Assembly (NCBI RefSeq): GCF_963664075.1
Contig: NZ_OY760916.1
Coordinates: forward strand, 2,482,001 to 2,546,000
Direction of reading: 5' to 3'
Length of the DNA: 64,000 nucleotides
From: an uncultured Desulfobulbus sp.
GTDB taxonomy: Bacteria > Desulfobacterota > Desulfobulbia > Desulfobulbales > Desulfobulbaceae
Under the pieces are notes generated by a model. The model was not told the DNA's origin and searched no databases. It was given only the letters and a program-made list of their open reading frames with translations. The position numbers and the translations under genes were made by a program. Below, one piece after another: positions 1-64,000 of this stretch (positions are counted from its first letter, which is position 1; each line of letters opens with the position of its first letter).

Positions 1-1
1 G

Positions 2-496
2 GATAAACCTAAGCCTGTTCAGTGGAACTCGAAAATTGCAGCACCTATGCGGGCGGCACTTTCAGGTAAGTCTGGTCATATCATTGGGCTTGATTATCGA
101 GGAGTGACTGTTCTTGCCTCTCACGAACCTGTTGCAGATCTTAATTTTGGGATTGTTGCCAAAATAGATCTAGATGAAGTGAGAGCCCCTTTTATTCAAG
201 CGGGGCTCGTAACGGCGATATTGGCCTTGTTTCTCATCTTGATTGGCGTAACTGTATTTTTCAGGTTAACGAATCCCATCTTGAAGAACCTCAGCAATAC
301 CGTAGAGCGCCTGCAAAAAGCTCTCGATGAAGTCAAGGTTCTCAGAGGGATTATCCCTATTTGTGCCTATTGTAAAAAAATACGCGATGACGAAGGCTAT
401 TGGGACCAGGTAGAGGTCTACATCAAAAAGCATTCTGATGCTGATTTCAGCCATGGTATTTGTCCTACCTGTTTTCAAAAACATTTTCCCAAATAA
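2..496 (+). CDS. C-terminal part of a membrane sensor protein (5' end outside window)
   Basis: The frame is open from base 2, so the gene begins upstream of the window; only 164 codons are seen. The visible part holds the end of an extracytoplasmic sensory domain of Cache type (HIIGLDYRGVTVLASHEPV), one membrane helix near the middle (AILALFLILIGVTVFF), a short coiled linker, and a C-terminal module with paired cysteines: CAYCKKIRDDEGYW followed by HGICPTC. That cysteine module is often found at the end of PAS or Cache sensor proteins of deltaproteobacteria that lack a kinase domain; its function is not established, and a metal or redox role is an inference from the two CxxC pairs. No kinase or GGDEF domain follows before the stop. 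Confidence 0.7.
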   Translation, partial: DKPKPVQWNSKIAAPMRAALSGKSGHIIGLDYRGVTVLASHEPVADLNFGIVAKIDLDEVRAPFIQAGLVTAILALFLILIGVTVFFRLTNPILKNLSNTVERLQKALDEVKVLRGIIPICAYCKKIRDDEGYWDQVEVYIKKHSDADFSHGICPTCFQKHFPK

Positions 497-727
497 TGCA
501 CTGCGTATCAGTAAAAACAAAATGGCATCTGAAAGTTGGTCGCTGAAAAAGGAAAAAGCTTCCCCTCCCCTCACGGTGAGCTCACAGTCATCTTTCCTTG
601 TGTTGGTATTTATTATTTTCAGTTGAACCATTATCCTATACGACATTAAGGGCCTTAGCCACACCAGCTGCTTCGCAGCTTCTACTTGCTCGATAATGTT
701 ACCATTTATTCATCGAAAAAACCCCAT

Positions 728-745
728 TTGTGATCCAGATCACAA
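728..745. promoter_or_regulatory. CRP-type palindromic operator
   Basis: TTGTGATCCAGATCACAA is a near-ideal binding site for a Crp-family regulator (TGTGA-N6-TCACA). It lies about 230 bases upstream of the PEP-CTERM gene. A Crp/Fnr-type gene lies nearby at 1874, but its reconstructed recognition helix (ETFSR) is of the Fnr type, which usually prefers TTGAT half-sites, so a different Crp protein may be the real partner. Confidence 0.55.
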
Positions 746-848
746 TCCTCTTTTTGTTTCCCTGGTAGGCTAGGTTCATTCACTGGCGCCAGCTGTCTTG
801 ACGCCTCCACCGCCTATACCCCTGATACCACATTCGGGGTAGGCTTAT

Positions 849-953
849 TTGTCGTGTTCGTCAAAAGCCACATGAACCACGTTTTGAGCTTCGTAACGTG
901 CTGACTTTATGAAGCTCAACTTTTCAGGTTTTTGACTTTCGACAATGTCATCG
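849..953 (+). repeat. Leader repeat, copy A
   Basis: This 105-base stretch aligns almost without gaps to 4987-5090. Shared blocks include TTGTCGT, AAAAGC, ACGTT, CTTCG, TGCT and a closing TGAC...GTCATC hairpin. Both copies point the same way and end 20-30 bases before the start codon of the following gene, here the PEP-CTERM gene. Confidence 0.5.
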
Positions 954-975
954 TATTTGACCAAAGGAGGATTGC

Positions 976-1704
976 ATGCGAGTTCGAACCCTGTTTTTAG
1001 CCCTTGTCTGCACGCTGCTCACATCTGTGGCTACGGCCCAGGCAGCAAGCGTCACACTTGGAACCGACACCGCCCTGAGCGTTGATGGGACCAGCTACAC
1101 GTTGGTGAGCACCGCTCCTGATTACAGCGGCCTGATGTGGGAGGAAAAAACACCCGGTAGCGGAGACTACAAGATCTGCCTCTGCAGCATGTTTGCCTAT
1201 AGAACAATTGAGGGGTTGAGCCAATATCTTGGTCTCTCTGAGCTGGAGACGGCAGCCATCTGGGTGGTTACCGGCTGGAGCACCGATGGACCGGAACACA
1301 TTTTCAGCACACTGGGATGGGATGTTGGCACCAACTTTCTCTTTTCAGATCCAATAACGGAGCCTGCATTGCTCAGCATTGATGATGCCTGGGTTTCCTT
1401 TACCCTGGGCTCAACCTCGTACACACTCAGCTCCCTAGCTGAAAACTATGCATTCACCGATGACACCACCCACGCAGGCTATCAGGAAGGTTGGGATTTT
1501 TTTGCGTATCGAACCTACTTTAAAACAGCAGATGGTTTCGATGCCACCAAAGCCTACTTCCAGGATGTAGTGCGGGGCCAGATTGTCAACAACTTGACAA
1601 ACCGGGCTACCTTTGAGATCAATGTGTTACCAGAGCCCTCAACCGGCCTGATTCTGGGGTTTGGTTTCACCCTGTTTGCTGCGGTGCAACGAACAAGACG
1701 TTAA
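976..1704 (+). CDS. PEP-CTERM sorting-domain protein
   Basis: This 242-residue secreted protein has an N-terminal signal peptide (MRVRTLFLALVCTLL, cleavage near AQAA) and a C-terminal PEP-CTERM tail: the motif PEPSTG at about residue 219, a hydrophobic helix, and a basic end (QRTRR). Such tails are recognised by the exosortase/EpsH system and direct proteins to the envelope or to exopolysaccharide. The body, rich in Thr, Ser and aromatic residues and with a repeated SYTL motif, matches no enzyme I recognise. The start has a strong Shine-Dalgarno (AAAGGAGG). The gene stands alone and ends at a perfect hairpin; no exosortase gene is in the window. Confidence 0.85.
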   Translation: MRVRTLFLALVCTLLTSVATAQAASVTLGTDTALSVDGTSYTLVSTAPDYSGLMWEEKTPGSGDYKICLCSMFAYRTIEGLSQYLGLSELETAAIWVVTGWSTDGPEHIFSTLGWDVGTNFLFSDPITEPALLSIDDAWVSFTLGSTSYTLSSLAENYAFTDDTTHAGYQEGWDFFAYRTYFKTADGFDATKAYFQDVVRGQIVNNLTNRATFEINVLPEPSTGLILGFGFTLFAAVQRTRR

Positions 1705-1710
1705 ACAATT

Positions 1711-1742
1711 CCTGAATTCGTGACAGTGCTCACGAATTCAGG
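1711..1742. terminator. Perfect 13-bp hairpin after the PEP-CTERM gene
   Basis: CCTGAATTCGTGA (1711-1723) pairs with TCACGAATTCAGG (1730-1742) around a six-base loop, seven bases after the stop codon. No T-run follows, so it may be an RNA-stabilising 3' hairpin or a Rho-linked end rather than a classical intrinsic terminator. Confidence 0.5.
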
Positions 1743-1873
1743 ACACCTTCATGAAAGCCTGTCTTCTTACCCCCCTTTAAAACTTTTTAAGGTCTAGCTA
1801 AAAAATATTGTAATTTCGCTGTAGGAGGTCTATTTCCCATCGCCATTCTCATCCTTTACTTTCCACACAACAA

Positions 1874-2637
1874 ATGAAATCGTCTCAAGCGCAGCTTCAT
1901 AGCCGCACAATGGCGGAAAGCTTGATAATGAAAGAACGTACAGGGTTACTCTTCAGCCCTCTTTTACTGCGCTTGTCTCCAGAACTGCAGCAGGAATTGC
2001 AAGCCATGGCTACTTTTCGGCCACTCAGGCGTGGAGAACACCTGTTTTTTGAAGGTGAACCAATCCGCCAATTTCACTACCTGCTCAGTGGCCGCATCAA
2101 AGAATACTACTCCACCAATGAGGGAGAGCAATGCCTGCGGCATATCGCATTACCAGGTCATTACCTCAGCCTGCACCAACTGCTTTCCAAGCACATCAAC
2201 TATAGTTATTCAGCTCGGGCCATTGCGGCCTCTCACTGCTGGTCCTGGCCCATCAACTATTTTTCAGACATAATGCACCGTGAGCCCACGGTCTCGGTAC
2301 AGATTATCCTCCTACTCTCAGAAAATGTAGAACACTCCTGCCGACACACCTGCCTCTGCCGCAAGTCACGGGCTTTGGCAAAAGTCGCAGGTTACCTGTT
2401 GAGCAAAAACCGCCAACTGACCCGGCAGGCCAGACTCATGGGCAGAAAAACGCCCTCAGTTCTGATTGATCTCCGCCCTTTAAAGCTTGCTGCCGATGAG
2501 ATATGTCTGGCCAGAGACTTTTTCCCGCGCCCTCACGTGCCTGACAAAACGGAAGCTGGTGCAGGTTCGACACGGCCTGGTTGAGTTGCTGGACCAGGAT
2601 GGTCTGGTGCAGGTTGCTATAAAACAAGAGAGGGGGA
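1874..2637 (+). pseudogene. Crp/Fnr-family regulator, frameshifted in the HTH
   Basis: The first frame (1874-2584, 236 codons) encodes a cyclic-nucleotide-type beta-barrel (RRGEHLFFEGEPIRQFHYLLSG) and the dimer helix (LLSENVEHSCRHTCLCRKSR). Near base 2515 the reading frame breaks: the first frame gives LAADEICLARDFFPRP, while the next frame gives PETFSRALTCLTKRK, then VRHGLVELLDQDGL, which is the expected recognition helix and wing of the family. A loss of two bases or gain of one would explain it. The recognition helix carries E-x-x-S-R, as in Fnr/Dnr proteins. The second frame has no stop until 2852, inside the opposing kinase gene. This is either a genuine broken gene or a sequencing error. 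The start is uncertain; an internal ATG at 1928 with GGAAAG upstream is an alternative. Confidence 0.65.
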
Positions 2638-2665
2638 GTTATGATGCCATCATGTTTCCCAACAA

Positions 2666-4543
2666 TTATACAGCTCCTCCGGCCTCTTCTCCCCCCATCT
2701 TTTCAGCATCTAGCACTTTGCGAATAAGAAAGGCAATGTCTCTTGTCACAAATGGTTTGAGAACAAAATCTTTCATCCCCAACGATAGGACTTTTTCTCT
2801 CGATACCCCACTACTGTACCCCGTACATAAAATGATGGGCATCTCCGGATAAACAGCAAGTATTTCTTGCGCTAACTCAATCCCGGTCATGACCGGCATC
2901 GTCTGATCGGTGATCACCAGGTCAAATTGCGCCTTCCTTGATTGTATAAGTGCAAGAGCCTCCGCACTTCCGGCTACAGCCGTCACTGTATAGCCTAACC
3001 GCTCAAGCATCTGCTTTCCCATATCAGCAAGCAATTGTTCATCGTCAACAAACAATACACGTTCATTCCCTGTTGGAATCGGGAGATTGGGCTCAAGTTC
3101 TTTTTGCGGTTCTTCTGGCAGGGCAGGAAAATATACGGCAAAGGTTGTTCCTTCACTGGGACTGCTGTTGACACGAACAAATCCTTGGTGATTTTTTACA
3201 ATTCCATGGACCACCGCAAGCCCCATACCGGTTCCTTTGCCCACTTGCTTGGTCGTAAAGTATGGTTCGAAAATCAGTTTTTGAAGCTGGGGGTCAATAC
3301 CAGATCCAGTATCATGCACGGTCAATTGTACATATTCTCCGAGATTCAATGATGACTCGTTGACAAGATCTTCTTTATTCAGATTGACTGTTGTCAGACC
3401 AATGGTGAGCACCCCGCCGTGATCTTCCATGGCATGATATGCATTGGTACAAAGGTTCATAATGATCTGATGAATCTGGGTTGCATCAGCCTTGATCATC
3501 CCGCAGTCATCATCAAGGCTTTGCACAATTGTAATCGTGGAAGGTATTGATGAGCGAAGAAGCTTAACAGCTTCTTTTATTATGGATTTTGGACGCAACG
3601 CTTTTCGAGCCGATGTACTTTGACGACTGAAAGTAAGAATTTGGGTAACAAGTTTTTTAGCCCTATTTCCAGCGAGAAGCACCTTATCCAGATGATTCCC
3701 CACCAGAGAATGTTGAGGAACCTCATCTTGAGCCAGCTCTGCATAACCAATAATACCACTCAGTATATTATTAAAATCATGCGCAATACCACCTGCTAAG
3801 GTTCCAATGGCTTCCATCTTTTGGACCTGAAGCAACTGTTGTTCAAGTTTCTTTTGGGCATCATTGATACGCCTGACTCTTCTGAGCAACAGAAAAAAGA
3901 GGGGAAGTGCCCCGCAAGTAACAAGGAGGCCAAAAGCGAAGGTCTCGATAAACTTGACTTGGAGAAGTTTGTTTATTTGAGAAATCTCATCCTCGGCAAC
4001 CAAAAGATATTTTCTTCCTTTGGGGCTCAAAGCCGGGACAGCTATGGCACGAAAAGTACCCCACCGGTCATGATGGGTGAAAGAAAACGGGGTGCTTCCA
4101 GCAAAGGCTTGGTGAAACCGCTCATCAGCCTCATCAAAGGTGGTAAAATAGCGAACCTCCTCATTTTTCTTGAGTTCTTCTTGGGTCGCACTCGAAGCAG
4201 TAATGTAGAAGACATTGTCTTTTTTGATGAGCGTATAGAGAAATTGAAATCCGGTTTTTTCGACTATCTCAGATAAAAACCGAATATTGTCGGAATCTTC
4301 GCTTGCAGATATGCTCTCTGGAGAAATCGATCGATCTTGAAAATCCGGCGGCAAAAGATATTTAATTGAGGCGGCCCCGACAAGCAGTCGCTTATCCACA
4401 AATGTCAGGAGATCCCGTTTGATTTCCTGATAAAAATAAAGAGAAGTACCAAGCAGAACCGCAAGCAAAAATGCACCAGCAAGCGCAAAGAGCCCCCACT
4501 CTTTAAAGTACGATATTATTCGATGAGCAATGGGATTTTTCAC
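2666..4543 (-). CDS. Hybrid sensor histidine kinase with C-terminal receiver
   Basis: This 625-residue inner-membrane protein has two membrane helices (about 16-38 and 200-222) bracketing a roughly 160-residue periplasmic sensor domain. A histidine-kinase core follows, with the phospho-acceptor in GGIAHDFNN (H255), the N box NLCTNAYHAM (about 363), DTGSGI (411) and GTGMGLAVVHG (437). The C-terminal receiver has the acidic pair near D500, phospho-acceptor D546 in VITDQTMP and K597 in VLKPF, so it looks functional. The signal is presumably passed from H255 to D546, or to an unlinked regulator, since no DNA-binding partner is adjacent. The gene converges with the broken Crp gene and is divergent from the export operon at 5121; a role in controlling that operon is only an inference. 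Confidence 0.88.
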   Translation of the reverse strand: MKNPIAHRIISYFKEWGLFALAGAFLLAVLLGTSLYFYQEIKRDLLTFVDKRLLVGAASIKYLLPPDFQDRSISPESISASEDSDNIRFLSEIVEKTGFQFLYTLIKKDNVFYITASSATQEELKKNEEVRYFTTFDEADERFHQAFAGSTPFSFTHHDRWGTFRAIAVPALSPKGRKYLLVAEDEISQINKLLQVKFIETFAFGLLVTCGALPLFFLLLRRVRRINDAQKKLEQQLLQVQKMEAIGTLAGGIAHDFNNILSGIIGYAELAQDEVPQHSLVGNHLDKVLLAGNRAKKLVTQILTFSRQSTSARKALRPKSIIKEAVKLLRSSIPSTITIVQSLDDDCGMIKADATQIHQIIMNLCTNAYHAMEDHGGVLTIGLTTVNLNKEDLVNESSLNLGEYVQLTVHDTGSGIDPQLQKLIFEPYFTTKQVGKGTGMGLAVVHGIVKNHQGFVRVNSSPSEGTTFAVYFPALPEEPQKELEPNLPIPTGNERVLFVDDEQLLADMGKQMLERLGYTVTAVAGSAEALALIQSRKAQFDLVITDQTMPVMTGIELAQEILAVYPEMPIILCTGYSSGVSREKVLSLGMKDFVLKPFVTRDIAFLIRKVLDAEKMGGEEAGGAV

Positions 4544-5120
4544 GTCCTGGCTCCTCGCTCACAAACAAAACAAAATGTTTTTCGATCTCCTTGATACAAT
4601 GTGTCTCTCGACTCAATTTTACATGTAGATAACACGGATCAAAACGAATTTTCTCAAAACAGAGAGAAAGAAAGACAAACGTTTACATTTTGCCAGCGTA
4701 CACCAGTACGTAAGCAGACCGATAACACCGCAAATTCGCTGCACCATGATCGATTACGTTACGTTTTATTGAAGTGGTTGAAACTGAGCTCAGCACTCTT
4801 CATGAAGGAAATTTCACACGCTACTGATTGCGTCCAGTAGCACTTGCCATTTGGTGGAAAAAAATTGGAGCTAAGAGGTAACTGGAAATTTCGAAAGGAA
4901 TGCCTATATTTATCAAATGACAGCCAATCTCCTCGAAATTGTAACGGCTTGTTCGCTTGATAACTAACTGCTTCACCAAGTCAGGATTGTCGTTCTCGTA
5001 AAAAGCAACGAGAACGACGTTCCGATCTTCGCAACATGCTAATTTTACGGCACGTTATTTTTAGCTTTCTGACTTTTTACGAAGTCATCAGGATTCAATT
5101 CAATAGCAACGGAGTCTTGC
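4544..5120. other. Divergent intergenic region between kinase and export operon
   Basis: This 577-base stretch shows no supported gene. It holds a 7-bp inverted repeat, GCTACTG (4820-4826) with CAGTAGC (4835-4841), and the second copy of the 105-base leader element (4987-5090). Promoters for both divergent units must lie here, but I see no clear -35/-10 pair. Confidence 0.5.
4987..5090 (+). repeat. Leader repeat, copy B
   Basis: This is the second copy of the element at 849-953, in the same orientation. It ends with TGACTT-TTTACG-AAGTCA, a 6-bp hairpin, 30 bases before the GTG start of the membrane fusion gene. Confidence 0.5.
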
Positions 5121-6278
5121 GTGAAAAAATTCTTTTTCATTACGCTCACCATCACTGTGCTGCTCGTTGTTTTGGGCTATCAATATTTCACGCGGGAACA
5201 GGCGATAGAGGTCACCGCCAAATCAGTGGAACGAGGACTGGTTGAGTCCACCGTTTCCAATACACGGGCCGGCACTGTCAAGGCTCGCAACCGTGCTGAC
5301 CTAACACCTCCCATTGGTGGCCAGATTGCCACGCTCAATGTTCGCAAAGCAGATCATGTCAAGGCCGGGCAAATTCTCCTGACGCTTTGGAACAAAGATC
5401 TCGAGGCGGAAAAACGGTTGGCAGAAAGTGAGGTAGTCGCGGCAAAGGCAACCCAACGCGAACGTTGCCTGCTGGCGGATCTTGCCGAACGCCAGGCCAG
5501 ACGTCAAAAAGATCTGATGAAGACGCGTTCCACCTCCGCTTCCAATTATGACGAGGCCATCTCTGCCGCCCGGGCCCAACGGGCAGCCTGCGTGGCGGCT
5601 CAGGCGCGACTTTCTGTGAGTCAGGCTCGGGTTGAAGCAGCGAAAGCGACCCTTGAGCGTACAGTTTTAACCGCCCCCTTTGATGGCATCGTCGCTGAGG
5701 TCAACGGCGAGATCGGTGAGTATCTCACCCCATCCCCTCCTGGTATTGCAACCCTACCCGCTATTGATCTTATCAATATGGACTCGCTGTATGTGGCGGC
5801 CCCCATCGATGAAATCGATGCGGCCCAGATCCGCACAGGCATGGCGGTACGTATCAGCCTGGACGCCTTTCCCAAGCAATTTTTCCCGGGTAGAGTGCAT
5901 TCCATCTCTCCCTATGTGTTGGAAGTGGCCAAGCAGGCTCGGACGGTTGAAATCGAGGCCGATTTTGCGGAAGGACAGGCTCCTGCCAATCTTCTCGCCG
6001 GCTACAGCGCCGACGTAGAAATTATCATTGCAGCCCAGAGTGAGACTGTACGCATTCCCTCTGAAGCACTCATGGTGGATAACTCGGTCTACCTTTTTGA
6101 CGAGAACAGCTCCCGCGTTCAAAAAATTCAAGTACAACCGGGACTCTCCAACTGGAAGTATACACAGATCCTAGAGGGGCTCTCCCCCGGCCAAAAGGTT
6201 ATCACCTCCATTGACCGTAAGGGCTTGAAAAACGGTGCACTGGTAATGCTTGCGCCTGCGGAGGACGCTGGGTCATGA
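5121..6278 (+). CDS. Periplasmic adaptor (membrane fusion protein) of a MacAB-like exporter
   Basis: This 385-residue HlyD/MacA-type adaptor starts at GTG, with an ACGGAG ribosome site seven bases upstream. A single N-terminal membrane anchor (residues 3-19) is followed by a split lipoyl/biotinyl-like half motif (VKARNRADLTPPIGGQI, then VRKADHVKAGQILL), an Ala/Arg/Gln-rich alpha-helical hairpin (about 95-180), the second lipoyl half (ERTVLTAPFDGIVAEV), and C-terminal beta-barrel and membrane-proximal domains. It overlaps the downstream ATPase gene by four bases (ATGA), and two FtsX-type permeases follow. This arrangement fits a MacA-MacB type export system for macrolide-like compounds, lipids or peptides. 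The substrate is not apparent, and no outer-membrane TolC gene is nearby. Confidence 0.87.
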   Translation: MKKFFFITLTITVLLVVLGYQYFTREQAIEVTAKSVERGLVESTVSNTRAGTVKARNRADLTPPIGGQIATLNVRKADHVKAGQILLTLWNKDLEAEKRLAESEVVAAKATQRERCLLADLAERQARRQKDLMKTRSTSASNYDEAISAARAQRAACVAAQARLSVSQARVEAAKATLERTVLTAPFDGIVAEVNGEIGEYLTPSPPGIATLPAIDLINMDSLYVAAPIDEIDAAQIRTGMAVRISLDAFPKQFFPGRVHSISPYVLEVAKQARTVEIEADFAEGQAPANLLAGYSADVEIIIAAQSETVRIPSEALMVDNSVYLFDENSSRVQKIQVQPGLSNWKYTQILEGLSPGQKVITSIDRKGLKNGALVMLAPAEDAGS

Positions 6279-6949
6279 TAGAGCTGCAGCAGGTGAGTCG
6301 CATCTTTCATGTGGGGGGGCAGGAAGTACGGGCCATGGACAATATTTCCCTGACCATTACTCCGGGAGAATATGTCTCGATCATGGGACCGTCGGGATCG
6401 GGAAAATCCACTCTGCTGAACACGCTTGGCCTTTTAGATACTCCCGACAGTGGTCATTACCTGCTGGAAGGCCAGGATGTAACCAGCCTCAGCGATGGTC
6501 AGCTAGCCCAGGTGCGCAGCGAAAAGATTGGCTTTATTTTTCAGTTTTTCCATCTCATCCCCCGTCTCAGCGCTCAGCAGAATATCGAACTGCCCCTGAT
6601 GCTCGCGGGTATCGAGCGAAAAGAACGGGAAGCACGTAGCCTACCTCTGCTCAAAGCCTTTGGCCTGGAGCCTCGACGGCATCATCGGCCAGATGAACTC
6701 TCCGGTGGTCAACGTCAACGAGTTGCCATCGCCCGAGCGGTCATTCATGCACCATCGGTGCTCCTTGCTGACGAGCCCACCGGCAACCTTGACCGCCATT
6801 CAAGCGATGATATTATCAAACTGCTGGAGCAACTCAATCAGGAGGGGCTCACCCTGGTCATCGTCACCCACGACCTGGAGGTGGGTAACCGCGCCCGGAG
6901 GCAGATTCGGGTCGTGGATGGCAGCATAGACAGCGATACGATTAGGTAA
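6275..6949 (+). CDS. ABC exporter ATPase, MacB/LolD type
   Basis: This 224-residue ATPase shows Walker A GPSGSGKST (residues 38-46), the Q-loop in FIFQFFHLIPRL, the signature LSGGQRQRVAIARA, Walker B VLLADEPTGNLD and the switch histidine in IVTHD. Length and sequence fit the LolD/MacB ATPase group that powers FtsX-like permeases without moving substrate through the membrane itself. Translation is coupled to the adaptor gene by an ATGA overlap, and the first permease starts three bases after its stop. It is therefore part of a four-gene operon. Confidence 0.93.
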   Translation: MIELQQVSRIFHVGGQEVRAMDNISLTITPGEYVSIMGPSGSGKSTLLNTLGLLDTPDSGHYLLEGQDVTSLSDGQLAQVRSEKIGFIFQFFHLIPRLSAQQNIELPLMLAGIERKEREARSLPLLKAFGLEPRRHHRPDELSGGQRQRVAIARAVIHAPSVLLADEPTGNLDRHSSDDIIKLLEQLNQEGLTLVIVTHDLEVGNRARRQIRVVDGSIDSDTIR

Positions 6950-6952
6950 ATC

Positions 6953-8161
6953 ATGCTCCCCTCTGACACCATCCTCTTCGCCCTCTCCTCCCTTGGCTCC
7001 AACAGGGTGCGCACCTTTCTGATGCTCCTGGCCATGTCCATCGGGGTAGCGGCGGTGGTGTTACTGACCGGGATTGGCAACGGAGCCAGGCTCTACATTG
7101 TTGATCAGTTCGCCTCCCTGGGGACGAATCTTGTGATTGTCATCCCCGGACGGGCCGATACAGCCTCCAATACACCGGCAACGCTGGTGGGGGAAACCCC
7201 GCGCGATCTTACCCTGGGCGATGCGCGCGCCCTCATGCGCGGGGATGCCGTCGAGCGTCTCACTCCCATCGTTATAGGGGAACTCAACATCGCCTACCGA
7301 GGTCGAGAACGGGAAATCCCCCTGGTGGGTTCCACCTCCCCTATTCTTGAGATTCATCACTTACAGCTGGATCGTGGTTCTTTTCTCCCCCAGGAAGACA
7401 TGGAAATTGCTCGCCCGGTGTGCGTGATCGGCGCCAAGGTTTACCGGGAACTCTTTGGGCAGCAAAATGCGTTGGGAGAGCTGGTTCGGATCGGCGGGTT
7501 TCGCTGCCGTGTTATCGGCATCCTCGGTTCAGAGGGGCGCTCCCTTGGACTGGATACCGAAGAGCTGGTAATTGTGCCCGTGGCCTTTGCCCAGATGCTG
7601 CTCAATACCGAGGGGCTCTTTCGCGTACTCATTGAAGCCAAAGACCTGGAGAGCATTGACCGTCTCAAAACTCACATCACCACCACCATTAAAAAACGGC
7701 ATTACGGTGAGGATGATGTCACCATCATCACCCAGGATTCCGTGCTGGCCACCTTTGACAAAATTCTGGCAGTCCTCACCCTGACCGTGGCAGGCATTGC
7801 TGGAATCAGTCTGGTGGTTGCCGGTATCCTCATCATGAACGTCATGCTCATGGCTGTGGCCCAGCGTACGGCTGAAATTGGTCTTTGTAAGGCACTTGGC
7901 GCGGGGAAGCTACAAATCATGGTGATGATTGTCAGCGAAGCACTCCTGCTCTCCACCCTGGGGGGCATTTTAGGGTTGACCCTGGGATTTTCAGGGGCCT
8001 GGCTCACCATTCAATTCTACCCTACCCTGCAGACCACCCCACCCGTCTGGGCCATTGCGGCTGCCATGGGAACAGCATTGGGAACCGGATGCCTGTTTTC
8101 AATCCTGCCGGCTCGACGGGCTGCAAGCCTTGACCCGATTCAGGCCTTGGCCCGTCATTGA
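6953..8161 (+). CDS. FtsX/MacB-type ABC permease 1
   Basis: This 402-residue permease has one N-terminal membrane helix (about 22-42), a large periplasmic MacB-PCD-like domain (about 50-270) and three C-terminal helices (about 275-300, 325-350, 365-390). Signature stretches include LRTF/VRTFLM at the start, AQRTAEIGLCKALGA after the second helix, and the C-terminal SILPARRAASLDPIQAL, all typical of the FtsX permease family. It lies between the ATPase and a second, related permease, so the complex is probably a heterodimer rather than a MacB homodimer. Confidence 0.9.
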   Translation: MLPSDTILFALSSLGSNRVRTFLMLLAMSIGVAAVVLLTGIGNGARLYIVDQFASLGTNLVIVIPGRADTASNTPATLVGETPRDLTLGDARALMRGDAVERLTPIVIGELNIAYRGREREIPLVGSTSPILEIHHLQLDRGSFLPQEDMEIARPVCVIGAKVYRELFGQQNALGELVRIGGFRCRVIGILGSEGRSLGLDTEELVIVPVAFAQMLLNTEGLFRVLIEAKDLESIDRLKTHITTTIKKRHYGEDDVTIITQDSVLATFDKILAVLTLTVAGIAGISLVVAGILIMNVMLMAVAQRTAEIGLCKALGAGKLQIMVMIVSEALLLSTLGGILGLTLGFSGAWLTIQFYPTLQTTPPVWAIAAAMGTALGTGCLFSILPARRAASLDPIQALARH

Positions 8162-8167
8162 GGCTGT

Positions 8168-9367
8168 ATGGGTACCTTAGATACAATCCGTTTTGTCACC
8201 ACCTCCATACGGGCTAAACGACTCCATTCTTTTCTCACTGGCCTTGGTATCGCCGTGGGCATCGCAGCGGTTATATTGCTCACCTCCATGGGCGAGGGAT
8301 TGCAGCGGTTCGTCCTGGCTGAGTTTACCCAGTTCGGTACCAACCTGATCGCGATCAATCCGGGCAAGGTCAAAACCATGGGGACCTCTCTTGGAGTTAT
8401 TGGTTCTGAAAGGTTGCTTACCCTGGAGGACGCCGATGCGCTCCGCCGTCTCCCGGGTATCGAGGCAGCGGTGCCCATGATCCAGGGCAACGCTGAGGTC
8501 AAAGCCCAAAACCGAACCCGGCGCATCACTGTGTATGGGGTCGGGCCGGACATGGATACTGCCTTTCGTATGCGGGTGCAGTGGGGACGCTTTCTGCCAG
8601 CTGATGATGCCAGGGCGGCACGCGCCTTTGTGGTGCTGGGACATAAAGTACGTCAGGAATTGTTTCCTGGTCGCAATCCCCTGGGCGAACGGATTCAAAT
8701 CGGTAATCAACCGGCCCGGGTTATTGGCGTGATGGAATCAAAAGGCCAGATCCTTGGCTTTGACATGGATGACACCGTCTATATGCCTGCCAGCCGAGCC
8801 CTTGATCTCTTCAACCGGGAAGGTCTGATGGAGATTGATATTCTCTACCGCCAGGGGAATGATCCTGATGAGATGGTGGCGGCGATCAAACGCTTACTTC
8901 TGGCGCGACACGGACAGGAAGATTTCACCATTACCACCCAGCAGCAGATGCTGGACGTCCTGGGTTCGGTCCTGGGGATGCTCACAGTGGCGGTTGGCGC
9001 TCTGGGGGGGATCTCGCTTCTGGTGGGCAGCGTCGGCATTTTTACGGTTATGACCATCTCTGTACGGGAACGGACCGGTGAAATTGGTCTCTTACGGGCT
9101 TTAGGAGCAACCAAGAGCCAGGTCCTGCTCTTTTTTCTTCTGGAGGGAACATTGCTAGCGGCACTCGGTGGTTTTGCCGGACTGACAGCTGGGTTTGTCT
9201 GCGCCAACCTGATTCATTTTTTCGTGCCGCTGCTGCCGGTGCATACGCCCTGGAGCTTTGTCGTCCTCTCCGAGCTGCTTTCCATGGGGATAGGCATCAT
9301 CGCCTCTATCCTGCCAGCAAGGCAAGCCGCCCTCTTGAGCCCGCTTGAAGCCCTGCGTTCAGAATAA
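8168..9367 (+). CDS. FtsX/MacB-type ABC permease 2
   Basis: This 399-residue paralogue of the preceding permease, starting seven bases after it, has the same layout: an N-terminal helix, a periplasmic domain, then three helices, with RERTGEIGLLRALGATKSQV in the coupling region and SILPARQAALLSPLEAL at the end. Separate ATPase and two permease chains plus an adaptor form a complete inner-membrane export unit. The operon appears to end here; the next gene is 157 bases away with its own strong ribosome site. Confidence 0.9.
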   Translation: MGTLDTIRFVTTSIRAKRLHSFLTGLGIAVGIAAVILLTSMGEGLQRFVLAEFTQFGTNLIAINPGKVKTMGTSLGVIGSERLLTLEDADALRRLPGIEAAVPMIQGNAEVKAQNRTRRITVYGVGPDMDTAFRMRVQWGRFLPADDARAARAFVVLGHKVRQELFPGRNPLGERIQIGNQPARVIGVMESKGQILGFDMDDTVYMPASRALDLFNREGLMEIDILYRQGNDPDEMVAAIKRLLLARHGQEDFTITTQQQMLDVLGSVLGMLTVAVGALGGISLLVGSVGIFTVMTISVRERTGEIGLLRALGATKSQVLLFFLLEGTLLAALGGFAGLTAGFVCANLIHFFVPLLPVHTPWSFVVLSELLSMGIGIIASILPARQAALLSPLEALRSE

Positions 9368-9524
9368 GCGATCAATTTGAGAGGAAAGCTGAGAACGCAA
9401 ATAACGCAGCATCAGCTTTGCAGTACCTGGACTCAGAGAGTTCTTTTTCCCTTCACTTTTGCCTAGACTCTCTGCACAATACAACAGAGTACACAACTGA
9501 CACTCCAGCAGAAAGGAGCCCTAT

Positions 9525-9908
9525 ATGCTACGCGATCTATCCCTTGCCGCCAAGGCAGCCTGCAGCAAAGAAGATCAGGAAAGTCTGGTCCCAATGGTAA
9601 AAAAATTGCGCGATCTCGGAGAGGTTGCCTTTAAACGTGGCCTGCTTGCCCTTGAAGGTGAGCTCATGCAGCTTGAGGATCCCTTTCTCAAACTGGGCAT
9701 CCAGCTCATTGTTGATAAAACCGAGCCGGAAAACGTGCAGGATATTCTCGACTCCGACATCTATTACAACGAGTCCAACGGTCGGGAACTGCTCAAAAAA
9801 ATTATCATCCGTGAAGGATTACTTCGTATCCAGGCGGGTGACAACGCGCGCAACATTTTAATCTGCACCAAAATTTTTCTCGGAAAGGCAGATGCCAGCC
9901 TTTGGTAG
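9525..9908 (+). CDS. Membraneless MotA-like protein (stator cytoplasmic domain only)
   Basis: This 127-residue soluble protein has a strong ribosome site (GAAAGGAG). Residues 35-80 align without a gap to residues 87-132 of the window's own MotA (38507-39271): about 15 of 46 positions are identical, including ED, F, Q, VD and EP. Residues 86-119 align without a gap to the MotA C-terminal tail (211-244), about 11 of 34 identical, including EG, I, G, N and R. The MotA region carrying pore helices TM3 and TM4 (133-210) is replaced by about five residues, and TM1-TM2 are absent. In known stators this loop contacts FliG. At the position of E. coli MotA E98 it has Glu (E44); at the R90 position it has Phe (F36) flanked by Lys/Arg. 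A role in binding the rotor or stator is an inference. Confidence 0.7.
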   Translation: MLRDLSLAAKAACSKEDQESLVPMVKKLRDLGEVAFKRGLLALEGELMQLEDPFLKLGIQLIVDKTEPENVQDILDSDIYYNESNGRELLKKIIIREGLLRIQAGDNARNILICTKIFLGKADASLW

Positions 9909-9964
9909 CGTTGCAAGACCTTCTACACCGAACACTCCACGAAGCATGCACAAGGAGGATACCC

Positions 9965-10234
9965 ATGGCAGGAACAGAAAAAACAAAATTCATTGATCAG
10001 CCTTTTGAAGAGCAAAGTGCAGAAGTGCACAAACGCTTTGAATACCGGGGGGACTCAGGGTGGTACACTGCAAAGGGCGAATTTGCCGGAGCCAATGAAA
10101 AAGATGTGATCGCTGCCCTGATCGACTTTGAAGAGGCAGAAATTAATTCCATTGGAGATTGCATGGGAGGAATCTGCGTCATTCAACCCAAATTCGAAGA
10201 CTTTGTACGCAAACCATTCAGACGTTACGAGTAA
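9965..10234 (+). CDS. Small acidic protein of unknown function
   Basis: This 89-residue protein starts at the ATG at 9965, which sits seven bases after a perfect AAGGAGG; an in-frame ATG at 9902 overlaps the preceding gene and lacks such a site. The sequence is soluble, with a central acidic helix (LIDFEEAEI), a short CMGGIC stretch and a basic end (RKPFRRYE). I do not recognise the family. It follows the MotA-like gene by 56 bases and precedes a palindromic element and a strong terminator, so the two genes probably share a transcript. Confidence 0.65.
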   Translation: MAGTEKTKFIDQPFEEQSAEVHKRFEYRGDSGWYTAKGEFAGANEKDVIAALIDFEEAEINSIGDCMGGICVIQPKFEDFVRKPFRRYE

Positions 10235-10252
10235 GACGCAAGCATCAGGGGG

Positions 10253-10417
10253 TCTTGAATAATTAGATTTTTCAATCAAGGCCAGGTAAGCGCAGACTCC
10301 GAGGATTGCGCAAAATTTTACCGCAGGCATATATATGATATCGGAATCTTCGCTTACCTCCGAGGATAAAATTTTAAGCATGACGCCGGGATTGGCAGAA
10401 AAAGCAATTATTCAAGA
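10253..10417. repeat. Long imperfect palindromic element
   Basis: The outer arms are TCTTGAATAATT (10253 on) and AATTATTCAAGA (ending 10417), extended by T-rich/A-rich and AATC/GATT pairs. Inside lie GGTAAGCG and its complement CGCTTACC, and a direct repeat CTCCGAGGAT...AAAATTTTA present twice. The nested architecture of about 165 bases resembles a miniature inverted-repeat or REP-like element, with no coding capacity. Confidence 0.5.
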
Positions 10418-10440
10418 TTCCCATCAGCTACAAATAGAAA

Positions 10441-10476
10441 ACGCCGGTCCTCATTGATGTGGACCGGCGTTTTTTT
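10441..10476 (+). terminator. Rho-independent terminator
   Basis: ACGCCGGTCC (10441-10450) pairs perfectly with GGACCGGCGT (10461-10470) and is followed by T6. A-residues before the stem could also let it work on the opposite strand for the convergent malic enzyme gene. Confidence 0.85.
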
Positions 10477-10595
10477 ATGGTTTCAGGACGATCGAGCTCA
10501 TCGAGCTTGGCGGGCTGTATCTCTAAGAGATGCAAAAACTACCCAATACAGCCTTTTGTGATGCGTGGAGCTTGAACCTGTGAGGGATCCAGGGT

Positions 10596-12470
<1,875 letters not shown>

Positions 12471-12524
12471 TCAGACAACTTCCTGAGTAGGTGAGCAGCA
12501 GCCAGCCCTCCCCTACGCAGCAAT

Positions 12525-12559
12525 GTATCAGGCGCCTGTTTCCCCCACGCGCCTGATAC
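12525..12559. repeat. Perfect 11-bp inverted repeat
   Basis: GTATCAGGCGC (12525-12535) pairs with GCGCCTGATAC (12549-12559) around a 13-base loop. It lies in the gap of about 300 bases between the malic enzyme start and the end of the DUF1848 gene, which holds nothing else I can support. It may serve as the 3' hairpin of the upstream minus-strand gene or as an operator. Confidence 0.45.
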
Positions 12560-12693
12560 GGAGGGACAGCAATACATGGCAACCTCTTTGCTGTCAAGGT
12601 TCTGAGGGAATTTGTTGACCAGAGGCAGGGGCAGCTCAAACTGATTTGAGCGTCAATGGGGAGAACTAAAAAGGGTAACTCTCCAGCCTGTGA

Positions 12694-13650
12694 CTACAGC
12701 TTCCGAGGATAATCAAACAGAGACTCTTGCTTGAGCAGTAACGTGTGGACTTGCCGCTTATGAATTGTCTCATCCCCCTGAAGTCTACCCAGCAAAATGG
12801 GGGAATTTGGGTCATGGGCAGCACGGTTGGTGATGGCTCTCTTGAAGTTGGTGTTGGCATAACAGTAGACACATCCATGCGGGCAGGAGTCATAGGCGCC
12901 AATATCTATGCTTTGATTGCAGCCACATTGAGCACGCTGCCCCGTATCTCTTTTCACCTGGAAATTTCTGTTCAAGATCATCCCCATTCCAGACGCATCA
13001 ATACAGCCAGACGAATCAAGTCCGCAGGTGGTTTCCAGAAACGGATCACAGCACCCCTCTAACCTGATATTGGCATCAGCAGCCAGATCCTTCATGCGTT
13101 CAATCATTTCCTTTTTGGCGACTTCCCCCGGATCCACGAGCTCCAGTCCCCGCATATTCCGTCTGCATTTGGCATAAAGGCTGACAAAACTGATGATACA
13201 CCTGGTTGTATAACCAGCAAGCGCCTGGGCAATTGCTTGAAACTGTTTCAGAAAATGGGTGATCGGGTAATTCCTGACCAGGATAATAGGGTCAAAGCGC
13301 CAATGCACGCGTTCTGGCCCTAGCAGCTCAGCGCACTTTCTAAAACTGGCGATGCGCTCTGCGAGCTCTGGCAGGTGGGGTTCGAGTTGCCGAGTGCAAC
13401 CGGAGATGGTGTAGTGAAGGAAGAGCGGGTACCCCATGGCCTCTATCTCAACAAAAAAAGGAATCATGGGCGCAGGATTTTTACTCCAGAGGACCAACGC
13501 GTCAACGACTAAAGGATCCAGACTAATATCTGCGACTTGACGCCGATTGCAGGGGTTACGCACCAGCACTTGCCTGTCCTTAAGGCGATTTAGCAACCAT
13601 GGGCCGTAGAAGGCGGGAATGTCTGTGCGGCGACTGGCGGAGATAATCAT
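12694..13650 (-). CDS. DUF1848 family protein with CxxxCxxC-type cysteine cluster
   Basis: This 318-residue protein starts MIISASRRTDIPAFYGPW, a hallmark of the DUF1848 family, and carries the family's C-terminal cluster SCPHGCVYCYAN. The VLWSKNPAPM stretch and the HWRFDPIIL stretch are also typical. The cysteine pattern CPHGCVYCYAN resembles an iron-sulphur site of radical-SAM-like proteins, but the cluster is C-terminal and no biochemical function is established as far as I know. The gene is monocistronic, between malic enzyme and an unrelated operon, all on the minus strand. Confidence 0.85.
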   Translation of the reverse strand: MIISASRRTDIPAFYGPWLLNRLKDRQVLVRNPCNRRQVADISLDPLVVDALVLWSKNPAPMIPFFVEIEAMGYPLFLHYTISGCTRQLEPHLPELAERIASFRKCAELLGPERVHWRFDPIILVRNYPITHFLKQFQAIAQALAGYTTRCIISFVSLYAKCRRNMRGLELVDPGEVAKKEMIERMKDLAADANIRLEGCCDPFLETTCGLDSSGCIDASGMGMILNRNFQVKRDTGQRAQCGCNQSIDIGAYDSCPHGCVYCYANTNFKRAITNRAAHDPNSPILLGRLQGDETIHKRQVHTLLLKQESLFDYPRKL

Positions 13651-13682
13651 AAATCAAAAAAGAAACGCAGAGAATACGGCAC

Positions 13683-13709
13683 AAAAAAGGCCCGGCTACG
13701 CCAGGCCTT
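13683..13709 (-). terminator. Rho-independent terminator of the 14975-13738 operon
   Basis: Read on the minus strand, AAGGCCTGGC-GTA-GCCGGGCCTT forms a 10-bp stem with one G-T pair, followed directly by a run of T. It lies 28 bases after the stop of the 331-residue gene. Confidence 0.8.
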
Positions 13710-13737
13710 GCTCACAAACTCCGCAACAACTGGAGAT

Positions 13738-14733
13738 TCAGCTATCGTGCACCTCCAGATAGACCAGCGTCTGATTAAGCAACTGATAGGCAATCTCACC
13801 AAAGGTAACCGGGCCGACAAAAGGATCTGTTTTATTCCCCTCTAACCCTGAGTAGAGATAATTTAGGATACAGTTGCAGGAAAAGGCCACGCTTTGAGCA
13901 TCCGGACTGCTTTTCTTCAGTTGGTCATTAAAGGCTTCGCCATAGTTGCTGACATTTTTAGCATGTTTATAGCGGATTCCTGAAAAAACAGGCGCGTAAA
14001 GTTTCACCTCGCCTCCGGGGTCAACGCTCTGAAAACTGATATTCACCAAGGCTCCATAATAATCGGCAACCAGAGGCAGCTTCGTGTCCAGATTGTTTTT
14101 AGTGATGTAATCGGCAAAATTTTCCTTCACTCCGTTAACCATCACCTCGGTTGCAACGAAACCATCATGAGCAAAGGTAAGTACGTCCCCTTCGCCCTGC
14201 TCAAAAAGATTGACAATGCCCACATCCACGCTTTTTCCTGCTGGCAACATCACGTGCATAACCACGGCTTCCTGTTCATAGGCTTTTCCGGTGCTGCCAT
14301 CAAAGACCTTGGGCGTAACCTTACCCAGATCATCCAAATGCACACCTGAGACCCAGCCAATAAGAGGACGTGAGCCAAAATCTTTATAGTTAGGTGCATT
14401 GACGGCAAAATTAGCGTGGACTTCGCTGGCCGCCGGAACAATGATAAAACTAAAGCCACTCCCCTCCGCATCGGTATAGACCTTTCCCAAAGTATCTTGG
14501 GTATAAACGCTCACGCTGACGCTTGAAACCACTTCACTGATATCGGTTACAAACACTTGCTCTTGGCTCACCTCACCGCCTTTATCCGGAGAGACAAAAT
14601 AGGGAATGGTCCCCCCCACCCATTTTCCCTGTGGCAACGCCTTTAAAAGTAATTCATCCCCTGCGATCAACAGGGTACGTCCGGCCTGAATGGCTTTTTC
14701 TACCTCGGCAATGCTGAAAGTATTTTGTTGCAT
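13738..14733 (-). CDS. Unrecognised 331-residue protein, possibly FIST-like
   Basis: This is a soluble protein with no signal peptide or membrane helix. The C-terminal part (SVAFSCNCILNYLYSG, then FVGPVTFGEIAYQLLNQT) has the flavour of FIST-type sensory domains, where a conserved cysteine region precedes a GE(I/F) motif, but I cannot confirm this by eye. It is translated eight bases after a 77-residue partner gene (14742-14975) and ends at a clear terminator, so the two form a compact operon. The function is unknown; a small-molecule sensor is a guess. Confidence 0.6.
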   Translation of the reverse strand: MQQNTFSIAEVEKAIQAGRTLLIAGDELLLKALPQGKWVGGTIPYFVSPDKGGEVSQEQVFVTDISEVVSSVSVSVYTQDTLGKVYTDAEGSGFSFIIVPAASEVHANFAVNAPNYKDFGSRPLIGWVSGVHLDDLGKVTPKVFDGSTGKAYEQEAVVMHVMLPAGKSVDVGIVNLFEQGEGDVLTFAHDGFVATEVMVNGVKENFADYITKNNLDTKLPLVADYYGALVNISFQSVDPGGEVKLYAPVFSGIRYKHAKNVSNYGEAFNDQLKKSSPDAQSVAFSCNCILNYLYSGLEGNKTDPFVGPVTFGEIAYQLLNQTLVYLEVHDS

Positions 14734-14741
14734 GGCTTCTC

Positions 14742-14975
14742 CTATCCAAAAATGACTTTAAGATCTTCTTTCACCGAGGGACTACCTGCGTTTTTTTCAT
14801 AAACAGCATGCAGCTGGGCCACGGCATCGTTCACGTTTGCAGCAGTGGGAGAAGCGGAAACCGTTCGAACGACTCGCCCTAAAAGGATCTTGGCGGCCAA
14901 AAACTTTAGGGTAAACGTTTTCCGACCAGTGACAATGTCGGCCCATATCGGGTTATTTTTTGGGGGAACACTCAT
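14742..14975 (-). CDS. Small protein, first gene of a two-gene operon
   Basis: This 77-residue protein has a perfect AAGGAGG ribosome site upstream of its ATG. It is basic in the middle (FLAAKILLGRVVRT) and helical at the end (AVAQLHAVYEKN), with no signal peptide. The next gene begins eight bases after its stop. I do not recognise it; its tight coupling suggests it works with the 331-residue protein. Confidence 0.6.
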   Translation of the reverse strand: MSVPPKNNPIWADIVTGRKTFTLKFLAAKILLGRVVRTVSASPTAANVNDAVAQLHAVYEKNAGSPSVKEDLKVIFG

Positions 14976-15155
14976 GTGGCTTTACCTCCTTCATGAAGTC
15001 TCATTATGCGGGGAAAGTTGGTCATCTGTGGCAATAACCGAGAGCCTTCCCGTTGCAATTGAAAAAATTGTATCACTCGGAAATAAATATGTACAAGCTG
15101 ATTTGAGATTTATTCTTTAGTGAATGGAATTTTCCCCTGAAGGGCATAAATCAGA

Positions 15156-15656
15156 TTATTTCTTCCTCTGTTTCCATACCCAAGGGGGTGTGGGGCTCTT
15201 TTTGCGCCAGATACCAATCTTCTTTGCCCGTGCCTTTTGTTCGAGTTGCTTAAACTCACGGCAAAAAGGTTGAACTCGGCAATATTTTTGATAGTGCCAG
15301 GCCCACCCCTGCTTAATCAGCTCTCTGTTGAGTAAACGCCCATCCACGTACACCAAGGCAACCGTTCGACCATAACGATCAATATCCATGGGCTCAAGAG
15401 TCAAACGCTTTGTACCCAGCATCTTTTGACTGAACCGCTTGGCCTGAGACCATCCATCTTGCCGATATTCCGGACAGTCAACCCCATAGAGCCTGATCGT
15501 CACCATTTGCTTCCCCTGCCGAACACGAAAAGAATCTCCATCAAGAATATGCGTTAGAAAAGCACTCTCTGCACAGACTTGCCCAGCTGAACAAAGCAGG
15601 TTGATCAAGAGTACAAAAGGGATCACCCTGAAATTACGTATCATTTTTTGTACCAT
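15156..15656 (-). CDS. Secreted thermonuclease-like (SNase) protein
   Basis: This 166-residue protein has a signal peptide (cleavage near VCAES, residue 30). The staphylococcal nuclease fold is shown by DGDSFRV, RLYGVDCPE and DRYGRTVALV. The three catalytic residues of the family are present with correct spacing: Arg55 and Glu63 in RLYGVDCPE, and Arg97 in DRYGR. It should therefore be an active Ca2+-dependent phosphodiesterase exported to the periplasm or outside. The basic C-terminus (KKSPTPPWVWKQRKK) may aid nucleic-acid binding. It is divergently arranged with the cNMP-binding gene at 15849. Start choice between the ATGs at 15656 and 15644 is open. Confidence 0.85.
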   Translation of the reverse strand: MVQKMIRNFRVIPFVLLINLLCSAGQVCAESAFLTHILDGDSFRVRQGKQMVTIRLYGVDCPEYRQDGWSQAKRFSQKMLGTKRLTLEPMDIDRYGRTVALVYVDGRLLNRELIKQGWAWHYQKYCRVQPFCREFKQLEQKARAKKIGIWRKKSPTPPWVWKQRKK

Positions 15657-15848
15657 TGGTTCAAATTTTAAATCCCCCTATAAACAGAGGCATTTGAGCG
15701 CTCATTTTCTCCGTCAAAAATGTGACACTTTTTCGCAATGTCCCTTGAATTCTACATTTTACATGTGGTACGCTTACATTGAGCGAAATGCCGGGTTGTA
15801 CAAAAATTACGCCGCGGATTCACTGCTTCCCCCATCCGGTACAAAAAA

Positions 15849-16340
15849 ATGGTCGTTCCCCACTTGGAACTCACTGATACGGAAGAAAAAACGAGGGATC
15901 TCCTTCTGACCCTGCCCCTTTTTGACGCCTTTAAAACCGATGAGCTTGATATCCTTGCCCGTCACTTAAACTTCATGGAGATCAGCCGTGGAGAACATCT
16001 GTTTACTGAAGGAGAAAAGGGAGACTATATGTGTTTTGTGGTTCGGGGGCTGTTGGATGTTCTCAAAAAAACAAGTATTGGCGATTATCGCGTTATCACC
16101 CGTCTTGGCAAGGGGAATACCATTGGCGAAATGTCTATCATCGACAAATCGCCGCGTTCAGCCTCGGTCATAGCCCGACAGCCCTCGGTTGTCATCCTTT
16201 TGACCAAGAAAGGGTTTGACCGACTCACGGAGAAATACCCGGCAATAACCATAATCTTACTCAAAAAAATCATGCGCCTGCTGAGTCTCAATATGCGGTT
16301 GACGACCAGCAAGCTCGCCGATCACCTACATCAACAATGA
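15849..16340 (+). CDS. Stand-alone cyclic-nucleotide-binding domain protein
   Basis: This 163-residue protein consists almost entirely of a CNMP-binding beta-barrel: [20 protein letters not shown], then the phosphate-binding cassette [15 protein letters not shown] with the Glu and Arg needed for cAMP or cGMP contact. There is no HTH or catalytic domain. Its stop overlaps the start of the sigma-54 activator gene (ATGA), giving translational coupling. That activator lacks its own N-terminal sensing domain, so this protein may supply the ligand-responsive part in trans. The ribosome site is weak. Confidence 0.82.
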
Positions 16341-17425
16341 GTACTCTATCATTAGGATTTTCTGGAATCATAGGACAAAGCACGCCCATGCAACAGCTGT
16401 TCAGGCTCATAGGCAAACTTGCCGAGGATGACCTGAGCACCGTTCTTATTCAAGGGGAGTCCGGCACCGGGAAGGAATTGGTGGCCAAAGCCATTCACGC
16501 AAACAGCCCACGTGCAGAAAATAATTTTGTACCTGTAAACTGCGCAGCTATACCCGACGACCTGTTGGAAAGTGAACTTTTTGGCTATGCCAAGGGCGCC
16601 TTTACCGGGGCCACAGGCTCTAAGATAGGACGCATTGAATATGCCAATGGGGGCTCACTCTTTTTAGATGAAATTGGTGACATGAAGCCGGTTTTGCAAG
16701 CAAAACTCCTCCGTGTGCTTCAGGAACGTGAATTTGAGCCGGTGGGTGGCCTCAAACCCATTCCTGTTGATGTGCGCATTATTGCAGCGACCCACTGCAA
16801 TCTTGAGCAGATGGTGGCGGAAGGTAGATTTCGCGAGGATCTCTACTATCGACTCAATGTTATTCCCGTGGTTATTCCCCCTCTTCGCGATCGCGCAGAA
16901 GATATCCCCCTTCTCATTGAACATTTCATCGAGCGAATAGGCGAAACAAAAAAATCTCCACTGCTTGGCTTTGATGCGGTCGCCCTGGCGGCATTGAATC
17001 AGTTCCCCTGGAAAGGCAATGTCCGTGAGCTAGAAAACCTGATTCACCATATGACAATCCTTTTTGGTGGCTCCCAGATTGGTTTTCTTGACTTACCCGA
17101 CAAGTATCGTAACGGCACTCTCCCCACACCTCCTGCTCCCCCAGTGCAGGAAAATATAAACGATGAAGATCTGCGTCGCTGCGAGCAGCAGATGCTCTTT
17201 TCCTCGACCACGATCACCGAGGATCAGTGGCAGGAAAGTGGCATTGACTTCAACGCACTCGTCAATGACTTTGAAACACAACTCATTATTCAGGCGCTAA
17301 AAATGACCCAGGGGAACAAGAAAGAAGCCGCACGACTGCTCAATCTCAAGCGAACAACCCTCTTAGAAAAGATTAAAAAAAAGGAACTGGCTGATACCTG
17401 GTCTGAAAGTGGAGAGGGGCAGTAA
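16337..17425 (+). CDS. Sigma-54-dependent transcriptional activator without receiver domain
   Basis: This 362-residue bacterial enhancer-binding protein has Walker A GESGTGKE (40-47), the sigma-54 contact loop GAFTGA (87-92), Walker [10 protein letters not shown] (108-116), the sensor region GNVREL (227-232) and a C-terminal Fis-type helix-turn-helix (about 315-355, [21 protein letters not shown]). The AAA+ domain begins within about 15 residues of the N-terminus, so neither a receiver nor a FleQ domain is present. Two GG-N10-GC promoters in the flagellar cluster (before motA and flhB) are plausible targets, which would make it a FlrC/FlbD-like flagellar regulator. That assignment is an inference from context. 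Confidence 0.87.
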
Positions 17426-17462
17426 GCCCAGAAATGAATATGCTTAAGACACAAGCCCTGAT

Positions 17463-19301
17463 TTAAGCCGCCTTTTGCACCAGATTGTTGACGAGTTTTT
17501 CCTCCACATCCTCGGAAGAGGATGGAGTAATCAAAATATCACAGGCACCGTATTTCACTGCCTTGAGTACCGCTGTTCGAGTCCAGGCCGGGCCAGCTGC
17601 CACCAGAGGGACAGAGATACCACTGCTCGACACTTTTATAGCCACCCCAAATCCTTGCTCACTGACTTCCCGCATGATTAAAAAGACCATCTGAGTCTGT
17701 GTGCTCAGTACAGAGTTGACCGGATCTTTAAAGTGAAGCACCCGTACCCCATATCCTTTTCCCTCCAAGAGAGACGCAACCTGCCCTGCCTCTGTATCAT
17801 CATCCGTGATGATGACCATATCAACGTTGGGGCGCTCATCCTTTTGGAGCCTTTGGGGCTCACCACTACTCCCCTCAACTGACGAAGTAGATTTCTTCTT
17901 GCCCGCATTGGCAGCTTCATCCACTTCAGTCTCATTTTTCTCCAGAAGTTCTTCCAGATCAAACACATTGATCGGAACCAGAAACTGGATTTTACCCAGT
18001 TCACGATCATTGTATTTCATCTCTCCCAAGGCAAGATAGTACCCCTGGTTTATAAAAACATCATCCGTCTCTGAATCTATTTTCGAGGGGACAATCGGAT
18101 CAATAGCAGTTTTAACAAAGCCGATCTTTCCTCGGTACTGTTCTTCAAAAACCGTGGTCAAAACGCCAGCGATGATATTTGTTACTTCTCCGTAGGCGTC
18201 TCGAGCATCTTCGCCAAATTCTCCATCGCGGACTGTTTCCTCTAACTCAGCCTCAGGGAGCATAATCAGGCAGCCACCAAGGTAAACGGCCGATTTCAGC
18301 TCGACAAAGAGAAAAGCCTCCCCCTCTTTGCCTCCACGAAGATCCATACGGGCAATGATCTGTTTGCCGCCAGCCTGATCCAAAAAGTCTTCTTTAATCA
18401 AAGCCTGGTTGCTCAGAGGGGTAATTTTCAGACTCCCTCCCAACAAAGCGGTGGCCTCATCGCCCATCTTCTCCCAACTGTTTTTAATCAGCCCATCAAT
18501 GAGTTTTTTCTGCTTATGTACATCCCGTTTTTTGGGTTTAGGCTTGCCTTCCGTCTCCTGGGCGGAATCGCTTTCTGGGCGCTTGAGTTCACCGACCTCT
18601 TCTTCCGCTGCCACATCAGAATCGGGCCGTTCAAGTACGCCGACCTCCTCATTTTCTGGAGTTTCTTTTGCGTCCCCCTGTTGTTCCTCTTTCTTTTCTT
18701 CGCTAGATGAAGCCGTTTCTTGGGATGGAGCCTCGGCAAGACCAAAGGGAACGGCAGGAAGAACAAGGTATAATGACCCCAGATCTCTACCGTCCATGTT
18801 CATGGGGACAGCAAATTGATAATAAGGCTCGTTGACAATGGGTTCATCAGATTCGGGATCAACCTTAGCCGGCAAAAAAACATCCTGCTCAGTTCGAATC
18901 AAACGAACAGCTTTAGGGTATTGCTCTTCAAAGGTGACAGTCAGAGCGCCACAGATGATATTGGCGACCTCACCGTATGAGTCCTGCAGCTCTTCGGAGT
19001 ACTCCTGCTCCGCTACAACCGCGTCGAGTTCGTTGTCCGGAAGCATGATCAGGTTGCCGCCGATGAAAATGGCATCTTTAATGCCTACAATCATACAGCC
19101 TTTTCCCTGAACATCTCCTTCAACCCGTACATGGGCCAATACTTGTTTACCGCTCAGGTTCTCAAACAAAGTCTCCTTATCGACAGACCCAATTTCTGGC
19201 TTGCCCAACTTGAAGGGCTTGCCAATCAGGGCAGCGACTTCATCCTGTATGCGCTCGACACCGGCGATAAGTATTTTATTGAAACGTTCCTGAGCTTTCA
19301 T
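17463..19301 (-). CDS. Tandem CheC/CheX-like phosphatase fused to a degenerate receiver
   Basis: This 612-residue protein has three parts. Domain 1 (about 5-190) and domain 2 (about 280-460) are homologous to each other; each carries the CheC/CheX-type signature E-x-x-N in SYGEVANIICG (E111, N114) and AYGEVTNIIAG. An acidic, low-complexity linker (about 195-275) joins them. The C-terminal domain (about 495-610) has a receiver-like fold (VDMVIITDDDTEAGQV), but the phospho-acceptor Asp region reads VFLIMREV and the usual KP reads ITPSS, so it is probably a pseudo-receiver. The gene lies at the distal end of the minus-strand cheY-cheX-cheX block. Dephosphorylation of CheY is the likely role by family. 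Confidence 0.78.
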   Translation of the reverse strand: MKAQERFNKILIAGVERIQDEVAALIGKPFKLGKPEIGSVDKETLFENLSGKQVLAHVRVEGDVQGKGCMIVGIKDAIFIGGNLIMLPDNELDAVVAEQEYSEELQDSYGEVANIICGALTVTFEEQYPKAVRLIRTEQDVFLPAKVDPESDEPIVNEPYYQFAVPMNMDGRDLGSLYLVLPAVPFGLAEAPSQETASSSEEKKEEQQGDAKETPENEEVGVLERPDSDVAAEEEVGELKRPESDSAQETEGKPKPKKRDVHKQKKLIDGLIKNSWEKMGDEATALLGGSLKITPLSNQALIKEDFLDQAGGKQIIARMDLRGGKEGEAFLFVELKSAVYLGGCLIMLPEAELEETVRDGEFGEDARDAYGEVTNIIAGVLTTVFEEQYRGKIGFVKTAIDPIVPSKIDSETDDVFINQGYYLALGEMKYNDRELGKIQFLVPINVFDLEELLEKNETEVDEAANAGKKKSTSSVEGSSGEPQRLQKDERPNVDMVIITDDDTEAGQVASLLEGKGYGVRVLHFKDPVNSVLSTQTQMVFLIMREVSEQGFGVAIKVSSSGISVPLVAAGPAWTRTAVLKAVKYGACDILITPSSSEDVEEKLVNNLVQKAA

Positions 19302-19350
19302 GCAAAGATGTGTGAGAATCCTGGGTTAGCTTTGACAACAATCCCTGACA

Positions 19351-19395
19351 AAGCCTTTCCCACAACTGGGGCATGTAGGAAAGGCTTTTCTTTTT
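19351..19395. terminator. 10-bp hairpin with T-run
   Basis: AAGCCTTTCC (19351-19360) pairs perfectly with GGAAAGGCTT (19378-19387), followed on the + strand by T-rich sequence. It lies between two minus-strand genes, where the U-run would be only three bases, so partial termination or attenuation is possible. Confidence 0.45.
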
Positions 19396-19541
19396 CGTAC
19401 ACTACCTGAGATTCTTTTCGGAAGAAAAATCTGAGGAATTTACATTTTTCTATTGGTAGGGAGGGAGTCTTGGGCAATTCCTAAGAATTGGGTGGGGTTA
19501 ATGAGGCAACTGCAAGATCAACTGAACAGTGGATCCGCCAG

Positions 19542-20003
19542 TCACGATTCTAGCAAGTAACGCAATTCAATTCCAAAACGCCCGCTGGGGCTGACAAAAG
19601 GAATCATAATTCGGGATGCGCCGGAAAGACCGGCAGTTCGAATTGATTTTCCAACAACCGTCGTAGGGATGGCAATTTCAATATTTTTCTCTGCGGTGGC
19701 AAGAGACTCTTTTAATCCTCCTGCAACCATATTTGCTATCTCGCCAATAGCATCTTTAGCGTCTTCACCGAGATCGTCTACGTCCATACCAAGCATTGAT
19801 GAGGTGATTTCCAGGGCGACCTTTTCCGGGCAGTGAATGGCCAAAATCCCTTTCATATCACCAGCCAGTCCAATAAGACTTGTTATATTCGGAGCGAATT
19901 CGGTCACAGGTTCATCGCTGGCCGCCTGAGGTTCGATATCGATGAAGATCATGGAGGCAAAGACCTCCAGGGTAGCATCAACGAGAGGTTTTTCCAGTTC
20001 CAA
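19542..20003 (-). CDS. CheX-type chemotaxis phosphatase, paralogue 2
   Basis: This 153-residue protein of the CheX group has the catalytic signature DAIGEIANMVAGG, with Glu and Asn spaced E-x-x-N as in CheC/CheX/FliY phosphatases that remove phosphate from CheY. The N-terminal helix (VDATLEVFASMIFIDIEP) and GLAGDMKGILAIHCP sheet strand are typical. It closely resembles the neighbouring CheX at 20032 and is read from the same strand, 28 bases after it, so both probably come from one transcript with cheY. Confidence 0.85.
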   Translation of the reverse strand: MELEKPLVDATLEVFASMIFIDIEPQAASDEPVTEFAPNITSLIGLAGDMKGILAIHCPEKVALEITSSMLGMDVDDLGEDAKDAIGEIANMVAGGLKESLATAEKNIEIAIPTTVVGKSIRTAGLSGASRIMIPFVSPSGRFGIELRYLLES

Positions 20004-20031
20004 GCGAAGTCTCCAGTTTCAGGTCTTGAGG

Positions 20032-20502
20032 TTAAGCGTGTTCTAATTCAACTTCTACATAAAACTCACCATCAGGTGCCTTAAAAGGGATAATAATTTG
20101 CTCCGCTTCGGCTTGTGAGTTGAAGTTATATTCGTCACCGGAAATAGTTGAGGGTAAAGAAAGTTGGATATCTCTGCCCTTATCGGAAAGTATCGTTTTT
20201 AAGTTACCGCCCAACATGTTGGCGATTTCACCGATTGCATCCTGGACATCTTCGTTCATCTCTTCAACATCCATCCCCAAAAAACTGCTGGTAACGGCCA
20301 ACGCTACCTTTTTGGGAAAATGAACGGCCAACACCCCTTTGTGCGTTCCGGCAAGGCCAACCATCCCTGTGATAGATTGTTTCATTGGGCCAAGTTTGGT
20401 GAGGGGCTCTCCTGCAACCGAGATATCCATCATAACCATACCAACGAATATTTCGACGGTTGACTCGATGAGCTTGTCACTGATTTCATCAAAACTGTTC
20501 AC
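20032..20502 (-). CDS. CheX-type chemotaxis phosphatase, paralogue 1
   Basis: This is a CheX-family protein with DAIGEIANMLGGNLK as the phosphatase signature. I place the start at GTG 20502, which has GAGGGAG six bases upstream; this gives 156 residues starting NSFDEISDKL and lines up with the N-terminus of paralogue 2. Longer in-frame starts exist (ATG 20517, GTG 20535), but the last lies inside a perfect inverted repeat and neither has a good ribosome site. It follows cheY, from which it is separated by that hairpin. Confidence 0.82.
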   Translation of the reverse strand: MNSFDEISDKLIESTVEIFVGMVMMDISVAGEPLTKLGPMKQSITGMVGLAGTHKGVLAVHFPKKVALAVTSSFLGMDVEEMNEDVQDAIGEIANMLGGNLKTILSDKGRDIQLSLPSTISGDEYNFNSQAEAEQIIIPFKAPDGEFYVEVELEHA

Positions 20503-20521
20503 GAATTTCTCCCTCATATTG

Positions 20522-20551
20522 TTCCGGATAATCACGACTGATTATCCGGAA
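20522..20551. repeat. Perfect 12-bp inverted repeat between cheY and cheX
   Basis: TTCCGGATAATC (20522-20533) pairs with GATTATCCGGAA (20540-20551) around a six-base loop. It sits between the cheY stop and the cheX ribosome site. It could tune relative expression by mRNA stability or processing, or be an operator; no T-run follows. Confidence 0.55.
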
Positions 20552-20587
20552 TTGACCGAGATAGGTCGAACAAAACGACACAAGCAG

Positions 20588-20959
20588 TTACATCAGCGGT
20601 CCAAGCACTTCGTTTACCTTATCAGGAGTAAACGGTTTTTTCAGAGCACCGACAGCCCCGAGACTTTTTGCTTCACCGATAATGTCGTCACCGGTCTCGG
20701 TGGAGATCATGAACACGGGAATATCCTTCACGCCATCACGGCTGGCTTTTTCCCGCAAAAATTCAATACCATTCATATTGGGCATATTGATATCAGAGAG
20801 GACGATATCAACCGACTCCTTTTCCAAAACTTCCAACGCTTCCTGACCGTCACCAGCCTCAAAAATCTCACCAAAATCCAACCCTGCCTGACGCAGGGAA
20901 CGACTGATAATTTTCCGCATGGTACTGGAATCATCTACGAGCAATACATTTTTTGCCAT
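20588..20959 (-). CDS. CheY-like single-domain response regulator
   Basis: This 123-residue stand-alone receiver has all key residues: the acidic pair in LLVDDSS, phospho-acceptor Asp in IVLSDINMP, Thr/Ser in MISTE and Lys in LKKPF. Length and MRKII after the acidic pair match CheY proteins that bind FliM. It has a strong ribosome site (AAAGGAGG) and is the first gene of the block with two CheX-type phosphatases and, further on, the tandem CheC-like protein, so fast dephosphorylation of this CheY is implied. FliM in this window carries a normal N-terminal CheY-binding stretch. Confidence 0.9.
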   Translation of the reverse strand: MAKNVLLVDDSSTMRKIISRSLRQAGLDFGEIFEAGDGQEALEVLEKESVDIVLSDINMPNMNGIEFLREKASRDGVKDIPVFMISTETGDDIIGEAKSLGAVGALKKPFTPDKVNEVLGPLM

Positions 20960-21227
20960 TCTTTCCTCCTTTATCTACGAGCTCTCCAAGTCATCGTGAG
21001 AATTGTATGAATCGTTATGTTTAAACAACCTTCCTGTTTTTCCAGTTTCTTCCCGAAGTTTCATCTTGGCGATGCACCATCGTTAGAATAGCTCCAGGTA
21101 GAAACGCCCCATGGCCCAGTGATTTTATACGCGGCCAAGGATGTTTTCATTTTGTGTTATTCTATCAACTTGAAAAGATGGAAATCAAATTTTTATTCGT
21201 GGTAATGTCGCTTTTTATTCAAAGATT

Positions 21228-23183
21228 TCAGGAGGCCCGAGGAATGCGCAAGGTTACGCGTGCTCCCTTGCCAGGTCGAGACCAAATATCCATCTTCGCA
21301 TAAAAATTCTGCAGCCTCTTCTTCACTCCAGCAAGTCCTGTGCACTGCCCATCATTGCTAGCACCTGACATGAGTTCACATTTTTGGTCCTGAAGAAAAA
21401 CCTGTAAAAGCTCAGCACCAGTCATCTGAACAATCTCTTCCTTATTCACCAATCCCTGCTCCAGGCAGAGCCTTCCTATTGTGTTGAGATCAAAACCTGC
21501 TCCATCATCCTCAACACTCACCCAGAGCTCATCTGCCTGTCGCAAAGCGGAAAGCGTAATTCTACCATGTTTTCTTTTCTGCTCTTTTTGCCGTAAGGAA
21601 GCAGGCTCAATCCCATGCTCTACGCTGTTGCGCAGCAATGGGATGAGTATGTCTGCAAACTCGACCATATCCAACTCTTCCCGCAAGACCGCAGCCCCTT
21701 CCACACGAAAATGAACCCGTTTATTATACTCCATGGATAAATCACTTACCACTCGCTGCAGGTAATGGGAAAAACCATAATTCCCCCCCAGGCTCATGTT
21801 TTGAGTCAGTTGATCAAGTTCCTGGATAAAGGGACGGATATCTTCTGGCAATGACTGAGCTGCAAGCTGTTTCACAATTGAAACAATACGGACAAGCCTG
21901 TGCCCATTAACGGAGACCTCACTGGGGAACAAGGAAACATTAGGCTCCTTTCGCACTTCCGTACCCCTCCCCCCGCCCTTTTCACTTTGCTCCTGAAGAA
22001 ACTGCTGATGATTCAGGACACTGTCCACATCATCCTGCGACACCTCTCCCATCCCGACCAAGACCTCTCCGAGTCGTCGAGCATTACCACCCGGTGCGAT
22101 ACGTTGTAAAGAGAGCGCATCGTCAATCGTCTTGGGGTTCACCAATCCCGCCTCGATCAATAACTCGCCTAAGGGTTGACGAATCAATCCCTGCACCGCT
22201 TGGAGCAGGTCCTCCAGGTGCGTCAGAGTCAGAGTTTCGCTCAGGGCAAAATGACGCAAAGCCTCTCTCATCTCATCGATACAGCGTAAAAAAACTCTCT
22301 CAGGGTATTCAGTTTGAAAAAATTCTCCTTGTAAATACCTGTTGAGCGCTGATTCTAGAGCCATACACAGCCGTTCAAAGTCATTGCAGTCATAAATGGA
22401 AAAATTCTCTTTCAGGCGATGCAGGCTGCGACAAAGCTCTGAGACTCGCTCATGGTCAATCGCTATAAAGTCCCAAAGTACAAATTCCTGCTCGGCGAGC
22501 ATTAACAGCTGCTCAGATTCCTGAACAAAGGCCTCTTGCATTTCACTGGATACTCCCACAAAGCCCAAAGTATCGGATGAAGATTGCATTGAGCTATGCA
22601 ATAGCTCCATGACAGCAGCCTGTAAGGCTGTGGCTGAAGCTGCAAGGCGAGCGTCACTGCCTCCTTCCTGAGCGATCAGCGTACCCCCCTGATCAATAAA
22701 CGAGCAGACCTCAAGTAAAAGAGAAACATGTCGGCCATCCAATTGCAGATGCCCCAATTTCGCACTCTCCAAGACTGATTCCATAGCCTCACAAGGGGCG
22801 AGTAAATGCTCAAGCCCAAGATGACGCCCGTTCCGATTAAGCAGAGTAAACAGTTTGAGCCCTTGACCGGTGACAGTCAACAAGAGGTCATCACGTTCTG
22901 GTTGAGCTAGGAGAAGACGAATAGTTGGCAGTATATTTTCCACCAAGGTCCGTCCCTGACCAAGTAATTCTTCTATCTGCATAAAGAGAGTACCGTGCAA
23001 TGTGCAATTCTGAGCAGCCCGTAAGTCGTGGTGTCGCGTACACTCATCCTGCCATGGTCGTTCAAGCAAGTCAAATCTCTGACTTATAAATTTCACAGAC
23101 CTTTGGGTTGGGCTTATAATACCGTTCTCTTCTAGTTTGGTAGATCCTGTTCCCGCGAGAGTAGACAAAATTATGGAATGCAT
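21228..23183 (-). CDS. CheA-like histidine kinase lacking a CheW domain, with GspE-N/MshEN-like repeats
   Basis: This 651-residue soluble protein has an Hpt-like domain with LHRLKENF (H255, where CheA has H-x-x-K-G). A paired motif follows at about 337-360 (PLGELLIEAGLVNPKTIDDA) and 370-393 (RLGEVLVGMGEVSQDDV), resembling the N-terminal repeats of GspE/MshE ATPases that can bind c-di-GMP. Next comes a CheA-class ATPase (LIPLLRNSVEHGIEP, then VEDDGAGFD, then TGLAGVKKRL). No CheW-like coupling domain or P2 domain is present. The region before residue 68 looks atypical and the true start may be Met68. It is read toward cheY and could phosphorylate it; that is an inference. Confidence 0.72.
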   Translation of the reverse strand: MHSIILSTLAGTGSTKLEENGIISPTQRSVKFISQRFDLLERPWQDECTRHHDLRAAQNCTLHGTLFMQIEELLGQGRTLVENILPTIRLLLAQPERDDLLLTVTGQGLKLFTLLNRNGRHLGLEHLLAPCEAMESVLESAKLGHLQLDGRHVSLLLEVCSFIDQGGTLIAQEGGSDARLAASATALQAAVMELLHSSMQSSSDTLGFVGVSSEMQEAFVQESEQLLMLAEQEFVLWDFIAIDHERVSELCRSLHRLKENFSIYDCNDFERLCMALESALNRYLQGEFFQTEYPERVFLRCIDEMREALRHFALSETLTLTHLEDLLQAVQGLIRQPLGELLIEAGLVNPKTIDDALSLQRIAPGGNARRLGEVLVGMGEVSQDDVDSVLNHQQFLQEQSEKGGGRGTEVRKEPNVSLFPSEVSVNGHRLVRIVSIVKQLAAQSLPEDIRPFIQELDQLTQNMSLGGNYGFSHYLQRVVSDLSMEYNKRVHFRVEGAAVLREELDMVEFADILIPLLRNSVEHGIEPASLRQKEQKRKHGRITLSALRQADELWVSVEDDGAGFDLNTIGRLCLEQGLVNKEEIVQMTGAELLQVFLQDQKCELMSGASNDGQCTGLAGVKKRLQNFYAKMDIWSRPGKGARVTLRIPRAS

Positions 23184-23246
23184 ATTGCTTAATGATTAAG
23201 GAAGTACAACATCCTCTAAATCATTGCAAATCACCCCCAAGAGGTC

Positions 23247-25673
23247 ATGCGCGCGCGCTTATTTATTCTCTTACTGCTGGTTTTGACTGCCAACCTCTCA
23301 TGCCTGTGCCAGGCCGAGGCTGCGTCTATCCTCAATGCCATCAATCGCAGCGATGAAACCACCAGTCTGCAGCTCTTTTTCCACTTTGACACCTTACCTG
23401 AATTCAAACTGCGCACCAAGGGGAGAAGAGTGGACCTTGAGCTCAACCAAACTAACCCGGTGCGCGGGCTCAAACTGCCCGCCAGCGACGGTCGCATGAT
23501 TCGGATCGTACCCAAGGAATTACCTGCAAAAACCATTTATTCCGTATATTTTCGTTATCCTCCGCAAAAGGTGGAAACAAAACCCCAGGCGGCCACTGGC
23601 GTTATTCTTTTAGATGTCTTGTTAGGGAACCAACTTTCCACTAGCTACCCGGAACTCACCACTCGACTTCAGGGAGTTGAGGTTGTGCGCCGCTCAAATA
23701 TTGACTCACTCAACCCAGTAAATATCACCCCCTATTCCCATGACTGGCTTTCATTTTTCACAACCTATGAGCTACCGGTCACTGTCACGCCCCCACCTGT
23801 TTTTCACCTGCCTCCTTTTCCCCTGGCCCAGGCTGTGGCTCCTGAGGAGACTTTGGATTCCTGGATGCCCCAGGAAATTCAGAAGCGCGCTGCCGAAGGT
23901 AAATGGAATCAGGTCTGCCTGCTGCTTCGCGAAGAAGTCAAGACTCAGCCCAAAGAAACACTCAAAGAACGCTTGGTACTTGCCTACGCCGAAGGGCTGC
24001 TCCGTTTAGGTGAATACCGCCCCCCCTATTTTCTTCTCCAGCGAATAGCAATTCATTATCCAGACGGAATGATGGCAAAAATTGCCAGATTCCTCTTGCT
24101 TTATCAACGGGCAACACGGGGAGACTACATCGACACCTATTACGAACTGCTTCCATTTGCTGATAAACTTGCCAGTCAAACGCCTTTTACCGATGATATA
24201 CAACTGCTGCTGGCTGAACTTGCCCTTTTAAGCAATCAAGTTGAAGCAGCAGAAAAAATCCTGGCAAGCCCGCTCCTCAGCCAAAACAAGCAACTCACCC
24301 CTCTTCGCCTCTTACGACTTGCGGACCTTGCCTATGCTCAAGGCGACAAAGACAAAGCTTTGACACGCTATGCCCCTTTAACCTCGACATCTCCCCTTCT
24401 AGCCAATGATGCCAGGTCGCTGGCTGCCTTTTGTGATTGTCTATATAGCGCCAAACGCTACGAGGAGGGAATACAGTGGTATATGAAACTTGGTGATCTG
24501 CTCAATAATGAGCCTCAACAGGACCTGGCGCTCTTTCGCCTGGCCATGTCGCAACTCCATGTGCCGCTGACCCGGCAAAAGGGTCGACTGGAGCTGGAGC
24601 AACTCATTGATGCTTTTCCCAATTCCGAAGGCGGATTTCGTGCACTGCTCAAAAAAACCGATTTTGAATATGTAGAACGAAGGCTCGATCCCTTTGAAGC
24701 CAATGGGGTTTATCGACGTTGCACTGTAAACGGACGAACTATTTTACAGCGAGAGGCCTGCCTGTTCAAGGAGGCCCTGGTCGATCACTTTTCAGGGGAA
24801 CAGGAGCGCAGCGTTGAAAAATGCATGAAACTTCTGCGAGAATTCCAAGGCGGTAAATTACGTACCGAGGCTATGGCCCTCATTATTCAGCAACTCCCAG
24901 GAGTAATTCGACAGCTTGTCAATGACCAGCAATACGTCAAAGGACTGGTGCTGGCCAAGCAAAACAGAAAATACTTCATTCGTGGCTGGCTGGATGCTGA
25001 TTTACTCTATGACCTAGGCAAGGCGTACAGTCGCATTGGCCTGGCTGACCAGGCCGCTCAAACGTACCAGTATCTTTTTGAAGTTTCCGACAATGCCGAT
25101 AAGGAAAAAATCTACCTCCCTCTGATCGAAGCATTATTCAGCGACGGACGTTACCTGCAGGTGGAAGAATATGCTGATCGGTATCAACTGCGTTATCCAA
25201 AAGGTACCTACCAAAAGGGAATTTTCCTCTTCAAAGCTCAAGCATTGTACAGAAGTGGGCACCCCGACAAAGCCCTGCAGCTGATCACCGAGGCTGAGGC
25301 ACCAAAGATGCCCGCGTTGGAACTGCTCAAGGGTCGGTTGTATTACGCAAACAAACAGTGGCAACAAGTCGTCGACACCCTCGATACCCCCGAGTTACTC
25401 AGCCGCCTCGAACCGGAACGCCTCTTGTTACCTTTAGCAGAATCGTATTATCAGCTTGATAATTTGGAGGCTGCAAAAAAGCAATTTCAACGTGTAGCCA
25501 CCATTGATCCTCAATCGGAACAGGCCAAATTTCGCCTTGCGCAGATTGAGAATCAACTCGGCCAAAAAGAATCAGCCCTAAAAATGTTTCAAAAACTCGC
25601 CGAAGAAGGCAAAGACCCTCTATGGAAGAGGATGGCCCGTGAAGAAGCGGCTATTTTAGAGATACAACAGTAA
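23247..25673 (+). CDS. Periplasmic TPR protein heading the flagellar operon, PflA-like architecture
   Basis: This 808-residue exported protein has a signal peptide (MRARLFILLLLVLTANLSCL, cleavage near AEAAS), an N-terminal beta-rich AMIN-like region (about 30-130), a proline-rich linker (TPPPVFHLPPF), then a long tetratricopeptide solenoid (about 210-800, with repeats such as LYDLGKAYSRIGLADQAAQT). It ends 35 bases before flgB and is followed only by flagellar genes. Size, export signal, beta domain and TPR layout resemble PflA of Campylobacter/Helicobacter, a periplasmic scaffold for stators, but I see no specific sequence signature. Such a protein could widen or anchor the motor. Confidence 0.7.
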   Translation: MRARLFILLLLVLTANLSCLCQAEAASILNAINRSDETTSLQLFFHFDTLPEFKLRTKGRRVDLELNQTNPVRGLKLPASDGRMIRIVPKELPAKTIYSVYFRYPPQKVETKPQAATGVILLDVLLGNQLSTSYPELTTRLQGVEVVRRSNIDSLNPVNITPYSHDWLSFFTTYELPVTVTPPPVFHLPPFPLAQAVAPEETLDSWMPQEIQKRAAEGKWNQVCLLLREEVKTQPKETLKERLVLAYAEGLLRLGEYRPPYFLLQRIAIHYPDGMMAKIARFLLLYQRATRGDYIDTYYELLPFADKLASQTPFTDDIQLLLAELALLSNQVEAAEKILASPLLSQNKQLTPLRLLRLADLAYAQGDKDKALTRYAPLTSTSPLLANDARSLAAFCDCLYSAKRYEEGIQWYMKLGDLLNNEPQQDLALFRLAMSQLHVPLTRQKGRLELEQLIDAFPNSEGGFRALLKKTDFEYVERRLDPFEANGVYRRCTVNGRTILQREACLFKEALVDHFSGEQERSVEKCMKLLREFQGGKLRTEAMALIIQQLPGVIRQLVNDQQYVKGLVLAKQNRKYFIRGWLDADLLYDLGKAYSRIGLADQAAQTYQYLFEVSDNADKEKIYLPLIEALFSDGRYLQVEEYADRYQLRYPKGTYQKGIFLFKAQALYRSGHPDKALQLITEAEAPKMPALELLKGRLYYANKQWQQVVDTLDTPELLSRLEPERLLLPLAESYYQLDNLEAAKKQFQRVATIDPQSEQAKFRLAQIENQLGQKESALKMFQKLAEEGKDPLWKRMAREEAAILEIQQ

Positions 25674-25708
25674 GTTACCCCCTGTCCCTAGAAATTTAGG
25701 AGGTCTAT

Positions 25709-26122
25709 ATGCCTGGGATTCAGCAATTTGACACCACTATGCGCCTTTTACAACGGGTACTTGATCTGCGAGAAAAAAATCAGGAAATTATCGGATCGAA
25801 CATCGCCAATGCTGAAACGCCAGGGTATGAAGCCAAATCTTTCAGTTTTGAAGATCAACTTCAAGGCGCGCTTTTTGGAAACGATCTCCAGCCAACGCGA
25901 ACGCAACCCAACCACATAGCCCTGGGTCCCACTGAGATTGAGCAGGTAACCGGCAGGGTTTCGAGCACCAAAGATACGACCGGTATTGGCGATGAAAACA
26001 CGGTTAGCGTTGACCAGGAGATGGTGAAACTCTCGCAAAATGAAATTCTCTACGAGGCAGCGATCACCATGCTCAATAAAAAACTCTCGGCAGTCAAATA
26101 TGCCATAAATGGTGGCGCTTAA
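25709..26122 (+). CDS. flgB: Flagellar basal-body rod protein FlgB
   Basis: This 137-residue proximal rod subunit has the family N-terminus (LDLREKNQEIIGSNIANAET) and P-GYE motif, and a C-terminal coiled segment (VDQEMVKLSQNEILYEAAI). It is exported through the flagellar type III system without a cleaved signal. The ribosome site TAGGAGG is strong. It begins the classical flgB-flgC-fliE-fliF run. Confidence 0.97.
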   Translation: MPGIQQFDTTMRLLQRVLDLREKNQEIIGSNIANAETPGYEAKSFSFEDQLQGALFGNDLQPTRTQPNHIALGPTEIEQVTGRVSSTKDTTGIGDENTVSVDQEMVKLSQNEILYEAAITMLNKKLSAVKYAINGGA

Positions 26123-26160
26123 TTTGCATGTAATTTTGCAAATACTTTTGGGAGACCCCT

Positions 26161-26598
26161 ATGGACCTGTTTACCACGTTTGATATTGCAGCTTCAGGCC
26201 TCAAGGCCCAGACCACCAGACTCAACACCATCAGTTCTAACCTGGCTAATGCCGAGACGACCTCCACCCCTGAAGGAGGGCCGTACAAAAAAAAATCTGT
26301 GGTTTTTCAATCGCAGGATATGCCGTTCAACAAGCATTTGCAAAAATCTCTGTACGAACAGGGGCAAGCTCAGGGGGTGCAGGTGACAAAAATCCTGGAA
26401 GATGAAAGCGATCCTCAACGGGTCTATGACCCGACGCATCCCGATGCCAAAGACGACGGCTACGTGGAAATGCCCAATGTCAATGTTATGAAAGAGATGG
26501 TCGACATGATGTCTGCCACTCGCTCCTACGAGGCAAACACAACGACCATCAAGTCTGCTAAACGCATGTTGATGAAAGCTTTGGAAATAGGGAGATAA
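26161..26598 (+). CDS. flgC: Flagellar basal-body rod protein FlgC
   Basis: This 145-residue rod subunit shows FDIAASGLKAQTTRLNTISSNLANAET at the N-terminus and the C-terminal signature YVEMPNVNVMKEMVDMM...RSYEANT. It assembles with FlgB, FlgF and FliE into the proximal rod. It follows flgB by 38 bases and precedes fliE by three bases, with GGGAG as ribosome site. Confidence 0.97.
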   Translation: MDLFTTFDIAASGLKAQTTRLNTISSNLANAETTSTPEGGPYKKKSVVFQSQDMPFNKHLQKSLYEQGQAQGVQVTKILEDESDPQRVYDPTHPDAKDDGYVEMPNVNVMKEMVDMMSATRSYEANTTTIKSAKRMLMKALEIGR

Positions 26599-26601
26599 CA
26601 G

Positions 26602-26895
26602 ATGAAAATTGATCAAGCCCTGACAGCACAGCTCACCCAGGTCCCTAAAGCGGGATCTAACACCGCCCAAGTTGAGGCCTCCTTTGGAGAGGTGCTCTCT
26701 TCCCTGGTGCACAACACGAACACCACGCAGCAGCAGGCCGATAAGGCCGTGGAACAACTGCATGCAGGTGGCGAGCAAAGCCTCCATGATGCCATGCTTT
26801 CCATGGAAAAGGCGGATATCAGCCTGCGTTACATGGTGCAAGTACGCAACAAAGCTCTGGATGCCTATCAGGAAGTTATGCGCATGCAGGTATAA
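26602..26895 (+). CDS. fliE: Flagellar hook-basal body adaptor FliE
   Basis: This 97-residue protein links the MS ring and proximal rod. The C-terminal half is typical: LHDAMLSMEKADISLRYMVQ and VRNKALDAYQEVMRMQV. It lies three bases after flgC and ahead of fliF, the usual position. Confidence 0.96.
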   Translation: MKIDQALTAQLTQVPKAGSNTAQVEASFGEVLSSLVHNTNTTQQQADKAVEQLHAGGEQSLHDAMLSMEKADISLRYMVQVRNKALDAYQEVMRMQV

Positions 26896-26947
26896 CCCTC
26901 CAATTGTGACCATGTATTTAGCTTAAGCAGTAGAGTGAAGGACAGGG

Positions 26948-28744
26948 ATGGCCATGGCTGAACAACAGGATGCAACGCCTCAACAAGAGGAACAACAACC
27001 TCAAAACACTGCTCGCCCAGAGACCGGCTTGAGAGGACTGGTTGCGACGATTAAAGGGTGGCCTCTGCAACGGAAAGCAGCCCTGGCAGCTGTCTCAGTC
27101 ATCACCCTTGCGCTGTTTGCCTTTATCATAATCAAGACGCAAACAGCCGATTATCAGCTCTTATACGGAAACTTGGCGGAGACTGACGCCTCGGCTGTGG
27201 TCGAGTGGCTCAAGGGTAATAATATCCCCTATAAGCTGGGTAATAATGGGCGTAACATTCATATTCCTGCCAAGGATGTGTACGAAACAAGGCTCTCCCT
27301 TGCGGCCTCAGGTTTACCGCAAGGAGGGGGGGTTGGTTTTGAAATATTTGACAAGCAATCATTCGCCCTGACGGATTTTGTCCAGAAGGTCAATTACTCC
27401 AGGGCATTGCAGGGAGAACTTGCGCGCACTATCACTTCACTTGGTCCGGTGGAATCGGCACGGGTCCACCTGGCCCTCCCGGAAAAACGTCTCTTTAAAG
27501 AGCAACAACAGCCAGCTACAGCCTCGGTTATATTGAAGCTGGCACCACGTAAACGGTTAAAAGACACACAAGTAGAAGGTATCGTCCACCTGGTATCAAG
27601 CTCGATTGAGGGTTTGGAGCCAGAAAACGTGACCATCATTGACCAAAACGGTAACGTGCTCTCTAAAAGTGGTGACAAAGGCTCCTTTGGCAGCCTTTCT
27701 CCCGATCTGCTCGCCTACCAGGCCCAGGTTGAACACCGTCTGGAAACACGCGCTCAGGCTCTTTTGGACAAATCCCTCGGCTCGAAAAATTCCATGGTGA
27801 GGGTCAGCGCCACCCTTGATTTCACCCAAACTGAAAAAACGGAAGAGGTATTTGACCCGGAAGAACCTGTGATTCGCAGCGAACAGGTCAGTGAGGAAAA
27901 AACCGGCTCAGAGGTTACCGGTGGGGTGCCAGGAGTACAATCAAACTTACAAGGCAATACCAATCAGGCTAGCGGGGCCACCCCGCCCTCCAGCCGCTCC
28001 CAGCGCACAACCAATTATGAGATCAGCAAGGTCGTCTCCAAAGTCATCAATCCGGTTGGAACCATCACTAAACTCTCGGTATCGGTGCTTGTTGCGGACC
28101 AGGTGGTCCCTGGGGAAACTCCGAAGGCAACGACCACCACAAAACCAAGATCAGCTGAAGAGCTGAAAACCGTTGAAACCATGGTCGCTTCAGCTCTGGG
28201 AATTGACTTGACCCGCGGTGATAAAATCGAAGTTACCTCCATGCCTTTCCTCGAATCTCTTGAGGCCAGTGCTGAGGAAGAGGCCTATGCCGCGGCAAAC
28301 CGTCTCTACCAGTACACCCCTTTTATTCGATATGGGTTATTGCTCCTTGCCGGGGTTCTTCTCTATTTTCTGATGGTTCGGCCATTGATGAAAACCTTAA
28401 ACCGTGATGTTACGGAACATTACAAGACCGTTGAAGAGATGGAAGCAGAGCAGGCAGGTGGCTCCCAGAGACAACCTGGGCAGGCCTCTGCTGCCCTGGA
28501 TGCAAATGGGCAACCAATTCCTGGAGCTCAGGGAGCTGCCGGGCAGCAGCAAGGCCCCGGAGCAATCCCTGGAATGGCTGAAACCCAAGAGGTGCAACCT
28601 GCTCTTACCGGCGGAGCTGGCTATAAACAGGCTCTGGAATCGGAAGAATCTGAAGACCCACTTGATAAAATACGCAAAGCAGTGGAAAGCGATCCGGTCT
28701 TTAGTGCGCATGTTCTCAAAGGATGGATTCGTGATGAGGAGTGA
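26948..28744 (+). CDS. fliF: Flagellar MS-ring protein FliF
   Basis: This 598-residue membrane protein builds the MS ring. It has two transmembrane helices (about 45-65 and 458-475) flanking the ring-building domains, with the family stretch LYGNLAETDASAVVEWLK, then ASGLPQGGGVGFEIFDK. The C-terminal cytoplasmic tail ends with the acidic, FliG-binding segment (DPVFSAHVLKGWIRDEE). A Gln/Gly/Ala-rich insertion (about 500-560) precedes that tail. Confidence 0.97.
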   Translation: MAMAEQQDATPQQEEQQPQNTARPETGLRGLVATIKGWPLQRKAALAAVSVITLALFAFIIIKTQTADYQLLYGNLAETDASAVVEWLKGNNIPYKLGNNGRNIHIPAKDVYETRLSLAASGLPQGGGVGFEIFDKQSFALTDFVQKVNYSRALQGELARTITSLGPVESARVHLALPEKRLFKEQQQPATASVILKLAPRKRLKDTQVEGIVHLVSSSIEGLEPENVTIIDQNGNVLSKSGDKGSFGSLSPDLLAYQAQVEHRLETRAQALLDKSLGSKNSMVRVSATLDFTQTEKTEEVFDPEEPVIRSEQVSEEKTGSEVTGGVPGVQSNLQGNTNQASGATPPSSRSQRTTNYEISKVVSKVINPVGTITKLSVSVLVADQVVPGETPKATTTTKPRSAEELKTVETMVASALGIDLTRGDKIEVTSMPFLESLEASAEEEAYAAANRLYQYTPFIRYGLLLLAGVLLYFLMVRPLMKTLNRDVTEHYKTVEEMEAEQAGGSQRQPGQASAALDANGQPIPGAQGAAGQQQGPGAIPGMAETQEVQPALTGGAGYKQALESEESEDPLDKIRKAVESDPVFSAHVLKGWIRDEE

Positions 28745-28845
28745 TGTCCTCATCCTCTTTACCTTTTCAGCTGGGTTCCAGCACAGCTGGTATTTCATAT
28801 GTGCAATATTATTCAACTGCTCCATGATGAAGGATAAATGACTGC

Positions 28846-29862
28846 ATGGCCTCAACTGAAAAATTATCCGGTTTGAAAAAGGCCGCCATTCTGCTGATTA
28901 TTTTAGGGGAACGGTTGGCCACCAAGTTGCTTGCTGAACTCTCGGATGAAGAAATCTTTCGAGTTACCCGTTGCATGGCTGAGATAGACCATATTCCCGA
29001 GGAGACAAAACTCAGAGTCCTCGAAGATTTCGAACTCGCTGCCGAAAGTCAGGCCGGTATTGTAGTTAAAGGTCAGGAGTTTGCAAAAAAATTGATTGCT
29101 GGCTCTTCCAGTGACAAGGATCGAGAATCCGCTCTGATGCGCCAGTTTGTCTCTGGCACTGAAGCTCGTCCCCTTGAAACCATTGCCAAGATGCACCCCT
29201 CTATGGTTGCAGGGCTCCTTGAACGGGAACATCCGCAAACCCTGGCCCTTGTTCTCTCCACCCAGGCAACCGAGCATGCGGGTGCCATTATCGCCAAACT
29301 TCCTGAGGAAAAACGCTCCGATGTCGTTTATCGCATCGCTACACTTGATGCCGTATCCCCCGCAGTTATCGACAGGATTGAAGAAGCTTTAAGCAAGGAA
29401 ATCGGTATTGTCGTTGGTGGAGAGGAACAAAAAGAGGTCGGTGGCCTGAACAAGGTTGTCGAGATCCTTGATAACATGACCGACAATCTGGATGCGGAAA
29501 TCCTTGAGAATCTTGAAGAGATCGATCCGGAAATGGTTGAGAGCATCCGGAAGATGATGTTCACCTTTGAGGACCTCTGCGCCCTTGATGGTCGTTCTAT
29601 CCAGATGATCCTGCGCGAAGTTAACAACGACTCTCTGACAATGGCATTAAAAACCGCCTCTGATGAGATCAAAGAAAAAATCTTTGCCAATATGTCTTCT
29701 CGTGCTGCAGATATGATCCGTGATGACCTGGGAGCCATGGGGCCGGTTCGACTCTCCGAGGTCGAGGCCATGCAGCAGACTATCGTTAAAATTGCGATGA
29801 AACTTGAGGAAGAGGGTAAACTGGTTCTGGGTAGAGGTACTGGCGGCGATGAGTTCGTCTAA
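28846..29862 (+). CDS. fliG: Flagellar rotor switch protein FliG
   Basis: This 338-residue C-ring protein couples stator force to rotation. It has the middle-domain motif EHPQTLALVLS, and the C-terminal torque helix region starting LDGRSIQMILREVNNDSL, with the charged residues that face MotA. It ends in frame overlap with fliH. The stators encoded downstream (motA, motB) and the MotA-like soluble protein at 9525 are its likely contacts. Confidence 0.97.
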   Translation: MASTEKLSGLKKAAILLIILGERLATKLLAELSDEEIFRVTRCMAEIDHIPEETKLRVLEDFELAAESQAGIVVKGQEFAKKLIAGSSSDKDRESALMRQFVSGTEARPLETIAKMHPSMVAGLLEREHPQTLALVLSTQATEHAGAIIAKLPEEKRSDVVYRIATLDAVSPAVIDRIEEALSKEIGIVVGGEEQKEVGGLNKVVEILDNMTDNLDAEILENLEEIDPEMVESIRKMMFTFEDLCALDGRSIQMILREVNNDSLTMALKTASDEIKEKIFANMSSRAADMIRDDLGAMGPVRLSEVEAMQQTIVKIAMKLEEEGKLVLGRGTGGDEFV

Positions 29863-30763
29863 AGAATTCAAATCAAAAGTGTTCAAGGCAGACTCACTTT
29901 TCACTCCTCACTCTCTTGTTCGCCAAACCCTGGATCCACTCTCCCTGCCACAAAAGCCGGAACCAGTGTCCACTCCAGAATCAATTGAGTCAGAGGCCGT
30001 TGAGAAGACTCCTGAAACTATCGATCCTGTGGATACGTCTGCAGCTAAGCCGAATTCTCCTCCAAATCCAAAAATGGATGCAGAACCAAAGCCGGAGCCG
30101 ACGACACCACAGCCACCGCCAGAACCTCCGCAACCAGAACCGCCACCTGAACCAGCGATTGATTTGGAAGCGCTTCGCCAAGAAGGATATGCCCAGGGAT
30201 ATGAGCAGGCTATGGCTGAAAGCGCAGCCCAAATACAAGCTAAAGTTGAACAAAGCCTTCAAAGTTTTGCCACCGCATGCCAAAAAATTGACCAAATCAA
30301 TCAAGAGCGTCTCAAAGGGACCCATGCCGACCTTGTCAATCTGGTGATCGCACTCACTGAAAAAATTTTAAATCAGGAACTCACTACTCCCCGCAACCAG
30401 ATTGCCACAACCCTTGAAAACGCCTTAGAGCAAGCCATTACCAGTGAAGAGTTCCACGTTTCTCTCCATCCAGAAGACCTTGCTTTTGCCGAAGAACGTG
30501 CACCAGCCCTGATCAGCTCTATTCGGGGGCTGGAGCATCTGGTTTTTAAGGCCGATCCGGGGATACGCCGCGGCGGCTGTTATTTAGAATCAGTGAGCTG
30601 CAGTGTGGATGCAACCATAGATGGGAAATTGGAAAGTACCAGAGAACTGCTCACAGGGCACCCGGAACTGGTGTTAAACACAGAAGACAACAATGAGGAA
30701 GTGGCAGCAACGGCAGAAGATACTTCTGCTGATACCATCCGAAAGCCTCCTGGGGGGGAGTAA
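29849..30763 (+). CDS. fliH: Flagellar export ATPase regulator FliH
   Basis: This 304-residue protein controls the export ATPase FliI and bridges it to the C ring. It has a Pro/Glu/Pro-rich segment (about 65-110), a coiled coil (LRQEGYAQGYEQAMAESAAQ) and the C-terminal domain (GLEHLVFKADPGIRRGGCYLES). I choose the ATG at 29849 (MSSSKEFKS) rather than the one at 29804; it overlaps fliG by 14 bases and gives a normal start. Confidence 0.93.
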   Translation: MSSSKEFKSKVFKADSLFTPHSLVRQTLDPLSLPQKPEPVSTPESIESEAVEKTPETIDPVDTSAAKPNSPPNPKMDAEPKPEPTTPQPPPEPPQPEPPPEPAIDLEALRQEGYAQGYEQAMAESAAQIQAKVEQSLQSFATACQKIDQINQERLKGTHADLVNLVIALTEKILNQELTTPRNQIATTLENALEQAITSEEFHVSLHPEDLAFAEERAPALISSIRGLEHLVFKADPGIRRGGCYLESVSCSVDATIDGKLESTRELLTGHPELVLNTEDNNEEVAATAEDTSADTIRKPPGGE

Positions 30764-30844
30764 TCCCACCAAGTTTCTGCTTATACGAAAAAAGTACAGA
30801 TCAATTTCCTCTTCTGCAGGACTACGGGAAGATAACAAGTACCA

Positions 30845-32224
30845 ATGAACACCTCTACACTTCTCTCTTCATTTTCTCCTGTGCGGGTCTACGGCAAAGT
30901 GCACCGCATAGTCGGGCTTGTTGTCGAGGGCAGCTGCCCCCGTTCATCCATTGGCTCTCTTTGCGATATTTACCCCCTACAACCAGGGCCTCCCGTACCG
31001 GCTGAAATTGTTGGCTATGCAAATAACCGAGCCCTGCTCATGCCGCTTGGTGAACTGCGAGGGCTTGGGCCGGGTAGCTACATCAGTGTGCGTAAAGAAC
31101 AGGCCACTATCTCGGTCGGAAACGACCTGCTGGGTCGAGTGCTTGATGGAATGGGACACCCCCTCGATGCAGGCCCAGCCCCCCACTTGCCCCAGGAAAA
31201 AGCCCTCTATTCCCTGCCCCCAAGCCCCATGCAACGTGATTCCATTACCCAATCATTGGACCTTGGAATTCGAGCTATTAATGGCCTTTTGACCTGTGGG
31301 GTAGGCCAACGTATGGGGATTATGGCCGGTTCTGGTGTGGGCAAATCGGTGCTGCTTGGCATGATGGCAAAATATGCAAAAGCTGATATCAATGTGATTG
31401 CGCTCATTGGCGAACGTGGACGCGAAGTACGGGAGTTCATCGAACGCGATCTGGGGAAAGAAGGACTGGCCCATTCCGTTATTATTGCGGTTACCTCGGA
31501 TCAATCACCACTGCTGCGCATGCGTGGGGCCTTTGTTGCCACAGCCATAGCCGAATATTTTTCACTTCAGGGAAAAAATGTCCTGTTGATGATGGATTCG
31601 GTCACCCGTTTCGCCATGGCCATGCGAGAGATCGGGCTCTCCATCGGTGAGCCGCCCACAACCAAAGGGTACACCCCCAGCGTTTTTGCAACCCTGCCTA
31701 AACTCCTTGAACGCGCCGGAAATTTTGAAAACCAGGGATCAATAACCGGACTCTATACCGTGCTTGTTGACGGGGATGACCTCACTGAACCTGTGGCTGA
31801 CTCGGTTCGTTCCATTCTGGATGGGCATATCGTCCTTTCCCGGTCTATTGCCGCTAAAAATCACTACCCGGCCATTGATATCATGATGTCCACCAGCCGC
31901 GTTATGCGTGATATCACCACAGAACGACATATGGAGCTAGCGGGTAAAATTCGATCCGTTATGGCTGTGTATCGGGAATCAGAAGATCTGATAAATATTG
32001 GTGCTTATACCAATGGCAGCAACAAAAAAATCGATTATGCCATCTCTAGAATGGACGCGATCAATACCTTTTTGGTGCAGGGATTTACCGAATCGTGCAG
32101 TCTGGAAGAAACCCTTACGGCCATGGGTGATCTGGTCAGTGATCGTCAGGGGAATGATCGTCGACGTGCTGGTCGCAAGGGTATGGATCGACGTAAAACT
32201 GATGGTAATCAAGGACGTAAATAA
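30845..32224 (+). CDS. fliI: Flagellum-specific export ATPase FliI
   Basis: This 459-residue F1-beta-like ATPase energises flagellar type III export. Walker A is GSGVGKS, followed by ALIGERGREVREF, Walker B-like NVLLMMDSVTRFAMA and the EPPTTKGYTPSVFA region typical of the FliI/YscN group. Its TAA stop overlaps the fliJ start (TAATG). Confidence 0.97.
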   Translation: MNTSTLLSSFSPVRVYGKVHRIVGLVVEGSCPRSSIGSLCDIYPLQPGPPVPAEIVGYANNRALLMPLGELRGLGPGSYISVRKEQATISVGNDLLGRVLDGMGHPLDAGPAPHLPQEKALYSLPPSPMQRDSITQSLDLGIRAINGLLTCGVGQRMGIMAGSGVGKSVLLGMMAKYAKADINVIALIGERGREVREFIERDLGKEGLAHSVIIAVTSDQSPLLRMRGAFVATAIAEYFSLQGKNVLLMMDSVTRFAMAMREIGLSIGEPPTTKGYTPSVFATLPKLLERAGNFENQGSITGLYTVLVDGDDLTEPVADSVRSILDGHIVLSRSIAAKNHYPAIDIMMSTSRVMRDITTERHMELAGKIRSVMAVYRESEDLINIGAYTNGSNKKIDYAISRMDAINTFLVQGFTESCSLEETLTAMGDLVSDRQGNDRRRAGRKGMDRRKTDGNQGRK

Positions 32225-32667
32225 TGAAACCATTTACCCTGCATGCGGTTTCTAAATTTCGCAATCAACTCGAAACAAAAGCCTTGCAAGAGCTTGCCCA
32301 GGCCATGGAAAAAGAACAGGAACTCTACGAGGCATATGAAGCAACAAACCAGGAACTCATCACTTTGTATGCAGGCTTGCAGCACGATAAAGAACATGGA
32401 ACGACCGTTGATCGACTCCTGATGTTTGATCAGCGCATTGACCTCGTGCAGGAAGTGCTCCATAAACGAAAAAAAGCCTTGGAAAAACAACGGGGACAGG
32501 TGGCAAAAAAACGACAGCACCTGTTACAGGCAAGCAAAAATCGAAAAATTATAGAAAAATTGGAAGAACAACAAAATGCAGCGTATAAAAAACATCTGGA
32601 AAGTCTGGAAGCCGGTATGCTTGACGAGATTGCAGTCCTCTCCCATCAACATAAAAAATCCGACTAA
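32224..32667 (+). CDS. fliJ: Flagellar export chaperone FliJ
   Basis: This 147-residue, almost wholly coiled-coil protein starts FRNQLETKALQELAQAMEKE. FliJ sits in the centre of the FliI hexamer. It is coupled to fliI by a TAATG junction and overlaps the next frame, a MotE-like gene. Confidence 0.9.
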   Translation: MKPFTLHAVSKFRNQLETKALQELAQAMEKEQELYEAYEATNQELITLYAGLQHDKEHGTTVDRLLMFDQRIDLVQEVLHKRKKALEKQRGQVAKKRQHLLQASKNRKIIEKLEEQQNAAYKKHLESLEAGMLDEIAVLSHQHKKSD

Positions 32668-33241
32668 ATTTAATTCCGCAATTAAAAATCACTCAGCCCA
32701 TCTCCGTCATAGTTTTCCTTCACCTTCTCTTTTTTCCTCCCTGTTATTCTGTATTTTTCTGTCTACACCCCTTTCCATCTCCGCGGCAGATACCCCTGAA
32801 AAAGCACCACAGAAAAAAGCCCCTGCCACCAGCTATACTTCTGTGGAAGAACGGAGAATCATGGAGGCCATCAAGGCAAGTGGCAAGAATCAAATTGAAA
32901 GTGAACAGGAGGAGCTGGAACGCAGGAAAAAGGAACTAAAGAGATTAGAGAGTGAAGTCGATAAGAAAATTGTACAGCTCAATGAGCTTCGCATCAAACT
33001 CGAAAAACTGTTGAAACAGAAAGACGCCGCGGAGCAGAAACGTATTATTGAGTTGGCTAAAATGTACGAGAAAATGCCCTCTGACAAGGGAGCGACCGTT
33101 ATTGGCAACCTGGAAGTTGAGCTAGCAATTTCCATCTTAAGTAAGATGAAAACTAAATCTGCGGCAAAAATTCTTGCCAGTATGGACCGCCAGAAGGCGG
33201 CTAAATTAACAACTGCCTTTTCAACTCTAGACTTTCGATAA
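32576..33241 (+). CDS. MotE-like periplasmic coiled-coil protein
   Basis: This 221-codon frame has a hydrophobic signal or anchor (LFSSLLFCIFLSTPLSI, about 50-68), a coiled coil (IESEQEELERRKKELKRLES) and a C-terminal MgtE-N-like domain (ELAISILSKMKTKSAAKILASM). This is the layout of MotE/FlbB-type proteins, which in other bacteria act in the periplasm near stators. The annotated ATG lies 92 bases inside fliJ; a later start (no other ATG precedes the hydrophobic segment, so TTG or another codon) is likely, and the first 40-odd residues are doubtful. It is followed by fliK. Confidence 0.75.
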   Translation: MQRIKNIWKVWKPVCLTRLQSSPINIKNPTKFNSAIKNHSAHLRHSFPSPSLFSSLLFCIFLSTPLSISAADTPEKAPQKKAPATSYTSVEERRIMEAIKASGKNQIESEQEELERRKKELKRLESEVDKKIVQLNELRIKLEKLLKQKDAAEQKRIIELAKMYEKMPSDKGATVIGNLEVELAISILSKMKTKSAAKILASMDRQKAAKLTTAFSTLDFR

Positions 33242-33246
33242 CGCAT

Positions 33247-35262
33247 ATGGCTACATTTCCTGCTGTCGCAGCAAACCTGATGCAAACATCGCCTTCTCCT
33301 GGCGCCACACCTGTAAAGGCATCGGGCGAAACGAGCGAGTCGTTTTCCTCTCATCTCAAAGCCGCAACCGGTAAACAGGAAAAGCCGCAGGCAGGTTCTC
33401 AGGCACAAGAGCAGCCCCGCGCCACAAACATAGAAGAAAACTCAAAGCAGGTTGCTCAGAAACAAACCGACTCCAAAGAACCAGTCGTACACCAAGAAAA
33501 CGAAGAGACTCTTTCAGAGGATGTAACCACTCAGAACGAAGAAGCAGAGTCTTCCTCCCAGGACGATCTCGCAGCAGAGAGTTCAACTGAGCAACAACCC
33601 ATTGCCGAAAATACCCAAGAGAGCAAAAAGAAGGAATCCCCTGCTGATGACGCACCTGATGAGGAGACGTCTTCACAGCAAACAGCTTTATACCAGGCCA
33701 CTGGCAGCAAAGAATCTGTCCTTGCTCGAATGCTGGATCAAATTACGACACCACGGAGCAACGAGGCGCCCAAAGAGCAGACAATTCGTATTGTCTCCAG
33801 CGATAATGCATCTCTTCCGAAATCATCCGTAAGCGACTTTACGCCTCTCAATTTGCACAATCCCCAGCAGCAGACAGATCAACCGACACCCACCAGTGAG
33901 TGGTCACAGCTGGTCTCGGGCGGTAACCAACCAAAAAACCAGGCCCCTCCCCAACAACACTGGGCCCAGCAGACAACGGTTGATCAGGGCGTAAATGCTG
34001 GCCAGAGCGTGAGTGTAATTAGCCAGGAGCAGCAGACAACCAGTCCACAGGCCGCAATCAGCACAGCTCACTCAGGTGTGCAGCCAGGGCAGGAAACTAT
34101 CTCTCTTCAGGTGACTACAGGCACAACTGAACAAGTAGTGCAGGCCGCAATCAGTACAGCTCATTCAGGCGGGCAGACCGGGCAGGAAACAATCTCTCTT
34201 CAGGTGACTACAGGCACAACTGAACAAGTAGTGCAGGCCGCAATCAGTACAGCTCATTCAGGCGGGCAGGCCGGGCAGGAGCCCCGCTCTCTTCAGGCAA
34301 CTACCGGTGCCACAGTAATTTTCACCCCACAGGACGGCACCATCACGACCAGACAGCAAGTCCAGCAGCAGGGGGAAAACATATTGAAAGCCCCTGAGTC
34401 TGCCCTCTTCTTTCAGAACAGTGATGGCCAAAGCATCTCCATAGAGCAAGGAAAAAATCCACTCCAGCCTCAGGTGCTCACCACAGCCCTGTCAGGCAAC
34501 CAGACCCTGCATCAAAAAGGAGCAAACCTGGATTTCAACGGCCGATATATTCATTCCCATCTCCTCCAGACGCCCGGTACAGCCGTGGCTGCGGCCAACC
34601 AGAGCATGACCAGTGACCAATCCCAGGCAGACCTTTTTTCCGGCGGCAACCAGGATTTCAAGGGGATGCCGGGGCAGGAGCAGCCTTCACTTTTTCAGGA
34701 GGGAGGCTTCCAAACACTTGGTCACACGACCGGGTTTGGCATGCAGTTGTCCAGCAGCCAGATGACCACCTTCAGCGCCCCCACAAGTGGCACAGAAACG
34801 ACCTATTACCAGCTGGGTTCCGGTACCTTGGTGCCCGACACTGCCGTCGTCGATCAGATGATCGCTCAATTTTCCGCCAATAAACGACTGGAAACCAGCA
34901 CACTTAATCTCAAACTCCACCCTCAGGAGCTCGGAGAGCTTCGCCTAGAGATCAAGGTGGAACAAGATAATGTCAAAGCTCACATCGTAACCCAATCTCC
35001 GCACTCTCAGGAGATGCTTGATCGGCACATGCCCAAGCTGCGTGAGGCCTTGGAGCAACAGGGGTTACACCTTCAGGATATAGAAGTCAGTGTAGCCGAT
35101 GGCAATACCGGATTTGAAGAGCAGTTTGCCAATAACAGTGGATGGCAGCAGTCGCAGCAATCCATGACATCCAAAACGACCCGTTCTGACTTCTCGATTG
35201 AACTGAATGAAGAAGCAGGAGAGGAAGAGGACGTTGAGACCAACTTCAACGCCATTGCCTGA
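33247..35262 (+). CDS. fliK: Flagellar hook-length control protein FliK, with tandem repeats
   Basis: This 671-residue hook-length ruler and export-switch protein has a Gln/Thr/Ser-rich N-terminal body and the conserved C-terminal domain (LKLHPQELGELRLEIKVEQD, then LREALEQQGLHLQDIEVSV). A 31-residue unit beginning QAAISTAHSG is repeated two and a half times (bases 34048-34308), and is nearly identical at the DNA level. Length of the ruler region normally sets hook length. Confidence 0.93.
   Translation: MATFPAVAANLMQTSPSPGATPVKASGETSESFSSHLKAATGKQEKPQAGSQAQEQPRATNIEENSKQVAQKQTDSKEPVVHQENEETLSEDVTTQNEEAESSSQDDLAAESSTEQQPIAENTQESKKKESPADDAPDEETSSQQTALYQATGSKESVLARMLDQITTPRSNEAPKEQTIRIVSSDNASLPKSSVSDFTPLNLHNPQQQTDQPTPTSEWSQLVSGGNQPKNQAPPQQHWAQQTTVDQGVNAGQSVSVISQEQQTTSPQAAISTAHSGVQPGQETISLQVTTGTTEQVVQAAISTAHSGGQTGQETISLQVTTGTTEQVVQAAISTAHSGGQAGQEPRSLQATTGATVIFTPQDGTITTRQQVQQQGENILKAPESALFFQNSDGQSISIEQGKNPLQPQVLTTALSGNQTLHQKGANLDFNGRYIHSHLLQTPGTAVAAANQSMTSDQSQADLFSGGNQDFKGMPGQEQPSLFQEGGFQTLGHTTGFGMQLSSSQMTTFSAPTSGTETTYYQLGSGTLVPDTAVVDQMIAQFSANKRLETSTLNLKLHPQELGELRLEIKVEQDNVKAHIVTQSPHSQEMLDRHMPKLREALEQQGLHLQDIEVSVADGNTGFEEQFANNSGWQQSQQSMTSKTTRSDFSIELNEEAGEEEDVETNFNAIA
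34048..34308 (+). repeat. 93-bp tandem repeat inside fliK
   Basis: Copies run 34048-34140, 34141-34233 and a partial 34234-34308, each starting CAGGCCGCAATCAG and encoding 31 residues. Copies one and two differ at only a few bases, a sign of recent slippage or recombination in frame. Confidence 0.9.
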
Positions 35263-35277
35263 TACAGGGAGTACAAC

Positions 35278-35955
35278 ATGACGACAATTAGTTCTGTATC
35301 TTCATCGACAAGTTCATCGAGCTCTACATCGGCGTCTCAGGCCCTGGGGCAGGATCAGTTTCTGACCCTGCTTGTTGCCCAGTTGCAGAATCAGGATCCG
35401 CTGAATCCGGCCGACGCAACCGAGTTTACCTCCCAGCTGGCACAATACTCCCAGCTTGAGCAGCTCTTTAATCTCAACGACGCCATGGATAATCTGACCA
35501 CGGCCACGACCAAATCTCAAAGCATCTCCGCCCTGAACCTCATCGGCCAGGACGTGGTGGTTGAAGGAGACGCGGTCCAGTTCAGTGGCGATCCTGTTGA
35601 GCTGGGTTACAGAGTCGATGGATCCATCACTAACTTGAACTTGTACATCACCAACAATTCCGGAAAAACAGTGGCCACCCTGACGGCGGACGATATATCA
35701 GCAGGGAACCATTTCATGAGCTGGGACGGGACAAATTCCAACGGTGAGGCGGTAAGTGCTGGAACATATTACCTCACCTTGGAAGCAACCGGAACAGACA
35801 GTAGCGCCACCCTCACCCCCCTGACTCGCACTGCAGTCACAGGCGTTGACTTAAGTGGCAGCGAGCCGGAGGTTGTCACCGACTCTGGCAGTTATGGGCT
35901 TTCCCTGATCTATGGTGCCTACAATGGGGAGGGCAGTTTGACAAACGATGAATAA
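35278..35955 (+). CDS. flgD: Flagellar hook capping protein FlgD
   Basis: This 225-residue hook cap scaffold has the N-terminal signature LGQDQFLTLLVAQLQNQDPLNP and ATEFTSQLAQYSQLEQL, then Ig/FN3-like beta domains (GNHFMSWDGTNSNGE). It precedes flgE, whose product it assembles. Confidence 0.96.
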   Translation: MTTISSVSSSTSSSSSTSASQALGQDQFLTLLVAQLQNQDPLNPADATEFTSQLAQYSQLEQLFNLNDAMDNLTTATTKSQSISALNLIGQDVVVEGDAVQFSGDPVELGYRVDGSITNLNLYITNNSGKTVATLTADDISAGNHFMSWDGTNSNGEAVSAGTYYLTLEATGTDSSATLTPLTRTAVTGVDLSGSEPEVVTDSGSYGLSLIYGAYNGEGSLTNDE

Positions 35956-36149
35956 AGAGCTGGATGTCTTCTTTTCAGGGAAATGAAAAGAAACGCTCAA
36001 AGGCTCTGACAATAGGACAGACCACTATCTCTCAAGCAACGGACGGCGCGGGGATAATTGGGGAAAAGATACACTTAAATCACAGCTTTTCCCAGATTCT
36101 AGTACAGCAATCAATTATCCGGTTTTATTCACCCACGCAGGAGGTTGTT

Positions 36150-38051
36150 ATGGGTATTCAAAGTGCAATGTTTAGTGGAGTGAGTGGACTCAACACCAAC
36201 TCGCAGGCTATGAGTGTTATTGGTAACAACTTATCCAATACCAACACATTAGCGTTCAAAGGCTCCCGAACCATTTTTTCTGATCTGCTTTCCAGCAGCG
36301 TTTTTGGATCGGGAGGTTCGTCTCAGGTTGGCCGTGGCGTTGGTCTCTCCATTGTTGATAATATCTACAGTCAGGGTACTTTTGAAACAACCTCTTCGGA
36401 TACGGATGTCGCCATTGAAGGAGATAGTTTCTTTGTCTTGAGAGAAGCAGGCAACAGCACTTCCTACTACTCTCGAGCCGGTGCATTTCGTTTTAATGAC
36501 GATGGCTACCTGGTTAATCCGGAAGGCATGATCGTTCAGGGTAAACAGTTTGACCCCGTCAGCAACGATGAATTACTTCCCGGTGACCCGACAGATATCC
36601 AAGTCTCTAACGTTGGCCTAATCCCGGCCAGCCAGACCACTCAGCTCACCTTTACCTCAAACTTAGATGAAAAATCGGTGGAATACGGGTATGGAGACAA
36701 GGTCTACCTATCAAAGTACGCTCCATCCAATGCCACATTGGCGGGCCTGACGATCAATGGAACGACCATCGCGTCATCAGGAGCAACAACCACGGCAGGA
36801 AAAATTGCTGAAATCAATGCATTGTCCGGTACAACTGGCGTCACCGCCACTCAAAAATGGAACTATAAGGTATCTGACACTGCAGTGAGTGCGACAGGGG
36901 CCCTTGCCTACGGAGATATCACGATCAATGGCATTCCCATCGCGGCTTCTGCTGCCGGCGCTAACGCAACAGAACAGGCACAAAATATTGTCGATGCCAT
37001 TAACAGTATGACCACCAATACCGGGGTCACAGCATCACTCGGTGATGGCACCAACAGCACTGTTGCCAATGCAATCATCCTCTCCAATACCACCGGAGAA
37101 GAAATCGCTGTTTCCTTTAGCGGGGCAGCAAATGCGGCCAACACCGGTCTTGAGGCGGGGACTGTGGCGGCAGGGGAAAATGGAATTATCATTCTGCATA
37201 CCGACATGACCAATTCCTCCATTGACCTAGGAGGCAACGTAGCATCCATCGGGGCGACTACTGGTACGCAATCACTCAACATCAATACCTTTATTGATCC
37301 AAACGACAAGAATACATATAATTATTCAGCCTCAAGTGAAATTTTTGACTCACTGGGAGAATCACATCTGGTGACCGTCTATTGGCGACAGATTGATGAT
37401 GCGAACAATACCTGGAATATGGGATATACCGTGGATGGTGACAACACACTTCCGATTGCCGCCGTTGTAGACCCTTTCCAGACGCTTTCGGCCCCCCTGG
37501 ATCTCACCTTTGATGAAAATGGAAAACTCCTGGATACCACCGGAGATGGTATCGTTGATCCTGTGACAGTCCCCATTACCATGCCGATCTGGACCAACGG
37601 TGCCGACACGCCACAAACGATTGATCTTTCCTTTGACTGTACTCAGCACGACAGTGATTCCATCGTCATTGGCAAAGATCAGGATGGCTACGCAGCTGGC
37701 GAATTGACCAACGTGGCAATTAACAGTGAAGGAATTGTTGTAGCCTCTTACTCAAACGGCGCTCAGGTCAATATTTCCCAACTGGTACTGGCAAAATTTC
37801 AGAATACTTCTGGCCTTGCCCTTGCAGGATCGAATCGCTACGTCGCAACAGATAAAGTCGGTAGTATTCGCGTTGGTTTGCCGGGCGCTGAGCTTGGCAA
37901 AGTGTTCACCAACTCCCTTGAACAATCCAATGTGGATATGGGCCAGGAGTTTGTCAAAATGATCACCAGCCAGCGTGGCTTTCAGGCAAACTCAAAGATT
38001 ATTACCACGGTCGATGAGATGCTCAGCGAGTTGATCAACCTCAAACGGTAA
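36150..38051 (+). CDS. flgE: Flagellar hook protein FlgE with Flagellin-IN-like inserts
   Basis: This 633-residue hook subunit starts at the ATG at 36150, which has AGGAGG upstream and gives the family N-terminus MGIQSAMFSGVSGLNTNSQA. A longer frame from 35964 lacks a ribosome site. Conserved ends (IGNNLSNTNTLAFKGSRT; QSNVDMGQEFVKMITSQRGF) surround an expanded middle with two Flagellin-IN-like motifs (TINGTTIASSG...EINAL; DITINGIPIAAS...VDAINS), which are unusual within hook proteins and probably form surface domains. Confidence 0.95.
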   Translation: MGIQSAMFSGVSGLNTNSQAMSVIGNNLSNTNTLAFKGSRTIFSDLLSSSVFGSGGSSQVGRGVGLSIVDNIYSQGTFETTSSDTDVAIEGDSFFVLREAGNSTSYYSRAGAFRFNDDGYLVNPEGMIVQGKQFDPVSNDELLPGDPTDIQVSNVGLIPASQTTQLTFTSNLDEKSVEYGYGDKVYLSKYAPSNATLAGLTINGTTIASSGATTTAGKIAEINALSGTTGVTATQKWNYKVSDTAVSATGALAYGDITINGIPIAASAAGANATEQAQNIVDAINSMTTNTGVTASLGDGTNSTVANAIILSNTTGEEIAVSFSGAANAANTGLEAGTVAAGENGIIILHTDMTNSSIDLGGNVASIGATTGTQSLNINTFIDPNDKNTYNYSASSEIFDSLGESHLVTVYWRQIDDANNTWNMGYTVDGDNTLPIAAVVDPFQTLSAPLDLTFDENGKLLDTTGDGIVDPVTVPITMPIWTNGADTPQTIDLSFDCTQHDSDSIVIGKDQDGYAAGELTNVAINSEGIVVASYSNGAQVNISQLVLAKFQNTSGLALAGSNRYVATDKVGSIRVGLPGAELGKVFTNSLEQSNVDMGQEFVKMITSQRGFQANSKIITTVDEMLSELINLKR

Positions 38052-38188
38052 CATTTGGTAGTTCCCCCTCTCAGGGTGACACGTAGCATGTCAAAATCCT
38101 GAAGGGCCAAATGGACGACAACGCCTAAACGGGCTCAAGACCTCATTCCTTTGGTTTGAGATCAGAACGACAATATTTTGACAAAAGG

Positions 38189-38228
38189 CTGCGTCAGCTT
38201 CAAGCTGGTGCAGCTTTTCTTTTATATT
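38189..38228 (+). terminator. Rho-independent terminator after flgE
   Basis: CTGCGTCAGC and GCTGGTGCAG form a 10-bp stem (two G-U pairs) around the loop TTCAA, followed by CTTTTCTTTTATATTTT. Confidence 0.75.
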
Positions 38229-38392
38229 TTGGCGGGTTGCTCGCCCGTCACCGCCCTCCTCTCCTCTTTTCCTGCCTTGTTTTCCCCGCTCCTGACTGCC
38301 AATATCTTCGTTAATACTCAAGTAATACAACCAATTACCAGGACGCACCATCATCAGCCCCCAAAGGAGGGCTCAAGGGAGAAAAGAATATA

Positions 38393-38408
38393 TGGCACTG
38401 TCCTTGCT
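38393..38408 (+). promoter_or_regulatory. Sigma-54 promoter upstream of motA
   Basis: TGGCAC-N5-TTGCT matches the sigma-54 consensus with GG (38394-38395) and GC (38406-38407) separated by ten bases. It lies 99 bases before the motA start and after the flgE terminator. The activator at 16337 is a plausible partner. Confidence 0.75.
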
Positions 38409-38506
38409 TTCTTGATTCTGAAGATTTTTTTCGCTACAGTCCTACAGTTACTGGAAAACTCTTCTGTTTTTGATTACTCACCCCTGCTCCGAGAAGGAAG
38501 ACCTGC

Positions 38507-39271
38507 GTGGATATAGCAACCCTCATAGGTATCGTACTGGCCTTTGGCCTTATGCTGTGGGCCATTCTCATGGGTGGCCCCCTGACGATCTTTATCGATC
38601 CCCCATCCATTGCCGTTGTTTTTGGTGGCACCCTAGGCGTCTCCCTGATCAACTTTCCATTGGCCGATGTCCTGGGGATGATAGCCATCTTTAAGAAGAC
38701 CGTACTCATCAAAGAGCAGGACACCAACAAATTGATAGCACAAATGCTTGAATTTGCAAATAAAGCTCGCAAAGGCGGCATTCTTTCACTGCAAGATCAG
38801 ATCGACTCCATTGAAGACCAGTTCATGGTCAAAGCCTTGCAGATGGCGGTGGATGGTCAGGAACCTGCCGAACTTAAAGCCATGCTTCTCAATGAAATTG
38901 ACAACATAGCTGCCCGTCACAACAACGGTGCCTCAATCTTAGATACCATGGGTGCCATCGCTCCTGCCATGGGCATGGTTGGAACCCTGATCGGATTGGT
39001 GCAAATGCTCCAAAACATGGATGATCCGGCAGCCATTGGACCTGCCATGGCGGTTGCTCTTTTAACCACTTTTTACGGAGCGGTCCTGGCCAATATTCTC
39101 TTTATTCCCATGGCAGGAAAACTTAAAACCCGCTCCAAGGTAGAAATCCTGCAAAAAACAGTGATCACAGAAGGCATGGAGTCAATTCTCTCCGGTGAGA
39201 ATCCGCGCATCATGGAGCAACGTCTTCACGCGTATCTAGCCCCGAAAAAACGCGAGTCTGTTTTCAACTAA
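38507..39271 (+). CDS. motA: Flagellar stator protein MotA
   Basis: This 254-residue inner-membrane stator subunit starts at GTG, with AAGGAAG upstream. It has four membrane helices (about 3-22, 33-50, 148-170, 182-204), the cytoplasmic loop with R88 at the E. coli R90 position but Gln96 where E. coli has E98, and prolines P153 and P201 at the pore helices. It forms the ion channel with MotB (next gene, 12 bases on), probably using protons. Transcription appears separate from flgE and driven by sigma-54. Confidence 0.96.
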   Translation: MDIATLIGIVLAFGLMLWAILMGGPLTIFIDPPSIAVVFGGTLGVSLINFPLADVLGMIAIFKKTVLIKEQDTNKLIAQMLEFANKARKGGILSLQDQIDSIEDQFMVKALQMAVDGQEPAELKAMLLNEIDNIAARHNNGASILDTMGAIAPAMGMVGTLIGLVQMLQNMDDPAAIGPAMAVALLTTFYGAVLANILFIPMAGKLKTRSKVEILQKTVITEGMESILSGENPRIMEQRLHAYLAPKKRESVFN

Positions 39272-39283
39272 GGAGGATCAATT

Positions 39284-40027
39284 ATGGCGAAATGTCCAGA
39301 ATGCCCTCCCGCCGGCTTACCGATGTGGATGGCCACGTATAGTGACCTTGTAACTCTTCTGCTCACGTTCTTCGTGCTTCTTCTCACCATGGCCTCCATG
39401 GATCCCATCAAATTTGTCCAGGCAAAGAGTTCGATTGAATCTGCCTTTGGCTGGAGTACCACTGCGGCTCCTGTTCCCTTTGCCATCCCATTAATCGAAT
39501 CACCGCCTAAAGCTGAATTTACTCCCCTGCCCCAACAAACACCTATTCAACATTTCAAAAAGATCAAAACCGATCTAAAAATGACCCAAATTGATAAACA
39601 GGTCGAGTTTGTACAGAAGGATAACGACTCTATTATTCTCAGGATCGACGACAAGGTTCTTTTTGCTCCAGGACAAACCGAGCTCAACCCGCTTGCCTAT
39701 CCGATTTTACGCAAGGTGGCTGATATCATCCGCCCCCTCCCTATGACTATACGTATAGAAGGCCACACTGATCCCACTCCTATTGCTGGCAAACGAACGA
39801 ACTGGGACCTCTCTGTAGCCCGTGCGGTCTCGGTCATGGGCTTTTATCAACGGGATAAACTTTTTTCCTTAGATCGTATGTCTGCTGCTGGTTACGGAGC
39901 CACCAAGCCGATTGTCCCCAACACCACCTCTGAAAATATGGCGAAAAATAGGCGAGTCGATTTTATCATTCGCAGCAATAGGCCCGTGAAGCAGGAAGGC
40001 AAGCCCATCACACCAATTCCATTTTAA
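39284..40027 (+). CDS. motB: Flagellar stator protein MotB
   Basis: This 247-residue partner of MotA has a cysteine-bearing N-terminus (CPECPP), one membrane helix with the ion-binding Asp in TYSDLVTLLLTFFVL (D21), and a C-terminal OmpA-type peptidoglycan-binding domain (IRIEGHTDPTPI, then NWDLSVARAVSVMGF). The ribosome site AAGGAGG is strong. Confidence 0.96.
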   Translation: MAKCPECPPAGLPMWMATYSDLVTLLLTFFVLLLTMASMDPIKFVQAKSSIESAFGWSTTAAPVPFAIPLIESPPKAEFTPLPQQTPIQHFKKIKTDLKMTQIDKQVEFVQKDNDSIILRIDDKVLFAPGQTELNPLAYPILRKVADIIRPLPMTIRIEGHTDPTPIAGKRTNWDLSVARAVSVMGFYQRDKLFSLDRMSAAGYGATKPIVPNTTSENMAKNRRVDFIIRSNRPVKQEGKPITPIPF

Positions 40028-40057
40028 AAACTGATCTTTACCCACAGGACCCAGATC

Positions 40058-40588
40058 ATGGCCGAGAACGAAGAAAAAAAAGATGACTCCGCTGAAGAGT
40101 CGAAAAAAGGCGGAAAAAAGAAACTGATCATCATCATAGCTGCAGCCTTGGTACTCCTGATAGGTGGAGGTGGCGCAGGATACTTTTTTCTTGTTCATAA
40201 ACCCAAACAGGAAGAGCTCAAGCGTCAGCAGGAAGAAGCAAGCAAAGCTGAGGCTCTGATTGAACCGGTACCTGAAGAAGCTGAGATCGGTCCAATGATC
40301 GATATCAAAGAGTTTGTGGTCAATATCATCAGTGAAGATGCGGCCCATTACGTCAAGGCTGCTCTCTCTCTAGAATTGGATAAAAAAGATGTCGAGGAAG
40401 AGGTAAAAAAAAGGATGCCCCAAATTCGCGATTCCATCCTTCTTTTGCTTGGTAACAAAACCTTTGACGAGCTTCAGGACTTGCAAGGAAAAAACCAACT
40501 CAAAGCGGAAATAAAAAGTAAAATCAATACTTTCCTCCAGACCGGAAAGGTGAAAAACGTGTATCTTACAGACTTTGTGGTGCAATAA
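40058..40588 (+). CDS. fliL: Flagellar stator-associated protein FliL
   Basis: This 176-residue protein has a Lys/Glu-rich cytoplasmic N-terminus, one membrane helix (about 27-47), and a periplasmic domain with MIDIKEFVVNIISEDAAHYVKAALSLE. FliL surrounds the stator and stabilises it. It is between motB and fliM, the usual place. Confidence 0.94.
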   Translation: MAENEEKKDDSAEESKKGGKKKLIIIIAAALVLLIGGGGAGYFFLVHKPKQEELKRQQEEASKAEALIEPVPEEAEIGPMIDIKEFVVNIISEDAAHYVKAALSLELDKKDVEEEVKKRMPQIRDSILLLLGNKTFDELQDLQGKNQLKAEIKSKINTFLQTGKVKNVYLTDFVVQ

Positions 40589-40593
40589 TATCA

Positions 40594-41622
40594 GTGGAAC
40601 AGATACTTAACAAACAAGAGATTGCAGATCTTCTCTCGGCAATCAAGGCGGGTAAGGTCTCCACAGATCTGGTTGATTACGACCCTATCCGACGCCGACG
40701 CAATATCCCCTCCACGGATATTGATCTCTTTCAGGTTTATGAGCGGGCAGCAGCGTCAGGTGAGATGCGCGTACCCAATCTGGATATTGTTCTGGATAAT
40801 TTCAGTCGAAGGTTCTCCACAAGTCTGACCAATACCCTGCAACGAAACTTCTCTGTAGACCGTGAAGAAATTGCCACCACTAATTTCCAGCAGAGCCTGC
40901 TGGATCTCAAGAGCCAGGGAGCGGTTGGTATCTATGCTCTTTCTCCCCTCAAGTATGGTTGCCTCTTTCACTTTGATAACCTGATGGCCTTCGCCCTCTT
41001 AGAGATTATGCTTGGCTCGGCCCAGTCCAGTGAATCGCTTGCCCTGGATCGGAACCTGACCACGATTGAAATGGCTATTTTACGCACGAGTTTGCAAGAT
41101 ATCTGCCATGACCTTCAATCTGCGATGCGACCTGTACTGGACCTGAAAGTATGGCTCACCAAAGTGGAAAACAACTTTCGCCTGGTCAACATTGTCGAGC
41201 CGGAGACCGAGGTGCTTGTCACCCGGTTTAACATACGACTTTCCGGGGAAAACTGTGGGCAAATGCGCATTATCATTCCGTACGTCACCCTTGAACCTTT
41301 GCGTGAAAAATTCAAAGAACTGGTCACAATCACCCAGGCAACTTCCAACAGCTGGACTCGAACGCTGATGCAAGAGGCCATGGAAATGGAATCTCTGGTC
41401 ACAGCGAGATCCGGCCACCTGACCATGACGATCCGCAAAATTTTGAGCCTGAAACAAGGGGATATCATCGATCTTCCCTACAACCCGGATCAACCTCTCA
41501 CGATTCTAGTTGAGGATAAACCCATTTACCAGGCTATTCCTGGTGAACGAAATAGTAAAAAGGCTTTTCATATCACCGGTCGTCACAGCAAAAGTATAGG
41601 AGGAATCCATGGAAACGCCTGA
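40594..41622 (+). CDS. fliM: Flagellar switch protein FliM
   Basis: This 342-residue C-ring protein starts at GTG. Its N-terminus (ILNKQEIADLLSAIKAG) is the CheY-binding stretch; a CheC-like middle domain and a C-terminal SpoA domain (RKILSLKQGDIIDLP) follow. It overlaps fliN by 14 bases. Confidence 0.96.
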   Translation: MEQILNKQEIADLLSAIKAGKVSTDLVDYDPIRRRRNIPSTDIDLFQVYERAAASGEMRVPNLDIVLDNFSRRFSTSLTNTLQRNFSVDREEIATTNFQQSLLDLKSQGAVGIYALSPLKYGCLFHFDNLMAFALLEIMLGSAQSSESLALDRNLTTIEMAILRTSLQDICHDLQSAMRPVLDLKVWLTKVENNFRLVNIVEPETEVLVTRFNIRLSGENCGQMRIIIPYVTLEPLREKFKELVTITQATSNSWTRTLMQEAMEMESLVTARSGHLTMTIRKILSLKQGDIIDLPYNPDQPLTILVEDKPIYQAIPGERNSKKAFHITGRHSKSIGGIHGNA

Positions 41623-41989
41623 GAACATGGAACAAGATCGAAAAAACACCCTGGATCCCGAAGAAACGGCAGAACTGCTGCAAGAACCTGAGCAGCCCAC
41701 GATGGCCCCTAATGTCTATGAGACCCACTCTCGAGATCTGGAGTTTCTTTATGATGTCCCTCTACAAATCTCTGTTGAAGTCGGGCGAGCTCGTATCTTA
41801 CTCAAAGACCTGCTGCAAATGGGAGAGGGATATGTGGTCGAGCTGGATAAGCTAGCCGGTGAGCCCCTCGATCTGTACGTCAACTCACGGCTGATTGCTC
41901 GTGGAGAGGCGGTCAAGGTAGGCGATAAGTTTGGCCTCAAACTCACCGAGGTCGTCAGTCAATCAGATCGTGTGGAAAATCTGGGGTAA
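41609..41989 (+). CDS. fliN: Flagellar switch protein FliN
   Basis: This 126-residue protein has a short acidic N-terminus and a SpoA/CheC-C domain (YDVPLQISVEVGRARILLKD, then GEAVKVGDKFGLKLTEV). It forms the base of the C ring with FliM. The ribosome site ATAGGAGG lies inside the end of fliM. Confidence 0.96.
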   Translation: METPENMEQDRKNTLDPEETAELLQEPEQPTMAPNVYETHSRDLEFLYDVPLQISVEVGRARILLKDLLQMGEGYVVELDKLAGEPLDLYVNSRLIARGEAVKVGDKFGLKLTEVVSQSDRVENLG

Positions 41990-41992
41990 CCC

Positions 41993-42358
41993 ATGCGTAT
42001 TGCTTACACGGGAATTCTCAGTCTCTTCCCCACAACAGCACTGGCTGCAGAAACTGGCTCAATGACGACAGCTGCCCTGCAGACACTATGGGCGCTTTGT
42101 GTTGTCATCGGCCTGATCCTTGCTTTTTATGCTCTTGCCCGAAAACGATTTGGCCTTGGAAAGCTCGGTGGAACGAATATCCGTGTCATTGAGATGCGCC
42201 CACTGCAGCCCAAGGCAACACTTGCGCTGGTTGAGGTCCGGGGACGAGAATTTCTCTTGGGCATTAATGCGGGAAACATTCAACTTCTCAAAGAGTTTGA
42301 TCCAGCATCCACCGACGAGCCGCAGGATTTTTCCGTTTTGCTTGCAGAAAAACAATGA
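41993..42358 (+). CDS. fliO: Flagellar biosynthesis protein FliO
   Basis: This 121-residue small membrane protein has a hydrophobic N-terminal segment (AALQTLWALCVVIGLILAFYAL) and a C-terminal FliO domain (IRVIEMRPLQPKATLALVEV). It helps assemble FliP. It is encoded between fliN and fliP, overlapping the latter by four bases (ATGA). Confidence 0.9.
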   Translation: MRIAYTGILSLFPTTALAAETGSMTTAALQTLWALCVVIGLILAFYALARKRFGLGKLGGTNIRVIEMRPLQPKATLALVEVRGREFLLGINAGNIQLLKEFDPASTDEPQDFSVLLAEKQ

Positions 42359-43095
42359 AAAGAAGCACAGTTACCCTTTTACTAAGTCTGCTTCTTCTGC
42401 CCACAGTTTCCTGGGCAATCAACCTGCCCACGCTCTCCCTTGGAATCCAGCAGGCGAACACCCCAGGTGAGGTCTCAACTGCACTCCAGGTCCTCTTGGT
42501 CCTCACTATTCTTACCGTGGCCCCGGCTATTTTGCTCATGACCACAGCTTTTACGCGCATTGTCATTGTCCTTGGTTTTGTTCGTCAAGCAATGGGGACA
42601 CAAAATACGCCACCAAATCAAGTCATTCTTGGCCTTGCCCTCTTTCTCACCTTTTTTGTCATGGCGCCCACCTTAAACACCATGAACAATCAGGCCCTGC
42701 AACCTTACATCCAAGAACAGATCAGCCAGCAACAGGCACTCACCGAGGCCGTGGATATTATGCGCGGCTTTATGTTTTCCCAGGTCAAAGAAAGTGAGCT
42801 CCAGCTCTTTATTGATATAACCAAGGAAGAACAGCCAGAAAACAGGGAGGACATCTCCTCATCTATTTTAGTCCCGGCCTTCATGCTTTCTGAATTAAAG
42901 CGTGCTTTTCAGATGGGATTTATGATCTACGTTCCCTTCTTGGTTATCGATATGCTCGTGGCATCGGTTCTGATGTCCATGGGAATGATGATGCTCCCTC
43001 CTATTGTTATTTCCCTGCCTTTCAAGTTACTGCTCTTTGTTCTGGTAGATGGCTGGCAGTTGGTGGTGGGATCACTGATGAAAAGCTTTGGCTGA
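42355..43095 (+). CDS. fliP: Flagellar export gate protein FliP
   Basis: This 246-residue export gate component has a cleavable-looking N-terminal signal and the family motifs TAFTRIVIVLGFVRQAMGTQ and PFLVIDMLVASVLMSMGMMM. It forms the FliPQR pore complex of the type III system. Confidence 0.97.
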   Translation: MKRSTVTLLLSLLLLPTVSWAINLPTLSLGIQQANTPGEVSTALQVLLVLTILTVAPAILLMTTAFTRIVIVLGFVRQAMGTQNTPPNQVILGLALFLTFFVMAPTLNTMNNQALQPYIQEQISQQQALTEAVDIMRGFMFSQVKESELQLFIDITKEEQPENREDISSSILVPAFMLSELKRAFQMGFMIYVPFLVIDMLVASVLMSMGMMMLPPIVISLPFKLLLFVLVDGWQLVVGSLMKSFG

Positions 43096-43202
43096 ATCTG
43101 GAATCGGTACTGGTAGAAGATCGCTGAATAACAGCCGAACTGCATCAGCACCCCCTGCTGAATATTTACCTATTCTGGTCATATAGTTTTCGTGAGGTTG
43201 GT

Positions 43203-43475
43203 ATGTTGACACCGCAAACAGTTATCCATATCGGTAGACAGGCGGTACAAACCGTACTCATGACCAGTGCTCCTATGCTGATTGCGGCACTGGTTATCGG
43301 TTTGATAATTAGCATTTTCCAGGCTGCTACCCAAATTAACGAACAAACCATGACTTTTATCCCTAAAATTGTCGCGGTGTTTGTCACCCTGCTCATTTTT
43401 GGTCCCTGGATTATGGAAATTCTTGTCACCTTTACAACTGGCATTATTACCCAAATTGCAACTATTGGTCAGTAG
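43203..43475 (+). CDS. fliQ: Flagellar export gate protein FliQ
   Basis: This 90-residue protein has two membrane helices: MLTPQTVIHIGRQAVQT at the start, then LVIGLIISIFQAATQINEQT. It is part of the FliPQR gate and lies between fliP and fliR. Confidence 0.96.
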   Translation: MLTPQTVIHIGRQAVQTVLMTSAPMLIAALVIGLIISIFQAATQINEQTMTFIPKIVAVFVTLLIFGPWIMEILVTFTTGIITQIATIGQ

Positions 43476-43484
43476 ACCTACCTT

Positions 43485-44264
43485 ATGGATCTACCGTTTG
43501 TTGCCCCTGAACACCTCCAGAGTTTTTTTATCTGTCTGGCTCGGGTTATGGCCTTGGTGACCGCGATTCCTGTGTTTGCCGGTATTCAGATGACTGCTCG
43601 GATAAAAATCGGCATTGGAGTGATGACCACCCTGCTCCTTTTTCCGGCGATGCTCCCCTACACTCCACAGCAATCGCTTTCTCTGACAGGTTTTGCTCTT
43701 GTTCTCATTAATGAGGTCATTTTAGGGACAATGATCGCGCTTGTTTCTCAAATGGTTATTGCCGCAGCAAGTTTTGGGGGCACGGTCATTGGTTACCAAA
43801 TGGGTTTTGCCGCTGCTAATATTTTTGACCCGCAAACCACCCAGCAACTCTCTTTGATGAGTCAATTTATCAATATCCTGGCTCTCCTGGCTTTTCTCGC
43901 CTTTAATGTCCACCATTATTATTTTCAGGCCATGGTTGACTCTTTTCGTCTACTCCCACCTGGGTTTCTTGATTTTTCCGGTGGTGCGGTGGAAGAACTT
44001 ATGCGGCTTGGCTCACGTATGTTTGCCTTAGGCGTCAAATTCAGCGCTCCGGTTCTGGCACTGCTTCTACTCACCAATCTGGTTTTAGGTATCCTTGCTC
44101 GGGTTTTTCCTCAGCTTAATGTTTTTATGATCTCCTTTCCCCTCAACATAGGAATATCCTTTCTCGTCATTGGCCTGACACTCGGGGCAACCTTCTCTGT
44201 TCTGCGCCGTGAATTTGACACCATGATCGAACACCTTCTTCAATTATTTGCTCTTCTGCGTTAA
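43485..44264 (+). CDS. fliR: Flagellar export gate protein FliR
   Basis: This 259-residue, multi-helix membrane protein completes the FliPQR gate; family stretches include LVFLCLARVMALVTAIPVF-like and FPLNIGISFLVIGLTL near the end. It is followed by a 157-base gap with a sigma-54-like promoter, then flhB. Confidence 0.95.
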   Translation: MDLPFVAPEHLQSFFICLARVMALVTAIPVFAGIQMTARIKIGIGVMTTLLLFPAMLPYTPQQSLSLTGFALVLINEVILGTMIALVSQMVIAAASFGGTVIGYQMGFAAANIFDPQTTQQLSLMSQFINILALLAFLAFNVHHYYFQAMVDSFRLLPPGFLDFSGGAVEELMRLGSRMFALGVKFSAPVLALLLLTNLVLGILARVFPQLNVFMISFPLNIGISFLVIGLTLGATFSVLRREFDTMIEHLLQLFALLR

Positions 44265-44320
44265 TTCCACCTCTTTCTCCCTGCAAATCCGGCCTTTCTC
44301 TTACTGTTCCTCATAAATTT

Positions 44321-44337
44321 CCGGTGCGTTTTTTGCT
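44321..44337 (+). promoter_or_regulatory. Probable sigma-54 promoter upstream of flhB
   Basis: CCGGTGCGTTTTTTGCT has GG (44323-44324) and GC (44335-44336) ten bases apart with a TTGCT -12 element. It lies 85 bases before flhB. The -24 half (CGGTGCG) is weaker than at motA. Confidence 0.55.
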
Positions 44338-44421
44338 TAGATCTCACCAATAACCTATTCAGGCAGGGTCTTTCGATTATTCTGCCATCCCCCGATAACG
44401 TACAGCCCTGAAGACGAGATT

Positions 44422-45489
44422 ATGGCTGAAGAAAACAGCTCCGGTGAACGGACTGAATCCCCGTCAGCAAAACGACGGGCAGATTTTCGTAAAAAGGGAC
44501 AGGTAGCTCAAAGTCGAGAAGTGCAAAATGCCGCTATGTTTTCTCTGCTGCTGCTCTTCTGGTTTTTCTTTGCTCCAATTTTTTGGAATAACCTTGAGGA
44601 ACTACTGGCTGCAGTCTGGAGAACCAGTGGTGAGTATAACATAACCACCTCCTCGTTGATGCAACTGAGTTATTTCTTGGGTGCTGGCCTGGCAACTCTA
44701 CTTGCCCCTCTCTTTCTCCTCGCGCTGGTTGTCGGATTTTTCTCCACCTTTGTCCAGATTGGCTGGCTCTTCACTACCCATCCGCTGATTCCCGATCTCA
44801 CCAAACTTGACCCGATAAAAGGTATGGGACGTTTTGTTTCGAAACGTGCTCTGGTCGAGGTGGTAAAATCCTTACTCAAAGTTGGCCTCATTGGTTGGGT
44901 GGCCTTTAAAACCATGCAGGGAGAGTTTGACAAGGCCTTGGTACTCAGTGAAATACCTGTAAGCGGGACCTTGTTGTACCTGGCCAAAACCGCGGCTCTG
45001 GTCATGGCTAAGGTGGCAGGTATCATGATTGTGCTGGCAATACTGGATTTCGCTTTTGTCCGCTGGGAAATGGAAGAAAAAATGAAAATGACCAAGCAGG
45101 AGCAAAAAGAAGAATCCAAAGAAACCGAGGGTGATCCCCATATAAAGTCAAAAATCCGTTCCATCCAGCAGCAGATGGCCCGCAGCAGAATGATGGCGGC
45201 AGTCCCGGAGGCCGATGTGGTCATCACCAATCCCACCCATTATGCCGTGGCCATTCAATATGAGTCGGACAAGATGGAAGCTCCTATAGTTCTTGCAAAA
45301 GGTCAGGATATTGTGGCGAGTAAAATTCGTGAAATTGCTCGCGAGAATGACGTTCCACTGGTGGAGAACCCACCTGTGGCGAGATTATTGCATGCAAAGG
45401 TTGAGGTAGGCCATGCCATTCCCGAAGAAATGTTTAAGGCAGTGGCTGAAATATTGGCTTATGTGTATTCACTTAAAGGCAATCGTTGA
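44422..45489 (+). CDS. flhB: Flagellar export switch protein FlhB
   Basis: This 355-residue membrane protein has four helices and a cytoplasmic domain with the autocleavage motif NPTH (in VVITNPTHYAVAI), which switches export from hook to filament substrates under FliK control. The N-terminus SGERTESPSAKRRADFRKKG is typical. It overlaps flhA by one base (TGATG). Confidence 0.97.
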   Translation: MAEENSSGERTESPSAKRRADFRKKGQVAQSREVQNAAMFSLLLLFWFFFAPIFWNNLEELLAAVWRTSGEYNITTSSLMQLSYFLGAGLATLLAPLFLLALVVGFFSTFVQIGWLFTTHPLIPDLTKLDPIKGMGRFVSKRALVEVVKSLLKVGLIGWVAFKTMQGEFDKALVLSEIPVSGTLLYLAKTAALVMAKVAGIMIVLAILDFAFVRWEMEEKMKMTKQEQKEESKETEGDPHIKSKIRSIQQQMARSRMMAAVPEADVVITNPTHYAVAIQYESDKMEAPIVLAKGQDIVASKIREIARENDVPLVENPPVARLLHAKVEVGHAIPEEMFKAVAEILAYVYSLKGNR

Positions 45490-47597
45490 TGGAAGCAACC
45501 GGAGTGCAGGCATACTTTGATCGAAATAAGATCAAAGAGCTCTTAAAACGAAGCGATATCATGGCTTCGTTGGGCCTGATCGGCATACTCATGCTGATGA
45601 TCGTTCCCCTGCCGCCCATGGTGCTTGATCTCTGTCTCTCGCTCAATATCACCATTGCCATCCTTATTCTGATTATCAGCCTCTACACTGAAAAGACGGT
45701 TGAGTTTTCGATATTTCCTTCCATTCTTTTAACGACCACCCTCTTTCGCCTGGCATTAAACGTTGCCTCGACTCGATTAATCTTACTTCATGGCAACGAA
45801 GGGATGACCGCCGCCGGCTCGGTCATCCGCGCCTTTGGTGAATTTGTCGTAGGAGGCTCCTACGTTGTCGGACTGGTGATCTTTGTTATTCTGGTCATCA
45901 TCAACTTCGTCGTTATTACCAAAGGTGCAGGACGCATCGCCGAGGTTGCTGCCCGTTTTACTCTGGATGCCATGCCCGGTAAACAGATGGCCATTGATGC
46001 CGATCTGAACGCAGGGCTGATTGATGAGGCAAAGGCCAGGCAGCGGCGCGAAGAGATCTCCAACGAAGCCAACTTCCACGGCGCTATGGATGGTGCCTCT
46101 AAATTTGTCCGTGGTGATGCCATTGCCGGTATCATTATCACCATGATCAATATCGGTGCAGGGTTCATTATTGGCGTGCTCCAGATGGGTATGCCCATGG
46201 CTGAGGCGGCAAAAAACTATACCATCCTCACGGTTGGCGATGGACTGGTTGGACAGGTACCGGCACTGATCATATCCACCGCAGCGGGTATGCTTGTGAC
46301 CCGCTCCACCGGTCGTGAAGATTTTGGCACCGAAATCAAGACTCAGTTTACCCGTTACACCAAGGCCCTTTGGGTCGTTTCGGCCCTGCTCCTTGGTTTT
46401 GCCCTTATTCCAGGCCTTCCCTTTATTCCCTTTCTCATTCTCTCCGCGAGCCTTGCTGTTATCGCCTACCAGCTTGACAAAGCAGAACGTGAACGTGAGA
46501 TTGAGGCCACCATAGAAGAGCAGCATCGGCCTAAGCCTGAAGCAAAACCGGATCAAGACTATGAGAAGATGCTCAATGTCGACCTGATAGAGCTCGAAGT
46601 GGGCTACGGCTTAATCCCCTTTGTCGATGCGAATCAGGATGGTGAACTGCTCACCCGTATTCAGGCTATCCGCAAGCAGTTTGCCCTGACCACGGGATTT
46701 ATAGTTCCTCCAGTCCACATCAAAGATAACCTCCAGCTCAATCCAAATCAGTACACCATCAACTTAAAAGGAGTGACCATAGCCAGCGCTGAAATGATGC
46801 CCGGATATTATATGGCTATGGATCCGGGGCTGGTTACGGAAACCATCAAAGGCCTACCCACAACAGAGCCCGCCTTTGAGTTACCTGCAATCTGGATCAC
46901 CGAGGATAAACGCGAACACGCGCAAATCTCTGGCTACACCGTGGTCGATTGCATCACGGTCATGGCAACCCATATCAGTGAGTTGATCAAAAAGCATGCC
47001 TTTGAACTCCTGGGACGCCAGGAAACCCAGGCCCTTATCGACAACCTGGGCAAAACCTATCCCAAGTTGATCGAAGAACTCATTCCCAATGTCTTGAATC
47101 TTGGAACGGTCATGCGGGTTCTGCAAAACCTGCTGCGTGAAGGCGTTTCCATTCGTGATTTACGCACGATTATGGAAACCATGGCCGACTATGCCAACAT
47201 GACACAAGACAGTGATATTTTCACCGAGTATGTGCGCCATGCTCTCTCCCGTTCCATCTCATCGGAATGCGCAGGCGATGACGGCACCATGGCCGTCATT
47301 ACCCTGGACCGAAAGGTTGAAGAGACTATTCAGTCTGCCGTTCAGCACCGCGAACGCGGAAGCTATCTGGCCCTTGACCCCACTATCGCCCAGAAAGTTC
47401 TGGATACCTTAAACAATGTTATCACCTCCAATACCGGAGGCATGCAACCTGTTCTCTTGGTCCAGCCGCAGATTCGTCCCCATGTCCGTCGGCTGATCGA
47501 GCGCTACTTTCCCAACCTGCCGGTTCTCTCCCATAACGAGATCACCACCCAGGTACGGATTCAATCCATTGGCACGGTGAGCATAGATGCAGGTTAA
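45489..47597 (+). CDS. flhA: Flagellar export gate protein FlhA
   Basis: This is a 702-residue export gate protein. N-terminal helices (about 20-320) contain the conserved loop GRIAEVAARFTLDAMPGKQM and DANFHGAMDGASKFV-like FHIPEP motif; the C-terminal cytoplasmic domain (about 350-700) binds chaperones and substrates. I take the ATG at 45489; a TTG three bases earlier is in frame. It overlaps flhF by 11 bases. Confidence 0.97.
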   Translation: MEATGVQAYFDRNKIKELLKRSDIMASLGLIGILMLMIVPLPPMVLDLCLSLNITIAILILIISLYTEKTVEFSIFPSILLTTTLFRLALNVASTRLILLHGNEGMTAAGSVIRAFGEFVVGGSYVVGLVIFVILVIINFVVITKGAGRIAEVAARFTLDAMPGKQMAIDADLNAGLIDEAKARQRREEISNEANFHGAMDGASKFVRGDAIAGIIITMINIGAGFIIGVLQMGMPMAEAAKNYTILTVGDGLVGQVPALIISTAAGMLVTRSTGREDFGTEIKTQFTRYTKALWVVSALLLGFALIPGLPFIPFLILSASLAVIAYQLDKAEREREIEATIEEQHRPKPEAKPDQDYEKMLNVDLIELEVGYGLIPFVDANQDGELLTRIQAIRKQFALTTGFIVPPVHIKDNLQLNPNQYTINLKGVTIASAEMMPGYYMAMDPGLVTETIKGLPTTEPAFELPAIWITEDKREHAQISGYTVVDCITVMATHISELIKKHAFELLGRQETQALIDNLGKTYPKLIEELIPNVLNLGTVMRVLQNLLREGVSIRDLRTIMETMADYANMTQDSDIFTEYVRHALSRSISSECAGDDGTMAVITLDRKVEETIQSAVQHRERGSYLALDPTIAQKVLDTLNNVITSNTGGMQPVLLVQPQIRPHVRRLIERYFPNLPVLSHNEITTQVRIQSIGTVSIDAG

Positions 47598-48909
47598 GGT
47601 CTTTGAAGCACAGGATATGGCCACCGGTTTGAAAATGGTCAAAGAGGCGCTGGGGCCGGATGCTCTTATTCTCTCCACGCGGACAATTCGTGGTGGTAAG
47701 TTCGGGATGCTGGGCAAACCTATGATGGAAATAACCGCAGCGGTTGATAACGGCTGGCAGGAGCCCCAAAAAACACTCCATCCATCATCACAGCAAGAAC
47801 GACGGCAAACATCTGTCACAGCTCCTTCTTCCAGGCAACGACAAGCTGTGCAAAGCTACCAGGCCCAGGACGACATTCGTTATGAAGATATCTGGAAAAA
47901 ACACCAGCCGGAGCCACAGGCCCCTCAGGTAACCCGCCCCGAGGCATATCCCTCCAGAACCGCAACCGAGGGGCAGGATCTTGGCCAAGAACTTGCTGAG
48001 CTTCGCTCCATGGTCAAGGGGCTCTCCAGTCGCTTGGCAGAGCAACAACAACCATTACAACGCAACACCTACCAAGAAGTGCACCTTCAGCCCCGCTCCG
48101 TTGCAAAGGTTGATGCAGATCCCATTGTCAGCCTTTTGACAGGGTACGGACTCAATTTAGAAACCGCGCAAGTGGTCACTCGTTTCTCCCGGGATACGGT
48201 TGAAGGCACCGAGCAGCTCAGCCAGCAGGACTTGCTCCGTATTCTCAGCGACACTATTGCCCGGCTCTTCACAACCCAGCCACTCTTTACTGATAACGGA
48301 ACGAGACAGCGTCGTATCAGCCTCATAGGACCAACAGGAGTTGGAAAAACCACGACCCTTGCTAAAATTGCAGCGCATTTTCTGGCTGAACATGGTGGTC
48401 GTATCGGTTTAATCACCATCGACACCTACCGGATAGCTGCTGTAGAACAACTCAAGGTCTACAGCGAAATCATGCGCTTGCCTCTTGAGGTTGTCATCAA
48501 ACCCCAGGAGCTGGAAAAAGCCCTGGAAAAATTTCAAAATTTTGACTTAGTATTGATTGATACTGCTGGTCGCAGTCCACGCTCGGAGATAGATATTCAA
48601 GAGTTGGCTTCCTTTTTGCGGCCCGGGCTCAAGATAGAAAATAACCTTATGCTGTCTGCCACAACCAGAGAACGGGAAATCGAAGAAACCATTCACAAAT
48701 TTTCTCTTATTCCCATTCAAAACTTCATTTTCAGCAAAATAGACGAGTGTGATCAACTGGGCGTACTGCTCAATATTCATTACAAAAACGATACACCGAT
48801 ATCCTATCTTACCAATGGCCAACGGGTCCCGGAAGATCTTCTGGTCCCCAAACCTCAGGATATCGCTGACCTCATTATAAATGACCACGGATACTCACCC
48901 CATGGCTGA
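47587..48909 (+). CDS. flhF: Flagellar placement GTPase FlhF
   Basis: This 440-residue SRP-like GTPase sets where a polar flagellum forms. The N-terminal region ends in a Gln-rich linker; the NG domain shows GPTGVGKTTTLAKIAAH (G1), TIDTYRIAAVEQLKVY and LIDTAGRSPR (G3), then FSKIDECDQLG (G4). Its presence with FlhG implies polar and number-controlled flagella. Confidence 0.96.
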   Translation: MQVKVFEAQDMATGLKMVKEALGPDALILSTRTIRGGKFGMLGKPMMEITAAVDNGWQEPQKTLHPSSQQERRQTSVTAPSSRQRQAVQSYQAQDDIRYEDIWKKHQPEPQAPQVTRPEAYPSRTATEGQDLGQELAELRSMVKGLSSRLAEQQQPLQRNTYQEVHLQPRSVAKVDADPIVSLLTGYGLNLETAQVVTRFSRDTVEGTEQLSQQDLLRILSDTIARLFTTQPLFTDNGTRQRRISLIGPTGVGKTTTLAKIAAHFLAEHGGRIGLITIDTYRIAAVEQLKVYSEIMRLPLEVVIKPQELEKALEKFQNFDLVLIDTAGRSPRSEIDIQELASFLRPGLKIENNLMLSATTREREIEETIHKFSLIPIQNFIFSKIDECDQLGVLLNIHYKNDTPISYLTNGQRVPEDLLVPKPQDIADLIINDHGYSPHG

Positions 48910-49801
48910 AATTACAGGACATCCCACAGATCAGGCCGGTACATTGAGGGCCTTGAATACCGCGTCTCCTGCCCAGTGCCCCTCGGGCCGCACCACCACC
49001 AGAGTTTTCGCCATCACCAGTGGTAAAGGTGGTGTCGGCAAAACTGCGGTCGTTGCCAACACCGCGGTCTTGCTCGCGCGAATGGGAAAACGAGTCCTCA
49101 TTCTTGATGCAGATCTTGGCCTGGCAAACATTGATGTTGTTTTCGGTTTGGCACCAGGACGCAACCTCAATCACTTCTTTGCCGGTGAACAGGGCTTGGA
49201 ATCCATCCTTACCGATGGCCCAGAGGGCATTAAAATTCTTCCTGCGGGTTCAGGAGTTCAGAGCTTTACCCGTTTGGATTCACATCAAAAGATGCGCTTA
49301 CTCGAAGGCCTGGAAACGATGAACAACGATTTTGATTTCGTTCTAATCGACACAGAGGCTGGTATCTCCGAAAACGTCACCTACTTCAACACAGCTGCTC
49401 AGGAAATTCTGGTAGTGACAACGCCCGATCCCACCGCCATTACAGATGCTTACGCCTTAATGAAACTGCTTTCGAATCAGTATCACGAAAAACACTTTAA
49501 CCTTATCGTCAACTTCATAAAAAATGAGGACGAAGCACTTGATGTGTATCGCAAACTGACCATGGTCGCTAATAGATACCTCGACATTTCTATCGATTAC
49601 ATAGGCTCTATTCCCCGCGACAAAATGATGATCGACGCGATTCGAAAACAAAAGGTACTGGTCCAACTCTTTCCGGAGTCGAAAACAGCCAGCGCCTTTG
49701 ATGCCTTGGCTCGGACCATTGTGCAGGAACCCCAATCCATAGAACCCAAAGGCTCCATCCAGTTTTTCTGGAAACGACTTTTGGAAATCGGCGGTCGGTA
49801 G
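48881..49801 (+). CDS. flhG: Flagellar number regulator FlhG (MinD-like ATPase)
   Basis: This 306-residue MinD/ParA-type ATPase has a deviant Walker A (TSGKGGVGKTAVVANTA), LDADLGLANIDV and VLIDTEAGIS, and a C-terminal amphipathic end. It antagonises FlhF and limits flagellar number. The first ATG (48881) overlaps flhF by 29 bases; the ATG at 48902 is an equally possible start, and neither has a strong ribosome site. Confidence 0.95.
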   Translation: MTTDTHPMAEITGHPTDQAGTLRALNTASPAQCPSGRTTTRVFAITSGKGGVGKTAVVANTAVLLARMGKRVLILDADLGLANIDVVFGLAPGRNLNHFFAGEQGLESILTDGPEGIKILPAGSGVQSFTRLDSHQKMRLLEGLETMNNDFDFVLIDTEAGISENVTYFNTAAQEILVVTTPDPTAITDAYALMKLLSNQYHEKHFNLIVNFIKNEDEALDVYRKLTMVANRYLDISIDYIGSIPRDKMMIDAIRKQKVLVQLFPESKTASAFDALARTIVQEPQSIEPKGSIQFFWKRLLEIGGR

Positions 49802-49837
49802 TATCGCCTTGCATGTCAACAGGGACGCTGACAACTT

Positions 49838-50581
49838 ATGATATCCATGATTCCACCGGTACCACCTCTTGATGATCGCTCGCAGCTCATTCGGGAGAAC
49901 ATGCCGCTGGTCGAACTTGTCGTACAGCGCATGATTCCCCAGGTGCCTAGCTTTATGACCAAGGAGGACATGACCAGTGCCGCCATGGTCGGCCTGATCG
50001 ATGCAGCCAACAAGTTTGATCCGGGCAAAGGGGTAAAATTCAAGACCTTTGCCGAATACAGGGTCCGCGGCGCCATCTTTGATGAGATGCGTAAACTCGA
50101 CTGGTTCTCCCGCTCCATGCGTGACAAACAAAACCAGCTCACACAGACCATGCTTCGTCTGGAGCGTCAACTCGGACGCACCCCAGAAGAAGATGAAATG
50201 GCACAGGCGCTGTCACTCTCACTCGAAGATTATCAGTCGCTTTTGACTGAAGTGAGCCATCTGGGCTGTGTCAGTCTTCACGAGACACTGGATCATTCAG
50301 AGGAGGGACGCAGCTTTCTCGACAACCTTGAAGATATGGGGGGGCCGTTACCCTCTGAAATTATCGAACAGGAGGAAATGACGCAGGTTCTGGCGCGCAT
50401 CCTTGAAGAACTCTCGCCAAAAGAGAAAATTGTCATTGCCCTCTATTATTACGAAGAACTCACCCAGAAGGAAATAGCCGAAGTTATTTCAGTTTCCGAA
50501 GGCCGGGTGTCTCAGTTACACAGTCAGGCGCTGCTCAAACTACGAGTAAAATTGATCAATTCGGATCTTTATGAACCGTAA
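49838..50581 (+). CDS. fliA: Sigma factor FliA (sigma-28)
   Basis: This 247-residue sigma-28 directs late flagellar genes. Region 2 (GLIDAANKFDPGKGVKFKTF, then YRVRGAIFDEMRKLDWFSRS) and region 4 (LTQKEIAEVISVSEGRVSQL) are clear. It follows flhG, as in many polar-flagellated proteobacteria, and its anti-sigma FlgM is encoded downstream in the same cluster. Matching promoters lie before the flgM region, flgK and fliC. Confidence 0.96.
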   Translation: MISMIPPVPPLDDRSQLIRENMPLVELVVQRMIPQVPSFMTKEDMTSAAMVGLIDAANKFDPGKGVKFKTFAEYRVRGAIFDEMRKLDWFSRSMRDKQNQLTQTMLRLERQLGRTPEEDEMAQALSLSLEDYQSLLTEVSHLGCVSLHETLDHSEEGRSFLDNLEDMGGPLPSEIIEQEEMTQVLARILEELSPKEKIVIALYYYEELTQKEIAEVISVSEGRVSQLHSQALLKLRVKLINSDLYEP

Positions 50582-50610
50582 CCAATGTCCTGGCGTCTCT
50601 GGGTAGGCCT

Positions 50611-51030
50611 ATGCCCCTTTCTCCCTCTTTTATAACCGGCATCGGACTCTTTACGGGGCTCCTTTTTCTCTTAATTGGTGCACTGATTTTCTGGCGCCGC
50701 CATGCTGAAAAAAAACTCTTCATACAACGAATCAAAGCACTTCAACAAAAAATTGAAGCAGCTCTCAACGACGAATCATTTGAAAATCAACGGGCTGTTT
50801 TTGGTAAGGCCCTCCAGTCTGCAAGCCTGACCACAGAACTACAGCGCCCCCGCCTGGAGACCCTGGCTAAAATCGAAAAACAGCCTCCGGAAAAATATCG
50901 TATTCTCAACCAACTCGTCGCCCAAGGACTCGATGTTGACGAAATTGCCGCGGTCTTGGGTGTTTCAAGTGTCGAGGCCAACCAACTTTTAAAGCTCAGC
51001 AGTGTCGCTCGCATGCGGAAAGATAGATAA
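50611..51030 (+). CDS. Membrane-anchored small protein, DUF2802-like
   Basis: This 139-residue protein has one N-terminal membrane helix (about 8-27), a coiled segment, and a C-terminal helix-turn-helix-like stretch (ILNQLVAQGLDVDEIAAVLG, then SSVEANQLLKLS). This layout resembles DUF2802 proteins found beside flagellar or chemotaxis genes. The function is unknown. It is read between fliA and flgF. Confidence 0.65.
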   Translation: MPLSPSFITGIGLFTGLLFLLIGALIFWRRHAEKKLFIQRIKALQQKIEAALNDESFENQRAVFGKALQSASLTTELQRPRLETLAKIEKQPPEKYRILNQLVAQGLDVDEIAAVLGVSSVEANQLLKLSSVARMRKDR

Positions 51031-51069
51031 GCTTCACCTCCCTGTACCAGGATCAATATAATTCCAGGT

Positions 51070-51096
51070 TAAGAATTGTAACCACCATGCCGAAGA
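51070..51096 (+). promoter_or_regulatory. Possible weak sigma-28 promoter upstream of flgF
   Basis: TAAGAATT (51070-51077), an 11-base spacer and GCCGAAGA (51089-51096) resemble the sigma-28 consensus with mismatches in both boxes, 37 bases before flgF. Confidence 0.3.
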
Positions 51097-51132
51097 GAAT
51101 AAAAACCAAGCAATTTCAATAAAAGAGGAGCT

Positions 51133-51867
51133 ATGGGCTCAGGAAAATACAGTGCACTCAGTGGAGCCATTGCCCGGGAACAGGCAATGGGTAACGTGGC
51201 TGCAAATCTGGCAAATATCAGCACCACTGGGTTTAAGAAAAACCGTATCAGCTTTGAGTCTGTACTTAAAGGTGCCCAGCAAACAGGAAATGCCAACGGC
51301 AAAAACTTAGCTCGAATTCGTACCATCACCACCGATTTTTCAGCTGGAGGCATGCAAACCACAGAACGTCCCCTTGACGTGGCTATCGATGGTGAAGGAT
51401 TTTTCAAGGTGGAAAAAGGTGGTCAGTCCTACTACACCCGTTCTGGCCGATTCATGTTAGATGCCACTGGCTTACTTAAAACAGAAGATGGCGCCTCAGT
51501 TCTAGGCCCAGCCAACGATCCGCTGCAGATTGACACCACCCAGGGCAAAGATATCCATATTTCGGAAAGCGGAGGAATTTCGATCAATGGGGTAAACGCC
51601 GGCGCACAGATTGGTGTTTTTACCGTGGACGATCCCCAGAAGCTGGTCAAAGTGGGAGATTCCTTGTTTTCCCTCAAAGAAGGCGGAAATCAGGTCGCAA
51701 CAGGGGTACGGATCCTGCAAGGTAACCTGGAAACCGCGAATATTAACATGGTTGAAGAGATGACTGCCATGATTGCCACCCAGCGCGCTTTTGAAGCAAA
51801 CACCAAGGTGCTTGAAAGCTATTCTGCCCTGGGTGACAAACAAGATGAACTGGGTTCGGTAAGCTAA
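51133..51867 (+). CDS. flgF: Flagellar rod protein FlgF
   Basis: This 244-residue proximal rod protein has the N-terminal ALSGAIAREQAMGNVAANLANI and TTGFKKNRISFESV and a C-terminal LETANINMVEEMTAMIATQRAFEANT. It is distinguished from FlgG by position and shorter body. The ribosome site is GAGGAG. Confidence 0.93.
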   Translation: MGSGKYSALSGAIAREQAMGNVAANLANISTTGFKKNRISFESVLKGAQQTGNANGKNLARIRTITTDFSAGGMQTTERPLDVAIDGEGFFKVEKGGQSYYTRSGRFMLDATGLLKTEDGASVLGPANDPLQIDTTQGKDIHISESGGISINGVNAGAQIGVFTVDDPQKLVKVGDSLFSLKEGGNQVATGVRILQGNLETANINMVEEMTAMIATQRAFEANTKVLESYSALGDKQDELGSVS

Positions 51868-51967
51868 CCGAGTCTTGTGGAAAATTTATATTTTAAGGCA
51901 TTTGATAATCACTTTTGGGGAGTTGGAATCACTGAACAACTCTCTGCCATTGAACGGGGTACACACT

Positions 51968-52750
51968 ATGCGCTCTTTGTGGACATCAACTACCGGCATG
52001 TCGGCTCAGAATCTGAATATGGATGTTATTGCCAATAATCTGGCTAACGTTTCCACCACAGGTTTTAAAAAGAGCCGCGCAGATTTTCAGGACCTGCTGT
52101 ACCAGATCATGAAAGTTCCGGGTAGCCCAACCTCCGCTGACACCAAGTCACCAACCGGTATTCAGGTTGGACTCGGGGTCAAACCTGCAGCGGTGACCAA
52201 AATCTTTACCACAGGAGACATTGTTCAAACCCAGAATACTCTGGATGTGGCCATTGAGGGCCAGGGTTTCTTTCAGGTACTGATGCCCGACGGCAATACC
52301 GCATATACTCGAGCAGGCAATCTAAAAATGGATGGAGACGGGCGTCTGTGCACCTCCGATGGCTACCCCATCCAGCCAGAGCTGACGATCCCTGAAGATG
52401 CTCGGGAAATCACCATCAGCGAGACCGGCGTTGTCAGTGCCATTCTTGGGGATGACAGCACCTCGACCGAACTCGGCAACATGGACCTCGTTGATTTTAT
52501 CAATGAATCCGGTCTTATTGCCATCGGTCGCAATCTTTACCGCGAAACAGATGCCTCTGGTGCCGCCATTGTCGGCGTTCCCGGAACAGATGGTTTTGGT
52601 ACCCTGTTACAAGGCTATGTGGAAAACTCCAACGTCAATCTAGTCGAGGAGATGACCCAGATGATCACCACGCAACGAGCCTATGAGATTAACTCTAACG
52701 TGATCACCACCTCCGACGAGATGATGCAAACCGTGACCAATATGGTGTAA
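51968..52750 (+). CDS. flgG: Flagellar distal rod protein FlgG
   Basis: This 260-residue distal rod subunit has the family start MRSLWTSTTGMSAQNLNMDV and end VENSNVNLVEEMTQMITTQR-AYEINS. A longer frame from 51875 adds an untypical N-terminus; I choose the ATG at 51968. It directly precedes flgA. Confidence 0.95.
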   Translation: MRSLWTSTTGMSAQNLNMDVIANNLANVSTTGFKKSRADFQDLLYQIMKVPGSPTSADTKSPTGIQVGLGVKPAAVTKIFTTGDIVQTQNTLDVAIEGQGFFQVLMPDGNTAYTRAGNLKMDGDGRLCTSDGYPIQPELTIPEDAREITISETGVVSAILGDDSTSTELGNMDLVDFINESGLIAIGRNLYRETDASGAAIVGVPGTDGFGTLLQGYVENSNVNLVEEMTQMITTQRAYEINSNVITTSDEMMQTVTNMV

Positions 52751-52754
52751 AGGT

Positions 52755-53702
52755 TTGAAGATTCACTTTTTTCTTGCATCGATTCTTGTGCTACTTCCCT
52801 GTACCTTGCTGGCTCAGGTGTCGGTGCACTTTAATCCCGCCGTAACGGTGAACAGCCCCCGGATTGTTCTTGGCGATATAGCCACCATTCAAGGAGCCGG
52901 AGAGCAGCACGATACTCTGGCGCAGTTACCCGTGGGTCCCTCCCCTGCCCCTGGTCACTCAAAGGATATCTATACGGTTTCAGTGATCAACTCATTGCAA
53001 CATCGTCAAGGTGTCGCCAACATAGACTGGCAGGGCAGCCCCAACATTACAATCACCCGTCAGGCAACTCGCATTACAAAAAAACAACTTGAGGCCATTC
53101 TGGGACAGTTTCTCCAACAAAACCGTGAGAAACTGCCCATGGCAGAAATTCGTCTTCAGCTCCTTCGGGCTCCTGAAGAGGTCGTTTTACCTGGCGGCAC
53201 AGTCCGTTGGAAGGTCACACCATCGCGTTCGACCATTCTAGGCAGCAGTAGTTTCTCTATAGCCTTTGCTGTGGATAGTAAACCTGCTGGTAACTGTATC
53301 GTCCGCACCAGACTTGAGGCCTTAGGGCAGGTTGCCGTCGCTGCTGTATCGCTGCAACGGGGTGAAATTCTTAGTAAAGGCAGTATTCGACTGGAAAAGC
53401 GGGATTTGGTTCAACTTGATAATCCCTACAGAGAACTCTCTGAGCTGATTGGAAAAGAAGCGCTTAAAACCATTGCTGCCGGTTCAGTGCTTGATCGCGC
53501 CGACATTGGCTCCCCTTCCATTATTCATAAGGGGGAAATGGTGACCATAGTCGCCCGAAGAGGTGCCATGCGCCTGACAACCAAAGGGCTGTCGCGGGAA
53601 AATGGACGTGAAGGCGAAATGATTCGGGTTAAAAATGTCAGTTCAAATAAGATGGTCTACTGCCGGGTTGATCGACCGGGGGTAGTCTCAGTGGAGTTTT
53701 AA
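52755..53702 (+). CDS. flgA: Flagellar P-ring assembly chaperone FlgA
   Basis: This 315-residue periplasmic protein has a signal peptide (FFLASILVLLPCTLLAQV) and a C-terminal SAF-type domain (LQRGEILSKGSIRLEKRDLV, then MVTIVARRGAMRLTTKG). It assists assembly of the P ring (FlgI). The start appears to be TTG at 52755; an in-frame stop lies just upstream, and the ribosome site is unusually close. Confidence 0.9.
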   Translation: MKIHFFLASILVLLPCTLLAQVSVHFNPAVTVNSPRIVLGDIATIQGAGEQHDTLAQLPVGPSPAPGHSKDIYTVSVINSLQHRQGVANIDWQGSPNITITRQATRITKKQLEAILGQFLQQNREKLPMAEIRLQLLRAPEEVVLPGGTVRWKVTPSRSTILGSSSFSIAFAVDSKPAGNCIVRTRLEALGQVAVAAVSLQRGEILSKGSIRLEKRDLVQLDNPYRELSELIGKEALKTIAAGSVLDRADIGSPSIIHKGEMVTIVARRGAMRLTTKGLSRENGREGEMIRVKNVSSNKMVYCRVDRPGVVSVEF

Positions 53703-53703
53703 G

Positions 53704-54444
53704 ATGAAACAGACGATCATGGCTCATCCCTTGAAATCAGCTTCTCGAAATTATCTAGGCGGTTCTCTGCTGATCTGTAGCCTCGTACTCAGCCTCATGG
53801 GGGGGTGCGCGAATAACGATGAAATCAGCATGATTCCTATTCCAGAACCACTGGAAGAACCAGTCAGCGGTGAGGCTCAACCCCAGTCACCGGGCACGCT
53901 CTGGAATGGAGATGAGGGCAACTGGCTGGCCGATATCAAGGCTCGCCGCTTAGGCGACATTGTGACCGTGATTATTGCAGAGGAGGCCAGCGCCTCCAAA
54001 AATGCCACCACAGCGACAGATCGAACCTCATCAATTTCAGCGGGCATATCCAATTTTTTTGGTTTGGAAAATTCTATTGCCAATCGTAATGCCAACATTA
54101 CTCCCTCGTCACTATTAAATGCCAGCTCCTCCAATGGCTTTGCCGGAACAGGGACAACCACCCGTACCGAGAATCTGGCCGCCACCCTGACGACCCAAGT
54201 GATTAAGGTCTACCCCAACGGTAATCTGAAAATACGCGGTGGAAAATCGGTCACCGTCAACAACGAGAACCAGATTATTTACCTCACCGGTATTGTTCGT
54301 TCCTATGATGTCACTGCTGACAATACTGTTGATTCAAGCAATATCCTCAACGCCCAAATCACCTACACTGGGAAGGGGGCCATTTCTGATAAACAAAAAC
54401 CGGGCTGGTTGATGCGCATCTTTGATCACACCTGGCCTTTTTAA
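53704..54444 (+). CDS. flgH: Flagellar L-ring lipoprotein FlgH
   Basis: This 246-residue outer-membrane lipoprotein has a lipobox LMGGC (Cys at about residue 36) and the family stretch SLWNGDEGNWLADIKARRLGDIV-like, with VTVIIAEEASASKNATT and VNNENQIIYLTGIVRSYDV. It forms the L ring with the FlgI P ring. Confidence 0.95.
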   Translation: MKQTIMAHPLKSASRNYLGGSLLICSLVLSLMGGCANNDEISMIPIPEPLEEPVSGEAQPQSPGTLWNGDEGNWLADIKARRLGDIVTVIIAEEASASKNATTATDRTSSISAGISNFFGLENSIANRNANITPSSLLNASSSNGFAGTGTTTRTENLAATLTTQVIKVYPNGNLKIRGGKSVTVNNENQIIYLTGIVRSYDVTADNTVDSSNILNAQITYTGKGAISDKQKPGWLMRIFDHTWPF

Positions 54445-54463
54445 GGTGCCCGAGGAGACTATC

Positions 54464-55582
54464 ATGAAACCTCGCATTGTGTTTACCTTACTCTCTTTCA
54501 TTCTCATGCTGTTCGTCAGCTTTTCGTCGGTCTCTGCCACCCGCATTAAAGACCTGGCTGATATTGAAGGCGTCCGCTCCAATCAGCTCATGGGCTATGG
54601 TCTGGTTATCGGACTCAATGGCACCGGAGATGATATTAAAAAATCAGTTTTCACCAAACAGGCCATGGTCAATATGATCAAACGGATGGGAATGGCCCTG
54701 ACCGATGATGTCTTCAGCCAGATGAAAACAAAAAATGTGGCTGCCGTCATGGCAACGGCCCAACTGCCTGCTTTTGCACGCCCCGGATCAGCCATTGATG
54801 TCCAGATTTCATCAATCGGTGATGCTTCAAGCCTCACAGGAGGTACTCTTTTGATGACCCCGCTGAAAGGACCAGATGGAAAAACCTACGCTGTTGCCCA
54901 GGGTCCCTTAGCAGTGGGCGGTATTTCTTTTGGCGGAAAAGCAGCTAAAGTGCAGAAAAATTTCCCCACCTCAGGGCGAATTACCAACGGGGCACTGGTT
55001 GAGCGGGCAGTTAATTTTGCCCTCCCCACCTCCGGTAACCTTTTGTATCAACTTCGTGAAACCGATTTCACGACCGCTTCGCGAATGGTCGAAGCAATCA
55101 ATGCGCATTTTGGTGATGGCACGGCCCATCCGTTGGATTCTCGCTCGATCAAAGTGCAACGTCCCAAAGAATTTACAGGTGATCTGGTCAGTTTTATCGC
55201 TGATCTGGAAAGCATCGAGGTGGAACCTGATCTTCCCGCAAAAATTGTGGTCAACGAACGTACCGGAACCATCGTCATGGGGCAGGATGTACGGATCTCT
55301 ACCGTGGCGGTCTCCCATGGTAACCTCAATCTGGTCGTAACGGATGGGGCCGATGTTTCCCAACCTAATCCCCTTGCCCAGGGAAACACAGTGACAACGC
55401 CAACCACCAATGCGGTGGCTACAGAAGAAAAAGGCAACCTTGTTGTCATGAACCAGGGAGCCAACCTGGGTGATATCGCCCGGGCTCTTAATGCCATCGG
55501 AGCCACCCCCCGCGACCTGATCGCTATTTTTCAGGCAATCAAGGCGGCGGGTGCCCTCCATGGGGAGTTAGTTATCCTCTAA
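54464..55582 (+). CDS. flgI: Flagellar P-ring protein FlgI
   Basis: This 372-residue periplasmic P-ring subunit starts MKPRIVFTLLSF at the ATG at 54464, with GAGGAG upstream; the ATG at 54422 is inside flgH and gives a non-signal N-terminus. A signal peptide is followed by IKDLADIEGVRSNQLMGYGL and LVIGLNGTGD. It has the C-terminal GATPRDLIAIFQAIKAAGAL. Confidence 0.95.
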   Translation: MKPRIVFTLLSFILMLFVSFSSVSATRIKDLADIEGVRSNQLMGYGLVIGLNGTGDDIKKSVFTKQAMVNMIKRMGMALTDDVFSQMKTKNVAAVMATAQLPAFARPGSAIDVQISSIGDASSLTGGTLLMTPLKGPDGKTYAVAQGPLAVGGISFGGKAAKVQKNFPTSGRITNGALVERAVNFALPTSGNLLYQLRETDFTTASRMVEAINAHFGDGTAHPLDSRSIKVQRPKEFTGDLVSFIADLESIEVEPDLPAKIVVNERTGTIVMGQDVRISTVAVSHGNLNLVVTDGADVSQPNPLAQGNTVTTPTTNAVATEEKGNLVVMNQGANLGDIARALNAIGATPRDLIAIFQAIKAAGALHGELVIL

Positions 55583-55598
55583 AATTCAGGTCAAACCT

Positions 55599-55910
55599 AT
55601 GAAGACGAATATCAGCACTCCGTTGCCGACGAGTAGCACCCAGAATATGCCTGACCCCCGTGCCATCAAAGACAGGGCAGCCCTCAAAAAGGCCTGTCAG
55701 GATTTTGAGGCTATTTTTATTCAGTCCATGTTTAAATCCATGCGAAAAACCGTCCCGGAGGGAGGTATCTTTAAAGGAGATCATGCCACAGAAATGTACC
55801 AGGACATGATTGACCAGGATATTGCAAGCCAGATATCACGGCGCCAGAGCCTTGGTCTTGCGGATCAGATGTATCGCCAAATGGAGAAACTCCTGCCTGA
55901 TGCTGAATAA
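55599..55910 (+). CDS. flgJ: Rod-binding protein FlgJ, N-terminal domain only
   Basis: This 103-residue protein equals the rod-binding half of FlgJ: FEAIFIQSMFKSMRKTVPEG, then YQDMIDQDIASQISRRQSLG. The peptidoglycan hydrolase domain of enterobacterial FlgJ is absent, which is common in this lineage. It follows flgI. Confidence 0.92.
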   Translation: MKTNISTPLPTSSTQNMPDPRAIKDRAALKKACQDFEAIFIQSMFKSMRKTVPEGGIFKGDHATEMYQDMIDQDIASQISRRQSLGLADQMYRQMEKLLPDAE

Positions 55911-55963
55911 CCCCGCTTTATCCTCTCCTCTTTTTGAAGTGCACTTTTTTTTCAATTTTTATG

Positions 55964-55991
55964 TAAAGTTTTTTTGAGCCAGAGCCGATAT
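55964..55991 (+). promoter_or_regulatory. Sigma-28 promoter upstream of the flgM operon
   Basis: TAAAGTTT (55964-55971), a 12-base spacer and GCCGATAT (55984-55991) match the FliA consensus except for one extra spacer base. It lies 73 bases upstream of the 189-residue gene that precedes flgM. Confidence 0.75.
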
Positions 55992-56064
55992 AATCCTAAC
56001 GGGAACATAAAAGTTCTCTCCGGATGAGCCAGGATGGCCCAAGAATGGAGCAGGGAGGCGGGAA

Positions 56065-56634
56065 ATGGTTAATGAAATCAGTGCCAACAAGGCGAGCAGC
56101 TCATATATTTCCACTAAGAGTCAAACCTTTGAAGCGAAGAACACTTCAAAAGTTATCAATAAAGATGGCAGCCAAAAACTCACTACCGAATCCGTGAGTC
56201 TTGGGAGTTCATCAACAAAGGCTCTGACCTACAATGGAACCATGCAACTGCAGGATATAGCAGATGCAGGATATGAGAAACTGCGTGCCTTAGTCGCCAA
56301 TCTGCTGCAAGAACAGGGTGTTAACACCAAAATCACCTTAGGTGATACCGAGATCAACCTCGAAACCATCGAGCCCGAGCAAGCACAGGAACTTATTAGC
56401 GAAGACGGGTATTTTGGTGTAGAACAAACATCCGAGCGGATATTTCAGTTTGCCATAGGCATAGCTGGAGGCGATACATCCCGTATCGACGCAATCAAAG
56501 AAGGAATTGATCAAGGATTTGCAGCAGCCAAAGAGGCTTTTGGTGACTGGTTACCCGACATTTCTTATGACACCTACGATGCGGTCATGGAAAAACTTGA
56601 TAACTGGGTTGCTCAATCTGAGACCGAGGCATAA
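56065..56634 (+). CDS. Unrecognised protein in the flgM operon
   Basis: This 189-residue soluble protein has a Ser/Lys/Thr-rich N-terminus, resembling a disordered type III export signal, and a helical C-terminal part (IDAIKEGIDQGFAAAKEAFG and YDAVMEKLDNW). It shows no homology that I recognise beyond a resemblance to DUF5610-type proteins. GGGAGG serves as ribosome site. It follows a sigma-28 promoter and precedes flgM, so a late-flagellar role is suggested by context. Confidence 0.65.
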   Translation: MVNEISANKASSSYISTKSQTFEAKNTSKVINKDGSQKLTTESVSLGSSSTKALTYNGTMQLQDIADAGYEKLRALVANLLQEQGVNTKITLGDTEINLETIEPEQAQELISEDGYFGVEQTSERIFQFAIGIAGGDTSRIDAIKEGIDQGFAAAKEAFGDWLPDISYDTYDAVMEKLDNWVAQSETEA

Positions 56635-56657
56635 TCCAATTTCTTAAGGTGAATGTG

Positions 56658-56945
56658 ATGACTGTCAATTTTTTTAGCATCCCTGGCGGTACCAACGGCC
56701 CCAAGAGTGTGCAAAATACAGGAAGTTCGTCGAAGTCTGCCAAAGCAGAATCAAAAGATAACGCGATTTTCTCCTCTGAGCTGCAAAGCGCCACCTCAGC
56801 CCAGGAGAGCAACAAAGTTCAGGATCCTGAGCGTGTTGCAAAAATCCAGGCTCTCAAAGCCCAATTCGAATCAGGAAGTTTAGAGAACAACCTCGACCTG
56901 GAAAAAGTTGCAGGTGCACTGCTCAATCACCTGGTAGATTTTTAA
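56658..56945 (+). CDS. flgM: Anti-sigma-28 factor FlgM
   Basis: This 95-residue protein has a disordered N-terminal half and the FliA-binding C-terminus (PERVAKIQALKAQFESG, then NLDLEKVAGALLNHLVD). It holds FliA inactive until export through the completed hook. I take the ATG at 56658 (AAGGTG site); a GTG at 56649 is also in frame. Confidence 0.9.
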   Translation: MTVNFFSIPGGTNGPKSVQNTGSSSKSAKAESKDNAIFSSELQSATSAQESNKVQDPERVAKIQALKAQFESGSLENNLDLEKVAGALLNHLVDF

Positions 56946-56954
56946 GGAACGGCT

Positions 56955-57308
56955 ATGGAACGCGACACTGTTCAAGAACTGTTGATTCAGTTACGAGACA
57001 TCATCGCTGCTGAGCGCGAATACGCAAAAGCTCTGGACTTACCAGCAATGATGGCTGCTGTTCGCCGCAAAGAGACCTTGATCAAGGCACTGAATTCAGT
57101 AAAAGAGTTGCATCCTGAAGACCAGAAGTTTGCCCGTGAAATACAGCACGAGAACCGGCGCAACGCCTTTCTCTATCGCGCGACACTCAACTGGATCCAG
57201 GAGACCATGGAATTCTTTGGTCGTAAATCCGCTCCGGTTACCTACAATCCTTATGGTAAGGCCGGAAATGCTGCTGCTGGCGGCCGCCTTCTCTCCGGAA
57301 CCATCTAA
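56955..57308 (+). CDS. flgN: Flagellar chaperone FlgN-like
   Basis: This 117-residue protein is largely helical (VQELLIQLRDIIAAEREYAK), with the FlgN-type charged core and an ordering of flgM-flgN-flgK-flgL. By family it is the export chaperone for FlgK and FlgL. The ribosome site is AAGGAA. Confidence 0.8.
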   Translation: MERDTVQELLIQLRDIIAAEREYAKALDLPAMMAAVRRKETLIKALNSVKELHPEDQKFAREIQHENRRNAFLYRATLNWIQETMEFFGRKSAPVTYNPYGKAGNAAAGGRLLSGTI

Positions 57309-57399
57309 TTTCCCCTCTCCCCCCTCTCTCTTTCGACTGCCCTTAGCGGTTTTTCTCATTTTCTTCAGCAAGTTACCCCACCTCATTATACACTTTCCC

Positions 57400-57427
57400 T
57401 AAACTCTTTTCCCTTTTCTGCCGATAG
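57400..57427 (+). promoter_or_regulatory. Sigma-28 promoter upstream of flgK
   Basis: TAAACTCT (57400-57407), a 12-base spacer and GCCGATAG (57420-57427) repeat the arrangement seen before the flgM operon, 105 bases before the flgK start. Confidence 0.7.
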
Positions 57428-57532
57428 TATCATTAAGTAACAAACTATCGTGCAAGGGTATCGCCCCTTGAACAACGCAATCGGTTGCTTTAACCGTTAA
57501 CGTAATTGAACACCTGGGAGCGAAGCTACCCT

Positions 57533-58930
57533 ATGTCTAGCCTGCTCAACGCATTGAACGCCGGCAAAACCAGCCTGCTGACCAACCAAAAATCGATAGA
57601 GATAGTTGGCAACAATATTGCCAATGTCAACACCGAAGGATATTCGCGCCAACGCGCTGAACTCCTGCAGATACCTGCGGTAAACTTTGGTGGATTTTTC
57701 GTTGGTCAGGGAGTCACTGTTTCTGATGTCAGCCGCGATTACAGTGTGTTTATCAACCGTCAGCTCCAGGATAAAACAGTGGAGTATGGCGAAGAGAGTG
57801 GCCGCTCAAACTCACTTTCTGAGCTTGAGCGCATTTTTACTGTAGGCGAAGATAACCTGGCTTCTCAAATCAATGATTTCTTCGATGCCTGGCAAGAATT
57901 AAGCGCCAACCCCAGTGGGGAAGTTGAGCGTGACATCGTTATACAGCAAGGAACCTTACTGGGCGAAGCCTTTGCTTCTATAACCAATGAGTTGGATACT
58001 GTAGTCTCCAACATGAATACCGAAATTATTGGCGAGGTTGATTCCCTTAACGAGAAAATTCAGGAAATTGCAAAGCTCAACGAGCGGATTAATCTGGTTG
58101 AAATCAGCGGTCAAACTGCCAATGCTGCTCGAGATCAACGAGACCTGATTGTCAAAGATCTTTCTGAAACACTGGGCATTGAGACCTACACCGATAACCG
58201 TGGCATGCTTTGTGTGCAACTTCCCGGTGGTAAACCACTGGTTCAGGGAAATATTTCAGCAACCTTCAAGACCGTGAAAGTCGGGACGAATGTTGACATT
58301 CAGCTTGAGACCACCGGTGTCACCATGGATGTCGATATTGATAACCTGGGTGGTAAGCTTCGGGGAATGTTCGAAATGCGTGACGTTTTTATTGCTGACA
58401 TGCAAGACGATCTCAATACTTTGGCCATTGATTTGACCGCTGCAGTCAACAGCGAACATATCAATGGTTGGGGATCTGATGGTTTGACTGGTCGACTCTT
58501 TTTCAACGATATTACAGCTCTACCAGTGGGGCAGGTAGCCAGTCGCAATGTGGCCCTGGCCATCTCCGATGCCTCTGAAATCGCGGCAGCCGGTAACCCG
58601 GAAGCAGCCCCCGGTGACAATGAAATGGCATTGACCATTGCCCAACTTGAAGTGACCCATCATGTCGGAACTACGGGCGATACCTTTGATAATTATTTTT
58701 CCAGAATGGTTGCCAGAGTCGGTATCGAGGCAGCTCGCAATGAACTAGCCCTTTCCGGTGCGGAGGATGCCACTATACAACTGCAGAACCTGCGGGATGG
58801 GTATTCAGGGGTATCACTTGAAGAAGAGATGATTGACCTAATTCAATATCAGCGAGGGTTTGAATCCTCAGCTAAATTCCTCTCAACCGTTGATGAAATG
58901 ATGAGTGCTCTCTTGCAACTTAAAGGATAA
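57533..58930 (+). CDS. flgK: Hook-associated protein FlgK (HAP1)
   Basis: This 465-residue protein has the family start MSSLLNALNAGKTSLLTNQK with IVGNNIANVNTEGYSRQRAE, and the C-terminal SGVSLEEEMIDLIQYQRGFE. It joins hook to filament. I use the ATG at 57533; an upstream TTG frame (57506) gives an untypical N-terminus. An inverted repeat (CGGTTGCTTTAACCG) lies in its leader. Confidence 0.95.
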   Translation: MSSLLNALNAGKTSLLTNQKSIEIVGNNIANVNTEGYSRQRAELLQIPAVNFGGFFVGQGVTVSDVSRDYSVFINRQLQDKTVEYGEESGRSNSLSELERIFTVGEDNLASQINDFFDAWQELSANPSGEVERDIVIQQGTLLGEAFASITNELDTVVSNMNTEIIGEVDSLNEKIQEIAKLNERINLVEISGQTANAARDQRDLIVKDLSETLGIETYTDNRGMLCVQLPGGKPLVQGNISATFKTVKVGTNVDIQLETTGVTMDVDIDNLGGKLRGMFEMRDVFIADMQDDLNTLAIDLTAAVNSEHINGWGSDGLTGRLFFNDITALPVGQVASRNVALAISDASEIAAAGNPEAAPGDNEMALTIAQLEVTHHVGTTGDTFDNYFSRMVARVGIEAARNELALSGAEDATIQLQNLRDGYSGVSLEEEMIDLIQYQRGFESSAKFLSTVDEMMSALLQLKG

Positions 58931-58933
58931 GCC

Positions 58934-59908
58934 ATGAAAGCAACACAAGGAACCACCTATAGAATGCTGGGCTCTCGCGTCAATGATGTTGCCCTCCAGC
59001 TTGAAGAGTTGCGCACCATTGGAGCCACCGGTAAAAAACTCAATAAAGCCTCCGATGATCCTGCCTCGGTTCGGCCGGTTCTCAACACGCGCAAACAGAT
59101 TTCCAACATCGATCGCAACATGGAAACCATGGGAAAATCTCTGGATACTATGCAGGCGACCGACGGCCATCTCGAACATGTGGAAAACATCATGCAGCGG
59201 GCCAAAGAGATCATGACCAACGCCATCAACGGCTCACTCAACGACGACGACCTGACAGTACTGGCTGATGAGATCTCGCAACTCAGAAAAGAATTACTCG
59301 ATTCTGCCAATGGCATGGTTGATGGCAAATATCTTTTTGGCGGGTATGAAGAAGATACGATTCCCTTTGTGGAAAACCCTACCTACAATCCATTGACCTA
59401 TAACGCTAATGATTCTTCGACCTGGCCCTACATTTACCAGGGAGATGAAAATGCCACCTCACTTGAGATCACTACCGGAGAACGAATCACTGTTAATTTG
59501 ACAGGCAACGATCTTTTTTTTGGTACGAGCTCCTGGGACACAACCACCTCAACCAACAACAGCACTGATGCAGGGCGCTATGATCTGTTCCTCGAACTCA
59601 CGCAAGCCGAGGAAGCTCTGCGCACAAGCGATGCAGTTGCAATGCAAACCGCAATGGATGACCTTGAAGGTGCAGCCGAGCAAAACCGACGTTTACGCTC
59701 ACAATTGGGTAATCGGGCCAGTCGGGTTGAAACCGCAATGGATTACCAGGAAGGGGTGAAAATAGATTTGACCCAGATCCTCTCTCGCTATGAAGATGCT
59801 GATGCCGTGGAGTCGTTTAACGCCATCATTCAGCAGGAAACAGCGTTTCAGGCAGCGCTGAGCGTCACCGCCCAGGTTTCTGATATGTCAATTTTAGACT
59901 TTCTGTAA
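58934..59908 (+). CDS. flgL: Hook-associated protein FlgL (HAP3)
   Basis: This 324-residue flagellin-like junction protein has an N-terminus with LNKASDDPASVRPVLNTRKQI and VENIMQRAKEIMTNAINGS, and a C-terminus ending YEDADAVESFNAIIQQETAF. It is coupled to flgK by a three-base gap. Confidence 0.95.
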   Translation: MKATQGTTYRMLGSRVNDVALQLEELRTIGATGKKLNKASDDPASVRPVLNTRKQISNIDRNMETMGKSLDTMQATDGHLEHVENIMQRAKEIMTNAINGSLNDDDLTVLADEISQLRKELLDSANGMVDGKYLFGGYEEDTIPFVENPTYNPLTYNANDSSTWPYIYQGDENATSLEITTGERITVNLTGNDLFFGTSSWDTTTSTNNSTDAGRYDLFLELTQAEEALRTSDAVAMQTAMDDLEGAAEQNRRLRSQLGNRASRVETAMDYQEGVKIDLTQILSRYEDADAVESFNAIIQQETAFQAALSVTAQVSDMSILDFL

Positions 59909-60255
59909 AGTGTCTTGAAGCCCGTCTATTTTTTTAGGCATACTCAATCAAAAAAGAGGTGGGCTTCCCCCTTTCCCCCTCCCCTTCTTGCAGATGAAGG
60001 TGTTACATTTCCACGCAGATTCAATCCTTTTCTATCCATATCTCTAAAAAAGAGTGTTCTTGGTCGCAATCGATGAAGGACATGTAGGGCAAGTGTTTGT
60101 TAACTGTTGTAAACAGCTTGCCTTTTTTATTTTTTTACAGGATACTACCGGGAAAGATACTTTTTGTTCTATTTGCCCCTCTCCAGCTGAGAGGATGAGT
60201 ATCTTACTATCTCCATTTCCTTCGGTGTTACCCGAACTGACATAGGTACATATAT
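59909..60255. other. Intergenic region between flgL and csrA
   Basis: This 347-base stretch has no supported gene. A terminator lies at 60088-60137. The remainder contains only low-confidence GGA motifs. Confidence 0.5.
60088..60137 (+). terminator. Rho-independent terminator after flgL
   Basis: GGCAAGTGTTT pairs with AAACAGCTTGCC (one bulge), followed by CCTTTTTTATTTTTTT. It closes the flgK-flgL transcript about 180 bases downstream of flgL. Confidence 0.75.
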
Positions 60256-60501
60256 ATGCTGGTTTTGACCAGAAAACCCGGTGAAGGTATAATCATCGGG
60301 GATGATATAACGATAAAAATAATCGAGATGAAAAGTGGCGGCATTCGCATAGGTATAGATGCGCCCCGTGATACGAAGATTTACAGGCAGGAAGTTTACG
60401 ATCGCATTCGTCAGGAAAACATTGAAGCCGCGGCCGGTTGGGATATGAATGATCTTGATCTCCTCAGTGATCAGTTAGCAGGAAGGACGTTAAAAAAATG
60501 A
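60256..60501 (+). CDS. csrA: Carbon storage / translational regulator CsrA
   Basis: This 81-residue protein is unmistakable (MLVLTRKPGEGIIIGDDITI, then GGIRIGIDAPRDTKIYRQEV). It binds GGA-containing mRNA leaders. It is coupled to fliW by an ATGA overlap and placed upstream of flagellin, a typical FliW-CsrA-flagellin arrangement. Confidence 0.97.
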   Translation: MLVLTRKPGEGIIIGDDITIKIIEMKSGGIRIGIDAPRDTKIYRQEVYDRIRQENIEAAAGWDMNDLDLLSDQLAGRTLKK

Positions 60502-60929
60502 AAACAATCAATACCCGTTTCGGCGAGGTGCAATACGATCCCTCCAGTGTCATCCATTTTCCCGAGGGACTCATTGGGCTTGACCAATTAAAAAACTTTT
60601 TGGTTATGCCCAATGAAAAACAAGGACCGCTCTTCTGGATCCAGAGTGTTGATGACCCCGCCTTTGCCTTTGTTGTCACTGACCCAACCAACTTTTTCCT
60701 TGATTATGTCGTACTGCCAGATGAAAAAGAACGACGTAAACTTGAAATTGACGAGAACGGGTCCTGTTTTGTTCTTACCATTGTGACCATTTCTCAAGAT
60801 AAAGAAATAACACTTAACCTCTCAGGACCTATTCTTTACGCTCCAGAAACAGGCAGAGGTTTGCAGGTCGTCCTTGAGGATCCCCGCTACGATATTCGTA
60901 CCCCGCTTCCAAAAGTCGAACAAAAATAA
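60498..60929 (+). CDS. fliW: Flagellar assembly factor FliW
   Basis: This 143-residue protein shows the family landmarks: FGEVQYDPSSVIHFPEGLIG and FWIQSVDDPAFAFVVTDP. FliW binds both flagellin and CsrA, so free flagellin relieves CsrA repression. It overlaps csrA by four bases and is followed by a terminator. Confidence 0.96.
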   Translation: MKTINTRFGEVQYDPSSVIHFPEGLIGLDQLKNFLVMPNEKQGPLFWIQSVDDPAFAFVVTDPTNFFLDYVVLPDEKERRKLEIDENGSCFVLTIVTISQDKEITLNLSGPILYAPETGRGLQVVLEDPRYDIRTPLPKVEQK

Positions 60930-60957
60930 CTCAGATTTTTTTATATTTCCTCTTTGG

Positions 60958-60983
60958 CCGGACTTCTGTCCGGCTTTTTTTTC
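60958..60983 (+). terminator. Rho-independent terminator after fliW
   Basis: GCCGGAC (60958-60964) pairs with GTCCGGC (60969-60975) around TTCT, followed by eight T. Confidence 0.88.
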
Positions 60984-61233
60984 TCATTCCCTCCAACTTC
61001 TCCATGACGAGCTCATTTTACACGCAGTTTTTCTTGCTCAAAAATTACTACGAAAAAAATTTTTTCCCACATTCTCATCTGATCAGCGTTTCATCAACAT
61101 CGAAATATTTGATGATCCGCTTGATGCAGGGACACTAAATTTTTTTTCTTTACAGAAGATCAAAATTCCCTCTCATAAAAGCCCCATTGAGCCTAGTAAA
61201 TAGAGCCCTGCAAATCGCCTTTACAGTCAACAT

Positions 61234-61241
61234 GCCGATAA
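61234..61241 (+). promoter_or_regulatory. Sigma-28 -10 element upstream of fliC
   Basis: GCCGATAA is a perfect FliA -10 box, about 172 bases before the fliC start. The -35 box is weak: the best candidate is CAAATCGC (61211-61218) at 15 bases, longer than the usual 11. Confidence 0.55.
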
Positions 61242-61359
61242 TACGGAGTAAATGAAATTATTTTTTCTAAAAAAATCCCTTAATCATTTTCTGGATTACT
61301 CCGAAGAGTACATCGAGAGAACGCAGTAAGCATTGAGAGAGCAGTTACGTTTGTATCGT

Positions 61360-61409
61360 TAGCCAAGGGTCAACCACCGGACGACCACGGCTAGAAATTC
61401 ATGGAGGAA
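61360..61409 (+). promoter_or_regulatory. Candidate CsrA-binding site in fliC leader
   Basis: TAGCC (61360-61364) pairs with GGCTA (61389-61393), extended inward by GGT/ACC, leaving a loop that contains CCGGACG. A second GGA lies in the Shine-Dalgarno (ATGGAGG). Two GGA sites about 24 bases apart, one in a loop and one over the ribosome site, are the classical CsrA arrangement. Confidence 0.5.
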
Positions 61410-61412
61410 ACC

Positions 61413-63560
61413 ATGGCTTTAACGATCAATACAAACGTCGCGTCGCTGAATGCACAGAGAAATTTAACATCCTCCCAGGGAGACCTGGCCACTGCAATGC
61501 AGCGGTTGTCTTCCGGACTTCGCATCAACTCCGCTAAAGATGATGCCGCCGGTCTTGCCATCTCTGACCGGATGACCTCCCAGATTCGCGGCCTGAACCA
61601 GGCGGCCCGTAATGCCAACGACGGTATTTCCATGGCGCAGACCGCTGAGGGCGCGCTCCAGGAAACCACCAATATTCTTCAGCGCATGCGTGAGTTGGCC
61701 ATTCAGTCTGCCAACGATACAAACAGCTCTTCTGATCGCGCTTCCCTGCAGGCAGAGGTCAATCAACTCCAGCAGGAGATGACCCGCATTGCTTCCAGTA
61801 CTTCATTTAACAACCGAAATGTCCTGGATGGCACCCTCAACAATGCACAATTTCAGGTCGGTGCCAATGCCAACGAGACGATCACCTTCTCGATCCCTTC
61901 AGCCAAAGCTGATGACCTGGGTATCAACTCTCTTAAATCGACCGCAACACCAGCCGCCTCTGTTCCTGATACTACAGAATCAGTCTTTGCGCTAACGGCA
62001 TCTGCGGCGGGGGCTGACACCTCTGCAGGCAATAATATCACCGCCCAGACGATCACCGTCACCAACGACGTAACTGGTGCCACGGCAAGCCTCAATGTGC
62101 TCGCCGACATGTCTGCAGCTAATATTGCTGCCCTGGTGACCGCAAACGTCACCGCTGCAACAGGCTGGACAGCAACTGCCACGACGACCACGACCATCAG
62201 CTCGTTACAGAACACTGGTGCTGTCAGCTTTGATTTAACTGGTAGCGTCGGCACTGCATCAATTAGTGCTACTATTGCGGCAACATCGGACTTAACCGCC
62301 CTGAGTGACGCAATTAATCTGGAATCAACCAATACGGGTATTACTGCTACGGTCAGCGGCGGAACCATTACCCTTACCGATGCATCAGGCGCCGACATTA
62401 AACTTGATGATTTTGCCAATACGGGAACAGGTACCGTAAGTTTAGGTTCGGTTTCACTGACCTCTGGCGGCGCTGTTGACTCCGCAACAATCGGCGGCAC
62501 AGTCACCTTTAATGGCCCAGGAACGACAGGAGTAACGACCGGTGGTGCAGGTGCAACCATAACCGATACAACAACCCCGGCAACCTCCCCCTTAGGCATC
62601 GAAACTGCGACCACCGCAGCGGCAGATACCTCAGCGGGAAACAATGTTGCAGCCCAGACCCTCACCATTGTCGGCCCTGATGATACCCAAGATGTAGATG
62701 TCGCAACAAACGATACCGCCTATACCATCGCCCACAACGTCAACCTGGAAACATCCTTAACAGGTGTGACCGCCGAGGCACGAACAACAGCCACGATCTC
62801 AAATTTGGTCAGTGACGGTACCATCAGCTTCGAGCTCACCGGAAGCAATGCTAACGCGATTGAATTCAGCGCAACGGTTACCGCTGATGACCTGACAGCC
62901 CTTGCCTCAGCAATTAATGATAAATCTGGCAACACGGGCATTCTTGCGACCATAAGCGGCGACCTGAGAAGTATCACGCTGGTTCAGGCAGAAGGTTACG
63001 ACATCCAAGTAGCCAATTACACCCACAGCAGTGATCTAGCAGCTGATACAATCACCATCACAGGCAACGAGGGCGATGGGATTGCGCTGGCTGGTGATAC
63101 AGGCAGCACCACAGATTCGACTGTTATCGGTGGAGAAGTTACCTTTTACAGCACAGGATCGTTTAATGTGCAAAGTACTGTGGATGGGGGCCTTGGGTCC
63201 GTCTTTAACAGTAGTGCAGGAGTAGCTAACGCCAGTAACCTGAACACAATCGATACTATCGATATTTCAACCGTTGACGGTGCCACCGAGGCCATCAAAG
63301 CCATAGATGGCGCTATCAGTCAGATCGATGATTTGCGAGGTTTGTTGGGTGCAATTCAAAATCGCTTTGAATCAACTATCTCCAACCTGATGAATGTTTC
63401 TGAAAACCTCTCCGCTGCCCGAAGTCGTATTTTGGACGCGGATATCGCCCAGGAAACATCGATCATGACCAAAAATAACATCCTCCAACAGGCTGGTGTC
63501 TCCATCCTCACCCAGGCCAACCAGACCCCGCAATTGGCGCTGCAGTTACTGCAGGGATAA
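61413..63560 (+). CDS. fliC: Flagellin with duplicated central domain
   Basis: This 715-residue flagellin starts at the ATG at 61413 (GGAGG upstream), giving [20 protein letters not shown]; an ATG at 61401 is part of the ribosome site. The conserved N-terminal D0/D1 ([20 protein letters not shown]) and C-terminal D1/D0 ([20 protein letters not shown]) enclose a Thr/Ala-rich hypervariable region of about 430 residues, with two diverged repeats each starting ADTSAGNN. This is larger than most flagellins (often 280-500 residues). No fliD or fliS follows within the window. Confidence 0.97.
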
Positions 63561-63623
63561 TTGAGAGTAGATTATTTCAGTGGGGCTCAACAAAGAGCCC
63601 CTCACTCAACACAGGACAGCGCC

Positions 63624-63827
63624 ATGAAAATCGTTATGTTTCAGTATAATCGGGAAGCCTCGGCTATTCTCAGCCAAAATGCGTTGGGACAAGCGAAGAT
63701 CTCGCAAAAAAGACTGCAGGAATCACCACTCCCCCAGAGCTACAACGATCGGTTCCTCTGGGAGGGAGCGACCTCGTTTACAACACCACCTCAAGGCGAA
63801 TACATCATTCCTGGCAACTGGCAGTAA
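63624..63827 (+). CDS. Small protein downstream of flagellin
   Basis: This 67-residue protein starts at the ATG at 63624 (AGGAC upstream); a TTG at 63561 would add 21 residues. It is soluble, with a Gln/Ser-rich centre (AILSQNALGQAKISQKRLQE) and an aromatic C-terminus. I do not recognise it. It lies just after fliC and before a strong terminator, so it shares the flagellin transcript. Confidence 0.5.
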   Translation: MKIVMFQYNREASAILSQNALGQAKISQKRLQESPLPQSYNDRFLWEGATSFTTPPQGEYIIPGNWQ

Positions 63828-63837
63828 GCAATCAAGC

Positions 63838-63879
63838 AAAGCCCCGGCTAAAAAAATTCAACCGGGGCTTTGTTGTTTT
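63838..63879 (+). terminator. Rho-independent terminator after the fliC transcript
   Basis: AAAGCCCCGG (63838-63847) pairs perfectly with CCGGGGCTTT (63862-63871), followed by GTTGTTTT. Confidence 0.85.
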
Positions 63880-64000
63880 ATGAACTCCCCTTCTCAAAAA
63901 AAAACATTCGTTTTTAAAAATAAACCTAAAGTTCTTCTCTCAACCGTTCGATAAGCATGGTGAAGGCAAGGGAAATCATGACGATGCCCCTTTATTTCTC

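Follow-up and report, generated by a model that had tools for sequence, protein, structure and literature searches.

Stator A subunits are described as membrane proteins. A short open reading frame in DNA from an uncultured Desulfobulbus sp. raises the question of whether the cytoplasmic part of such a subunit can be kept as a gene of its own, free of the membrane helices, and what role its product would have. The stretch analysed (the window, 64,000 nucleotides) carries this gene on the forward strand at 9525..9908; it starts with ATG and encodes 127 residues, and its translation is matched to MotA in NCBIfam, PDB, hhalign and fold comparisons. The gene is located 19 kb upstream of fliG (28846..29862, forward strand; translation and FliG_C match at G000:C1:2511506-2511829) and 29 kb upstream of a full-length motA (38507..39271, forward strand; translation and match at G000:C1:2520726-2520899), which is adjoined by motB (39284..40027, forward strand; named from sequence reading alone, with an N-terminal transmembrane helix and an OmpA-like end). 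The distance to fliG is about 20 kb in G014, and the two genes are far apart in G070, G077 and G240.

The MotA cytoplasmic domain and its missing membrane part

The window protein was used as query against 84,980 species genomes, a scan that reaches close relatives only, and 47 loci were found, two of them partial (L081, a fragment, and L078, cut by a contig end). Their titles are mostly Desulfobulbus, Desulfobulbaceae, Desulfocapsa/Desulfocapsaceae, Desulfopila and similar, together with one Desulfoarculaceae, one Desulfobacterales and several given just as Proteobacteria, delta proteobacterium or uncultured bacterium. The family alignment used below has 39 rows, the window protein and 38 of the 47 loci, the nine omitted being near copies, partial loci and the L081 fragment; the 38 relatives are 66-95% identical to the window protein. 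The copy in Desulfobulbus rhabdoformis DSM 8777 has 95% identity.

The initial annotation had aligned residues 35-80 with residues 87-132 of the window MotA and residues 86-119 with its residues 211-244, both gap-free, and a recount by eye agrees with it (15/46 and 11/34 identical). Profile searches place the protein with MotA as well: the NCBIfam models MotP and MotA are matched at 9.9e-16 and 3.7e-14, and each of the 39 aligned family members has matches to five MotA/PomA/MotP models. MotA chains in the PDB are matched at 1.6e-8 by the single protein and at 1.3e-11 by the family profile, and the window MotA, used as query, recovers the family member in 47/47 loci (E 5.5e-9 to 7.9e-4). The Pfam family MotA_ExbB is not reached at its cut-off: the window protein scores 14.2 bits against a gathering score of 22.9, and 13/39 members match at E 0.1 or better (best 0.0094). 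The fold predicted for the single chain matches MotA in VIA-align. Chance similarity to MotA is ruled out by the PDB, fold and hhalign matches together with the recovery of the loci by the MotA query.

The hhalign comparison with a profile of 67 MotA proteins of the order reveals how the two MotA parts are connected. One continuous alignment covers query residues 21-120 (probability 98.5, E 3.2e-15), in which residues 84 and 85 are contiguous while 73 template residues, corresponding to residues 137-209 of the window MotA (TM3-TM4), are skipped. The join (9774..9779, forward strand) is thus spanned by a single alignment and is essentially direct, and not a replacement of TM3-TM4 by about five residues as had been proposed. 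In the predicted model, helices are formed by residues 68-81 and 86-104, and the join is the turn of a helical hairpin.

Residues 1-84 (9525..9776, forward strand) are the counterpart of the MotA cytoplasmic loop and cover the stretch after TM2, H1-H3 and the cytoplasmic stub of TM3. The local hhalign match to this part is over residues 21-84; in global mode, residues 1-34 can be aligned to the MotA stretch after TM2, and the structural match in VIA-align begins at residue 11-20. Residues 85-127 (9777..9905, forward strand) are the counterpart of the MotA tail, comprising the TM4 stub and H4, as indicated by the structural match and by an HMM built from 66 MotA tails, which matches 39/39 members at E 4.8e-5 to 1.3, starting at residue 87 in 37 members and at residue 89 in two. 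Taken alone, this tail match is weak: the best true control, drawn from 2,261 neighbouring ORFs, reaches 0.013, which 22/39 members surpass and 17/39 do not. A further control at 0.014 is a longer frame of the family member L054, and the best of 780 shuffles reaches 0.47.

The absence of the pore helices, as annotated, is borne out both by the deletion of TM3-TM4 in the alignment and by hydropathy, which yields no transmembrane segment: the highest 19-residue value is 0.76 in the window protein and 0.51-1.35 over the 39 rows, compared with 2.57 in the window MotA. It is virtually certain that the protein is homologous to MotA and lacks its membrane part, and with the homology, the fold matches and the absence of a transmembrane segment, the annotation as a soluble MotA cytoplasmic domain holds. 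The cytoplasmic torque-generating helix bundle of a MotA-type stator A subunit is present, and the protein is this bundle in isolation, with the TM3 and TM4 stubs closed by a short hairpin. It resembles MotA, PomA and MotP in the bundle (H1-H4 and the two stubs), by sequence and predicted fold. However, it is not a MotA, because the membrane helices, the Pfam score, an adjacent motB and one essential charge are missing; having no transmembrane helices, it forms no pore and no anchored ring.

A comparable protein may exist in Leptospira. LIC10244 is marked CY, as a hypothetical protein, in a table of a published study (PMC8638967), and its family, NCBIfam NF047717, is twice as long (252 residues) as the MotA-like protein. 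Residues 12-104 of the window protein align to profile positions 11-104 across the TM3-TM4 join (E 1.6e-7), and 22/39 members match at 1e-5 or better (best E 3.4e-10), whereas the curated cut-off of the model lies far higher (31 bits for the window protein vs 475). With 93 residues aligned to 94 profile positions straight across the join, the first half of LIC10244 seems to lack the same helices, and the family may be a second, longer MotA without transmembrane segments. A search for the LIC10244 family in 148 genomes of the phylum gave nothing at 1e-6, and the control genomes were likewise silent.

Conservation, distribution and genomic context

The gene has the properties of a functional coding sequence. 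The start codon is ATG in 45/45 cases (the window and 44 loci), and the ribosome site of its own that had been noted is confirmed: AAAGGAG precedes the ATG in the window (9512..9518, forward strand), and Shine-Dalgarno-like 4-mers are found at 36/45 starts compared with 8/45 in a control slot. The dN/dS ratio is 0.034-0.043 in the four pairs that yielded values, one of them with a dS of 2.0, and two more pairs are saturated. In a tree of 102 MotA-type rows, 12 family representatives form one clade (SH-aLRT 100) that branches outside the main MotA clade of the order and has a stem length of 3.68 changes per column; this is a quick tree of 125 columns in which long branches are flagged and 12 of the 39 family rows are used. 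The family is under strong purifying selection and is a single clade, and the view that the gene is not a decayed motA is sustained by the dN/dS of about 0.04, the low entropy over the 39 rows and the single clade. The gene family also exists outside the window genome, with 47 conserved loci among which damaged copies are exceptional. In the alignment, Cys13 is invariant and Cys114 nearly so.

Two damaged copies were encountered. At G190:C1:3462984-3463366, in a single-contig genome, the family member is split over two frames, a frameshift by decay or sequencing error. In Desulfobulbus alkaliphilus, L081 (5929-6153) encodes a C-terminal fragment that is about 73% identical over residues 83-122 and follows immediately after a large gene; with L039 as the intact copy, it has the appearance of a duplicate in decay.

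Among 242 genomes of the order, the gene is present in 48, in families f1 and f12 only, a count that includes the split copy of G190 and a partial copy at a contig end in G005. FliG_C is found in 178/242 genomes and in 46 of the 48 that bear the gene; the other two are the assemblies G020 and G197, which are 56% and 84% complete. The association between the gene and FliG is significant over the 242 genomes when phylogeny is ignored (Fisher p = 3e-5), and similarly in near-complete genomes, where the gene occurs in 36/114 FliG-positive and 0/34 FliG-negative genomes (p = 2e-5, phylogeny again ignored). The results support a distribution of the gene that follows the flagellum. The gene is nevertheless not a core part of the motor, because 132 of the 178 FliG-positive genomes lack it. 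A survey of 395 genomes of the phylum gave 16 with a match at E 1e-12, a limit that would miss more diverged forms without transmembrane segments. Three of these are family members, again in families f1 and f12 (G000, G054 and G063), and the remaining 13 match only in part, within residues 8-91, the open frames concerned being 222-270 residues long, as expected of MotA. Carriage by phages or viruses was considered and rejected: no relative was found on viral contigs, and the four phage and ten plasmid records that match cover at most 62% of the protein at less than 60% identity, several of the plasmid matches being annotated as flagellar motor or MotA/TolQ/ExbB proteins.

The neighbourhood of the gene was compared over the window and 46 loci, 25 of the 46 with full flanks. 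When ORFs in alternative frames of the gene are discounted, each group of neighbours is shared by at most 10/47 loci; the recurring ones resemble malic enzyme, cytochrome bd, radical SAM and AAA ATPase genes, named from their sequence starts. With the window MotA and FliG as queries, no further match turns up alongside the gene in the 47 loci, and a phmmer search of the ORFs of these loci with the window MotB gives no clear match to an adjacent B-subunit gene, the only MotB-like matches being weak and in long ORFs (L073, 2.3e-4; L056, 8.4e-4). The small gene that follows in the window (9965..10234, forward strand; ORF and genome survey) encodes 89 residues of no known family and had been taken for a partner. 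It adjoins the MotA-like gene in 10/10 surveyed genomes that have both, but it is conserved only in part of the clade and is facultative: relatives occur in 15/242 genomes, five of which lack the MotA-like gene, including G003, which also lacks FliG. The 89-residue family has no convincing Pfam match and shows conserved VIAALIDLEEAEIN and GDCM motifs; the predicted model is poor (pLDDT 72.6).

Flagellar promoter signals are only slightly above background. Over 46 upstream regions, the best consensus scores average 7.89 of 12 for sigma-28 and 6.93 of 10 for sigma-54, compared with 7.59 and 6.70 in random windows of the same loci and 7.50 and 6.70 on the reverse strand; sigma-54 scores of at least 7 are found in 38/46 upstream regions and in 101/230 mononucleotide shuffles. 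An 11/12 sigma-28-like match is present about 200 bases upstream of 6001 in L039, and a GCCGATAA box upstream in L057; neither is general in the family.

FliG-contact residues and the pattern of constraint

PomA grips the FliG torque helix with two faces, a positive one formed by R88, K89 and R232 of one subunit and a negative one formed by E96 and D114 of the neighbouring subunit (PMC10374538). In the complex from C. sporogenes, bound FliG has been observed only where two MotA heads stand close together as a pair (PMC11302681). The PomA contact sites were mapped onto the family through the PDB/PomA alignment of its profile. Four of the five charges are kept, as in MotA, PomA and MotP: K37, E44, D64 and R109, the equivalents of K89, E96, D114 and R232, are present in 39/39 members. 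The fifth is not: the equivalent of R88 is lost, unlike in these proteins. Position 36 is K in 13 members, F in 9, T in 8, S in 4, G in 2 and C, Q or A in one each, with no arginine in any of the 39, whereas the corresponding arginine is essential in PomA and is present in 67/67 MotA proteins of the order (rows matching at E 1e-10 or better in selected fetched stretches, one of which lacks the R232 site). A free head therefore has at most half a grip on FliG. The four charges that are kept belong to the general signature of MotA as well and may have a structural role.

The most fixed parts of the family are elsewhere. Mean entropy is 0.23 bits over residues 73-98, where 12 of 26 columns are invariant, and 0.46 bits over residues 1-19, whereas H1 (1.37) and H3 (0.92) are the least fixed helices, with H2 at 0.78 and H4 at 0.71. 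In 52 MotA rows, those with a GILSLQ or GILALQ motif, the values are 0.60, 0.63, 0.51 and 0.15 for H1-H4 and 1.29 for the counterpart of residues 1-19, a comparison that concerns patterns and not rates, since neither the species nor the number of rows is the same for the family and for MotA. Entropy in the TM3 stub is similar (0.74 in the family, 0.77 in MotA), and the TM4 stub is at 0.18 in the family and 0.63 in MotA. Relative to MotA, constraint is shifted towards the former membrane end; with 11/19 invariant columns in the MotA TM4 stub against 9/19 in the family, that stub is itself well conserved in MotA, so the constraint at this end is only partly new. In helix 86-104, 16 of 19 positions are at least 90% identical, on all sides and beyond the need of a helix core, which suggests that the end that formerly met the membrane serves as a binding surface in the family. 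This pattern speaks against a simple FliG decoy. The surface with which a decoy would compete is the less constrained one, conservation being lowest among the helices in H1 and H3 even though key charges on them are fixed; R88 is lost, and the strongest constraint is located at the other end.

The genus of the window carries at least three MotA types, with site patterns such as NRKQDR, ARKEDR and IRxQDT (MotA-type loci L120, L187 and L188 of G009, and L161, L162 and L177-L186); the third type, without an R232 equivalent, also occurs in G017, which is 76% complete and has no FliG match. A tie to one stator type is rejected, since the gene occurs with more than one MotA type. PomA needs a glutamate at the E96 site for motility. 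At this site Q is found in 56/67 MotA proteins of the order and E in 39/39 members of the soluble family; a tie of the gene to E or Q there is likewise rejected (Q in 30/34 vs 26/33 MotA rows). No phylogeny-independent change in FliG or MotA accompanies the gene: FliG M298, present in 39/39 rows with the gene and 17/31 without it, corresponds to two changes on the tree and has no independent support. Replacement of a YcgR-type PilZNR protein gives no inverse pattern, the relation being in the positive direction (17/48 vs 34/194, p 0.01); in flagellated f12 genomes the comparison is 16/33 vs 9/30 (p 0.20).

Possible roles at or away from the motor

The MotA-like protein is probably a soluble regulator or adaptor at the motor. 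The specific form tentatively put forward here, given a chance somewhat short of even, is a soluble, torque-incompetent mimic of the stator, or an adaptor, at the flagellar motor of flagellated Desulfobulbales. Its tip would dock, weakly or conditionally, on the C-terminal domain of FliG or between MotA subunits, and the conserved hairpin end, now facing the cytoplasm rather than the membrane, would bind another protein; in this way the engagement of stators could be restricted, or a further signal linked to the motor. A MotA fold with no transmembrane segment, a real gene conserved as one clade, the occurrence with FliG and the four fixed contact charges are consistent with this role, as is constraint that is strongest at residues 73-98 and 1-19. 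Against this role, the charges belong to the general MotA signature, the association with FliG is uncorrected for phylogeny, the TM4 stub is conserved in MotA too, so that constraint there is partly old, and most FliG-positive genomes do without the gene. Moreover, no neighbour is conserved family-wide, with motA, motB and fliG not alongside (apart from the two weak MotB-like matches), promoter scores barely exceed the controls, and the gene accompanies several stator types with no independent change in FliG or MotA.

Part of this pattern would suit a MotA bundle repurposed off the motor, the hairpin end and the N-terminal helix of which bind a partner outside the rotor-stator interface. The looser constraint on H1 and H3 than in MotA, alongside fixed residues 1-19 and 73-98, the loss of the essential arginine at position 36 throughout the family, the long stem branch, the many flagellated relatives that lack the gene and the absence of MotA and FliG genes beside it all point this way, whereas a distribution that follows FliG and the invariance of K37, E44, D64 and R109 speak against it. 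A repurposed head, if on the whole unlikely, is a serious rival to the mimic or adaptor; a factor on the MotA side is less so.

Such a stator-side factor would bind MotA itself and aid assembly or hold idle stators, for instance by sitting between the cytoplasmic domains of the pentamer, which are loosely spaced, or by attaching to the helix of an adjacent subunit that is nearest the membrane. In PomA, the C-terminal helix is packed against the CI helix of the subunit next to it (PMC10374538), and this CI helix appears to correspond to residues 1-19, which are fixed in the family; in addition, the acidic E44 and D64 are kept by the family and the arginine by 67/67 MotA proteins of the order. 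Against these stand the occurrence with different MotA types and the location away from motAB, and the proposal is judged improbable. A decaying or chimeric, functionless motA fragment, to which the split copy in G190 and the second, C-terminal fragment in D. alkaliphilus might point, deserves next to no credence in view of the dN/dS, the low entropy of residues 73-98, with 12 of 26 columns invariant, and the separate clade on its long stem, and for the window copy it is refuted by conservation and dN/dS.

The mimic or adaptor at the motor may be compared with YcgR, the c-di-GMP flagellar brake, which is soluble and is reported to interact in vitro with FliG and the MotA cytoplasmic domain (PMC10140304). 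The MotA-like protein is likewise soluble, but a Pfam search with the window protein, taken to E 10, gives neither PilZ nor YcgR. A more daring version, considered rather unlikely, is a detached stator head, long kept free, that docks on the rotor without producing torque and tethers a protein or signal through its new end. If true, the motor would have an inbuilt competitor or clutch derived from its own stator.

In a 2025 survey of how MotAB evolved, one feature given for flagellar A subunits is a membrane fold of four helices, and neither "soluble" nor "truncated" appears in the main text (PMC12505986). In the open-access literature, searched by title and the start of the abstract, no paper on a soluble, truncated or paralogous MotA was found among the matches listed. 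All members of the family found to date come from one group of bacteria, most of them sulfate reducers. As a conserved soluble relative of the stator subunit, the family would demonstrate a use of the torque-generating head without the channel. The MotA-like protein is a small natural handle on the rotor-stator contact, minus one essential charge, and could help to test how FliG is gripped and how the motor is throttled.
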